Shown here piece after piece: positions 1 to 64,000 of a stretch of DNA of 64,000 nt. The notes under the pieces were generated by a model, which saw nothing but the letters and a program-made list of their open reading frames with translations, made no database searches and was not told the DNA's origin. How positions within the stretch are numbered: position 1 is the first letter of the stretch; every line of letters begins with the position of its first letter. A program made the translations under genes and the position numbers. The stretch is from Sanderia malayensis. Lineage: Eukaryota > Cnidaria > Scyphozoa > Semaeostomeae > Pelagiidae. The stretch covers positions 3,673,158 through 3,737,157 of the forward strand of contig RQOL01000024.1 in assembly GCA_013076295.1 (NCBI GenBank), given 5' to 3'.

Positions 1-187
1 ATGCCCAGAAAAGGAAAAGAAAAACGTAAAGAATAACCAATCTCGATTTAACTTGATTTATTATATTTGGATTAGAATCATTCTCGACATGTAGGATTTG
101 TGAGAAAACCATTTGTTTTGCTCTTTATATGCAATCAAGATTATAGTCTGGTTGCTTTCCTAAGTTTTACTGTTTCACTTCTTACAG
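1..187 (+). other. ASCC3 upstream intron, possible end of an earlier exon
   Basis: The first 25 bases read as lysine-rich codons in a frame compatible with the next ASCC3 exon (phase 0) and are followed by a plausible GT donor at 26. The rest is AT-rich intron ending in the acceptor at 186-187. Exon status of bases 1-25 is inference only. Confidence 0.35.
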
Positions 188-3100
188 GTTTTACTGCTGT
201 TAAGAGACTTGATAAGGACTGCGAGCAAGCTAGGTGAGTTTCCAATCTTATCAAAATCTTATCAAAACCTGCAGCCCAAAGACTGCAGGCTTTGATAAGA
301 TTTTAATTGCAGATATACCATGCTGGAAACCTTGCTCCCATTTGCATCTATGCTTGCATCTTTTCTCTTGCTCTACTGACGAAAAATCACACCCTTTGCA
401 TGCTTTCTGACCCGTCAGGTTTGCAAGGTATGGCTCTTGCATGTCTAAGATAACAATGGAATGATAGAATAGAACAATAGACTGGATTATAACATGCCAG
501 AGATCTTATTGGAAGCTGCCACACTGTGCAGACTTGCCCCAGAAGATGCGCAAGGACAAATTTATATTGTAAACATCATTGATCTGATGGTTGTGTCAAC
601 GCCATACTTTGCACCCACCCCCTCTAAGCTGCTCCATGGTATTTTTTTCTCCAAAGAAATAATAAAATAGAATTATAGAGAAATTTTAACAGAATATGGT
701 TATAAGCATGTTTGTAAGCAGGAAGCTAAGGAGGCTTTATGAACTTTTGTTTGCATTTTTAGTTGGTGATGGCGAAATATCGCAAGAGGATAGCGAAGAT
801 GCGGCATCATTTATTCTGCAGCATTTCAAGAATACTGAAAATTTGTCAGCTTCAGATACAAAGATTTTAAAGGAAACTTTTGGACATTTTCCTGCATCCA
901 TTGCAACCAAATGCTGGGAAATTGTGCAGAAAATTGTCAAAATTTTGCCAGAAAATGCTTTTGATTTGAATGAAAGTAAAGATCCAGATGTATCTGCAAA
1001 GCGATATGGGCATAAGCTGAAACTTGATGTCAATAGTGTAAAGTCCTTTCTTGACCATGATAGCTCAGATTCTGACACCGAGGAGTTTAATCACACTGAC
1101 AGATTCCTCAACCAATTTAAGCAAAAACTCAGTGATAATCAGCTTGAAACTCCCGCAAATAATTTACAGCAAAAATTATCAAGTCATCAGGAAAAGGAAG
1201 AATTTAATTATTCCTGGCTTTTGCGACAATGTCAGTTGTATTTTCCTCACCACGAATCATCTGAGAATATGTCAAATGCTGTCTTTGATCTGCTATCTTC
1301 GTCCCGAAACGATGCAGAGATCCAAAATGAATTATTTGAGCTTGTCGGTTTTGAAGCCATAGACTTAATCGCCAATCTATTGAAGCACAGAAAGGAGTTG
1401 GCAACTTCTGAAAAGATCACTGGGGAGTTTTTTAACAAGAGAATTGGTAAAGGCACCGAACAGTCAAAACAGCCTGTTTTTGCATCTCAAGTTACCATTC
1501 AGGTATGACTTTGATTCTCTTTGCTGAAGTCTATTTTTTCTGAATATACCTGAAAATGTGTCACACTGAGAAGTTTGTTGATCTTGTGATTAATTTTCAT
1601 TGTCTTGTAATGATAATAATAATAATGTTGTTATTTAGACAGGGTTGCCTTGTCAGCAATAAAATTGCTGTTATCAATAAGGGCCATGTTAAATAATAAA
1701 CTGTTGTACCCATTCAGTGTCAAATTTGAAGCATTCCAGGTCTCTCGGTCACAGGTCTTCCAGTTGCTGAGGTTCTGGGAGCTCTTTGCAGCATTCCTTT
1801 TACCAATGGTCAAGTAAAATGTTTTAATTGATTAAGCATTTCTCTTGTATGTAGTCAAAGCAAGAAAAGCAAATGCAGAAACTGATACGGAAAGCTGAAA
1901 GAAAGCAGATTCGACAGGGTGTATTGCCAGATACCTTCTCCGAAGAAAGAAGGTATGCTATCTTATTTGCCAAGTCCTTGCGTGTTATCAATGCATTTTC
2001 TTTTGAACAAAATTTGTCACTAAAGTGTCCAGCAAACAGCAACAATTGAATTCTGTCTGACCTTTGGCAAAGTTTAAGGACTCGCCAAGGATCACATATC
2101 AGCACAGAACAATTGAAAGTAAAGAAAAAACCATAACAAACATGTAAAATGCCATTAATATGAGGTAGACCTCTCCAGGTTTAATTGTATATCTTCCAAA
2201 GATGTACATTTAAACCTGGGTGATGTTTAATACATCTGATATGAAGAAGGTGATTTTTTTTGGTGATTTGTTGTTTGATTTTAGTCACATGAATGAAGCA
2301 GCAAATGTTCCACTTCTGCAATTGCAGAGCAGAGAAAGCAAGGCTGCTTATTACCCATATGTTTTTGATGCATTGGCAGCTAGAAAACAATCCAGTGCAT
2401 ATGTTGGTGGAGCTAAGGTTTGTCTTACGTAGTTAAGATAGTCAAATGTTTGTTATTTCTATGATGGTGCATTGTTGTATTACAAGTAGTGTTGTCTTTT
2501 TAGCTTTAATTATAACAATAATAATAATAATTTTGGTAAACACTGTTCGATAGTGCTCAATACCCATATGTGTAGAGTGGTATATAGAATTAAATAATAT
2601 TCAGTAAAAAAGACGCATGATTCGCTGCAACTCTGTGTTTCGTGCTTATGAACTCATCAGGTATATTTAATTCTGCCTGATGAGTGTGTAACCAAGCTTT
2701 AATTATATATATATATATAGTTCAGTAAAGATTTTGCTTGATTTTAGATCCTGCTTCCTGCTGATATCGAGAAAGAAAACACTGCAATATGCGAAGAAGT
2801 CTTCATTCCTCCAACCAAATCAAAACCTCCAACAGAGACGGATAACTTTATTAACATATCAGAGCTAGATGAGGTAACTAGCTTATGTGTGGCAGTTTGG
2901 TTCTGGAAGTAAACCCTTGGTTTGCCCTACTTTTACTCTGCTCTATCCTATGATAGCCAAGCCATTCACCCTGTAATGGATATCAACAGTACCGTCGAGA
3001 AGGGGGGGGGGTAGCTGTGGTAAATTCCCGGGGCACGGACCCCAAAAAGGGCCTGCGAAAGGTTTCGCTAACGTAAAGCAAATTTAAAACTTATTTGTTT

Positions 3101-6100
3101 ATAGCCCCAGGGCCCAAGCTGGCTGTCGATGGGCCTGGATATCAATAGTTGTTTACTTATCGTTTGTTTTTGGGTTAAAAGTTAATTGAAATGGTAGCAA
3201 GATGACTAAGCAATTAATTGAGTTTGCACGAAAACTTTTGCGACATGTTATTTCACGATTCCTTGACTCTCATACCAGTCAATGCTTTCAATTAAACCTG
3301 ATTATTTTTTCCAGATCGGGAGATGGATATTCAAGGGCTTTAAGAAGCTGAACAGAATCCAAAGCGTCGTGTTCGATGCTGCATACAATACGAATGAGAA
3401 TTTGCTGGTTGCAGCACCCACTGGTGCTGGAAAGACCAATATTGCACTGTTGACAATAGCCCACGAAATCAAAAATAACATCAAAGAAGGAGTGCTGAAA
3501 AAAGACGAATTTAAGGTAAGCTGAGCTGGGCGATAATTGTTTTTCATTTTACATGTGATATGTAGAGGCCTCGGGAAATATTCTTATTTGCAGTTCAAAT
3601 AGGATATGTAGAATGTTTTCACAGAACAGAAGAATGCAATTCTACGAAATCTTCCTAATTTTCTGGCTATTTTAACTGATAATATTTTAGATGGCTATTT
3701 TAAATAAAATTGTTGGTGATATCGTTGTTGAGCAGGTATTTACCCTGTTTGGTCCTTCTATCATTGATCCACGCTCAATATTGCAACATTCTTACCTATT
3801 AGTCGCTGGATGAGATAGCGTGGAAATTTCAATCGGGTTTGCTGTTAAATGTTTAATGGTGCATATAACTAGCATATTACGCTGTTCTGCCCGGCTGTGC
3901 GATGAAACATGTGTGCTTAGGACTGAATGCACCATTTTATCTTTGAGATGCATTTTTTCATCTAATTTTTTCAGATCGTCTATGTGGCACCGATGAAAGC
4001 TCTGGCCGCTGAAATGACTGCTAGTTTCGGAAAGAGGCTCGAACCACTTGGCATATCCGTCAAGGAATTGACTGGCGATATGCAGCTGACGAAGACAGAA
4101 ATACTCAAGACTCAGGTATTTCTATTAGAATTACTATACTGTGTTATGCAATGCACATACTATGGTCCACAGAGCTATTCCAGCAGCTAACTATTTGACT
4201 TCAAAGCAAGCTCTCCTTCGTTTTCGCTTTCAATTTTGTTTGACAATTGCTTGTAAAAGATTTTTTGGCTATTGGTGAAGGCGTGGATTTTTTGGTTGAT
4301 GTATGTGAGGTGATTTGGAATGTTATGCAAGCATGCTAACATTTTTGCTTGGAAAAGGGAATTTAGAAGAGGGGAAGACTATTAGAGTGGGTTAATAAAT
4401 ATGAGTTTTTTGGGGGGTGGGGTTCATTGTCTTTTGGAAATGATTTTAGACACTTAAAATAATAATGAAGAATGTTTATGTTTGTTTTGAGGTGATTTTG
4501 TTTGCATTTAGATGCTGATTACAACGCCTGAGAAATGGGATGTCGTCACGAGAAAGAGTACTGGGGATGTCGGATTGTCAAACATCGTCAAATTACTCAT
4601 AATCGATGAAGTTCATTTGTTGCACGATGAAAGGGGGTCAGTTATAGAAACCCTTGTTGCAAGAACTCTGAGACAGGTATCCTCATTTTGCACACTCATT
4701 CTCATGCAACTGGTATTATTGCCAGTATCGTTATTGTAGCATCACCACGCGTTGTTTTTGCATTGAACTTGCAAACTTATTATGTTAGTTAAAGCCTTAA
4801 TAGAGTCTTGGTGCAGCCAAATTTAGCCTATCGGTCTTTCGGTTAAAATGAAATTAATTGGTCTGAAAATTACTACGAAGCTATTTTGATCGTTTTATGA
4901 CGAATGTTTTATTTTAATTATGAAGCTACCCATGTTGTAGTAAGTAGGCCGGAGTACTTACACCGCATGCAATGAAACACCGCTATGTCTCGGCAATGAA
5001 CTACAATAAAGGGACAAAGTTATTGGGACACTTGTAAACTCACCAAAAAAGGCCATCAAACCTTTGATCATTGTGCAAAAAGAATTTTGTCGATGTTGTA
5101 TAAAACTGTCTTTCGAAACAACATTGTTTTGGGGAAGGAGGGGGATGAAGGATGCGTGCAAAACTTGCCAAAATTGCAAATGTCCCATAAATTTTTTCCG
5201 CCATTGCGGATATCTTTATATGTTGTTACATGTGGATTTATCCCTTGCATTTGTTGTCGTATTTTTCCAGGTTGAAACGACGCAAAGCATGATAAGAATA
5301 ATTGGTTTGTCAGCGACGTTGCCAAATTATCTCGATGTCGCGCGGTTTCTTCATGTGAACCCAATGGCCGGATTATTCTTCTTCGATGGTCGATTTCGAC
5401 CCGTTCCGCTAGGCCAATCGTTCATCGGAGTTAAAGGAAATAACTATATTCAGACACAGCAGAGAATGGACGAAGTGTGCTACGAAAAGGTGATTGAAAA
5501 TGTTGAGAAAGGAAACCAGGTTAGAAATCTTAATTTTTATCATTTACAAGCATACGCTCTCAGGTCCCGCTACGTTAACTTCCATTCCGTATGAATTTTG
5601 CGACATATCAAATATTTTCCATTCGTCTTTGATTTAACTCTTTTCATGCATTCTTCATATACGGACCTTTCCTTTTATTTCTTTACTAATCTCTTATTTC
5701 TTTATTGTGCAAGTAGATATTGCGGGACTGGGTTAATTTCAACAGTTTTATTGTACTGGGTGGAAACTTGCTTTTCTCTTCAAGGTGATGGTATTTGTTC
5801 ATGCGAGAAATGCAACAGTAAGAACTGCTTTGCAGTTGAGAGAAACGGCTAGAAATAGAGGAGATATCACTGCATTTCTGCCTGAACAATCTGCTTCCTA
5901 TGGTGGATATCTTAAGCAAGTAAGACACGTATACGATTTGTATAGCGTATATTTCTATCTTCTTTCAGTTATATTTGTAGTAATGTTAATTATAGTTAGG
6001 AAAATGAATGGATATAGAAATAGGAATGATGATTTTAACTATTTTGATAGAACTAAGAACATGGTGACAGTAAATGGAATACTTATAGCAATACAGTTGA

Positions 6101-9100
6101 ACCTCGATAAGTCGACTAACGCTTAAATCGAACTTCCCCGGTCCCCATTACTTTTGTATTTCCCATGGTTCTGTATGGTGTATATGTGAACCTCGATAAG
6201 TCGAAACCTCGATAAGTCGAACAAATTTTTCTTGCCCTTGGGAGTTCGTCTTATCGAGGTTCAACTGTACAACCATAAATATTAATGGTACTGCGTAATG
6301 ATAGTAAGATATATCAAATTATACTAACAATAATAGATATCAAATTGTACTAACAGTAACAGATATAGAATTATAATATGTAGCTCAGTCAATGCTTACG
6401 CTGACGAACAAATATTGTTTATTTAAAAGGTGATGGGGTCAAGAAACAAACAACTGAGGGAGTTATTTCCCGATGGATTCAGCACACATCATGCTGGAAT
6501 GCTTCGTCGAGACAGGAATCTGGTTGAAAATCTATTTGCAAAAGGTTTCATCAAAGTTCTCGTGTGTACTGCAACATTGGCATGGGGTGTTAATCTTCCT
6601 GCACATGCCGTCATTATCAAGGTGCTTCTACTATTCTAATATTGCTCGTACGGTTTGGTAGTTATTTCTCCCCCCTTGCACTTTTCCTGATTCTTACTGC
6701 TTCGATCTATTCGAGCCTTGATATGTCCTCTAAAGCCTGGTTCCCATATAGTCGTTGAGGGTCGTTGAGGGTCGCTCAAAGGATTAAAATCGACTTTTGA
6801 CAATGTCTCTGTGTGATTTTTAATTCCTTCAACGACCCTCTGAACGACTATATGGAAACCAGGCTTAACATTTGCGTCTATATTCCTTGATATGTCAAAC
6901 ACAGGTCTGCCTTGATTTTGATTTACTTTGTGTATGATTCGAGTTTGATCCTCGATAACCTTATACTTGCATCACTCGAACAAATTTTCCCTGTTTTGGG
7001 GCCTTGACCCATCGAGATTGAACTGTAACTGTATCTTAACAAAGTCCCGTGATAATTGACATCCGAAATTGTTCCTCTAGGGAACAGAGATCTACGATGC
7101 GAAGAAAGGCTCTTTTGTCGATATCGGCATTCTTGACGTCATGCAGATTTTCGGTCGAGCTGGAAGACCTCAGTTTGATAAAGAGGGCCTTGGTTACATC
7201 ATAACGAAACACGACAAGCTGCCGCACTACTTGTCATTGCTAACGAGACAGACTCCAATCGAAAGTCAATTCGTGCAAAGCTTAACAGACAACTTGAATG
7301 CCGAGGTATGGGACGAATGATTTTGATCGTGATTTTGTTGGTTATTATATCACAATTGTCATGAATATAATGATCGATGGTGATATTAATCTTATCATTT
7401 CTGAAGATATCTCTTGGCACTGTAACCAATGTCGAAGAAGCTGTCCAGTGGCTCAGTTACACATATTTATACGTACGAATGCATGTCAATTCGCTTGCTT
7501 ATGGAATCACCTATAAGGATAAGGAGGTAATGCTACCCACAGTATTGTTTACTACTTTACTTCTTTACTTCTTTACTTCTTTACTTCTTTACTTCTTTAC
7601 TTCTTTACTTCTTTACTTCTTTACTTCTTTACTTCTTTACTTCTTTACTTCTTTACTTCTTTACTTCTTTACTTCTTTACTTCTTTACTTCTTTACTTCT
7701 TTACTTCTTTACTTCTTTACTTCTTTACTTCTTTACTCCTTCACTTCTTTACTTTCTTATTCCTTCACTTTTTTACTCCTTCACTTCTTTACCTCCTTAC
7801 TCCTTCACTTCTTTACCTCCTTACTTCTTTACTTCTTAACTTCTTTACCTCTTTACTCGCCAAGTTTCTCATTTATTCATGTGATTTATATATATATTCA
7901 TTTATTCCCATTTCTGCATATCCGTTTACAGGAAGACCCTTTATTGTATCAACATAGAACCGATTTAATTAAAGTGAAAGCAAAACTACTGGACAAAGCG
8001 AAGATGATAAGATTTGATGAAAGAACTGGATACATGTTCTCAACCGACCTTGGAAGGATAGCCAGTCATTTCTACATCAAATATGACACCGTAGAGGTAT
8101 CTATGTTGAGGCATTTTGTCTAGGTAGCGATGCTGCAATAGCGGACAAAAGTCCAAAGGGCATTTATGACTGCTGCACGTTATTCACGCATCATTTACCT
8201 TCTACTTCCTTCCAAACGATGTTGTCTCTAGAGAAGGGCATTTAAATATCAATAAAATTCCTTTTGCCATTTCCACTACTTTCCTTCTCATTATTTTCAA
8301 CTTTGATTATGTTTATGAAGAGATATGATGCGACTTTTGTTCTTTGTTTGTCCTATTTCATGCAAGTTATGCTTATGTTTTATTGTCAACTCTTCCCATT
8401 TTTTTTCTTGACTTTTCATAATTATTTTATCAATATTATCTTTATCATTATTGTTATATTCAGGTCTTCAACGAGATGTTTAAAACTCATTGCAATGAAG
8501 CTGACGTTTTTGCTATTGTATCGCATTCCCAAGAATTTCAACAAGTCAAGGTTTGAGTTGCATGTTTCTCTACTCGATGCTTCCCACCTTTGTTACAGGC
8601 CTAATACAAAGATCATGCAGTCAGTGTCCTAATAACCATCAGACGTGCATTAAATCATATCCGTGCTGCTGTGATTGTCGTAACATATCAATGTCTTTGT
8701 GACAGGTCCGTGAAGATGAAATACCAGAATTGCAGCAGCATTTGGAAGGGTGTGTTCTTGGGCCAGTGAAAGGAGGAGTAGAGAATGAATATGGTAAAGT
8801 CAACATTCTGCTGCAAACATACGTTTCAAGAGCTATGGTGGATAGTTTTTCATTGGTTTCAGATATGTCTTACATTGCACAGGTACTGATCATAAAATTG
8901 AAATTATTACCTATAATTAAACCTCGACAAATGTTTTACCGCTTAAATCAAATTCTTCGAAATATCAAACATTCATGCCTTTTCCCTGAGTGTTATTTTA
9001 GTTAAATATACTTCAGGTTTCATCTTCGATAACATAACCCCATAGTCATTCGAAAATAATTTTATAAATCTCTTAGTTACTTGTATTTTTAAGTAGGTTG

Positions 9101-12100
9101 GCCTAGGTTTGATCGTAGTTTCGATAATTTCAGCAAGTTTTTTGTTTCTTTTAGTCTTGGACCTAACGGGTTAATGTTGTCCATCATAATTTGCCTTTTC
9201 TTATATGCAAGAAGATGTACTTTTTTCGTTACAGAATGCTGCAAGAATTGTCAGAGCTTTGTTCGAAATTTCGTTAAAGAAAGGCTGGCCAGCCATGACG
9301 TATAAATTGCTAAAGCTGAGTAAAGTTGTGGATAAACAGATCTGGGATTTTGAGCATCCATTGCGCCAATGCGAGGGACTCACATTTGAGATTCTGCAAA
9401 AACTAGAAGCAAAGCGGTTAAACATTGAACGATTGAGAGATATGGAAGCAAAAGAAATTGGTAAGTTAATTCATTATCATCATAAAGCTACAAATTAATT
9501 ACCAATCAATTAATTGATATTGCAAATCACGAGAGACTAAAAATTATGTCCGATCAAATAATTTTAGTTAAACATTAACCTAAAATCTGTTTATCAAGTT
9601 ATTCGTTTATCTTTAAAGCACTGATTACTCTCTGTTAAAATGCTCTAGGTTTGATGATTCATCATGTCAAAATGGGACACAGAATTAAGTCGTTTGCCAG
9701 TCAGTTTCCCGCTCTGTTATTAGCATCGAGTATTCAGCCAATAACACGTACAGTACTTCGTGTAAGATTGGATATCGTAGCTGATTTCATATGGAATGAT
9801 AAGTTGCATAGCATGCATCACGAACCCTGGTGGATTTGGGTGGAAGATCCTGAAAATGATCACATCTACCATTCTGAGTATTTCCTTCTACTGAAAAACC
9901 AGGTAACAGAATTTGTGACTTTGCTATTTCTCATTACCATGTTTCTTTTTCTTTTTCTTTCTTCTTCCTCTGCTCTTTCTTCTTTCGTCTTTTTCCCTGT
10001 CTTTCTTCTGTCTTGTTGCTTCTTCTTTCTTCTTGTCTCGTTAGCAGGGCAAGAACAAAGAAGGGTCATCATCATCATCATCCCCGTAATTGTCATTGCG
10101 TCGTTGCGTCGTTTAAACCTGGAAATATACGACAACGAATGCAAGGGATAAATCGACATGAACAAAATATAAAGACATCCGCAATTGCGGACAAAAGTTA
10201 TGAGACATTTTCAAGTTATCCCTCGTATGTCATTTTCAGGTCCGATCAAAAGAAGCTCAATGTTTGGTATTCACAATTCCAATATTCGAGCCCTTACCCA
10301 GCCAATACCTGATACGCGTCGTGTCGGATCGCTGGCTCGGCGCCGAAGCAGTCTGCGCAGTCAGCTTCAAGCACTTGATCCTGCCTGAAAAGCATCCGCC
10401 GCATACAGAATTGCTCGATCTGCATCCGTTGCCTGTTACCGCATTGAAAGATCCACAGCTCGAAATGCTCTACAAATTCACGCACTTCAACCCGGTGCAG
10501 ACGCAGATATTCCACACTCTCTACTACACCGATCACAATGTACTACTCGGTGCTCCAACTGGTAGTGGAAAAACCGTTGCTGCTGAACTGGCGATGTTTA
10601 GAACTTTCAGAGAACATCCTGGTTCCAAGGTATCCATTGGTTTTTTGTCCTTCTACCAATTTTGTGAATTGTTTCAGTTGACATTTGCTTTACGTTGCAT
10701 CGTCTCATTCTGTTACCGCGTAATCCCGATACAGCCAACCCGAAAGGAATAAACTAATCAACACATACTTTGTCAAACAGAACAAGGATGGCTAATGGGG
10801 GATACGTGTAGCTGCAGCCGAGTGTTTTGATCAGCTGACTTTCTGTTTTGTTTCAGGCCATTTATATTGCTCCACTCAAGGCCCTCGTTAAAGAGAGAAT
10901 CGAAGATTGGAAGACCCGATTTGTCAAAAAACTTGGCAAAAAGTACGATATGAATCTCTTCCATTGGCTTTTTTACTACCTCGCTTATTTCTTATTCATG
11001 CAGGCTATTCATTATCGACCCACTGTGCTCTGTTGACGTATCTGATTCGCATCTCGTTTTCTCCTCCGCAGGGTGATTGAGTTAACTGGTGACGTCACGC
11101 CGGACACACGTGCAATAGCAAGTGCCGACGTCATAGTAACAACGCCGGAAAAGTGGGACGGAGTGAGTCGAAGTTGGCAGACGCGTAACTACGTGAAGAA
11201 CGTTTCGTTGTTAATTATCGATGAGATACATTTGCTTGGCGACGACAGAGGTCCTGTGCTTGAAGTGATTGTATCTAGAACGAATTTCATATCATCGCAC
11301 GTATCCAAGTCGATGAGGATAGTTGGCCTATCCACGGCATTGGCCAATGCAAGAGATCTTGCCGACTGGCTGGGCATTGAAAACGTATGTTTCCAATTTT
11401 CATATTTATTGTATCGATATGCGTACAGTCAAATTTGTAGTGGAGCTTCTGTTTACCAACTAACAGACACCAGTATTACAATTGACAGTATTGGCTATGT
11501 ATGTAAGTCAATTGTCTGCTGTGCAAGTTTGTGCAGCATAGCGAAGTCTGTATGGGAAGTCATTTGTAAAAATGTTTAAATGTAGGGGGCAAATGGGGCA
11601 AATGTTTAAAGGGGCAAATTTAGAGAAATTGTTTAGTTGTTTTTTGTGAGATGGTATTCATTATAATGAAGCGTTCTTCATGAAGAGATGTCATTTGCTA
11701 AATCATGCACTTTGTAAACAAGTGTTCATAATAAGAAAGTGCTTTTCACAAGGAGGTGCTCCCCAATGGCGATCATTTTGAAGTAGAGAAAAATAGTCTT
11801 TATTCCTTATAAAGAGTTATCTATAATAAGTATATAATAAGTTTCCAGTGTTGGTCGGCCTCAATGAATCTATGAACGCAATCAGTATCCTGTTATAAAT
11901 ATTTATTTTGATTGTTTCACTTTTTCCAGGTTGGTTTGTTCAATTTCCGTCCTTCGGTGCGACCAGTGCCTTTGCAGGTTCACATAGCTGGATTTCCTGG
12001 CAAGCACTACTGTCCACGGATGGCCACAATGAATAAACCGGCCTTCAAGGCAATACAAACGCATTCGCCGGAGAAACCGGTTCTCATATTCGTGTCGTCC

Positions 12101-15100
12101 AGACGACAAACCAGACTAACCGCTTTGGATCTGATTGCCTATCTGGCTGGCGAGAATAATCCAAAACAATGGCTTCATATGGCTGAAGACGAGGTTGGTG
12201 TTTTGGGTGATTTCCATTCACTCTTCTATTTGATTGACACTTTGCTGCTACTAATGTAGTTGAAAATCCATAATTTGGATATGCAGAGTAAGACTAAGTT
12301 GTTTATTCGAGTCAACAAGACTTTGAGCTAGCCATGTTTCCAACTACTTGCAGCTTTGTTGAAAACGGGCCATTTCACCATGTTTAATTTCAATCATTAA
12401 GGTCTTAATTTTTATGATCGTAATTTTTGAAATAGACCGTTAGTTTGGCTAATGGCGCAAAAAACTGGTTTGAATGTACTATTTACTCTTGCAACGAAAA
12501 GTATTGCTTGGAGGACGTACAAGTTGGTGCTACAGACTAATGTTTATTGCTAAACTTTGGCCCAACTATTGCTCAAGCCTTCAAATTGTAGTCGAAGGCC
12601 AAATAACCAATACATGAAGATCCCGGGATTTATGCATTGGATTAAGATACTTCATAATTTTATAAATGTTCTATAAATATTGATCTGTTGATTGCTTGTT
12701 TTTCTTCTTTGCAGATGATGCATTTGGTAAGCTGTGTTCGAGATCAGAATCTGAAATTGACTTTGTCATTCGGTATAGGATTGCATCATGCCGGTTTGCA
12801 CGAAAAAGACAGGGAGATTGCTGAAGAACTATTTGTTAATCAGAAAATACAGGTATAATAAGTGCAGTGTTTTGAGCGCTTCAACTATTGATTAGCGATA
12901 TGGGTCAATCATTGATTGATCACAATGCTTGACTGATTGCTATATTATTTATTTGTTGACTGATTTGTTGATGGTCGATTGACTGATTGATGATTTATCT
13001 ATTATAATTATTGATGGACAGAGTTCGTGACTATTTGCTTGCAATGATAGACTGTGTGTTTGAAAAAAGGACGAAATCACGGTTGATCGCTTGATTAAAG
13101 TGATTGATTGATTGACTGATTGACTGATTGACTGATTGACTGATTGACTGATTGACTGATTAACTGATTGACTGATTGACTGATTGATTGATCAATTAGT
13201 TGTGATGATCAACTGATCACCGTTCTATTGTTTTGCTCAGGTTCTCGTTGCAACCAGTACGCTAGCCTGGGGAGTGAACTTCCCAGCCCATTTGGTAGTC
13301 GTCAAAGGAACCGAGTACTTTGATGGCAAAGCATGTCGCTATGTTGACTTTCCAATCACAGATGTATTGCAAATGATTGGCAGGGCAGGCCGTCCTCAGT
13401 TTGACGACCAAGGAGTTGCAGTTATTTTTGTGCACGACGAGAAGAAGCATTTCTACAAGAAGTTCTTATACGAACCTTTTCCTGTGGAATCAAAGTTAGT
13501 TTACGTTGCAATATTTTGTCTTATACTGCCATAATAACAATATCAACGTTGAACCTCTATATAACGGAGATATATCCCTGCATAGCGGGCATATATCCAT
13601 TCATAATCATCGCCAACCTTGTGTTAGAAATAATAAAATTATTTGATGAATGCAATTAATTGAACGTTGTTGATATTTCAGTTTGGTTGACGTACTGCCT
13701 GATCATTTGAATGCAGAGATAGTTGCTGGAACAATAACATCGAAGCAAGATGCATTGGACTATTTGACGTGGACATACCTGTTCAGACGTCTGCTCATGA
13801 ATCCCACTTACTATGGAATCAGAGATACTGAACAGCAGTCAATTAATGAGTATCTTTCTAACTTGATTCAGAATGCCACGTGTGAACTGGCGAGATCGTT
13901 TTGTATTGAATTGGCGTTGGTGAGTTCATTGTTATCTTCTTGTGTTTTTTTTTCATGACACAAGAAGAATTTTTTACTTCCTCTTTCATCTCCTTCCTTT
14001 AACTGTTAGTTTTCTTGTTGTCTTTGTCTTTCTTTTCTTTCTTCTTGTCTCATCTGATTTTTCAATCTTATTCTGTTTTAATTTTAACTATTACTCTTTT
14101 CTATTATTCTCTCCTTTGTCTTTGAAATGTTCCCTTATCTTAATTTTCCGTTTCTTTAGGTCTTGAATATTAAGTCAAAATTTTAGAATAACTTTTTTTG
14201 TCCTGTTCTTCTTCGTCATTTTCTTCAATTCATCTTCGCTCTAAATTTTATTTGTTTTTATGTTTTAATTTGCGAACATTCATGACATATATCGATGTAT
14301 AACATATACTCACCATTGCTTCTGCTTCAATTTTCAAACAGGACGATCGCTCAATTGAACCAACCACACTTGGAAGAATTGCCTCCTATTATTATCTTGC
14401 CCACGAAACATTAAGAATGTTCAAATTGAGATTATCAAGCTCTTCTTCTTTCGAAGACCTTTTGAAGGTCCTCTCGGTAAGATGGGACATGTTTTCCTTT
14501 TTTATTGCCCCTTACTCAATATAAATATCCGATGTTATTATTGTTTATAATTAATTTATGTTCTTCTGTAGGACGCAGAAGAATACAGTCAATTACCTGT
14601 GAGACATAATGAAGATCAAATGAATCGGTTTGTTAAATCATTTATTTCATAGTGATCTTTATCTTCTTTCTGTCCCTTCCTTTATTGATCAAAGAGCAAG
14701 ATAAAACACCGCCGTAAATCACAAGGTTTTTCCCCTTGAATTACCCTTTTTCTAGAGCTCGAAATCGTTAATACATCTCCCCTTTCGAATATGCCCGCAC
14801 CCCTAGCTGATTTGGCTTTTACTCCTATTTGTTAAAATATATAAATGCTTTAATACGATTTATTTATGGGATGTCAATTTTATATTTTAATATAATGTTC
14901 CCCTCGTCTTTGCCTGGCCCAAAAAATTAAAAGCTACGCCCCCAGGGGTCTAACTTGGGGCTGAAGAGGCTTAACAACTGGAATACTAAGAATATATAGA
15001 ATTAGATACTAAATCAGCTATCTTGATGCTATTTCGTATTATTTCCTTCAGTGATCTCGCTGCCAAACTGCCGATCCCAACTGACGACTACAAATATGAC

Positions 15101-17819
15101 GATGCACATACGAAAGCTCATCTTCTATTCCAAGCACACTTCTCCCGGGTTCCACTTCCAATTGCAGATTATGCCACGGATACGAAATCGGTACAAGACC
15201 AGGCCATTCGTATACTGCAGGTATTAATTCATATTTCGTTCGTATTTCGTATTCTTCTTCAAACGTATTTCGTTCGAACAACCAAACAATTTATTAGTAA
15301 CCAACTTTAATAGAAGTCGAAATTTCTGCCACTTATTTTTCAACATCAATATGATAATAATAACGTGAAAAAATACAATAATATAATCAAAAATATAATG
15401 ATAATAATAATTATGAAGAGCTGTCCTGCTCTGTAGTGGATTACGATATTTTCCGGATGAAACCAGATGTCTCCTGCAATGAAATTTCCAATTATGGACA
15501 TACTACACTACTTCTTGTTGTCAAGATAAATTGAAGTTAGTCTCATATTCATTCCCCCGGGATGAAGTTATTACACATGCGCACTGCGATTTTGAAATGA
15601 AAATCATGAATTGCGCATGTCTAATAACCCCATGGTGATGATAGATTATAATAATTGCTATCGTGACTACAATGCTGTCACTGTTGATGCAAATAACAAT
15701 GAATATGGCTTGATGTTTATCGTGTGTAGGCCATGATTGATGTCTGTGCAGACCAAGGCTGGCTGGCTACGTCTCTGAGAATAATCATGATCATTCAGAT
15801 GGTTAATCAAGGAAGATGGCATCACGATTGTCCTCTCTTGATATTGCCTCATGTTGACGACGACACATTGCCATACTTCAAAATCACTGGACGACAAAGG
15901 TAACAACAACGTATACAACATAATCTCGATTTCAATACAGCCGCGTTCAATATAATGAACTTACCTGTGAAATAGAACCTCGTTTGTGTGGTCGCCAAGG
16001 AATGAACTGGCCGTATTAACAACAAGGTTTTATATGAGAGAATGTGGCTGTGTTAGCTAATAAAGTGAACACAATAAGGAGGTGGTTGTATTAACCAAGT
16101 TTTTATACTAGATTGTGGCTAAAAGAGTGACCGTAATAAGGTGGTCGTATTAACGAGGTCGTCGTGTCGTAAAGTGAGGCTCTACTGAGCTTATGTCCCT
16201 ACAACTGCTGTGTTATACTATTCATCATTAGTTCAACACAGCAGCAAACCAGTGTCCTTGGGTTTCTTTGAAAGTTAATTACTAGTTTGTCTATTAGATC
16301 CGTAAATGTTCACTAATACTCGAAGTTCCATGCTCTTCTTTTCATGGTAAGAGCATGAAACTCCGAGTATTTGTTGTTTTTTATCTTCATTGCTATTATT
16401 TTTTTACTCTCATGGGTATCCATAACTCTCAATTAAACATAGAGCTCATAACGATAACTTAAATGTCGTTTGCAGTTGTGATTTGGTATAGCTGTTGCCT
16501 TATTTTATCTATCCTTGTATGCGCATATTGCCTTGTCTCTTGCAGGAGGGTATTTCAAGTTGATAATATACCAGAGTTGATTGGAATCTGTGAGAATGGA
16601 GGCCGAGGGTCGCTACACAAAATGCTGAATCAAATCATGAGTGAACAACAAATTGACCAGGTTAGTTATAGGCATCCCTTGATAGTGGATAGTAGCACTT
16701 GGCCTTGTGGACATTTGCGATATTTGCTATGTGAAGGCTCCATTGTACGTAACCCCATAGTCAGTCGCATGAATTGCTTAATGATACAATTCAGCGTCAT
16801 TTTAGCTCACGAGGTCTCGTTGTACTTAGATCCCCTGGTTAGGAGTTTCACTGTGTCCAGGAATTTTTATCGTTGTTCTGTTTCTTGCAGATTTTCCAAC
16901 TAGTTTGTCGTCTGCCACAATTGAGTGTGCGCCTCTCTGTCAATGGGATCTGGGCAAATGAGAATAGCAATAAGCGACAGAGCAAAGGGGTGCAAATTGA
17001 TGATGATAATCGTTCTTCACGTTCATCTCAAAACTGGATGAAAGTACATGCCGATCAGGAATATGTCCTGCAAATCAATGCAAACAGAATTCAAATTGAT
17101 CAAGCTGTAAGTCTTTTCTTTTTCTGCTTTCTTCATTGCTTGAGTATGTTGTCCAGGACAAGTCAAGTTGGACTGGCAATAACAGAAAAGGCAAATCGAT
17201 ATACTTCTTTAAGTAGATTTTTTCATCATTGTATGTTTGTTTCATTTACTCAGCCACTTACTCAGTCGCTCACTCAATCGCTCACCCACTTACTCAATCA
17301 ACTCAGTCACTTACCTACTCAATCACTACTCGATCACTTACTTCCTTACTAGTTTCTTCAGTCAATCACTTACTTACTTCCTTACTTACTTATGTACTTA
17401 CTTCCTTACCAAGTGTCACCAGCTTGAGTATAGGATTTATTTATTACTTATTCACTCATTCTCAATTTATTTATTCTCGCTCATTGGTATCTTTATTCAT
17501 ATTTTATTTATTATAGCGTCATGATCTCAAGGCATATACTCCGAAATTTCCTAAGCTAAAAGAGGAAGGTTGGATTTTTGTGCTCGGAGAGGTTGACACT
17601 GGTGATCTTCTTGCTTTGAAGCGAGTTGGAGTTGTGAAAAGACATCAAAAAGTATCATTGTCTTTCTTTACACCTGACCACGTTGGACGCCATATTTTTA
17701 CACTGTTCATCATGAGTGATTGTTATCTGGGACTCGATCAACAATATGACATTTATTTAGATGTTATGGAGGCTGACATTTCAGCTCAGATTAATACAGA
17801 TGATATTATAATTGATTAA
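188..17819 (+). CDS. ASCC3: ASCC3, activating signal cointegrator 1 complex helicase subunit (5' end outside window)
   Basis: Ski2-like tandem-cassette helicase of the ASC-1 complex, which acts in AlkB-type alkylation repair and splitting of stalled ribosomes. Thirty-two exons read in phase: 188-233, 763-1502, 1855-1952, 2285-2417, 2748-2873, 3315-3515, 3975-4115, 4512-4676, 5271-5519, 5785-5919, 6430-6621, 7081-7305, 7407-7526, 7932-8096, 8464-8550, 8706-8882, 9235-9460, 9649-9902, 10240-10629, 10857-10942, 11072-11384, 11930-12193, 12715-12852, 13241-13494, 13682-13919, 14342-14476, 14572-14627, 15052-15220, 15730-15899, 16546-16660, 16891-17106, 17517-17819. Together they encode 2108 residues plus stop (human about 2200). 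Cassette 1 has Walker A APTGAGKT and box II DEVH; cassette 2 has APTGSGKT and DEIH. Both keep the helicase GRAGRPQFD motif and are followed by Sec63-type regions. The tiny exon 188-233 was placed because its phase-1 end joins 763 and restores the conserved N-terminal helix. Roughly 50 residues upstream are missing; bases 1-25 may be the end of another exon. Confidence 0.96.
5180..5285 (-). repeat. Dispersed repeat, copy 1, spanning an ASCC3 splice acceptor
   Basis: Read on the minus strand, this stretch matches 10097-10207 on the plus strand over about 105 bases with scattered substitutions. It includes the block aatgcaagggataaatc and the atccgcaat-gcgga block. The copy crosses the intron/exon boundary at 5270/5271, so the acceptor AG and about the first 15 bases of the exon lie inside the repeat. 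No terminal inverted repeats or target duplication were recognised. Confidence 0.7.
6092..6269. mobile_element. Pogo/Tigger-like MITE in an ASCC3 intron
   Basis: A 178-base element bounded by TA, starting cagttgaacctcgataag and ending with its reverse complement, followed by TA. An internal copy of the same end motif sits near 6187-6220. The CAG..CTG ends, the TA duplication and the gaacctcgataa type of terminus are typical of Tc1/mariner-superfamily pogo-type non-autonomous elements. There is no coding capacity. Confidence 0.75.
6733..6866. mobile_element. Hairpin MITE in an ASCC3 intron
   Basis: About 24 bases at each end form near-perfect terminal inverted repeats: aagcctggttcccatatag at the left and its complement at the right. 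They enclose internal repeats of gtcgttgaggg. Total length is about 134 bases and it is non-coding. Family is not recognised. Confidence 0.6.
7553..7860 (+). repeat. Octanucleotide array (TTCTTTAC)n
   Basis: A near-perfect tandem array of an 8-base unit runs from about 7553 to 7740, followed by a degenerate tail to about 7860. It lies in the ASCC3 intron between exons 7407-7526 and 7932-8096. It produces a spurious Leu/Tyr/Phe-rich open frame that joins the two real exons. Confidence 0.9.
10097..10207 (+). repeat. Dispersed repeat, copy 2, in an ASCC3 intron
   Basis: This is the inverted counterpart of 5180-5285. It lies wholly in the intron before exon 10240-10629 and ends about 30 bases upstream of that exon's acceptor. 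It is the second member of a repeat pair confined, in this window, to ASCC3. Confidence 0.7.
13086..13190 (+). repeat. Octanucleotide array (TTGACTGA)n
   Basis: Roughly a dozen 8-base units in the ASCC3 intron before exon 13241-13494. Degenerate copies of the same word extend upstream from about 12890. A similar attgatggattga word repeat recurs at 60350-60510 in a PDHA1 intron. Confidence 0.85.
15970..16188. mobile_element. Degenerate pogo-like MITE in an ASCC3 intron
   Basis: The right end (gaggctctactg, preceded by gtcgtattaacgaggtcg) and the left end (tagaacctcgtttgtgtgg) look like decayed inverted termini of a pogo/Tigger-type element. Internal blocks of the form gtggtcgtattaac repeat two to three times. 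Boundaries are approximate. Confidence 0.45.
16313..16371. repeat. Short perfect-arm hairpin
   Basis: Arms of about 22 bases, aatactcgaagttccatgc and its near-complement, flank a short loop inside an ASCC3 intron. A related cggagtttcatgc word occurs again near 30548. Likely a tiny foldback or MITE remnant. Confidence 0.5.
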
Positions 17820-19189
17820 ATGAAGATAAATTTTGACTGTAATGCCGTGAATGAGAATTCAAATTGAAAACAGTTAATTTATTTGTTCTTCGTTCTTCTC
17901 CCAAATCGTTGCGCATGATAACTTTTGCAACTAATTTCCTTTATTCGTGCTTTAAGCGAATTGTATTGTTCAACTCAATTTCATTCTTATTCCACCCAAA
18001 GGGACCTGTTTTTTCTTTTGAGAAAACAATTAGCTTTGTCAGTTAATTTTATCCGCTGGAAATTCAAACTTTAACATGAATATGGCCTAAGTTCACCTCA
18101 CCTGTTAATGACAAGGACCCAAAAGGTGGTACATAGTGTTGTTTGTGACAGATAACTCTTATTCCGCTTCATTGCAGTCTACTCTTGACTTAAATTTGAT
18201 TAACTTAATGTTATAAAGTTCAGCATTTAGCACCTTATTATTTTGTTGGAATGAACTAAAAACATATGGATGGATATCGATGTGATAAATTCCATATTGC
18301 AAGAGCCGGCTACTAATAATAATAACAGAAGAAAATGGTATAATTTTTCGGTGAGTCAAATATTTGTTTAATTAATTCCAGTGTATAATAATGTTATTTA
18401 ATATATCACGACAGGTAAGCCGCTTATTTTTACCGAATAAAAACCTGCAAAGCCTGAAAGAGGCAGGGTCATGGAGGCAAATAGTTTTGTCATATTCATG
18501 CGACATCCTATCTCTATGATTAAGATGATCTTTCAAGATAACAGGATATTATATCTTGCTTATATGCTCGAAGTCTAAGGTTAACCCAATTTTCATCTGC
18601 TCCGCCATCTGTAACAAAAATCCACAGTTCAACAATTAAAAAACAAATATAACCGTAATATGGGATATATATAGAAGTATATGGCTGCATATATGTATAA
18701 ATAGCTGTCACTACACGTCTTCTTTCCTGGACGTGCGTAAAATAATGTAACAAAGCAACATGTGCCCATATTGCATCACTTGGAACTTATGACGTAGCTA
18801 AATGTTTATGCACAGTGAAGGACTTTAAAGTGGAATACTTGTCGCTTCAAAGTCAGGCCGCAGTGCCGCAAAGTGGCTGGAGATTTTTTTGTCTTCTTGC
18901 ATGCACCAGAAAAGATTTCAGTTTCAGGACGAAAGCAGACATTTTTTTCTTGAAACAGAAGTAATTTTGGCTCGATAGCGAACCTCCACGAACACATCCA
19001 TTGAACAGACACCTCTGAATATAACGGACAAAATCATTGGCCTCAATGACGTTCATTTTATGGAAGTTCCATTCCACTGTTAACTCTCTATTACCCCCAG
19101 GGAACCAGACTCTTAAAACACTTTGGTTCCCAGGATGCTACTCAAAACCTCGAGGGAGCTTGGATCTAACATATGAGTATTATTTTCAT

Positions 19190-19556
19190 GCACAAGTTTT
19201 TTTATAAGAAACCTGGCTCAAGGCCTAGTAGTAAAAGTTTCTTAATTTTTAGCCACATTTTAGTTCTAAAAGTTTCTTAAAAGTTTCTTAATTCAATGAA
19301 AAAAGTCGCAGTAAAAACGAAGAAAAATCGTCAATGCGAAATATCGTCATGTGGAGCCGACAATGTTATGCTTTGCACATAAAACATACTTACTGTAAGT
19401 TGAAATTTGTTGAATCCGGAGGGAAAAACGTGTTTCCAAAATTTCTAATGTTTCTTAAATATTTGAAAAATATCCTTGTAGTTCTAAAAGTTTCTTAAAT
19501 TTTAGTGCGCCTAGATCTAGGTTTCTTATAAACCGGTTTCTTATAAAAAAACGTGT
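19190..19556. mobile_element. MITE-like element, acacgttttttataagaaa family
   Basis: The left end reads cacaagtttttttataagaa; the right end is the near-complement (ttcttataaaaaaacgtgt). The interior is rich in the phrase agtttcttaa. Related termini occur at 51129-51433 and, more weakly, at 40012-40155 and 61684-61922. Non-coding. Confidence 0.6.
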
Positions 19557-19955
19557 AATTATCATCGAATAAAGAGGTCCCGAACTTGGTAAAGAGGACT
19601 TTATCTTGACACAAGATAGCATCAATTGCGAAGTTTCTTATTTCATTGTACACGCGGCTTTGTCATATTTGTCCAACAAATCCTATCTTGGTTGGCTTTT
19701 AATCTTCCTTACAACCAAATATTTTTTTAAAATTATTTTATAATAGAATCATACGACCACGAATATTATTTTAGTTAATCACAACTGATCAAGAAGAAGC
19801 TATTCATGACAGCTCTCTAAAAACTTATACTATGTAACATTTCACTTGATAATTCCTTGTTATTTGCGTTTTTTTGTTTTGAACTTTCTTTATATGTTTT
19901 TATTTTTTACTTCCTACCTGCCTAGTTTATTTTCGTGGCTTCATGCAATTCTACG

Positions 19956-20089
19956 CTGGGTTCCAGAGCCTGAAAAGGGGGGAGAAGAAATAGAAAGGGA
20001 GAGAAAAGGGGAGAGGGGACGATTTTCCCTTTTCCTTTTTAATTTTTTTTTATGTTATTTTATTTGGAATTTGAGGCTCTGGAACCCAG
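19956..20089. mobile_element. Hairpin MITE with 16-bp perfect inverted ends
   Basis: Ends ctgggttccagagcct and aggctctggaacccag are exact inverted copies. They enclose a purine-rich tract followed by a T-rich tract. Length is 134 bases; it sits just upstream of the SLC28 first exon. Confidence 0.65.
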
Positions 20090-20411
20090 GGTAATGCCAT
20101 TCTTGAGAAACTCGATCCTATGTCTCGGCCGTAGACTGCTTTTGATTGGGGCTGTCTTCCGGTGGATTTGCCGTGGCCGTCAATGACACAGCTTTCACTC
20201 TTGTGAGATGACAGGTTCTCTCTCGCGAACGACACACCGCTTTGCTGCTTCCTTGCATACCACGCCTCCACTGGCAAGGCAAATACGCAAACAAGCAAAT
20301 ACTACCCAGTTGCATTCAGCAGACTTTAAAGACACATGAATATAAGAAGTCACGTAGTTTTGTTATATACAACAGCACACGGACGGTTTATCTAATTATT
20401 TGTGAATAAAA

Positions 20412-23400
20412 ATGACTGCTAATAAGGCCTCGTACAACTTGCGAGACGATGAGAGCGAAGATGATACAGTTCAAGCAAAGAAAAAACAGAAAAAGGTAAA
20501 GCCTATCTTTTGATCTCGATCTTGTTGGTTTGGTTGTATTTCAGAAGTTTGGTTTGTTATCGTTTGGTTTAATCTTTCCTAGGCTCTGATATAAGCTTGT
20601 GTTCAGTTCAGTAACTTAGTTTTTATTGCAGTTTAGGTTTGACAGAATTGTTCGTTAATGATAACCACGGCACGGAGTTATTTGAGCATTTATTTATTTG
20701 ATTTTGTGCATGCCTCGTGGTGGCGTGGTTTGAGTGTTGCATCTTTTGGATTCAAACTCATAACAAGCCATCGATGTTGTTCTCTGTTTCGTGATCATTT
20801 GATAATTTGATGATGTCGTGTTGTTTTTGTTTTGACCGACAAATGAAAACAAAGTGTTTTGTAACTACGTATTTTCATGTTGCTATTTCTTGCCACTTAT
20901 AATGAAGTGTGTCTGTGTGCAGTGCAAGTTATGCCGCCGGGATATTAAGCATTTCAGATTTGTTACCACGAAGTTTTACACCAAATTACATTGAAATTAT
21001 AACTTTTCACATTACAATTTTGAGAAGTCTAGAATGAATATATTTACACAGCTGATTATTCATTTTCTCAGATGTTTTGTGTTTGTTTTTTGCGATTCAA
21101 CGGGTTTAAATATGTATACAATACAATGGCCTATATATACGCTGGAAAAGAAAGAGCAAATTCTGATTTTTCTTTTGAACATTTATTTGACGTTGAGCTT
21201 GCTTTTTCCTGAGTTGATGGTCACCCGCAGAAAGCTCAGTTTATTCTTATTGAAATTTTCAAATGTGATTATTGGAGTTCTTACAGATAACAGTTAGGGA
21301 AAGAGAAATATCATTGTTGTCACTCTATAATATTCAATCATCCCATCCTGCCCTTCTCCGTGTGTTGTGCCCCTTAGCCTCTCCGGCTCTTTCAAATCTA
21401 CATTCTTCAATCGGAGTCGTTGTCAACCGATTGAACTCTTTAATTAGCCTCCTTGGTGGGGGAGGGGGGATAACTTCGAAAGGCATGTCACAGGGGTGCT
21501 TGTAATACCAGTTTATATTGCTACAAGAAATAATACCGCAATATTTATTTTCTATCAGAAAAACGGTACTCCGAAAATGGCACACCCGTGCCGGGGTATA
21601 TGGTTAGTTACCCCCGGGGTGAATTCATTTTTGAATAGATTGATTTGTGAAGAGATTAAAAAATCGATCAAGTCATGAAGTGCATTATGAAATGAATTGT
21701 TTTCCTTTTGTTATATTATTCACCCTGCATGAAGGAGTGTAAAAAGAAAACTTTTGTCCTTAATGAGGCTTTTATACCAGAACTGATTACCCAGACATTG
21801 TTTACATTTTTGAGTAATTTATGTTCAGAAGGATGCCGCCCGAACGTTCGTTACCAGATCTCTGCGACGTCAGGTGTTGCGGTCGAAGTTGTTCTGTGAT
21901 GCAGATTTTGCAGCTTTTACAACAAAATCATCAACAAAACAACATTATTGATAATTAACAAGATCGTTGAGATCCCCATTGCCCATTAACAAAATCACCA
22001 ATCTTAAACAAAGCGTCACGAACGCGTATGTTTATGAGTGCAGTGAGTGCGGGGTTTTAACGTGTGCTTCTTTTAATTGTCGGTCATCTCTCGAAACCTT
22101 GTATTCGTGAATGCTCCTGTTGATGACTTAGTGAACAGTGCTTGTTATGACTACACTGAAACTTGTTTCAAAGTGATCAGAATGTCCGAAATAGTGGATT
22201 TCGACTATTTGCAACTTATATTGTACTGTAAGCTGTCCCCAGCGTCCGGTAAGGTATAATTGGCGTGGTAATGAAGGTTACATTACCTGGTCATTTTCTT
22301 ACAATAAAACCTTTTTAAATAACGCAAAGTGCATTTTTAAGGCCTTTTCGAAAGCCATTGCTCTTTCTCCTACGTCAGTACTCTTTCACACTCCTTTTGC
22401 CCATGTTTTATTGAGAACATTATTTTATTTGATTTGCTTTCGACCACTATTAATCAATTTAATGAACCAATCAATTAACTAATCAAATTAACAGCTGTTG
22501 AAATTTTCGCGCGATTTTCTGCGATCACGTGCAAAACGTCGGCTATCTTTAAAACACCGAATCCGGAATCCGGAATACGGAATCCGGAATACGGAATCCG
22601 GAATACGGAATACGGAATCCGGAATCCGGAATACGGAATCCGGAATACGGAATCCGGAATACGGAATACGGAATCCGGAATACGGAATAATAATAATAAT
22701 AATAATGATTATTATCATCCAACTATATAACTATAAAGATTGTACAAAAAACTATAAAGATATAACTATATAACTATAAAGATTGTACAAAAAAAGCAAA
22801 ACTTGCAATTGCATTCCTTGCCAGCCCATGTTTAAAGGAAGGTATTGTTACGCTGCTTTTTATCACACGTGGTATGCTATTCTACCTATATGCTATATTT
22901 AGGAGTATGCTACCCCTAATACATACAGAATTCATGCCGACGGCCACAATGGAGGTGCTAGAAAGCAGAACGGTGACCGTTGTTCTGACATTGTATATGA
23001 TTTCTCTTCTCTGGAATAGTTCAGATTCAGGCAAAAATACAGGATTCTGATGATGCAATGTTTTGCAATGTCCCATTAAAATCAAATAAGTTGTTGGAGT
23101 GAAAAGAACATCAGAGAAACGAACACCACTGTTTACACTGTTTACTGTTTATCAAAACTAGAAGACAACGTTTTAAAATAACTTGTTCGAGTATATAGAT
23201 ATGATAGCTTATAACTAATTACCAATTAAACCTGCTTAACAAATTCCGAAGACTGCAATATCAATCAATGGTATATATTTTGAACAGCAACGTAGAGATA
23301 AAAAGTTATGATAATGATATTAAGCAAATGTTAATGGAAAAAACAAAATCAAACTATAACGGCAACATTGAGAATAGATTTATTCAAAAGAGGGCGGTGC

Positions 23401-26400
23401 CTTCTCCGAACGGTTGAATTGTGCCCGCCCCAGCGATTAATCTATACTGTAAGTGGCATCCATCCAAATTCGTTATAAAGGCGAAGAAGATGGGATGACC
23501 TTAAAAAACTATTGAATTCTCTTGGCACATAAAAATATGAATTGTTGAACATAGGATATCTATCTTTGATACAGCTGGCAAATAGATGAAAATGCACATT
23601 TTGAGCATGGGGTGACACCTGCTTCTGACCTGTGATCCGATCCTTGTATTCCCTGATGTCACGATAGACGACAACGAGGTCGTCTGGCTCGGCCAAAGGT
23701 GGGTTCTGTATCGCTCTTCCACAGCCATAGCATCGAGAAACAGTTGTGCCAGGAAGCCATTTAACAGTAAACATCTTCTCTCTCGTGATAGCTGATTGTG
23801 GCAACTGTAGTTGCTGAAAACAAAAATTCAAACGTTTTTTAGTGACGTTAAAGTCGGCAAAGAAGACATCGAAATGCTTTAAGATTATAGTAAGTCACCT
23901 GCTGTGGTGAAGATTGCCACTGTTGGAAATCTTGTTGAATCGGTACTGGCTTGTTCACCCAGTGCATTTGAACATCAGGCAAAGGAGGTGCACCTGGCAC
24001 CAACATGGGCATTGCTCTTGAATTCTGTGGTTGTACTTCTGGCGCTGTCACGGGAATATTTGCTGTCGGTTGTTGCAGATGTTCTATATCATCCGGAACA
24101 TCTATAAGGTCGATGAACTGTGTTGCTTCCTGTTTTTTCTTGTTACAACGTTTTCGATTGCTTGGTTTTTTTCCAGCATTTTTTGGACCACTTTGCAAAG
24201 CCATATCTATGAGGTTCCCACGTTTGTTTCTCAGTCCTCTTTTATACCAGTCAATGAACTCGTGGAGAGTACCCCGTACATGTGCAACAGCAATGGTGTG
24301 CTCGCAGATCTTTGTAGATTTGTTTGTGCATGAACGATCACAGGACAAGCTACCGCCCTTTCCAGGTGTGACAATAAAGATTTTATTTGAGTAACCCGCA
24401 ACAATATAAGATCCATTTGTTGAGCCGGGCTGTGGCACAACAAGCCCCTGTGAAGAAACTAACTTGCTGGCCTTGTCGAAAATTGTTTGCAGTATAGGCA
24501 ATGGGACATTTTCGATTCCACACCTACTTGCAGTTATCTCTAAACAGCGTGGCTCCTTCTCGACTGTTTCATCTTGGGGTGATTCTTTATCATTTGACAA
24601 CAAATCGTCTTTCTTTCCATCAACACCAGTGTCCAGAAATTTCTTAACACTGCTCTTACGTTGGTCAAGGGTCATTTTGCTCCACTTAAAGTCATTAACT
24701 ATGAGATGGCTATAACTTTGGGCAACTTTGTAAGGACCCCTTCCAAATACCGCCCTTTCTTCATTGTTAAACTGGATGCTTATGACCTTCTTCACATCTG
24801 CAATGAAATCATGGGGCGTTCTTTGATCGAAAGAAAGACCGTGTTTCACCATAAAGTTTGCAGCCTCCACATCGTTTGTTGTGTAAGTCGTTGGGGGGTC
24901 ACCAAGGCCCGCCTCGATCCGAACTTGCTTCAGCATGGATTTCTTTATGTCAGCCACCTGGGATACAAAAAGATGAATTTTGCGTTCTTAAAAACCAAAT
25001 TATATATCTTTCTTTATCTAAGTGGATGCTAATTTGGTAGTCAACAATTGATATGGCTGCAACAGCTTTATTTTGTAAAGCAATGATAACCTCAATCTTC
25101 AGGCTAGTTTTTAAAACGTACCATGAAAGATTAAAAGTGGAACATACACAGCACTTTGCAAGATGATATCTATACATTTAGTATACCATTCATACAAGAA
25201 GTTGACAAAGTAAAAAACCTTTCTTTGCATACCTTCGTAGCTTTGTTAAAAGAATTTCAGGTGCCATATACACGGGACTACCTCTGTCCATGCGAGCAAC
25301 TTTAGAGGCCAACAAAGTCTGCGTTTGAATAAGTTTTGACCTACTTTCATCAAAATCAGTCAACTTGCACACAACCGGCTTAAATCCAGACTTCCATTTT
25401 TCAAGAAAATCGCTTTCGTTATCGCAACATAGATGCTTATTACTTATCAGAATATTGGCTGGCTTTAGATCACGATGAACAATGTCCTGCTCGTGAAGGT
25501 ACCATAGTCCGTCTATGAGATCTGTCACTACAACCTCTGGAACATGCTGAAATCCTTCAAAGTCGTATGTTTATCAACGTGGGCCAAGAACTTGGAAAGC
25601 GAGCTGACGCTTGTCTGGTCACCAAAAGGAGCAAATGAAAAATAAACATACTCTTGCATAATCGAAAAAGGGTTGCAACAAACTGCCTTGAATTTTACAA
25701 TATTTACATGTCCTTTAACGCTGTTGAGAAGCTTTACTTCTTTCATTAACTCACGCTCATTTCCATCCGTTGTAAACGGTTGCTTTAAAACTACTTTCTC
25801 TGCCTTATATTCCGCCAAAACAACGGATCCAAAGCTGCCAGCTCCAATCGTTTTAATGACGGATACATCTTGCCGGTTGAACTTTTCAATACTTTCTAAT
25901 GCATCGAAAGCTTTCCGCTTTGGTTTTGGAACAGATCGCTCTGCCATCACACAACTAAACAGGCACAACTGAGCAACTGAACTGACGAAAACAAATGCAA
26001 ATGCTAGTTAATGTTTCATTAACTTCAGTTAATTATTGACGTATATCATAGCTTGGCGTTACCAACCAAATATTACTTAACACATCCCTCATAAGATGAT
26101 ATTTGAAATGTGCTAACTTATTGGGGATCCAACTGAGCCACCGACTAGGGGATTACGAAGATGACAAACAACCTATGCTTAATATCAAGTGCTGACCAGA
26201 CATCCAAAATGTATTAGCCAATCAATGCCAAGTTTTTTAAAAAGCTGACTCTGGCTAACCAATCAAACAATCGCTAAAAACAATCGCCATGTTTTTCTAC
26301 TGCGCCCCACGGATACATGATTATGAATGCAACAAAGCTTATCAAGAACTCTCTGCTTTTATCTCGTGGGTAGGAGTAAAGAATTAAAGAAAGATCTGAA

Positions 26401-29400
26401 GTGATGTTTGCAATTTGAAAACTTAATAAGCTTCATCCGTATCCATAAATAAAAATATTTGTTTCCACAGCCACAAAATAACTGCAAAAGCTGAACTGAC
26501 AGTTGTTCATCTGCGGTAATGACATTTCTTGGTGAATAATTTTAACGCTATTTTAATATAGAGGTGAAAGGTGAACATCCAGCAGCTTAACAATAGCTTC
26601 CTTTACGCAAAGGCTGGCGAGGAATGCAATTGCAAGTTTTGCTTTTTTTGTACAATCTTTATAGTTATGTTCAATAGTTGGATGATAATAATCATTATTA
26701 TTATTATTATTCCGTATTCCGTATTCCGGATTCCGTATTCCGGATTCCGGATTCCGGATTCCGTATTCCGGATTCCGTATTCCGGATTCCGTATTCCGGA
26801 TTCCGTATTCCGGATTCCGGATTCCGTATTCCGGATTCCGTATTCCGGATTCCGGATTCCGGATTCGGTGTTTTCAAGATAGCCCAAAACGTCAAATATT
26901 TGATTCGTCATCGTATTTTTTTTTGCCAGGGTGAAGTTGTGGCGATAGAGCTTGGCGAAATCGAAGCCCAAACTGATAAAGAAAACTCTGAAATACAAAC
27001 GAAGGAAAATGGCTTGTCGTCTGAAGATCAACAACATCATGAAGACGAAGATCCAGATGATTACCCATCGCAAGGCATTTGTGCACCGCTGGATAAAGTC
27101 CTCACCTTCATTGAAACTATTTTCAAGACGTTCTATTTCAAAAATTCGTCACTTGTGAAAATGGTGGCTGGTGGAATCCTTTGTGGTGGTTACGTTGCAT
27201 ATTTTCTTGTTGCATGTTGGAAGGATTTTAAAAGGGCTCGCGACCTGTTTGCTGTTACTATGTTTGCATTGTTCTGCTTTCTTTATTGGCTGGTAAAGAA
27301 ATTTTTCGGAGAGAAGATCGACAAATATGTTATCACTCCAGTTGTAAAGGCTATCAAGTCAAAATGGAAGTTTGTTAAGTGGTAAGCCAAAAATAAAATT
27401 ATCGAGGGATATAACTATATTTCTTTTTTGCTTTCTGGTCAGTAATAAACAGCTCCACTTTTTCTTGTTAAAAGACAGATCTGTGTCAGATTTTTAAGGC
27501 CCTCTGGCAAAAATTGCAAAAATTTATAGATGGCTTCTTTAGTGAATCTTAGTTTCTCGGGAATAAGTGATGAGTATTTAAAAAATGAAGAAAGCTTTAA
27601 GGACCTGTGGGAATCCCTCCCTTTTGTCCCTCCCTCTCCTTCCCCAACATTATTGCTCACAGAGTTTGTTATTTTCTCATATCGTAACTTTGTCCTTTAA
27701 CTATACTGATTTTTAATTACAGGGGTTGCATATTAGTTGTTTTTATACTGCTCATTTTGTGGATTGCTTTGGACACAGCTAAGAACCCGAAACGACTAAT
27801 TTCACTTGCTGGCTTGGTCATCTATGTTCTATTGGCCTACATATTCTCAAAGAACCGCAAAAGGGTAATTATTGCTCTGTATATCTTCAATTATAAACTA
27901 CAAATTCAAAATGAGCGGGAACTTAACATACATCCAATATATTTCACAAATTCTTCGCCATGCTTACTCTCGACTTAACAAACCAACCACTGACCATCCT
28001 GCTACCAGGTTTTGGCGAAACCGCTTCGCTTCATTAACAACTGTATCTGCAAGACTACAATTCTAATGTAGCTAATGTGTATGGGTTGCTTTGTAGGTTG
28101 TTTGGAGACCGGTACTATGGGGTCTGGCTTTACAGTTTGTCTTTGGCATACTTATTCTGCGAACCACGGCTGGAAGGCAGTTCTTCAAATGGCTCGGTGA
28201 CAGAGTGTCAATATTTCTAGCCTTCTCTGATACTGGAGCACAGTTTTTATTCGGGAAAACTACGTATACTGCGCATTTCTTCGCATTCAAGGTATGTTCT
28301 AATGGCGCTCTTCACCAATTTAGTGCTATTTTAGTTTGGCATCTAAATACCTCATTCAAGCGGTTCATCGTTAGGCAATGGATCAGTATAATGATGACAT
28401 CACATTTCTCATCCCCTTCTTTATTAATTTTTTACTTTTAGTGTTGTCTTGTTTGTTTTTCTGAATTTATTTTCATCCTATTGTCTTTTGCATGCTTTTT
28501 ATTTTTGTTTATGTTTACGATTGTTTGTTTTTTTGTTTTTTTGTTTATCCTTGTTATGTCTGCTTGTGTTTGTTAAATTTAGTTTATTACATGCCTACAA
28601 TAATGTTTAGGCCGTTACACCTGCAACGTGATTAAGATTGTTGTTATTTACTCCTTTCACAGGTTTTGCCAGTTGTTGTTTTCTTCAGTGCATTTGTTTA
28701 CATGGTTTACTATCTCGGCATCATGCAAGTTGTCATTAAAAAAATCGCATGGGTCATGCAAGTTACCATGGGTACATCTGCTGCCGAATCTCTCAACGCT
28801 GCTGGAAATATTTTCATTGGTCAGGTATGAATGCATTGCGAGTTCCGCAAGCAGTAGCTATTCACTAAGTAGCCTTTTAGCTGCAGCCTTTAGTTATTTT
28901 TAGTGCAATTGTATAGAATTATACACAGTTGAATCTATTTCGTACGATTTTTGCACGATTGTCGTACGAGTTCTGTCGTACGGTTGTCGTACAACTAAAA
29001 TATGCGTTTCTGTTTTCTGGCGTATGCTTGTTTCCTTTCCGCAACCAAATGTCTTTGCTACAAACTAATTTCTCACTCCCAACAGACTTTGTACGACAAT
29101 GATTTCACTGAATGCAACTTTTATACGCAGTTTTATTCCATCATAGTTTTATACCTAGTTGTGTAAATGTTTTATGTAGTATGGTCATTGGTCTCATATG
29201 GTTAATTGCTTCAAAGAGTTTTTCGTTGTAAATGCTCGAATTAATTTTCACAAAATACCATCCATTATTACTCATTAGGTTTTTTATCCATTTTCAGACT
29301 GAAGCGCCGCTATTAATTCGTCCATTTCTACCCGACCTGACAAAATCGGAGATTCATGCGGTGATGACGGGAGGATTTGCAACAATAGCCGGCAGTGTCC

Positions 29401-31824
29401 TGGGTGCTTACATTCTGATCGGTGTATCCGCCTCGCATCTTCTCTCTGCATCGGTTATGTCTGCGCCTGCCGCCTTGGCCATCTCGAAATTGATGTACCC
29501 CGAAACAACGACGCCTAAAACCAAGAAGGTCTCCGACATCCACATCGAAAAAGGGTACGTCACATATCTCCCTTTTCTATCTACTACATCTCCACGTCAT
29601 CTACTACGTACGTACGTCCCCATATCTCCCTTTTCTATCTAGCTACTAACACAAATAGATATTAAAGAGAGAGAGATTATGTGATAAGATGCTATTTATT
29701 TTGTAATAGAAATGAGAAGAACTTTCTAGAAGCTTTGGCTAGATTATGTGATAAGATGCTATTTATTTCGTAATAGAAATGAGAAGAACTTTCTAGAAGC
29801 TTTGGCTAGATTATGTGATAAGATGCTATTTATTTCGTAATAGAAATGAGAAGAACTTTCTAGAAGCTTTGGCTAGATTATGTGATAAGATGCTATTTAT
29901 TTCGTAATAGAAATGAGAAGAACTTTCTAGAAGCTTTGGCTGCTGGTGCATCAATGTCGATTGCATTGGTAGCAAACATATCAGTGATGTTGATTGCTTT
30001 CTTGTCCGTTCTGGCATTCTTAGATGCCATTCTCTGTTGGCTTGGCAGCATGGTTGGTTATTGCATATCATTTGAGGTACGTTCAGAGAATTTCCATTGC
30101 ATCATTTCAGATATTGTGCACTCTATAACGTCTTGGTTATACAGTGCACACTTTTTGGCATTAAACTTGTGAAAGTCCTTGGTTTTATCGTTATCACAAG
30201 CAGTTATGTTTGGCCAGCGTGTTGGGTTCCTTGTGTAAAGGTCTTCAGGAAATATCATGACTGATTATAATAGTGTCAGGACTTTTTGAATGGAGATAAC
30301 TGTGGGCTAATAGTGACATCGAAAGGTTCTTGTATTATTATTTTTACGCGCAGATATTCATCTGTAATATGCATCCTTTGTGGAGAGCTGTAGGAGTATC
30401 ATAAAATGAGGAGGAATACTTTGATTGTTTTTCCTTTCAAATCAAATCTTGATTAACTGAGTGATGAGGCTTATATTGAGATTGTTTTTTCTGTTTGATT
30501 GTTTATTTAGAATAGAAGCAAGAAAGTAGACTAGTTCTCTGTTACTCGGAGTTTCATGCTTTCCCAATCATCAGACAGACTATAATGAAATACATCCCGA
30601 TTTGTTACTTATATTGTTTGTTTATTTGTTATTTATATTGATTTTTTATTAATTTATCTTTTAGTGGATATGTTCGTATGTTTTGATGCCATTTGCGTAC
30701 ATCATGGGTGTGTCTTGGAAAGATTCGTTTGAAGTTGCCAAACTTCTTGGATTGAAAACGTTTCTCAACGAATTCGTTGCTTACGAGTCCTTGGCCAAAC
30801 TGATCAAGAATAGAAGACAAAACCTGGCTGGAACTCAACTTGAGGTCAGTAACGTGTTTGCGTGTAGTTCCTATTGTTTTTGATGATGTATGCGTGGAGC
30901 ATGCGTGTACTGAATGACTCCAAAGCCAGGGCTCAATGTTTGTAACATGCCTCAGAAGCTTCTCAGTTAGAGCTTAGTCTGTTTAGCTCGAAATCTTTTC
31001 TGCATCATGAAATTTTTCAAATTACAAATCGTTGTTTAAGGGTTGGGTAACCTTTAAAAGAGACCATAAAATTTCATTCGATTTATAGTAAGCTCTAAAC
31101 TACACATTATTCATACACATTTGCTACATACGCATTAGCTATATCAGATTTGAATTAGAAATTTGCTGGTTTATAAGTTATTTATAGTGTTTAAGAAATC
31201 GTTTTTGTTTTCACTAGCTTCGCTCGGAAACAGTTGCAACTTATGCCCTCTGCGGTTTTGCAAATATTGGTTCTATCGGTGTACAAATTGGTGGCCTAAG
31301 TGCCTTGGCTCCGAAACGAAGATCCGATTTAGCGAGTGTTGCATTCCGTGCACTGCTTGCAGGAACTATTGCATGTTTCATGACTGCATGCATTGCTGGT
31401 ATGATTATTTGCTTTTTAACTTGCACATAATTATTATTGCTAATATGCTATGGAGGTGAAGTGTGCTAAGATGCAGTGAAATTTCAATTTGTAACGAACC
31501 AAAGCATACTTTATTACATCCAGAATTTGTTAAATTGATAATAATTTATTTGTTTTGGAGGGCAATTAAAAGAAGAACTAAATTTCAATGTTATTATATT
31601 GAGAAGTCTATCTTATCAGTGGGACTTGTTATAAACTGAGATTTCACTTTATATATTTTAACAAAGCGTCGAAGTTTATAACTTTTTCCTTTAATTCTTA
31701 TTATCTAACTAGAACCATGAATATATATTTTTAGAAGCAATGTTTATTAATAATAACGATGTCATTAATCCTAGGTATATTATATGAAGATGGTTTTGAC
31801 GACAGTAGAATTCCAGTGGTCTAA
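20412..31824 (+). CDS. SLC28: Concentrative nucleoside transporter (SLC28/CNT family)
   Basis: Plasma-membrane Na+- or H+-coupled importer of nucleosides. Ten exons join in phase to 622 residues: 20412-20495, 26930-27381, 27723-27864, 28097-28291, 28663-28824, 29298-29554, 29911-30076, 30665-30844, 31218-31398, 31775-31824. The N-terminus is acidic and cytoplasmic. Multiple hydrophobic helices follow from exon 2 onward. Exon 6 carries [12 protein letters not shown] and the [12 protein letters not shown] block of the transport core. Exon 8 carries the CNT signature [13 protein letters not shown], and exon 9 carries [10 protein letters not shown]. It is somewhat shorter than human CNT3 (691), with a short C-terminal tail. 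Intron 1 (about 6.4 kb) contains a Mutator-like element. The acceptor of exon 29911-30076 lies in a 67-bp tandem array. A possible AATAAA lies at 32268. Which SLC28 member it matches best is not resolved. Confidence 0.95.
22541..22856 (+). repeat. Left terminal inverted repeat of the Mutator-like element
   Basis: It contains the 28-base leading block (22541-22568), the heptamer array to about 22688, (TAA)n to about 22708, and a unique inner block containing acttgcaattgcattcc. The whole matches the reverse complement of 26581-26884, with one substitution in the outer block and array-length differences. A second partial copy of the actataaagattgtacaaa block is present only in this left repeat. 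Confidence 0.9.
22857..23441. other. Non-coding interior of the Mutator-like element, 3' of its gene
   Basis: AT-rich sequence between the left inverted repeat and the stop codon of the SWIM gene. No motif or exon was recognised. Confidence 0.6.
23442..24957 (-). CDS. SWIM zinc-finger protein of the Mutator-like element
   Basis: Two exons read in phase: 24957 down to 23899 (353 codons, after an acceptor) and 23813 down to 23442, with an 85-base GT-AG intron. The first exon holds a region resembling the part of MULE-type proteins that follows the catalytic core ([20 protein letters not shown] and on). It then has a SWIM-like CxxxC...CxH zinc motif ([16 protein letters not shown]), a basic block ([10 protein letters not shown]) and a Pro/Gln-rich stretch. 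The second exon has CYGCGRAI and an HFHLFASC motif, possibly another metal-binding unit, and ends in FGWMPLTV. Its upstream partner is the kinase fragment; the simplest splice between them is out of frame, so the full transcript structure is unresolved. DNA binding is inferred from SWIM domains in MULE transposases. Confidence 0.72.
25188..25947 (-). pseudogene. Protein-kinase domain fragment carried by the Mutator-like element (frameshifted, C-lobe incomplete)
   Basis: Starts at ATG 25945-25947 (MAERS). Visible kinase motifs in order: glycine loop [12 protein letters not shown] lysine, a helix-C glutamate in [17 protein letters not shown] catalytic loop, a TDFDES activation segment start (DFG changed to DFD), and APE. 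The frame shifts by one base near 25566; the second half continues in another frame from EGFQHVPEV. The catalytic-loop Asp and Lys are kept. After APE the sequence runs into a GTATGC donor-like site at 25232 and no further kinase C-lobe was found before the SWIM part at 24957. The frameshift may be a sequencing or assembly error; the missing C-lobe cannot be explained that way. It resembles serine/threonine or TKL-like kinases; the closest family is unknown. Confidence 0.75.
25948..26580. other. Non-coding interior of the Mutator-like element, 5' of its gene
   Basis: AT-rich sequence between the kinase start codon and the right inverted repeat, presumably containing the element's promoter. 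No TATA-like element could be singled out. Confidence 0.5.
26581..26884 (-). repeat. Right terminal inverted repeat of the Mutator-like element
   Basis: Mirror of 22541-22856. The heptamer array here (about 26706-26867) is longer than on the left (about 130 bases), so the two arms have diverged by gain or loss of heptamers while unique blocks remain nearly identical. SLC28 exon 2 starts only 45 bases beyond the end of this arm. Confidence 0.9.
29644..29941 (+). repeat. 67-bp tandem array duplicating an SLC28 splice acceptor
   Basis: Four copies of a 67-base unit precede exon 7. Each contains the intron end ttcgtaatag (first copy tttgtaatag) and the first 31 bases of the exon (aaatgagaagaactttctag onward). 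Acceptors end at 29709, 29776, 29843 and 29910. Only the last is followed by the full exon. Because 67 is not a multiple of three, use of an earlier acceptor would shift the frame. Confidence 0.92.
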
Positions 31825-32570
31825 GTCATAGCGGTGATGCCCAACATCGACCAGATAAGTTATCACCATCAATATGAATGCTTTTTATTATTATTTTTTA
31901 TCATGCATTAATTGTTTTAATTCTTGCCATTTCAAGTAGTAAATATTGATATAAGCAGTATGGGTTTTGATGGGGTTTTGATCATATGGTGGTTACATAT
32001 TATTCTTAAGTTTGTCATTTCTCTTTTTTACCACGTACCTTTTTCAATATGGTTTTACTTGTCATACAGTAGCGTTGATCGCCTCTTTGCTTCAGCACTT
32101 CATAACTGTATTTTATCTAGCTGTATAAATTTTTCGTATTATTTCTGGTAAAAAGTATTCATGATTGTAGCAAGAATACATATATTTTTTATTACTTGTA
32201 ATATTAATCTTCATTATTACTGAAAATACCTAAGCTGTATTATTTGATGTAGTTAATTTCGAGTAAAAATAAATTGCTAGCTTAAAACAGAGATGTCTCG
32301 CATTTGAAATAGAAAAATCTCTTTTTGCTTGAAACGGATATCTCTTCCGATAACATCTCTTCTTCTGGAACAGAGATCTCTTGCCACTCAATTAGAGAGA
32401 CCTCTTTTGTCTAGAAAAGATATCTCTTTCTTTTGAAGTTCTTATGATGGTGTGAAAGATCTCTTCTTCTGGAACAGAAATCTCTTTCTTTTGAACTAGA
32501 AATCTCTTCCAATCCTGAAATATCTCTTCTTCTGGAACACAGATCTCTTTCTTTGACACTTTCCGTTGAT
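31825..32570. other. Convergent 3' region between SLC28 and the Rnd-like GTPase
   Basis: It contains an AATAAA for the plus strand at 32268-32273. From about 32285 there is a degenerate minisatellite that continues into the last exon of the minus-strand gene. No other gene was seen. Confidence 0.6.
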
Positions 32571-32600
32571 TTAAAACAGAGATCCTCTTCTTGAACCCCT
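32285..32600. repeat. Degenerate minisatellite with core agatctcttcttctggaac
   Basis: About ten imperfect units built around the phrase agatctctt(c/t)ttctggaac alternate with tttgaa-containing variants. The repeat overlaps the stop codon and final codons of the minus-strand GTPase (stop at 32571-32573). Confidence 0.75.
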
Positions 32601-35317
32601 CTCTTGTACAACCAACTTGTTCCCCTTTTTTATTTGAAACCTCTCTCCTATTTCAGTTGATCTTCTTCGTGCATATTTTGACAAATTTTTTAACCCAAAG
32701 TTCGATTTCTCCTTCATGTTGTTGTTGTTGCTATTGATGCCACTGTTGTTGCTGTTGTTGTTATTTAGATCTGATTTACATAAGACTGCATTGGCTGCTG
32801 ATTGGAAGACGTGGCTGATGTTGAAGCCAGTTCGTGCGCAACACTCAATGTAGTCCTTGGCTCCTGAATCGATTGCTACTTTTTCTGCCTGTGAGTGTGT
32901 TTGAATGGATAGAAAGCTTTTTAGTATTGGTGAATGAACGACATACCGTAATGCTTCGATTAAACGCCCAGGGCTTTTATTAAATGATTGATATTTTAGG
33001 AGGCTTCTATTCGAGGGGGCGTTTAATAGAGGGGGCGTTAATTGAAAAAAATTTAATATAGGGGGCGTTTAATCAAAGCATTACGGTATCTTAACATTAC
33101 CAATTGATAGCGTATTTGTTTTCCTACAGGGCTTGTCTGCAAAAACTACAATAGCTGTGATGATAACAATGGTTGGTCCATCATGGATAGCTGAGACCAC
33201 ATTGGATGGTCAACCAAAGCAGACTAGACTACAATAGCAAGTATGTTTATAGGATATATTATTATCTAATATAGTGTAGTGGTATAGTATGTTATGGTAT
33301 GGTATGGTAGGCATAGTCTAGTATGGTATAGGATGGTGTGTATAGTATGGTAATAAGCCCGAGACCAACCTTTATTCTGTTGACGGAATCACTGCTTTCT
33401 GGCACACTTTGAGTTCCAGGCACAGCAAGATAATAACTTAAATTTGAGTCTGTTCTCAGATCATTCTTACATCCAACCACTATGAAAGGTATATTTGGAG
33501 CTTCGTCTTTTATCTCCGGGATCCACTATACAAAAGAAAATGTCGCTTATTAAGTGACTACAGTGGAACGAACCTCTGGCTTCGATTAACGCAAATTCAA
33601 CAATTTCCCAAACTCTAATTACGCATTCTCTCAGGTTAATACAGCCTAGCTAATATGCTGATCACTGGATCCACAATGAGACTGAATAAAGCGGCTCGAT
33701 TTAACGAGCTATCGGTGGTTCGAACGCAAACCTAAGAATGACGTACCAGGTGTGCTCGTACCAAGGAGGTTATAATAATTTTAGTAAACAAATATTCGAA
33801 TAAACTTCATAACATCTGAAGCCTTCCTTTCGTTGTTTTCAACAGAAATATTAGTCTGAAGATTTTCTATTCCATTGACTCTGATACATGCGACTGAGTA
33901 ATATCTGTTTTTATTTCAGGTCAACAAGAAACAGGTTAAAGAGAGATTCTCTACTTACAGTGTCGTCAATGTTCGTGAGTGAGTTCGGGTTGCCAATGTC
34001 GAAACAGACCAAGAAAACATCAGCATTGTGATAAAGTTCGATTCGCAAACCATCATATTCTTCTTGACCTATGTAATAGTGGTGCCAAAAAGAGAAAACA
34101 ACACATTATCATCATCATTGCCACCATCTCAAACGTTACATACCAGCAAAGGAGGAAAGAACACTGATTCATGTATTGTGCTAAGGAGCTCTCAGGTATA
34201 TTTTCAAGTCAAATTTATTCGTTTCTACAATTAGCTACTGGATTGTTCTTCTACTACAGTATTACCCCGCCACTGAGAAACTGACTTAAAGAAATTCGAG
34301 CCTGAAAGTTTTCTGAAAACAATAGAGTGAAACAATGGTCTATTGTTTTTAACAATACCCTGTCCCAAAGAACCAGTTTCTAAGTGGCGGGGTAATACTG
34401 TATTGAATAACAATGAGTAACTATTCCACGCAAACTTTTCGATATGTTGAACATGTTTTGGTTTTCATGTGTTTATTAGCTGACGGTTTAAACTTCGATT
34501 CTGGATAATTCAACTCGCATTCTCATCGCTCTTACGTCAGACCTGTAGAGGTTTCGGTATATGTGTTGTGTATTTGACTTACCTGAAAGGTCACATAGCA
34601 TAAATTCGATTCGCCTTGTGCCAATTCTCACTGTTTCCATACACTCCTCGAATATATCTGATGATGTATCGTCAACCTGAAGTTCAACAAAAATCCAATA
34701 CAATACAGTCAAGCTCTGATAACATTCGTTAGCTCGAAGAATTTTAACCAGTCCTCTGCTTATTCCAATTAACAGGTTTCCAATGTAAAAATCACATGGG
34801 ATGAGAAGAGCCTGAGACGTAAAAACTGGGGGCATTAGCAACGCGTACCCCCTTATTTTTTCAATCTCCAAGGTTAAAAATGTCCCATATAAGTCGGCAA
34901 GATGCCCTAAAATTTAACTAAGAAAGATGCTTACTATAGTCTTAATCTACCGTATTTTTAGCTCTACACCTCGGTGTATTGAGCACTGTTTCCAGTACGA
35001 AGCTGCCTTGACATACATATGTTTACTCTCCTTGATAGATAGTTTTTAGCTCGTTAGTATAGCCTATAGTATACAAATAAAGCGCTGCTAACGAATCTCG
35101 AAAACGGAGTAAATAAGTACTGTCTGTCTCGGATTGGCTTGCTTACCTCGAAATCTGATTTGACGAACGATTTCAAAAGACACGTTTTGCCACAACCGTT
35201 ATCTCCTACGACCAGCAACCTGTATCTTTCGAGATTTTCATGTGTCGCCGGTGAAGACGTTCCACTGTCTTGACGAAGGCTGGCAGCAACGGCTGGAAAT
35301 GTCGCTTTCATCAACAT
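32571..35317 (-). CDS. Atypical Rho-family small GTPase, Rnd-like
   Basis: Five exons on the minus strand, in phase, 282 residues: 35317-35147, 34676-34583, 34068-33959, 33525-33370, 32888-32571. After a roughly 32-residue extension the P-loop reads VGDNGCGKTCLLKSF. Switch II is DLSGQEEYDGL (Rho proteins usually have DTAGQE; Rnd proteins have DTSG). Then come ADVFLVCFDIGNPNSL, the Rho-type WIPEIKDEAPNIPF and the base-recognition motif GCKNDLRTD. The last exon has an ECCARTGFNISHVF segment in place of the usual ECSAL motif, an Asn-rich run and a basic tail ending GSLF, without a CAAX box. A 12-residue P-loop background change (NGCGKT for GAVGKT) also departs from classical Rho. Function is presumably in actin or membrane regulation; whether it hydrolyses GTP is unknown. 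Confidence 0.85.
32946..33086. mobile_element. MITE with TA duplication in an intron of the GTPase gene
   Basis: Ends ccgtaatgcttcgattaaac and its near-complement (gtttaatcaaagcattacgg) are bounded by TA on both sides. Interior contains gggggcgttta repeats. Length is 141 bases. It shares its CCGTAA termini and cgccc-rich interior with 58295-58517. Confidence 0.8.
34257..34400. mobile_element. MITE with TA duplication in an intron of the GTPase gene
   Basis: Ends cagtattaccccgccactga and, inverted, taagtggcggggtaatactg are flanked by TA (34255-34256 and 34401-34402). Total 144 bases. A central palindrome around caatag...ctattg makes the whole element a potential hairpin. Tc1/mariner-type non-autonomous element is the likely class. 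Confidence 0.82.
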
Positions 35318-37530
35318 GTTGCCGAGAAAACTCGAATTGCTTGACTATAAATGGAGAAATTCCCACTGTGAGAACGAATAATGCGAATAGAAAAGGGACA
35401 AATTTGAAATATGCCAACACATCAAACCAAACCTATAACCATACTGAATACAACTTTACAGCAATTCTGGTGCGGTTCAATTCAGTTTTGTTTTGCATTG
35501 CATTTCAATAAATGGTTTCACTGTGAGTTGTGTCAAAACGTGTGCCTTGTAATCTCGTCATATTGGCTTCACATGCAAATTTTAAATCCCCAAAATCTGA
35601 TTTGCTTGAGGAGAAAAGTTTGGCAAGCCAATTATACCCAGAATACCATGCATTGCAAGAAACCACAAGACGTACTAATGAAATACCAGTCTAATTAATA
35701 AGTGTAGCAAAAACAGAATCACTTGAACGTGGTGGCTAGTATGAGACTGGAGGCTGTAGTATTGATTGGTAATGAGATTGGTAACAATACACAGAGGTGC
35801 TAATGAATGCCAACAATATACGGGTGTTCTGTTAATTGGTACTATGACACCTTGCCACCAGGTGCTACGTCAAATGAGCTTGTGCAAAGGCACACCATCA
35901 AACAAATTAAACGTGTTTGTTTTGTTTAGTACAATGGTTTTGGCCGGAGTAAATGATATCGTTTCGCGCCATAAGAAAACAGTAGAATTTTTAAATATAG
36001 TGGTTTTATTCCGTTTTTCTTGAGAAATGCTGCAGTTTTTAATCGTCCCAGGAGCATTGTCTAATCATGAGCTCGAAAAATCGAAAAAATCGTTTCCATG
36101 TATTCAACTGAATCCGAAACCAGCTTAATGTATTTCCGTCATTGCAAACAGAAAGATTTATAACTATTGACTATGTTTCTGCTGAAGAAGCAACAGTCAG
36201 TGGTACAAAGTGTGGAGATTCTAAATTTATGAAATTTTTAAACTCTCAGTCAAGCTTTCTCAGTCTGTTTTTGTATGTGAGACTGGAGAGAAAAGAGATG
36301 AGAGATGAACCAAAGGCCAAAGACCACCACCGCATAAAAATTGTTTGTTCGATTCCCCCAACAAATACTTTCTTCAATAAAATGTTAGTTTTGGTATTGG
36401 CGAATGATCAAATAGGGATAGTCCTTCTTTTCTTTGGTGCAAACACATTAAGCTGCCTTATTGTTAGCTAAGAATTGGAAATGAAAACTTAATACAGCAT
36501 TGCTTCGCGTATTTGATAAAACGAGACGAAATAAGCTTCCACGCGATTTTCTGTTTATTAAAATCATGGCTTTACAAAACTTGCTTTTAGAAGCATTTCT
36601 CAATCGATGTATCATTTCCCGTTCCGTTATCAATGAAACTCGAAGGTCAAATTATGTTGCACATGCCACAAATTATGTTACATGCCATACACTCATTTTT
36701 TATAAGTATACACCTTAACTTTTGTTTGGTCTCGATCTTTTCCAAGTTATTCTAAAATTTCCATTGTTTTTTGGTGATTTTGGGTCTCAGTATTCTTTTA
36801 AACATTATACTATTATAATGTTTATAAGAACACTGAGCTTATGTCGGAAATTTACTTCTTTGCTCCAGTGCTAAATTCATTGTTTTCCCGGCATTACAAT
36901 TTTCAACATTTTTATGTAGTTGTTACAATAATTTTATTCTGCCCTATTGCAAACGGATAAGGAACACCGTGTATGTAGTTGATGACAACATTACGTATAC
37001 AATATGACAGCATTACGTATGCAAGACAAGACGTATAAAATCGAAATCATACACTTTGTTTTCTGCTGTGGCAACTTCTGTCGTTCAAAGCGAATGTTGG
37101 TAAATCTTTGAAACCAATTGCGGCATGTCGTCTTGCCATGTTATTGTCTGATAATTTCACACTGTATATACTTTCACAAGCAATAAAACGGTTTGTATTG
37201 ACTGGGACTCGTCGCAATTAAAGTGACCAAGACGAAGATGTCATAACACATGTGACAGATCACATCCCAAGCGTGGTAAACATTTCCTCACTTTGTAAAT
37301 TAACTGCTTGAATAGTTTGCTTGCAATTGTTTTGAGGATTCCGTGTTTACTTACTCGGTGACATGCATGCCTTCACTACTTACGACTTTACTCAACTTTG
37401 CCGGTAACATAATGCCATCATGTGATGACAAATCATTGACAAATATATATTCTCTTCTTCATCAGTCTTGGTGCCCTGCGCTGGCTTCACCTTTTTAGCT
37501 CCATGGCAACAAGTTGCTTCCCGTTTCAAA
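35318..37530. other. Intergenic region, GTPase gene to PPIL6
   Basis: About 2.2 kb of AT-rich sequence between two divergently transcribed genes. It should hold both promoters. No exon, RNA gene or clear repeat was recognised. Confidence 0.55.
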
Positions 37531-39642
37531 ATGGCGGACGAAAATAGAAGTGAAGAGAAGAAATTTATTGCTGTTTACGGCTGTTTATCAGCTGTTTCTT
37601 TCCAGCAAGCCAAAGTTGCAGCTGAGGTAACTTAATACTTATGTAATTGCTATTATCCAAGGCTAGCAAAACATAGCAGAGAAATATAATAGCTATTGAA
37701 GTGAAGTGATGTTTGGATGCAATCTTTTCTCTTCAATGTTTATCTTGCTCTTTCCAAGATTTTAGTATATTGTATGGGTGTATTTAATGATACTAACTCT
37801 TCTCTCTATAATATTTAAGGCTATAGTATCAAAGAGAAAAGATGTGTTTTCTGCAAGCAAAGCTGTGGGAATGCTGGAGTGCGATTGGAAGCATTTCGTA
37901 GAAGAAACCAAAAAGGTAAACAAATGTCGAGCTATAATTTATTTCTCCTCATTAACTTGACGTCCTATTCTTTTCTTATCAACGTCTTTATAGCACCATA
38001 ATTTATTTTATCAGATAAAGCAAGGAGAAACATGGGGCTTTGATGATGAAACATTGGTATTTTTGGATGATAAACCATTCGGGCCAGCTGATTATTTTAT
38101 TGCGTGGTTAAAAACGACCTATCAATATGAAGAATTTAGGTAACAATTTTTTACTGTTTATATCATTGTAATCATAACCTTGTTTGTATACACTTTGTAC
38201 ATAAAGAGTTGATGAAATTAAGAATAACTTTAAGAACTTTATGATTTGAATTTTCCTTACAGACCTTTACCCTTGTTTTATGCAATGGCAAAAGAGGAAT
38301 ACAAGGGACAATTGGTGGACAAAAAAGTAGGCTTTTAGCAATTTTCTATCAGCCAGACAAGTTCACGACTCTAAGCGTTTTAGATTCCTTTATTATCAGT
38401 CATGAAATCAGCACTATTTCTTAATGTAAATAAGTTGTGTCATAGTACAACATTTTTTTTGCATTACTTTATAGAATGATTTTGTATTCTTTGAATTAAG
38501 CATTGGAGGTGATCCTATTGGAAGATTAATGATGGAAGTAAGTCAATTTTGATCTCATCTGGTGCATTGTACAATTTTATAGCTCACTACCTCTTCGATG
38601 CTTTGAACTTATTATAAATAGATATATATATAGATAGATCTGTATACAAATATAGTACCTATGCATTGATTTGGTTTTATTTCAGCTATTCTCAAATCAG
38701 TGCCCAAAGACATGCGAGAATTTCAAGCAACTGTGCATTGGTGACAAAGTTGCGAAAGATGATAACGGTATGCCCCTGCCGTTGACATACCAAAACAGCA
38801 TCTTTCATCGGATCGTCCCAAATGGTTGGATACAGGGTGGAGGTATTAGCATCGTGATTATGATGATGATGATGAGCATTTGTTCATTTTGTTGTTTAGT
38901 TATTGGAAAATGGTCTTTTAATTGAGCTTCACGTTGAAATTTCAGATATTGCCGGAGGAAGGGGAAACAACGGACAATCGATATACGGACCAACGTTCGA
39001 AGGTGAATACACAGTTGATTGAAATTAGCTTAGCTGTTACATCAATAATAGTACATTTGACGTCTCCGCCTATGCAATTGACTGGCAATCATTTTTAGGG
39101 TTACATAGGGGCTCCTGGGAACACGTTGCAAATTAACAACGGAATATGAAACAGGGAACAAGAGAACAGTGACAACATGGAGGGGATCAGGGGATCTAAA
39201 TTTCTTCAAAAACAACGAGGGAAGGGAACACTTGCAATGAGGACACGGGGGAGCACGAATCTCCTCATACGGTTATACGATCATCATCTTTGTACAGCGG
39301 CAATCCAGCCCCTATAATTTGTACAGTTCTCATTGTAGCTTGATTATAAGCTCTGGGTGCTTTCTCTGATTTACAGACGAAAATTTCTCAGTGTTGCACA
39401 ATCAACGAGGCATAATCGGCATGGCAAACAAAGGACGTCACACAAATGGGTCGCAGTTCTACATCATTCTACAGCCTGCGCAGTGGATGAACACGCACTA
39501 TGTTGCATTTGGCAGGGTGATCGAGGGGTCAAACGTACTCAAGAAACTCGAAGAACAAGAAACCTACAACGAAAGGCCTGTCAGAGAATGCAGAATCACA
39601 AGGTGCGGGTTAATTGATCTGGATGCTTTGTACAAAGTTTAA
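37531..39642 (+). CDS. PPIL6: PPIL6, cyclophilin-type peptidyl-prolyl isomerase-like 6
   Basis: Eight exons in phase, 307 residues (human 311): 37531-37626, 37820-37915, 38015-38139, 38263-38326, 38475-38537, 38686-38842, 38946-39002, 39377-39642. The N-terminal region of about 140 residues is specific to PPIL6 (YGCLSAVSFQQAKVAAE at its start). The cyclophilin domain follows from DFVFFELSIGGDPIGRL. Catalytic-site landmarks: FHRIVPNGWIQGG retains the active-site Arg and Gln, and a Trp is present in the QPAQWMNTHYVAFG loop, where the usual cyclophilin His aligns with Tyr. PPIL6 is associated with motile cilia in vertebrates; that role is inferred here. The only in-frame ATG near the predicted exon start (MADENRSEEKK) was chosen as start. 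Confidence 0.93.
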
Positions 39643-41020
39643 CGTAATGCACTGTCTTTATGCTATTATATATATTATCATATGGTAAAAACGTTTGGTT
39701 TCATATACTGAAACCAGAAGCCCATTCGATTTAATACACGTTGCTTTGCTGTAGCACAATTTTATGTCAAGTAACCCAATGGCTCGCATATAGCAGTAAA
39801 CTTTTTACCCAGCCAATTGTGCATACACAATGCGCTATTATTGCTTATTCTGTTGTTTTGGTATATTTGATATTAGCTTGGAGATTTGCTCATCCTCTGG
39901 CTTATATGCGCAGGTTTTCCTGCAAGTAAAGAGGAAAGCCTTTCGGCAATGCTAATGCAGACAGTCCGTTGAAAATTTAAAATAGCCAAAATGCAACTTA
40001 CCATTGAGGGTACATGATTTTTATATAAGAGCATTCAACTTCGCTTTTTAGATTTATTCCAAGAAATGCTCTTAAAATGTTCTCAGCAGGTTCTAAATCC
40101 TTTGTCAAATGAAGCCTTGCGTTCTTATCATATGTTTGCTTTTATAAAAACATGTTAAAGGCTATTTCACTACTTTCGCATCCATGCAATGAATTAAAAC
40201 CTTTTTGACAAACAGGTAATGAAAACACGCTTTTGCTAACTCCATTTCGTATGATTATGCTCCTCTGCGAGTTCTGGCCATTTGAGTATCGTGTACTTCT
40301 TTTTATGTATGCAATCAATGGCGTAGGAGCCAGAGAGGCCATGCCCCCTTTTATTGTAATGCCTCACCCTCTTTTTGGTGCCGTCTAACGCCTCTTCATG
40401 CAATTGATTTTAAGTACATTGTTCCTAAGATATAGCTATTACGCATTGAAGACAAGATTTTGACATAGTTCTTCCTCTCAAAATTAATGGAAGTTAAAAA
40501 AATATTTCAAAATTGCCAGAAAACAGCAGTCAAAAAGCTAGAAGAGGAAAACTTAAAATTATGAATATATTCAACATTGATATTAAGTAATATAAAACCA
40601 GTAAATATTACTTAATGATAAAAGATATAAAATAAAATAGAAGGGTGCATAACTTAAGATGAATGTCAATAACATAAGAAAATTAAGGTTACATGTAAAA
40701 TACTGAATGATTACAGGTTAAAGCCATTGAAACAACCAGATAATGTTGTCTTGTTACATTGAACCTTGGAGGAGACTGACTAAAATCTTGTTATACCAGA
40801 TTTTTCAACGGGGAAATGTTAAAAGTTCAATTCAAGCTGCCTGGCTTATAATGTGAGGGGTTCATTAAAACAAGATTTCATAATATGTTGTCAAGATTAC
40901 TGAGAATAAAATAAGTATAAATAAAAAAGTGCTGAAAGAAGTCTAATGCATGGACTAGCTAAGCACAACAGCAATGACACTCAATTTGAAAATGTTTGTT
41001 GAAAATTAATTGTTCCCGAT
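39643..41020. other. Convergent region between PPIL6 and CLIC
   Basis: It contains 3' flanks of both genes and a MITE-like element at 40012-40155. Nothing else was recognised. Confidence 0.55.
40012..40155. mobile_element. MITE-like element related to 61684-61922
   Basis: Ends acatgatttttatataag and, inverted, cttttataaaaacatgt. The interior shares cttaaaatgtt..agcaggtt with the 61.7-kb copy. Non-coding. Confidence 0.5.
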
Positions 41021-42350
41021 TCATTTCTGAGTGGAAAATGAACCTGTGCGAGTCTTGAGAAATTCTTTAGCCTTCTGTTGATTACCGTGAGCACTCCAGA
41101 ATTGCAGAATCTCATCGTCTTCACATCTTGTGCCAGTGAAAAGATCTTCCTCTTCTGCTGCCTTTAAGTAAGCAAGAATATGCTCAAATCTATCTGGGAT
41201 TTGGAAATTCTTGTAGAAATTCAGCGCAACTTTCAGCTGGTGCAATTTTGGTAGCAAAACACAATCTGGTTGCATCATGGTGGCCCCGCCGAGGAATTTC
41301 CCTGGGAATTTTTTACTTGAACCCATGTAATTATTGAACCGACTGAGCTCATCAATAAGAAAGCCCTTTAGCTTCTCATCAGCATCTATGTCCTTGTTTC
41401 TCATGTAAGCTGAGAATTTTTGGAATATTCTTCCTTCTGCTTGTGAAGCACCTCTGTCATCCTCGCCCCTTGCAAATTTCAAGTGTGGCTCTGGGAGTTT
41501 ACCCTCCAAATAGTCTTCAATCTCAGCAGCATCGTCTATAACTACACGTTTGCCATTTCCTAAATCGTGTGCAAGGCATGGGAGTCTCATGCCGGAGAAG
41601 TTTTCCTTGAAGAAGGCTGGTTTTCGCACTAGATCAATAGTTGTAACCTTAGCATCGACACCTTTCAAGGCCAGAAACATCATGAGTCGATGGCATAGTA
41701 TGCAATCACCAATTCCTTTACCGTCACTTGAAGCCTAAAAAGATTGGAAGCAGCAGTTTTACAGTGAGGATGAGTAATTATCAAACATATTTTCAGTTGT
41801 TTTCTGTGCTTAACAAAAATATTACGAGCTGAGAACTCCGTCAATCGCAGTTACTTTACTGTGCAGTGAAAGCGGACGTTTTTTAAGAAAAACTTTATCA
41901 GCACTTGGTATTACTTTAGTATACCAAAAGTTTCTTAGTTCGTTCCTTGTTTTAGGACTCTGGAATTGCGTTATTGTTTTGTATTTGAGCAATTTCCGAA
42001 GGATATATAAACCCAGATCGTCCAAAAAACAGCCCGTGCAGATCAAAATATAACAAATTACAATCTTTTCCAAACAAATAATTAACAAAATTAACTAGTA
42101 ACTCACTGGAGACAAAGTTGTCGTGCACAAAACAAAGCCAATTAAGTTTTATAAGAATGTAGACTTTACAGTTTCTGAATTATTCTGAAGCCTAGCATCA
42201 AAGTTTCATAAATTCTTGGCTGTTCCCATAAAATTGTTTCTTAAAAACATCGATTTCTTCCTACATTTAAGGCCTGATTTTGTTGACTTTGCTTACCTTG
42301 ACAAGCAACTCCAATCCAGAATCTTCGCCGTTCTCCGCATGACTCTCCAT
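41021..42350 (-). CDS. CLIC: Chloride intracellular channel protein (CLIC family)
   Basis: Two coding exons on the minus strand: 42350-42297 (MESHAENGEDSGLELLVK) and 41734-41021. The product has 255 residues, the usual CLIC length. It has a glutathione-transferase fold with an N-terminal thioredoxin-like part and an all-helical C-terminal part containing KFSAYMRNKD and PDCVLLPKLH. The putative redox/glutathione site is GDCILC, a two-cysteine CxxC form, where vertebrate CLICs have CPFS. The first half also contains LKGVDAKVTTIDL, matching the family's predicted membrane-inserting segment. CLICs exist both as soluble oxidoreductase-like proteins and as membrane channels; which applies here is not visible. 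It is head-to-head with PPIL4, with 522 bases between start codons. Confidence 0.94.
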
Positions 42351-42872
42351 AACTTGTGCAGTTAAATTATTTAATACGACTTAGAAATATCGAGTAAAAG
42401 AAGTCAAATTTAGTCGGGAATCAAATTTTCACTCTTGAACAATCGTGTTGTTTTTAAATTATAGAAAATTGAAATAAAAGATTATCCAGCAAGTGAATGC
42501 GCATGCGTAATACTATCGATGGATAATCACTTTTATCCTTTTATGGCGTAAAAGAATGTTCATTACTGACACGACAACTATAGACAAAAAGAAGTTAATA
42601 CGATAGAGACAGAGAGTTCATTGTTTTTTCTCTACTATATCATTTAATTCTTCTTCAATCTTTTTAGCTCAATGAGATTGTTTTGTCTTGCTTAAATCGC
42701 AGTAATTCAATTCACGTTTATTCAATGTAAAGCTTAAAATGTCAATTCACCTCAATTAAAAATTTACAGCACGTCACGTCACGTCCCACGCGAGCACCAA
42801 CTTGCTTGTTGAGACTCCAGAAGAAAAGAAAAGGTCTTACACATATTTACACATTGCAGTTTTCGTGCTAAT
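42351..42872. promoter_or_regulatory. Shared 5' region of CLIC and PPIL4
   Basis: The 522 bases separate two divergent start codons and so probably contain both promoters. A cgtcacgtcacgtccca motif near 42774-42790 resembles overlapping CRE/E-box-like words, but no site is proven. Confidence 0.4.
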
Positions 42873-45685
42873 ATGTCTGTAATTATAGAAACAACTCTTG
42901 GAGATATCATTGTAGATCTCTACACAAAAGAGAGAAGAAATTGTAAGTATTTTAATCAGATGTTGTGAACGAAAAGGCCTTCAAATCAAAAGTTCTTTCT
43001 CTTTGATAAACCATAATAAACCATTTACTGAACTGAGCTATTTTCAGAATTTGTAATTGGTTTTCTTCTTTATATATCGTTTTTTAATATATCATATTGT
43101 TGCTATATCATTTTTTATTCCATGCCTTGAAAAATAGGTAGTGGAATTTGCATTTATGACGGTTAGGTTATGAATATTATTGTAATTAATTGTGCCAACA
43201 TCATTTCTCTTTTAGCTTGCCTGAACTTTTTAAAGCTATGCAAAATCAAATACTACAATTTCTGCTTATTCTTTTCTGTACAGGTAATGAGAATAATGTT
43301 TTCCTACCTTTTTAATTTCAAATATGTATACCATGCATGTAAATTTAATCGTAGAAGAGCTATAATTGAAAACAGTCTGATGACTCAATGTATATGTATC
43401 ATTGAATACTAATATACTGATATGCCATTATACCTGCATGCCATTTAAGGTACAATTTCTTTTTATTTATTTTATAGCAAAATTTCATTGCTCAAACTGG
43501 AGACCCATCAGGTACTGGAAAAGGAGGGGAGTCTGTCTTCATGTAAGCATAGGTTTTTTCTCAATTAATTAATCTTATCTATTTTAGCAAGTAATTTTTC
43601 AGTCTAAACATTCACCACCTTGTCGCACAATATAATATGTATGAATTTTTATATTTGACAGGAAAGCATATGGAGAACAAGCAATGTTCTTTGAAATGGA
43701 ATTAAAACCAAAGATTAGACATAAAAAGAAAGGTCTGATTTCATTTGCCAACAATGGAAGCAACATGCATGGATCTCAGGTATTCATATATGGGCAAAAA
43801 TTCAAATTTTTAACATATTTTCATCATGCACCAGCCAATCCAAATGGTTAAATTATCAATGTATTTGCAGTGAGGTGACCTTATGTCAATTTCTGTGGGG
43901 TCCACTTGTTTTTGACCAGTGCACCAGACTGCTACTGATCCTGTTTATACAATAATTAAATGGAAGTAAATCTGTTATCCCTTCATATGACTAGCTCTGT
44001 TGTTCGTATAAAAGAAGCTTAGTAATTCTTTGTTTATGCTCTGCAACTTTCCTCCAGTTCTTTTTCACACTTGGGGAAGATTTGGACTACTTGGATGGAA
44101 AGCATACGGTATTTGGAGAGGTTGCTGAAGGATTTGAAGCTTTGGACAAAATCAATACAGCTATATGTGACAGAGATGATCGGCCATACCAAGACATAAG
44201 GTAATTTGGGTAATTTGTAAGCTTAGACAAGCTTTAAGTTTACAAAGTCAAAGCTTAATGTCAGGTGCTGATCTCTTTAAGTTTTCACATCTTGTATACC
44301 AAAACAGGCACTTTATTGTTTAAATTTGAAAATTCTTTCATTGACAATTCTTTTCATGACTTAAATGTGCAATTTCATCATTGACTAAACATGCTTGTTG
44401 GTAATTAAGCTCATTGCAGTGAAATCTGACAAGAGTTGGTGAACTTCTTAATGTCTTTTTCTGTATCCCATTACAGGATAAACCATACAGTGATTTTAGA
44501 TGATCCATTTGAAGACATTCCTGGTGTTGAAATACCCGATCGTTCTCCTGAACCTACAAGAGAACAACTTGAGGTACACACTTTTATTTTTATAAGAATA
44601 TTTGGATGAAGATCTCTAAAATTTAAGAATATTGTAAGAATAATGCCAGGCTCAAGTGCTTTGAGGACTAACATCTTTATTTATTTGAGCTCTCACAAAG
44701 CAAAATAAGGGTCAGTTAAGAATAATCTTCAAGGTTAAATGGGGTTAAATGCTTTTAGAGATTTTGTACCTATACCCCAAATATGTTCATAAGTTGTTGC
44801 AATTTTTTGTATTTGTTTCAAGATAAGGAGGCAGAATAACACTTTGAATATTTTGTTTTTGTTTTAGTCTGGTCGTATTGGTGCCGATGAAGAAATAGAT
44901 GAATCAAAACGAAAGTCCTTGAAAGAAATCGAAGAAGAAATAGAGGAAAAAGATTTGAAAATCGGAACTCAAATACTCGAAACGGTAAGCCAAGATAATT
45001 TGATTCACCAAGAAATTTACCATTTGATATTCTTCATTATTTTTTGGTGAATTTTATGTTATATTGATTTTTGTTCGTTTCAGCCAGACAGTTATTTGCT
45101 TATTTCGTGATTCGTAATTTCGTTGTTATCAACAAGATTGCTCAAGGTTATTTTAGGTTCCGAATGCAAAGTTTACATGCCAAATTTAGATTTTTAGTGA
45201 GTCAAATTATTGAAAGCAGACAGGACAGAGAGGTTCAACAAGTTTAGGAATTCGACTTTGAATTGCCCGTTGATTTTAGAAACTTTAGTAATTGTTTATA
45301 CGTTGTTGAATTTCTTTATTCTCCCCGTCTGTGCTTCAGGTTGGAGATATCCCCGATGTGGATCTGAAGCCTCCCGAGAACGTCCTATTTATCTGTAAAC
45401 TAAACCCAGTCACAACTGCAGAAGATTTAGAAATCATATTCTCGAGATTTGGCCAAATATTAAGGTAAGCTGCTGTTGCATTTATGCTTAGTAGAATTAA
45501 GGTTTAATAACAAAAGAATCTCCTCACATTACGCTGTGCGGCTGCGCTGCGCGCGTCTGATATTGCACTAAAACATGGAACAATGAAAATAGGCGAAGTT
45601 GAAATCGTTTTCAAAAATATTTCGATTACATTTCTAAAAATTTGGAACGCTTCACGAATTTGCGTGTCATCCTTGCGCAGGGGCC

Positions 45686-45726
<41 letters not shown>

Positions 45727-48700
45727 ATGCTTTCGCATTCACATTAGTATTAGTTCGCTCCAATTACCGTTTGGAATTGTGTCCACGTGCTCGTTAATTG
45801 TGGGAATGCCGACCCATAACGCATGCGCAGTCCCGCTTTTTGATCCAGGGTCCATTGGTAGCTCGGTCTGGACTTTAAACATATTGTTTTGAAAAGGTTG
45901 AAGCGTGAAGGCCCGGCTGTTTATAAAGCTGTGGATTTTGCAACCAAGTATAATTAGGACATTTTCTGCACCCAGTAAAAAGACATGCATGTTTTTGAAA
46001 TGTGTTGATTGAATAACGCAGGTCCTTTATTGATAGCAGAATTTATTTTCTGAAAAAGTAAACCTGTAGAAATATGTTTAATAATAATAATAATAATGTT
46101 GATTCGAATCATTCATAGACTTAGGCCGTATCCATGTTATGCGTCGTAACTTGATTTTAATATCGAAATGGGTTTTTCGTAACAATCTGGGTTCCTCTAT
46201 CCCCCCAAAAATTACAACTTTAAAAGGTAAATTTAATAAGAAACCACTTAAGAAACTATCAGTACTATCAGCATTGAATCATATGTACTGTATTTCCTCT
46301 ATTTAGCGCCCACCCTTTTTTAACCGCCCCCTCCAATAAGTGCCCACCCTAACATCAAAAAGTGTGAAATAAGCGCCCCTTCTATTAACCGCCCAGGGTG
46401 GTTAATAGAATCCTTAATTTTCACTGTTTGCAGTGGCGTAGATACAGGGGGGGGCATGGGGGGGCGACCGCCCCCCCACCAGAGCTTTCACGCCATTTTG
46501 TCGGAAAATTTAAGATTTTGTCGGAAAGTTTTCGAAAATTTAGATGAAAATAAAAAGTTCTCGTAATGTATTATAATTTTGAAAGATTTTATCCCTTTTA
46601 TCTGTGGTGAAGTTTGAGACATTACAAACATTACATAATTTGCCCGATCTTGACTATTCTGTCACGCAGCACACTGTTATCGTCAAACAGTGTTTATTGT
46701 ATTTTGAGACCTTCTATGCCCAGGTGTGAAGAATGTTGATAAACTGTGTAAAAGGACTCATATCCGTCTCCGTCTTGTCATAACGTTAATCAATGTGACA
46801 TGACAACTGTGCACATCAACGCAACTTTTTCTTGACCATTAACTCTGCCTAATCAGTATTAGCCAGCATTTATAAGTTTTTGAAGAATAGTTCACACGTG
46901 GCTGGGATCAACGGAGTACATCTCTTGGAATGGAATGAAATGTATTACATAATGACATTGAAAATAAAACCATAGAAGAAAATGTTTAATCAAAGCAATA
47001 TGAAACGACAGAAGATGGAGTGTGCCGTATGCAATAAAACATTCGACAGTGATTATAGAAAAAAGCACAACAAGAAATATCACTCCTCGATGTTATCAGC
47101 AAATCGCTCCATACCGTTTAAAGTTGTTGGGGCAATCGAAAATCCATTTATGCTTAAAAGAAAAGCGACAGTCGAAAATGAAGACGGGAAGTCCACTAAT
47201 GCTAATGAAGGTTCTCCATCAACTAGCTCTTTGACAGAACAAGCAAATACAGCATCAACGATGGGTGGGATAAAACCAGTGGCACCAACTGATGAAGAAG
47301 TAGAACAAGTAGAAGAAGAAGGAGAAGATGTTCAATTGTCAGCAGAACTGACATTGGATTATGGTAATCAAACTTCACATTCCGACGTAGAAAGCCGCCC
47401 GGTTGAATCTGATAAAGCGATTGTTAGAGAGGCTGAAGTTTGGATTCACTCGTTAGGAAATTATCCTACTGATCCAGCACATTTTAAAGGAAAAGAAATG
47501 ACGGCTGAGGTAAGAGCTGAAATTGTAAAGCATGGCCCATGTCAGCCCAAAGACATAGTGTTCCGCAAAAATTCTGAAGACCGTAGCTTTCATGCATCTT
47601 GGTATTGGAAGAACAGTAACAAAAGAGATTGGCTGGTTTTCTCCTTGAAGGAAAACAAAATGTATTGCTTCTGCTGTTGGCTCTTTCCATGCAAGTCATC
47701 TAAAGATTACGAAGAGAACTGGAGCGTCAATGGTGTAGATAATTTCAAGAAAGGTCTGGAGAAAATAAAGAAACACGAAGACACAAATCTTCATTGCATC
47801 AGCTTAGCAGCATGGAAATCTTTTCATAGAAGACTGATATATGGACAAACGATTGACAACAAAATTCAAGCTGAGTTAAACAGAGAAAGAGAAAAAACAT
47901 TGCTGGTCCTTGATCGCATTTTTTCTGTAGCTATGTTCCTCGCTCTTCAGGGAATTTCTTTTCGAGGTCATAGACATGAAAGCCAAGAAAAGATGTCTAA
48001 CCCGTTGCATAATAGTGGAAACTACTTAGAACTACTCAACCTCTTAAGTAAATATGATCCAGTAATGGCGGCACACCTTGCCAGCAAAAAGTCAAGAGGA
48101 AAGTATACATCTCCATGTAGTCAAAATGAAATAATTGATTCCGTAGCAACGGTGGTCAGAAAAACTATTATATCTGAAGTACAAGAGGCCAGGTACTTTT
48201 GTGTTATACTAGATACAACTCCGGATGTAAGTCATGTTGATCAACTTGCATTTTCTTTACGATACGTCAAGGATGGAAAACCGATTGAGCGGTTCTTATG
48301 TTTTGATGAAATGCCTGGATCAAACGCAGTTGACTTTCTAAACAAATTGCAAGAACTTCTTCTGCGCTACGATTTGGATATTAATTTTATAAGGGGACAA
48401 GCAATGGATGGATGTTCCACTATGTCTGGTATACACGGAGGTCTGCAAGCATTAGTTCGCCAGATTTGTCCTTCAGCTTTGTACGTCCATTGCATGGCAC
48501 ACCGTCTGAACCTTGTTCTTGCAAAAACGGCTTCCATCTGCGTTACAGTGAAGTCTTTCTTTGGGCTTCTTGAATCCATATATAGCTTTTTCGTTGCGAG
48601 TCCCAGAAGAGTTTCTCAACTCCATTCTTCGCAGAGGAGTATGGGAAGAAAGAATGAAATGCCAAAAGGTCTCTCCGATACTCGCTGGGCAGCGAGAGCC

Positions 48701-51700
48701 AATGCTGTCATGCACATGAGAGATGAATTTGAATGTTACATAGATGCCTTAGAGTGCCTTATTGCAGAAAATAAATTGGATGCAAAGGGTATATCAGATG
48801 CATCGGGTCTTCTAAATGGCATGAAGAAGTTTGATTTTCTTGTGTTCCTTTACTTTTGGTTCGACATTTTGATAATCACAAAGGCAGCAACAGACAAAGT
48901 GCAAGGACCTTGCTTGAATATCAGCATTTCCATTATTCTGATTCAAAACTGTATAGAGCAGTTTTCTTCAATGAGGATGAATGATGATCATTTTGAAAAA
49001 ATTCAAGAAAAGGCGCGCACTCGATGTGATGAGCTCGATATTCCTGCATCTTTTGATGCTGGGCGAAAACGAATACGCACGAAAAAATCTCTCTCTGGTG
49101 AGCTCAGTCATGATCAGCCATTAACTGATGCTACAAAAAAATTCAAAGTCGAAGTCTACAATTATGTTTTGGATCACATCATCAACGACTTGAAAACAAG
49201 ATTCAATGACACAACAATTGGTGTTTTGAAATCACTAAGATGTCTTCTACCTTCTACGATCACTGAAGAGGTGAAAAACAACGACAATGCATCAGCAGAA
49301 TCCTCTGGCGATTTAAAAGTCCTTGTTGACTTTTATGCGAAAGATCTAGCAACGCTAGAAATTGTACAACATGAATACTGTAATCTCTGTGCCCTGTTGA
49401 ATAACTGGGACTTTTGTGAAGGAGAAGCTGTGCCACGAGACCACGAAGATTTACTCGTGTTTCTGCAAAGATTTGATCTTAAAGGACAGTTTGAGAACAT
49501 TTTCAAATTGCTGGAGATAGCCTTGACTCTCCCAGTATCGTCAGCCCACGACGAGCGAGCTTTCAGCTGTTTAAAGAGAGTCAAGACGTATCTCCGGAGT
49601 ACGATGAATGAAGAGCGTATTTCAAACTTGGCGTGTATCGCCATCAATCGAGAAACAGTGGCAAACTTGCCATTAAGAAGGATGCAAGAACCCTTTCTTG
49701 CAGCAAAAACAAGAAAACTTTTCAATTAAACTGTTCATTAATTTGTTTTCGATTTTCTATTTTGTTTTTTGTTCTGTTGTAACCTTTTTAAAATGATAAT
49801 CACAAAAACATTTGATTTCCCGATTCGTGTTTTTCTCAACTAACTGTCATCTTACATGTTTAAGCTCTGTTCATACTCAAAAACGTATAATCAAACAATT
49901 ACCTAAATTCGGGCGTGGCCTTGTGGACACGCCCAAAAGACAAACCTTTTTGTCGGAAAATTTTGGTCTTTGCCCCCCCGCTAAATATTTCTATCTACGC
50001 CACTGAGTTTGGTTCAAATAATAACGTAGAAACTCTTTAAGGCTGGAAAAACACTTTCATCGGGTCGTGAGCGTTTGGAAAATGCAATGCAGTCAAGATC
50101 ACCAGTTGAATTTGATCTTGACTGCTTGATATTGAATAACATTCGGAAATATATAAGATTATTCTTTTGTTTTTGATGTTGTTTGATTTTAAAATTTTAG
50201 GACTGTGAAATAAGCGCCCCCCTCTATTAAGCGCCCACCCAATTTTGCAAAATATTTAATAGGCTTAATTCTAACCTTGATTTAATAAGAAATTCTAACC
50301 TTGTCTGGAGTTTTACATGACGTGGTAGCTACATACTACAGACCCCATACAGACAATCTAATAAAGCTGGTGATATAAATCTGGTGTCTAATATTTGCAT
50401 TAATTACACTAATTTCTTGCAATAGAAGTAATCAAGTCAATCGAATTATAACAGTAATCCACCGTATTCAGTTGACTGGATCAGAATGTCGGAATTTTGA
50501 AATTATGTTGCCAAGAGATTACTTTATTGATTCAAATTGCAGCTGTTGAACATCGAATTGGATGCTGCTTTATCCGAACCAGCGGAAAAACGGTGAAATT
50601 TCATCTAAACGGTGTTTTCTCTTGAAATAATCAGGAAATATAATGAGACCCTTGGCCATCTGGCCACTCCACCCTCCGCACTCAAGTTATTCACCTTGGT
50701 TTGGTGGAGTCCGTTATTCAATGACTCAAAGGTTGCTATTCATAACAGCAATATACATCACATTACCATTAACATACCGAAACATACCTTATCCGCACCA
50801 TATTTTCTCGGAAAGCAGGGTTATAATTTTCTTATTTTTCTTAGCGCGCACCGTATCGACGATGAAGGTACATGTGTAGAAAGCAGGATTATAGTTGAAA
50901 TTCATTAACAGCAAATTCATTAGCGCAGACGCGAAATATTAATCAGCTATCCATTTTATCCTCTTAAATGGCGCAAACACGACCCTGACGTGGAGTTAGG
51001 GCAAATTTTAGGCTTGGCAGAATTAAGTGCCGACAAAGTGTACAACTAACTTTACGACTATCCAATGAGACTCTGATATATAAAATTATAGTGTCCCATT
51101 TCGCTTGGCAAATGCTGTATACTTGGTCTACACGTTTTTTTATAACAAAATATTTTTTCAGTTCAACTCTCAAATGTTCTTAGCTTTTCCGAATTTCAGT
51201 ACTAAAACTTCTAAAGACTTTCTTAGAATAATTTGACCAGTTTTGTGTTACTGTGCATGCGCGAGAAGGCTTCGTTTTTATTCACCAAACTAGAGTTTCC
51301 TTTTCGCACCCAAAGAATTTAAATTTTGGAACTTTTTTATGTTTTACAAACCCAGTACTGAACTTTCTTAACTTTTTTACGAGCCGAGTCTTACTTTCTT
51401 ATCAAACAGCTTTCTTATAAAAAGAACATGTAGTCGATATCTTTCAGTTGCTTCAAATCCACATTTTTAATGGCGAATAGTAAACCATTCTCGCATCGCT
51501 GGAATCGAAAAACGTTCAGCAGATGAAATATTTATGTGTCCAATTACGATAGCTCGGGTTTCGCGCAAAAAAGACGCGTGCTAACAACGTCTTTTTCTCT
51601 TTGTTTCTATGCTATAGGCTCAGCTGCAACCTTTAACTCGACTGCAACAGCTTTGATAAACCAACTACTCAAATGCATTTTAATCACCCCCACCCGTTAT

Positions 51701-54700
51701 GCACGTGCGAAATTTTTCGCGAATTTCACACGCGAGTGCTATAATTAGTTTTATTTCGCGTGTTTTGACAACAATGCATTAGCTAGTAATGTATTTCGCA
51801 TTTGATTCCCATTGCTTGGCATGTGCTATAAATGGCTCTCCCCATAACAACAACATGCAGATGTTTGACGTTGTAAAGACATATTGTCAACTGCAGCTTG
51901 ATTCACTACCCAGCATGCACTGGTTTCATTGTCTTCATGAAGCAGTGCTCTTTTGTTAGCTGCGATTACTAACTTAGTTCACCATTGCCATATGGCCTCG
52001 CACTGCATGTATGACACTGTTTTATCTTTCCTGTGGTTAGAGACTGGTGGTTGCTAAGTAAAGTTTGTATTTCTGTGCTTGCAATATTTCAAGAAACGTT
52101 TCAACAAAGACGAAGACTTGTGGCAAGTTCACATATTGTGGAGTCATAAACCGTGGAGCCATATAACGTGGAGCCATATAACGTGGAGCCATATAACGTC
52201 GATCCATATAACGTCGAGCCATGTAACGTCGAGCCAACGTGGAGCCATATAACGTGGAGCCATGTAACGTCGAGCCAACGTGGAGCCACATAACGTGGAA
52301 TGATATAACGTGGACCCACATAACATGGAGTCATTTATTTTGAAATTCATGTGTTTTATTATTGAAGGAGACGTTTTCCACCAGTTAAGAAGATATTGGA
52401 TTAATTAATTCTCTTATCATTCAACATGTTTGCTGTAAATGATAGTTTGTGCTCTCGATAAATATTTGTTTTGTTGTGCATCTTTGTGGCATAAATTATT
52501 GTCAAAAGATAACGGTGCTGAAGAGAGCAGGAATACTTTAAAATTAATTATTTATACTCGGTTTATTGTTTGGTTTTACATTTTGCAACGCACATTTTGG
52601 ACAAGTCTTGGGCAAGAAGAAAGTTTACGCGAAGAAATTCACGGGAGAACCTCGCACAAAGAAAAGGCATTGTGTTAGACAAAATATTGAGACGTAAATT
52701 CAGTCTGGTGTTTTATTGAAATCCACCCTGAAGATTGTATACTAGTTAGCAGCTACTAAAAGAGAATTTAACAATAATAAAAAGACTTGTCAAATCGACA
52801 GATTTCACTCTTCGTTTATGATGTTGAATTTCAGTTGAAGATAACAGATCGCAATGCAATGCAAATATGGAAAGAAGATAATCGATATTATTATATATCA
52901 TACCAGAGAGTGATCAGAAAGTATGCTATTAGTATAATTTAGTAATATCATATTCTCGAGAACTCGCAACGGCGAGTGATTTATTTTATGAAGATTTACG
53001 ACGGTTAGAATGAACTGATCGACACTCGCAATGGCGTTGAAGCGAATTCAGCTGTTGGTGAACGGAGTTTATTACGAAACTTTGGAATCGACATTGCAGC
53101 GTTTTCCGGACACCCTGCTTGGCTCAGCGCACGCTCGCCGACAGTTACTATCAAGCGACCAATCCACAACAAAAGCAACTGAAGATACATTGATCATAAG
53201 ATGCAATACTTTGACGTTTGATGCTATTTTATTTTACTATCAATCCAACGGCATACTTCAGCGCCCACCGGAGCTTTCAGCCAAGTACTTCGAAGAGCAA
53301 TGTCGTTATTTCGCGCTGGATGAGAATGACATACAAAGGATGAAAGAACGCGAAGGGGCGATTATCGAAAAGGCGGAACCGACTGAACAATTTTTCTCTT
53401 TTAATGCTCAACGGAGAATATGGGAATTTATTAACGATCCGCGCAGCTCGTCTCCCGCTACAGTCTACACCGTGTTCAATTGCATTCTGATTCTCACTTC
53501 GATTGTCATCGCTTGCTTGCAAACTTTACCTGATGTGACGTCATACCAAAACAGCAAGCGCCTTTTGTTTGCAATCGATTTCACATTGAATTGCATATTC
53601 CTTGTCGAATACATCCTGTATTTTCTGTCTTGCCCAGATAAGCTGCAATTTGGATTTTCCCTGCTCAACGTCATTGATTTCTTTGCAATATTGCCAAATT
53701 TTGTGTTTCAGATGTTGACCTTGTTCCAACTGCGGACGTTTACATGGCTCGAAGCCATGTCAACGCTGAGAGTTCTCCGTTTAATTCGTTTGGGCCAACT
53801 GTCCACGAGGATCCAGTTCGTGTTCCGTATTTTATCCAAGTGCCTTGTCGATATAGTCGCAATGGTGTTTACCGTTGTTGTATCGTCCGTTTTTTATGCC
53901 AGCATCATGTATGATGCGGAACAGAGTGATGCTGAATCGACACAGTTTCAAAGCATTCCCCACGCATTATGGTGGGCTATTCAAACCGTTATACCAGTTG
54001 GATACGGTGATATAGTGCCAATCACTGTATTGGGAAAGGCGACTGCTGGAATAACGTGTGTTTTCGCCGCATTGAGTTTTACTGTTCCTGTGTTTTCTCT
54101 CGGTGGAAAGTTCCTCGTTTTATATTCTAATAGTTTTGGGGTCCAGCTGGGAGACGACTTTCAAGGCTGCGAGTCACGTTACTCCGCATGATCATTTTAA
54201 TGTCTTCTACAACAGAATGCATAACTGTAACAACATACAGTTAAACCTCCATCAACGAACACCCTTGTGTGCAGCAAACAAGACAGTTTTATAGAAACCT
54301 CTATGTAACAGACATTTCTCTATAGCGCACAGAAACTTGCCCCAACCCCTGCCGGTACATGGAGGCGGGCAAATCTTAAACTGCTTAAATTTCAAATGCT
54401 TATATTGGGTCTCTCTTAAAACGCTCATAATAGCTAAATTAGCTGCAAGGAAACATTCCAAAGAAAATTGTTGTAGAAAATTTGAGGTGCAAAGTCGCTG
54501 TCTGTTTATTTAACTACATTACATCGTGAAGCTAGAAGAATTAATCTCAATGAGTCTTTCTTGAATATTTTTATTAAAATTAAACCGAGCCATAATGTAC
54601 ATCCATAATGTATGCAATTATTTCTTGTTATATAAACACCGATAACCATTGAACCTTGAATGTTGCAGCTTTCAGTACACGAGATTATTCAAATGTAATT

Positions 54701-56804
54701 TTTATTTAGTACAGTAAGGCCCAATAACTCTAACCTTGGATAAGTCGAGCCAATTTTTATTCCTCTTGAAAGCTCTGCTATTACTTTCTAACCTTCAATA
54801 ACTCGAGCATTCGTTAACTCGAACCATTTTCAACGGTCCCTTGGAGGTTCGAGTTACCGGGATTTCACTGTATCCCCCTTTTATTTTATGTTCTCTAATT
54901 CGTGAATTTTGTTTACTTTTAGTTGTGAAATTATTCAAGATCACAAAACTGGTGATTCGTTATGTTACGGCTTCATAGAATTCGACAAGGTAACAACATA
55001 CGCTACGTTCTCTCAATCAAGAGTCTATCTACTCAATATGTCACTTACTGTGGGTATTGTTAACTACAATACAGTACGTATACAATACAGTGGTGTACGC
55101 TTTTGATTGCGTTAAACGAGGCTGTGTGTGGTAGCCATGGTTTCTTAATCCTCTGCGCTTCGCAGTTGGACTAAGTCTTTGAAAATTGGAACATTTTTGT
55201 CTGCCCTCCTAATTTTGTGCCCATGTCCCTGCTTCGTTATTTGCCCCCACCGTTACCCACACATAGCCGCGTGAACTCGAGCACCTCTCTTCTCTTATTC
55301 CTCTGGCTGCTATCAATTTTCAACTGTGATTGGTGTTAAGACAAATAGCCCATGTATGTACCTCCATGTGTATGCAATGCAGGCGTATTTTTGTTTTTAG
55401 GTTGAGGATTGTGAAAAGGCCTATTTCAAAATGGACAATGTTCTGATCGATGATAGACGTATTCACGTCAACTTCTGTCAATCAATTGCAAAGCACAAAT
55501 GGAGCAAGTCAGGTATAACAAACGTTCATTGCTTTCATTTCATGTATATCATTTAACTCTTTACAAATACATTCAATAGATAAAAACGGCGTGTTGAGGT
55601 TTATTTATGGACAAGTAATGTATTTGAATATTTCATGGATATTAACATAAATATGTAAATAAGTTAGTATACCTCTTGAGGAGAAAGCCAGTTGTTTTAA
55701 ATATAATGAATTCACCACCAGAGACATTGGATAGATACGAATCTTGAGTAAAACAAAGGCACTTGAGTCACAACTTACTTTTACTTTTAACTCCAATAGA
55801 AGGCATGCTCTTCTATACTCTCATCTTTGTTATTTGTATTTACTTTTAGCTTTATTTTTGTAATACTCCCATCATTTAACCACGATTTTGTTTAGGTCTT
55901 CAGTCAAAATATTCTTTTGCTGGAAAGGATGCTGGTCGTCAACCGCTTGAAGATAAAACCTCTTCAACTGGCACGAAGTATTCTCTGAAGAATAAGGCGA
56001 AAAAAGAACAGTATCTTTTTCAGTTTTAGTCATTGTTTTCAATGGTAGTAAACGGTGATATGTTTATCATCGCTACTCAACATAATATATGCACACTTGC
56101 ATAATTTAGCTCCATCATAGATAAAATAGATTTCAATATATACTTAGAGATTCAAGTCTTTGATAATTATAATTTTTGCAGTAAAATTTTAAAGGCTTCT
56201 GGGCTTCCAGTCTATAAGAACCTAGTACTCAAAATTCAGAAAAGGTTAAGAAACTGCAGTACTCATGATCAAAGTTAGTTACCTATAAAAATGGGATATG
56301 ATAGGAAGTTATGTAGACCTTAACCTGTATTCTAATAGATATGATATGCTGTTTGATGAAGATGTTAAAAGTAAAGAAAAACACAGAAATAAGAAAGAGA
56401 AGAAAAGAAGTAAAAGCAAAAGACATGATAGCCACGATGATGATGATGATGATGATGATCGAGAATCTGGAAGAATGGTTAAAATGCTTTAAATTAACCT
56501 TTTAGCGATTATATTTTTGTTCACAAGTGGTTTGTTTTTATGTTTTAACCATGAAAATAACTGTTGTTGATAATAATATGTGTATAATGTATTTTTTTTC
56601 TTTCAGAGAAAGCACAGAGATGAGTCGTATGGAAGATATTCTAAAAGCGAACGCAGAGAGTCTTCGAGAAAAGATGACCGACGCAGTTCCAAGAAAAAGA
56701 AGAGAGAAAGATCATACAGCTCGAGATCAGAGGAAAGTTCTGATGAAGAAGAAATGAGATACCGAAAGAAATATAAACATAAAGAGAAGAGCAGATATCG
56801 ATGA
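42873..56804 (+). CDS. PPIL4: PPIL4, cyclophilin with RNA-recognition motif
   Basis: Nuclear spliceosome-associated cyclophilin. Thirteen exons in phase, 477 residues (human 492): 42873-42942, 43216-43283, 43478-43542, 43662-43779, 44058-44200, 44477-44573, 44868-44984, 45340-45464, 54923-54989, 55401-55512, 55896-56010, 56339-56477, 56607-56804. Residues about 1-160 are the cyclophilin domain ([39 protein letters not shown]). A conserved linker [21 protein letters not shown] leads into the RRM, with RNP2-like VLFICKL and RNP1-like CYGFIEF. The tail is Lys/Ser/Asp-rich with an Asp run from a GAT repeat. The RRM is split by the 9458-base intron 8, which houses a U6 gene, a hAT transposon and a Kv channel gene. 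Confidence 0.95.
45636..45742 (-). ncRNA. U6 spliceosomal snRNA
   Basis: On the minus strand the sequence from 45742 to 45636 reads as U6. It has a 5' stem-loop (gtgaatgc-gaaa-gcatcac), the atactaaaattggaacgata block, the invariant ACAGAGA box, AGATTAGCATGGCCCCTGCG with the AGC triad, ggatgacacgcaaattcg, and a terminal T run of five for Pol III. The 5' stem differs from the vertebrate sequence but still pairs, and the 3' end is a T run, not a poly(A) tract. Both argue for a real gene over a retropseudogene. It lies antisense in PPIL4 intron 8, 172 bases past the exon. The upstream Pol III promoter elements were not identified with confidence. Confidence 0.88.
46431..50005 (+). mobile_element. 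hAT-type DNA transposon (ZMYM1-like transposase)
   Basis: A 3575-base element with terminal inverted repeats beginning CAGTGGCGTAGATA at both ends, followed by G-rich tracts and repeated ttttgtcggaaaatttt blocks near both ends. It encloses one long transposase ORF. The expected 8-base target duplication is not exact: flanks are actgtttg and agtttggt, sharing gtttg. It is inserted on the sense strand of PPIL4 intron 8, next to gaaataagcgcccc repeats at 46366 and 50207. Confidence 0.88.
46982..49729 (+). CDS. hAT transposase, ZMYM1-like, intact 915-codon ORF
   Basis: A single uninterrupted frame. The N-terminus holds a small CxxC...H zinc-finger-like unit ([10 protein letters not shown]). At about residues 190-260 there is a TTF-type zinc finger ([25 protein letters not shown]). 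Next comes a DUF4371-like RNase H core, with [11 protein letters not shown] and the [12 protein letters not shown] segment supplying the predicted catalytic aspartates. At the C-terminus is the hAT dimerisation block [27 protein letters not shown] with the predicted catalytic glutamate. Mediates cut-and-paste transposition. The complete ORF plus inverted ends suggest a recent and possibly still active copy. Its alternative identity, a domesticated ZMYM1-type host gene, is less likely because the element's ends are preserved around it. Confidence 0.93.
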   Translation: MFNQSNMKRQKMECAVCNKTFDSDYRKKHNKKYHSSMLSANRSIPFKVVGAIENPFMLKRKATVENEDGKSTNANEGSPSTSSLTEQANTASTMGGIKPVAPTDEEVEQVEEEGEDVQLSAELTLDYGNQTSHSDVESRPVESDKAIVREAEVWIHSLGNYPTDPAHFKGKEMTAEVRAEIVKHGPCQPKDIVFRKNSEDRSFHASWYWKNSNKRDWLVFSLKENKMYCFCCWLFPCKSSKDYEENWSVNGVDNFKKGLEKIKKHEDTNLHCISLAAWKSFHRRLIYGQTIDNKIQAELNREREKTLLVLDRIFSVAMFLALQGISFRGHRHESQEKMSNPLHNSGNYLELLNLLSKYDPVMAAHLASKKSRGKYTSPCSQNEIIDSVATVVRKTIISEVQEARYFCVILDTTPDVSHVDQLAFSLRYVKDGKPIERFLCFDEMPGSNAVDFLNKLQELLLRYDLDINFIRGQAMDGCSTMSGIHGGLQALVRQICPSALYVHCMAHRLNLVLAKTASICVTVKSFFGLLESIYSFFVASPRRVSQLHSSQRSMGRKNEMPKGLSDTRWAARANAVMHMRDEFECYIDALECLIAENKLDAKGISDASGLLNGMKKFDFLVFLYFWFDILIITKAATDKVQGPCLNISISIILIQNCIEQFSSMRMNDDHFEKIQEKARTRCDELDIPASFDAGRKRIRTKKSLSGELSHDQPLTDATKKFKVEVYNYVLDHIINDLKTRFNDTTIGVLKSLRCLLPSTITEEVKNNDNASAESSGDLKVLVDFYAKDLATLEIVQHEYCNLCALLNNWDFCEGEAVPRDHEDLLVFLQRFDLKGQFENIFKLLEIALTLPVSSAHDERAFSCLKRVKTYLRSTMNEERISNLACIAINRETVANLPLRRMQEPFLAAKTRKLFN
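51129..51433. mobile_element. MITE-like element, acacgttttttataagaaa family
   Basis: Ends ctacacgtttttttataa and, inverted, ttataaaaagaacatgtag. Same family as 19190-19556. It lies in PPIL4 intron 8. Confidence 0.6.
52140..52330 (+). repeat. 15-bp tandem array (catataacgtggagc)n
   Basis: About twelve units, slightly degenerate (cgtgg/cgtcg, tatataa/tgtaa), in PPIL4 intron 8, about 0.7 kb upstream of the nested Kv gene. One unit is truncated in two places where gagccaacgtgg occurs. Confidence 0.9.
53031..54191 (+). CDS. Shaker-type voltage-gated potassium channel subunit, intronless, nested in PPIL4
   Basis: A 386-residue single-exon frame. Residues 1-105 are a T1 tetramerisation domain ([38 protein letters not shown]). 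Six hydrophobic segments S1-S6 follow. The S4-like segment [19 protein letters not shown] carries three regularly spaced arginines, then Gln and Ser in place of further charges. The pore reads [20 protein letters not shown]: the GYGD signature is intact, but the residue before VGYGD is Pro, where K channels have Thr. S6 has TVPVF in place of PVPV. The T1 lacks the HxxxC zinc motif of Kv2-4, which points to the Kv1/Shaker group. No introns, unlike its neighbours, and same strand as PPIL4; retroposition is possible but no poly(A) remnant or target duplication was seen. Confidence 0.93.
   Translation: MALKRIQLLVNGVYYETLESTLQRFPDTLLGSAHARRQLLSSDQSTTKATEDTLIIRCNTLTFDAILFYYQSNGILQRPPELSAKYFEEQCRYFALDENDIQRMKEREGAIIEKAEPTEQFFSFNAQRRIWEFINDPRSSSPATVYTVFNCILILTSIVIACLQTLPDVTSYQNSKRLLFAIDFTLNCIFLVEYILYFLSCPDKLQFGFSLLNVIDFFAILPNFVFQMLTLFQLRTFTWLEAMSTLRVLRLIRLGQLSTRIQFVFRILSKCLVDIVAMVFTVVVSSVFYASIMYDAEQSDAESTQFQSIPHALWWAIQTVIPVGYGDIVPITVLGKATAGITCVFAALSFTVPVFSLGGKFLVLYSNSFGVQLGDDFQGCESRYSA
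54711..54870. mobile_element. Pogo-like MITE in PPIL4 intron 8
   Basis: Bounded by TA, with ends cagtaaggcccaataactc and, inverted, gagttaccgggatttcactg (imperfect). The interior has internal taactcgaac-type repeats. It ends about 50 bases before PPIL4 exon 9. Same general class as 6092-6269. Confidence 0.6.
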
Positions 56805-57274
56805 GATGAATATCGAAGGGAACGTTTTGTATTCTTTATTTATATAATAAGACTATCATACGGTGGACTAAATCCCGGCCATTTTATGTTTATATGATTT
56901 TTTGATCGTTTTGTATGATAACGAAGATACGTGTAAATATATATGTCACATGGATGTAAGCAAGCATTACTATTGATTTGTCACACTTCGTGCTTATAAT
57001 GTTCAGTGGCTATATTTTTCATTCCATCTCTTGTTTTAAAATCAAACTTATTCTCACACCATACCTGAAATTGTTTAACATTTCCGACAGTCTCCAGAGC
57101 TTCCAGTGAACATTTGAGTGTTATACTATCAATGACGTCACAGTATTATTTCCACCAGCACAATAACACTTGATGCACATATACCTCCCACCTTTGTTTT
57201 GCGCTAGCCTTGAAGGGTCGGATGTAGTTAGCAAAAGTGATTAAAAATCGTGTTTAATTAATACAGTTTTGGCA
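56805..57274. other. Intergenic region, PPIL4 to PDHA1
   Basis: 470 bases between two same-strand genes, containing the PPIL4 3' flank and the PDHA1 promoter. No clear AATAAA and no other feature. Confidence 0.5.
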
Positions 57275-60200
57275 ATGGCTGCCCTTAGAAATATGCAACG
57301 TAGAATTTCAAGTATTCTAAGTTTGCCAAGAAGTTTATTAGCCGTTCAATGTAAAGAGCAATGCCAGGCAAGACAGCAGAATTTGTCCATAATGCTGCAA
57401 TTTTATGGCCTAAGAATATGCGAAAATATTTTTCTGCTGCTTTTAAATTCGTATGCGATGCTTCCTTTTTGTTATTCGTTGTCTATGAACTGTTAATTGT
57501 ATTATTTCAGGCTTTAAAAAGGTCATATGCCACTGCTCAGTCAATTGAATTTGAATTAAAGGTAATTAAAACCTTTGGAATGTGCCAATATGTGACTGTC
57601 TAATTTTTCTTCATTTTTTTTCTGTCTAATTTTGTCTAAGACAAATGTCCTGAAGCACCATCGGCGCACAGTTTACATGAAATGAACCCTGGTTGTCTTC
57701 CACGTTGAGCTAAACTCCAAGGTTTCATTTATTGTTGTGATTATTTATTTTTTCGATTCTTAGAAATACAAATACCACAAGATAACAGATGAGCTACCAG
57801 CTACAGCAAACCTAACAAGAGATGAAGCATTAAAGTATTACAATTTGATGCAATGCATAAGAAGAATGGAGGCAGAAGCATCAAAACTATACAAGGAAAA
57901 AGTTATTCGTGGTTTTTGTCATCTCTATACTGGACAGGTATGCTATGATTGAAGCTTTGTGTGCATGAAAGAGCTTGTGATAGATAGCTGCAGCAAATGA
58001 TTAACTCTTTGATGTGTGCAGTTTTGTGTAGATGTAGTAAGATAGCCTTGTTAAAGTGCTAATGTTTTGTTTTGTCCTGGTTAATGTCTGAGGCTATATA
58101 TGCTGTGCTCTTTGTGCAGGAAGCATGCTGTGTTGGAATGACTGATGCAGTGACTCCAGAAGACAGTGTTATTACTGCCTATCGTGCTCATGGTTGGACG
58201 TACATCAAAGGCAGATCTACTCATGAAGTACTTGCAGAACTGACAGGTGAACATTATTAATGAATTGTTAGTATAGCAAACCCTTTCTCATATACCGTAA
58301 ATCCTAACGAAATTTTAGTCTTATTATTGTTCAATATTAAGCAAAGTAAAAGCTATACGATGCAGCCAATCAATGAAGTTATTGGTTTAAACTTGCTGTT
58401 ATTTGCAATACATTCGCTAAGCAACTTCAATGTCTGGAAACTTTGGCTCAATATCCTTACAAATGATTATCATGATGGGGGCTTATTCGAGGGAAGAGCT
58501 TATTTGAGGATTTATGGTAGTTAACTTTTTCACATAAACTACCAAACATTTAATTTCTTGGACAGCTTTATTGTGCCCTTTTTTTGATGGGCTCCTGTTA
58601 TTATGAATTATGGAAGATATTCTAAGTGTAATTTACATGAGAACATGTATCATATATGTGAGTGAAATTGATATGAGATCATATATGTAAGGAAATGTGT
58701 TGCCCTTAGGTAGGAAAAGACCTAGTGTCCCTCAAGGTTGTCATATCAAATGGCAACATGTTTGGAGTGGATACCTAGTTGAGGGGAAAATGCAATTCAA
58801 GGATTTACGTCATGGTATGGTCTGAAATAAATATATTAATGTGTTTAACCTTTTATTGTGTTGACAGGTAGAGTAACTGGGTGCACAAAGGGAAAGGGAG
58901 GATCAATGCACATGTACGGAGATGAATTCTATGGCGGAAATGGCATCGTTGGTGCACAGGTGCCTCTTGGTGCTGGCATCGCCTTTGCACATCAATATCG
59001 TGATAATGGCAAGATTTGCATCACTTTGTATGGAGATGGAGCTGCCAACCAGGGACAAGTAAGATGAAGAGGTTTTCAATGTCTCTTTCTCTAAACATAT
59101 CCAGTCTTTATGAGACAAGGAGTCCTTTTTCGATCTAAGAGCTGAAAGTTTGAGTCTAAATCAATTTTTTTTCTAATTTTCTTAATTGTAGACAAACTTT
59201 TTTAAATTGTTTTTGAAGAAATTCATAGTATTATCAGGCCATCTGATCCTGATAATTCAGTTTAACCAGTCAACTTGGTTTTTGGCAGCAATTTGGTCAT
59301 GGTATGTTCAGTTTCATGTCAATCTTTATCTGAAATGATTCTTTTTCTTTTGTAGTTGTATGAGGCATTTAACATGGCTGCGTTATGGCGGTTACCTTGT
59401 GTATTTGTTTGTGAAAACAATGGATACGGAATGGGAACTTCAATGCATCGTGCATCCTATTCATTTGATTTCTATACCAGAGGTGATTACATCCCTGGAA
59501 TACAGGTGAGTTGCTGGCCACCGTATATACACAGACCTTATTATTGGACAAGAATTCTGTATACATATGTACTGGTTCATGATATGTACACATAATTCTT
59601 GTTTTTAATGTTCAATATTACCTTTTGCATTGCTTCTATTTGTATTTGAAGAGATATACTGCAAAGCTCTACTAAACCCCCTCTCTAATAAGCTTCCTTT
59701 TTGAAGTTAGATTTTGAATTAAACTCCCTTCTGTGTCATTGAAATTGTGAAAACTGATAAAATTGTGATTGATTACATCATAGAAGCTCATAATTTTGCA
59801 GCTTTGCACACACATTTTTCTACAGCTCCTTTAAGAATTTTATTTATTAAGCCCTTTTCTCTGTTAAGTCCACCATCCCGTAAACCCCCTGCATAAGCCC
59901 CCTGGGGGCATAATAGAGCCTTCATAGCAGTTTTTGAGAGAAGCCCACTTCTTTCAATACCAGTTTGAAGATCAGTTCATCAATGTTTTTAATATCCCTC
60001 CAAGGTCGATGGAAATTGTGTGGTGACTGTGAGAGAAGCAATGAAATATGCTGCAGAATGGTGCAGAGATGGAAAGGTTTGTGGGGTCATCATATGGCCA
60101 TGTTGTTGATTAATAGTATTCATGATACAATTGATAATATTGTAATACTGTTAATGTTGTTTAACTGTTTTGGTAATATTGTTCATTTATTTGCTGAAAT

Positions 60201-62270
60201 ATTTATTTGAAAGTTGTTTAGAGTTGTGAAGACTTGATTTTCCTCTCTGTGAAGGCAAATGTATTAAATAATTGACTAATCAGTCAATTATTTAATAATT
60301 AGATGATGGATTGATTTTGGATTCACTAATTAGATGATGGATTGATTATGGATGGCTTGCTGGATTGATTGATGGATTGACTGATTGACTAATTGCATGA
60401 AAGGAAGGATGGATGGAATGATGGATTGATGGATTGATTGTTGGATTGATGGGCTGATTACCAGTCACTCAGTACGTCAGTGATTGGACGGATTGATTGA
60501 TTCTCTTTCTCTTTTAGGGACCAATCCTACTCGAGATGTGTACTTACCGATATATGGGACACAGCATGAGTGATCCAGGAACAAGGTACACATTCAATCT
60601 TGCAGTTTCAAGTTCTATTGCCCATCTTCTATCAATTTAATATCAAAAGTAAAGATTTTTCTCATGCAGTAAATTCCCGATAACTAGAACCTTTTTACGA
60701 GATCAATGGTTTGTTCCAATGTCTCACTTATCAAGAGTTCATTCTTTGCCAAACTACAGCAATAGCAATGAAGCATTAAATTTCTGAGCTGAGCTTCAAA
60801 AACGCGATCACCATTAGTTCATTCGACAAACCAAACCAAACCAAAATCTGTAACAGTTTTGAAATAATAACTTAATATGGCGACAGCAATCTCTAAATAA
60901 AATTCAGAGATTGCTGTTTTTCTGCCTTTACTATAAATAAAGTTCAAGTTATCAGGAGAAAATAGCAAGTCGTGTTTGAAATATGGTTTGAGATAGCAAA
61001 TACTCGAGTTATCGGCAGTTGATTGTCTTTTACAATCTTTTGTGACGTTGTTAGCATGTTTTTTTATAACAATCAAGTTGTGTTCGTATCCTCCAAGCTA
61101 TCGTTCGCGTGACGAGATACAAGAAGTCCGACAAAAGAGAGACCCAATCAATGGATTTCGTGAGAAAATAACCGAAGCTGGACTTGTTACGGCTGAGGAA
61201 TTAAAGGTATGGCAATCCTACTCTTTCATAAATGGTCTGATTTGATTTTCTGATTTGCTATAGAATGTGGCGGCTATGGGACCCTCATAGTGGCCGCCTG
61301 TCGGGTCGACGACGCTAACGTGGGATCCCCCCCCCACCCCACTTTTCTACTGATCATGAAGTATGCTCCTTTTATGGATTAAATTGCCTCTTTTAAGAGA
61401 AAGAACGTGTCACGTGCTGTGCCCCCACTACTTTCTGGTACGTTTCTACACCCCTGAACGCGCTATCTGATGTATATACGATTGTTCCATATATAGATAT
61501 CCTCCCCCCCCCCCTATATTGGTTTGTAATGGCTTCAAATTGTTGGATTAGAAAAGGTTTTGCTTTAGAATGGTCCCCAAGGCGAGGACATTGTTAGTCG
61601 AAGCTTCCTTGTATTCAACTCCTGATATTACTCTAAATATGAACGCGACGATTCTCGATTAATGCAAACCTTGAAGGCAAGCACAATGTACGTTTTTTTT
61701 TTATAAAATCGTCCAACTTCGAGTAAGCCTTCGCACGTTTTCATTTTTTCAGATTTAAGCCAACACATATTCTTAAAATGTTATTAATATTTTAAGGATT
61801 TTTCTTCACCTTTAAAATCTTTATATTTTCATTCACGAAGCCTTAAAATGCTTTTAGCAGGTTTTGAAATTTTTTCATTTTTAAACCTCACGTTCATTTC
61901 GTCCTTATAAAAAGACTTATTGTTATATAATTTGTTATAAAAGCAGTTTATTGCGCCAGGCGTAAATTCTACCATGAAGCAGTTGTTCAAAGAAACAGAT
62001 CTCTAGTTCGTTAGCCTTGACTATCGCCATATGACTAATGAATGTGACATTTGCTATATCAATCTCTTTGGTGCTATGATTGGACTAATCTCTTTTAATC
62101 CAAAGGCAATTGATTTGACGATCCGAAAAGAAATTGATCAGGCTGTCAAGGCTGCAAAAGAAGATCCAGAGCCTCCTATTGGAGATCTCGCTCTTCACGT
62201 CTATTCTGGAGGCATGGATGGTATGCCAGTACGAGGCTGTGACCTCATGACTGAGTTACCAAGCCAATAG
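57275..62270 (+). CDS. PDHA1: Pyruvate dehydrogenase E1 alpha subunit, mitochondrial
   Basis: Thiamine-diphosphate-dependent subunit of the pyruvate dehydrogenase complex; decarboxylates pyruvate in the mitochondrial matrix together with E1 beta. Ten exons in phase, 399 residues (human 390): 57275-57367, 57511-57561, 57764-57937, 58120-58246, 58868-59058, 59356-59505, 60005-60076, 60518-60585, 61098-61206, 62106-62270. The N-terminus is Arg-rich without acidic residues in its first 27, as expected for a mitochondrial presequence. The ThDP motif GDGAANQGQ...ENNGYGMGT spans exons 5-6. The regulatory phosphorylation loop reads [20 protein letters not shown], with the inhibitory serines kept and Met replacing the His seen in mammals. 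The exon 1 donor is GC (CAG|GCAAGA), the only choice that keeps phase with exon 2. Confidence 0.96.
58295..58517. mobile_element. MITE with TA duplication in a PDHA1 intron
   Basis: Ends ccgtaaatcctaacgaa and, inverted, gaggatttatgg, flanked by TA (58293-58294 and 58518-58519). 223 bases. Termini and gggggcttattcgagg phrase resemble 32946-33086. Confidence 0.65.
61684..61922. mobile_element. MITE-like element in the last PDHA1 intron
   Basis: Ends acgttttttttttataa and, inverted, ttataaaaagact. The interior shares a cttaaaatgttt..agcaggtttt phrase with 40012-40155. Boundaries are approximate. Confidence 0.45.
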
Positions 62271-62659
62271 CTGTTGCTAAGACCCTAACAGGAAAGAGTG
62301 TTATTATAAGTCGTAACTATAATTTTTTCAATATAGTAATATTGTTTCAATGTCATTTTTTAGGAGTTTATAGTCCTAAATTTGCTCTATTGTGCTTAAT
62401 CTGAATTATGATTTGTATTTTGAGCAAGAGCTGAAAACTGAAAAGTGTTCCAATTGCATTTGACAAGTATTATTTTGTTTTCCCCTGTATCCCTGTGGCG
62501 ACGTCAAATCTATTCATCAGTCCTTCGGCTGCCATGGTAACATCCCACGTGCTCAACACAAATAAAAAGAACATCGAACCCAACATCAACAATGGCCGAG
62601 TCTTCTTGAAATACATCACTGGAATATTTAATAATTTATAGACCTGATCGCCACTGAAA
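62271..62659. other. Intergenic region, PDHA1 to CCDC81
   Basis: 389 bases on the same strand. An AATAAA at 62561-62566 could end PDHA1 transcripts, but it lies just 94 bases before the CCDC81 start codon. No other feature. Confidence 0.5.
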
Positions 62660-63297
62660 ATGCAGAATATTGTATCAGAAGCAAAGCGAAATCGTTTTTC
62701 GACAATTCCAACGTTGAATGACGAAGGTGTTTATCAAATTCATTGTTTTTACGACATGCCAAATTTGCTGCCTTTTGTAATTTATCCTAGGCCTTTAGTT
62801 TTCTCATTCTCTGATCATTTATCGAAATGCTCATGTTTTATTTTAATATTTATTTTTTAGATATCGTCACAGTTTGGGATGGCGTTGCTGACTTTATTGG
62901 GAAAAACCTAGGCCAACAAAAGGTTTAAATATATAACTTTAATGCGAAGTTTTTCTCAAAACAACACGTCAAGCTGAGAATGCGAGAAATTTAAATTCGG
63001 AAACAGCATCAAAATATCATGGAGCAAAAATCAACATTGTAACACTGATTTTAACACTTGACTGTGGAAGTCCGACTCTAACTAGATTGTTTATAGTAAT
63101 TTAAAAAATATTTTTTTCAAGCTTTGTTTATTTTCTTCAGGGTGTTGCTATTCCCAGCCTTGGAACATTTACATTCAGCCAACGAAGACTAGATGTCGGA
63201 AACAACAAGTACATCCTTATTCAAAGACCAGTTTTCCAATTGTCTGAAAAATTCGCACAGACACACGCTTTAGACACGACAAAGTATCACACAGATG
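62660..63297 (+). CDS. CCDC81: CCDC81, HU-domain coiled-coil protein (5' part; continues past the window)
   Basis: Three exons in phase: 62660-62726, 62861-62922, 63141-63297, together about 95 residues. They match the conserved N-terminal HU-CCDC81 domain, a eukaryotic relative of bacterial histone-like HU. Key stretches are VWDGVADFIGKNLGQQKGVAIP, GTFTF and the highly conserved LDVGNNKYILIQRPVFQLSEK. The exon ending at 63297 stops in phase 1 before GT, so the gene runs on beyond the window; the remaining domain copy and coiled coil are not seen. In vertebrates it is linked to centrosomes and cilia. Confidence 0.9.
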
Positions 63298-64000
63298 GTT
63301 AGTTAAACTACCAATTCACTACAGGCAGTTTTTTGCTGTCTGCTTGTTTTCAATATTACTGTTGTTTCTGATGTTTACGCGGGAGCTTAAAGGTGGGAGG
63401 GATATACAGGTACCACACCTTTTAACAATTAAGATGCAGGTTTTTATCCGAGGTTAATTGTATCGAGATTATTCAACTGTGTAATATTGCTTATTGATAT
63501 AAAACAATAGGGATCAAGATGTTTTCTGTGCTCTATCACAGGGCGTCGTGGGAACTCGTTTTAAGGTTGTAGACCCCCCTAAATAGAAGCCGTGGGGTTG
63601 AAGTCTTAATTGATAGTGGGCAATGTAGGTGGTACCTATGGAAGCTAAAATATGGTGTTAAATTCAAAATGGCAGGTAATTTGTTGCCTTGGCAACCAAA
63701 AATGCTCAAAAAATGTCGAATTTTGGTGTTTCTGCGAACATTTTTCATGCAAAAACTACAAAAGGTAGAGCTTCTAAATGTTTACAGTGTGTGGCCTGTT
63801 AATGGAACTGTGCAATAAAGCTCTAAAATTGATGGATACTAAGCACATTACCCTGTATAAGGAAAATTTAAAAGTGAACCCACATGTTTTGGTTGATTCA
63901 GTCCATCAAAAAGTTATTTTTGCATCTACTTGCCCTTTTTGAGCTTTATTGCACTCTATAACACATAGCAAAATTACACTGAAAGTTTTAGAGAAATATC
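63298..64000. other. CCDC81 intron, with possible dispersed-repeat sequence
   Basis: No exon found. From about 63550 to 63990 the sequence has the look of an interspersed repeat: gtgcaataaagctcta at 63810 and its inverted form gagctttattgcactc near 63940. Membership in a family cannot be shown from one copy. Confidence 0.4.

Follow-up and report, generated by a model that had tools for sequence, protein, structure and literature searches.

The Mutator-like element (MULE) in the window, the whole 64,000-nucleotide stretch of Sanderia malayensis DNA analysed here, is very probably a decayed, non-autonomous derivative formed by internal deletion, and the full-length members of its clade appear from their sequences to encode a protein kinase, a viral-tegument-like deubiquitinase (VTD) domain, a DDE transposase and a SWIM-like C-terminus. 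The combination of kinase, predicted VTD and transposase, apparently in one gene, was not found described.

Anatomy of the window element

The sequence-only reading had claimed an exact 9-base duplication around a 4.34-kb unit with inverted ends, and this was confirmed. The unit bounded by terminal inverted repeats (TIRs) covers 22541-26884, and its terminal letters are GGCTATCTT...AAGATAGCC. Two inverted pairs were identified. The pair 22541-22689/26736-26884 is 93% complementary and mostly tandem array, and the pair 22770-22857/26581-26668 is 92% complementary and non-array. TIRs are present in the parent clade as well as in the window copy. The features are as follows.

22532..22540, no strand: left copy of the 9-bp target site duplication, CAAAACGTC
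22541..22860, + strand: left terminal inverted repeat
22553-22690: CCGGAATACGGAAT-type tandem array within the left TIR
22770-22857: non-array arm within the left TIR
23439..23813, - strand: last exon of the MULE gene, with the C-terminal CxGC region and the stop; acceptor by eye; matches the last exon of relative L069
23899..24957, - strand: exon with TTNxxExxN and SWIM-like C-x3-C...C-x-H, open frame; donor by eye
24958..25232, - strand: intron inherited from the parental DDE half; GT at 25232, AG before 24957
25233..25570, - strand: kinase middle part; APE present, C-lobe missing
25236..25237, no strand: internal deletion junction, where the parental kinase half meets the end of the DDE part
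25571..25947, - strand: kinase N-lobe from ATG, with the VVLKQ lysine
26581..26884, - strand: right terminal inverted repeat
26885..26893, no strand: right copy of the 9-bp target site duplication, CAAAACGTC

The left-TIR sequence 22541-22860 gave 45 genome matches, the window element's own two ends counted. Among the copies with both ends readable, duplications of 9-10 bp were present in 7/7, each at a different site, which lies within the 8-11 bp of the MULE superfamily. When the flanks were mismatched as a control, at least 8 bp were common in 0 of 42 pairings. The search for further copies with 9-11 base duplications, proposed in the sequence-only reading, was positive, and the assignment to Mutator-like elements is upheld. 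The genome also contains 87 matches to the SWIM part and 51 to the kinase, which rules out a single-copy host gene. The proposed insertion in SLC28 intron 1 was upheld in part. The element lies upstream of SLC28-type exons (Pfam Nucleos_tra2_N/C matches at 28097-31427), but the nearest frame downstream, read by eye as an exon from 26930, has no transporter match.

Antisense kinase motifs followed by a MULE-like C-terminal half were indeed found. The two antisense kinase pieces gave Pfam matches to PK_Tyr_Ser-Thr (8.3e-9) and Pkinase (7.5e-15). A frameshift near 25570 splits the kinase, which carries DFD where intact relatives have DFG and has lost its C-lobe. The SWIM-like part occupies an open exon of its own (24957-23899), and splicing at the parental sites would join it to the kinase in the wrong frame. 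This exon is 98% identical to that of another element copy, C613, and its TTNxxExxN is taken as the third catalytic acid of the parent. The label "SWIM-type" is retained only as SWIM-like, for it rests on the C-x3-C...C-x-H motif read in the window protein, which had no Pfam SWIM match even at E<=10. In the aligned relatives, C-x-H occurs in 6/6 and C-x3-C in 4/6. The earlier statement that no DDE core was seen is correct for the window element. The first two Asp are absent, and of the core the copy retains just the exon that bears the last acid. No active kinase, VTD or transposase is expected from the window copy.

The loss is traced to 25236/25237, where an internal deletion fused the two ends of the element and gave rise to the window copy. 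On the kinase side, C859 matches up to the junction and C742 to 30 bases before it. On the other side, C613, C616 and C859 match from the junction onward. Across the junction, each relative departs from the window copy in its own way. This deletion took away the kinase C-lobe, the protease and two catalytic Asp. The suggestion that the kinase stands in for the DDE core is ruled out by the junction and by the longer relatives, which have both, the kinase first.

Full-length relatives and the kinase-VTD module

In the longer relatives, the kinase, the deubiquitinase-like domain, the MULE DDE and the SWIM-like region follow in this order on one strand. Two full-length members were seen whole (8.2 and 8.5 kb). 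L069 can be read as one open frame of 1631 aa in nine exons with canonical splice sites, and the same kinase-to-MULE fusion occurs in the EukProt gene models P0117 and P0118. P0117 is 89-97% identical to L069 in long exon pieces and is probably from the same species or a sister species. Because one intron is read through in P0117, this model may have been predicted ab initio, and L069 may not be intact because it starts in a different frame from the P0117 ATG. The D, D, C-x2-H and E of the DDE core are invariant in six aligned relatives. P0120 scored 23.5 bits against Transposase_mut (cut-off 21), and the L069 DDE has a weak Pfam score (MULE, E 0.059). There was no Pfam DDE match for P0117 itself, only for other relatives. 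A profile search for the MULE half gave no solved structure at E<=1.

The L069 kinase matches Pkinase at 1e-30. Catalytic Lys, HRD, DFG, APE and both lobes are present in full-length relatives. The AlphaFold model of the kinase has a pLDDT of 89 and matches PDB kinases at E ~1e-12. Within subfamilies the kinase dN/dS lies only moderately under 1, at 0.36-0.63 in six pairs, and reaches 1.10 in one nearly identical pair. Stops or altered motifs occur in several copies.

The middle domain is predicted from its model to be a herpes-tegument-like deubiquitinase. The model has a papain-like VTD fold (pLDDT 94), and the Asp-x-His and catalytic Cys that define VTDs in PMC9741609 are present. That paper reports VTDs from rolling-circle Helitrons, herpesviruses and domesticated genes, and it mentions fusions of VTD genes in cnidarians to "several transposon-associated domains", the transposon not being named in the parts used here. 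The words "kinase" and "Mutator" do not occur in its main text. Compared with the VTDs given there, including the Helitron ones, the domain here is distinguished by its MULE setting and the kinase. A viral origin was rejected. When viral contigs were scanned with the kinase-VTD alignment, 92 relatives came up, the best 80 of which have 21-34% identity, and the named entries among the 50 matches listed of 679 in a viral-protein structure library are kinases.

In this genome, a kinase/VTD part lies upstream of the DDE in 18 of 28 close loci versus 1 of 50 distant loci; the other 10 close DDE loci have no kinase match. This count took in all 44 kinase loci, and the table is the same without the 12 weak ones. 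Therefore, as the linkage and the common subfamilies show, one MULE clade has long inherited the kinase-VTD module as a lasting trait. The capture reading, as a fresh event, was not borne out, since the kinase keeps its place in subfamilies with only 31-62% kinase identity (12 elements compared). The correlation of kinase and SWIM distances is only 0.37 (six deep representatives, 15 pairs), a value with which ancient swaps between the two parts are compatible. Seven of the 28 strong kinase loci (E<1e-13) had no MULE part found (C410, C675:5351812, C289, C587, C591, C632 and C866) and could be host genes. At C289, no MULE match at E<=0.01 was found within ~6 kb downstream. The kinase-VTD locus C440 has DDE and C-terminal pieces beyond an inserted foreign frame.

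Alternative explanations and meaning of the module

In plants, Pack-MULEs hold passenger fragments of host genes between MULE ends. The window element likewise has MULE ends enclosing coding sequence, and taken alone it resembles a Pack-MULE. A capture of cellular kinase gene fragments as a MULE passenger would fit this likeness, the seven strong loci as candidate host genes and the host gene fragments known from plant Pack-MULEs (PMC1947982). It is nevertheless very improbable. The kinase has the same order and strand relative to the MULE in 22 loci, its position is fixed across the divergent subfamilies, its catalytic motifs are kept in several of them, and in L069 it is in a continuous frame with the transposase. 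Ordinary cellular kinases appear far from the transposon kinase in sequence, the matches dropping from 5e-14 to 1e-9 and beyond in the genome, and from 6e-41 to 6e-6 among the database matches listed. In contrast to the passenger fragments of Pack-MULEs, the kinase-VTD seems to be a conserved element module. Still less credible is the idea that the kinase-SWIM fusion of the window has become a working host gene, whether domesticated or regulatory. The 379-aa frame with the SWIM-like exon is open, but the frameshift, the change of DFG to DFD, the lost C-lobe, the out-of-frame fusion and the 98%-identical exon in another element copy all argue against it.

It is rather unlikely that the kinase-VTD and the MULE are two genes or transcripts of one transposon with no polyprotein. 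Some MULEs carry a second gene according to the parts of PMC6446971 used here, and many kinase relatives among the database matches listed end soon past the VTD, at ~600 aa; these relatives fit single-exon predictions as well as separate proteins. The nine exons of L069 in one open frame with canonical splice sites and the fused models P0117 and P0118 speak against two genes.

A derivative of a MULE clade with a built-in kinase and predicted VTD is the reading that we prefer. As its anatomy shows, the element integrates in the manner of MULEs, with 9-10 bp target duplications. The kinase-VTD module may assist transposition. The VTD might strip ubiquitin from the transposase or its partners, which would escape degradation, and the kinase might phosphorylate the transposase or host factors for chromatin, repair or silencing. 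If it ever moved, the window copy would have used enzymes supplied by relatives. Instead of serving transposition chemistry, the kinase and VTD could counter host defence, such as silencing or ubiquitin-based restriction; this is plausible, if doubtful. PMC9741609 is in line with it, stating that the tegument deubiquitinases of herpesviruses often have ubiquitin-mediated degradation of signalling components as their target, and suggesting that transposon VTDs protect transposition proteins or overcome a male-germline limit on transposon inheritance.

The clade shares 9-10 bp duplications, TIRs, a DDE with C-x2-H and a SWIM-like C-terminus with the MULE superfamily, whose clades are treated in Dupeyron et al. 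2019 (PMC6446971), and differs from the MULEs in the parts of that paper used here by the N-terminal kinase and VTD. The extra MULE domains in its tables include FAR1, PHD finger, SET, PMD and an ovarian-tumour domain in MuDR-6_HM, and the word "kinase" does not occur in its main text. The TRADD-N fusions to Mutator/Mule elements, in the sections of PMC8195603 cited here, also join a signalling domain to a MULE, an adaptor there versus a kinase here. No kinase-encoding MULE was found described in the literature searched, a scope that leaves aside Repbase and most subscription papers.

DNA transposons are usually thought to depend on host enzymes for post-translational control. It is quite possible, as a tentative proposal from sequence, that an animal-wide MULE clade has an active kinase and a herpes-tegument-like deubiquitinase fused to its transposase, writing phosphate and erasing ubiquitin on the transposase or on host control proteins. 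If true, such a transposon would bring along signalling enzymes of its own. A MULE clade that has a kinase with conserved catalytic motifs and a predicted deubiquitinase in frame with its transposase would allow a direct test of whether phosphorylation and deubiquitination serve a transposon to control its own transposase or to disable host silencing. The spread of VTDs through transposons had been proposed from Helitrons, and the predicted VTD here adds a MULE setting. The result also hints at a transposon origin for some of the gene models labelled "serine/threonine kinase" in corals, sea cucumbers and worms.

Structure and dispersal of the element

The sequence-only reading had described an exact flanking duplication, inverted ends and antisense protein-kinase motifs for the Mutator-like element (MULE) in the window, and all three were borne out. 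The terminal inverted repeats (TIRs) combine a tandem array with non-array sequence and are 92–93% complementary; two antisense pieces give a clear kinase signal.

Window element, copies with both ends read, and TIR arrays (C, contigs of the same genome; L, extracted loci)
22541-26884: window element, starts GGCTATCTT, ends AAGATAGCC; both ends read
22532-22540 and 26885-26893: target duplication CAAAACGTC, exact, 9 bp
C464:3353387-3355875: copy, both ends read
C613:490971-492509: copy, both ends read
C821:24830-26486: copy, both ends read
C155:66901-75131: copy, both ends read
C103:99951-108456: copy, both ends read
C613:4601458-4606364: copy, both ends read
22553-22690: tandem array within the window-copy TIR, subfamily-specific
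L069:395-740: subfamily-specific TIR array
L151:470-610: subfamily-specific TIR array

The genome search with the left end that had been proposed revealed a dispersed family. The left 320 bp matched at least 45 places in the 184-Mb genome that contains the window, counting the two ends of the element itself; this is a lower bound, with 40 of 116 candidates scored. Both outer ends were recognisable in sequence, partly through the shared terminal motif, in seven copies. A duplication of 9–10 bp flanks all seven (one needs a 1-nt offset), and mismatching their flanks gave a duplication of at least 8 bp in none of 42 pairings. The seven copies are separate transpositions. Each starts with GGCTA and ends with TAGCC, an agreement partly built in because the ends were located by that motif. 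For the copy at C402:68361 the left end only was observed.

The TIR arrays differ in appearance by subfamily, with GGAATACGGAATCC-, AATCTGTAAAAGGGGG- and GGGGAACCGTC-type units and a common terminal GGCTA. The 2.5-kb C464 element (L003/L005) is a relative that is non-autonomous and carries a duplication of its own, TCCTTTTTG; it lies roughly 1 kb past the final exon of the kinase-MULE copy on C464. At the window element, 36 bp separate the end of the right duplication from a T-rich sequence with an AG resembling a splice acceptor (region 26885-26930). An open frame from 26930 gave no transporter match, and SLC28-type (Nucleos_tra2) exons lie at 28097-31427, beyond the right end.

Coding content of the relatives and origin of the window copy

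On C155, the 8.2-kb copy (L069) carries TIRs that are as much as 99% complementary. Its first coding exon holds a complete kinase and a second domain, and later exons encode a MULE N-terminus, the DDE transposase core and a SWIM-like C-terminal region. Together they give 1631 aa without a stop across eight GT-AG introns, which were placed by eye so as to hold the frame; the very start is out of frame relative to the ATG found in P0117. The same fusion is present in the EukProt gene models P0117 (1670 aa) and P0118 (1510 aa), and P0200 (926 aa) joins the kinase to part of the MULE. P0117 reads through an intron and so does not prove that a transcript exists. C103 carries a second subfamily, seen as pieces rather than a full gene model, in which the order is unchanged; it has TIRs and a 9-bp duplication of its own and is 36–46% identical to P0117 across the different parts. 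Two Asp, C-x2-H and the Glu of TTNxxExxN, which we take to be the third catalytic acid, are invariant across six aligned MULE halves. At E≤0.1, Pfam MULE matched three of these rows (best 6e-4) and Transposase_mut two (best 3e-5); the P0117 row matched neither.

Two copies contain further antisense frames. In C440, a kinase-VTD/DDE copy is interrupted by a 565-aa frame (L154:3168-4862), presumably a hAT transposase. In C859, a 356-aa frame flanked by the left TIR and the kinase (L070:4088-5155), with what we take to be reverse-transcriptase-like motifs, is probably a nested element.

The window copy joins two halves of such a gene. Its alignment with the kinase half of the C859 copy (90%) runs as far as base 25237, and that with C742 (87%) stops 30 bases short of that base. 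On the other side, starting at 25236, it matches C613 (98%), C616 (95%) and C859 (89%), in all of which the end of the DDE core sits directly upstream of the matching segment. The kinase C-lobe, the VTD (a predicted herpes-tegument-like deubiquitinase domain between kinase and MULE half) and the two catalytic Asp residues of the transposase were lost at the join. The remaining kinase is broken in frame near 25570, its DFG is changed to DFD, and even if the parental splice sites are used, only a few codons can be read across the join to the SWIM exon before a stop. At C613:4601458-4606364 the mirror case is seen; DDE and SWIM are retained, and the genome-wide kinase search found no kinase there. 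Because of the window join and this mirror case, kinase plus SWIM without DDE is a deletion product and was rejected as a new layout. The earlier view that a kinase takes the place of the DDE core was right that the DDE Asp are absent, but their loss is a deletion and the relatives hold both modules. The window copy is an ordinary deletion derivative of a kinase-carrying MULE family.

Association of the kinase with the transposon

The kinase and SWIM pair recurs elsewhere. In 22 of 44 merged kinase loci a SWIM-part match follows on the same strand, no more than 15 kb downstream (0.0023 expected for each by chance); in none of the 44 does one lie upstream or on the other strand. With DDE as query, a kinase or VTD lies upstream in 18/28 loci of at least 50% identity versus 1/50 below 50%, a threshold picked after the list was seen; thresholds of 45% or 55% gave p≤4e-8 as well. 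So did kinase matches alone (17/28 close versus 1/50 distant loci) and the 28 strong kinase loci alone (14/28 versus 0/50). The correlation between kinase and SWIM distances is 0.93 (Mantel p 0.0002; the 12 of 22 linked loci with both parts in hand), chiefly because close groups coincide, and 0.37 for six deep representatives (15 pairs). Inside subfamilies, six pairs have a kinase dN/dS of 0.36–0.63 and one near-identical pair has 1.10; for C481 against the window copy, dN is 0.24 with dS saturated. The C481, C464, C155 and C103 kinases retain intact Lys, HRD, DFG and APE/SPE. A changed motif or a stop was found in each of the window, C778, C780, C859, C569, C836 and C45 copies, and the C303 kinase is readable only in part. 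From these linkage, distance, dN/dS and motif results, the kinase looks to be kept by selection in active lineages, with many copies dead.

The alternative is a Pack-MULE-like capture of cellular kinase fragments as passengers. Twelve of the 22 unlinked kinase loci are weak matches (E 1e-9 to 7e-4) and probably ordinary cellular kinases. Among the ten strong ones, C686, C675:201540 and C440 have other MULE pieces, and no MULE piece was found at seven. Because these seven lack a MULE assignment, capture gains slightly and the main explanation loses slightly. We nevertheless consider capture very unlikely and are highly confident in a kinase-VTD-MULE transposon clade with the window copy as its decayed deletion derivative. 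Two kinase-VTD loci, C289:263500-272000 (L153) and C675:5351812, have equal 544-aa frames and equal scores; near the former, about 6 kb of sequence contained no recognisable MULE part. The two represent broken copies or, alternatively, a kinase-VTD gene that stands alone.

Related proteins, novelty and proposed mechanism

Among the best 7993 candidates scored, the kinase-VTD exon matched 86 database proteins at E<1e-40, the next following at 6e-6. Named sources include Holothuria leucospilota, Dendronephthya gigantea, Clytia hemisphaerica, Lineus longissimus, Paramuricea clavata, Acropora cervicornis and Desmophyllum pertusum. A separate search gave 92 matches to the MULE half, including Dendronephthya gigantea (44–48% identity), Paramuricea and Mytilus trossulus. 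The octocoral relatives, together with close EukProt matches, are suggestive of a cnidarian host.

MULEs are a known superfamily (PMC6446971), as are VTD-bearing Helitrons (PMC9741609). The word "kinase" is absent from the main text of the former, and neither "kinase" nor "Mutator" occurs in that of the latter. In our literature search, with Repbase outside it, no paper was recognised as describing a kinase-encoding MULE. We regard the kinase-carrying family as a novel variation on this known superfamily.

As far as sequence anatomy goes, it shows MULE-type integration with 9–10 bp duplications and the coding order of the modules, in a common frame in L069. The transposase would cut the element at its TIRs. 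Protecting the transposase or its partners from ubiquitin-dependent decay may be the role of the VTD, and the kinase may act by phosphorylating host factors or the transposase. At most, the window copy could have been moved by enzymes that its relatives supplied.
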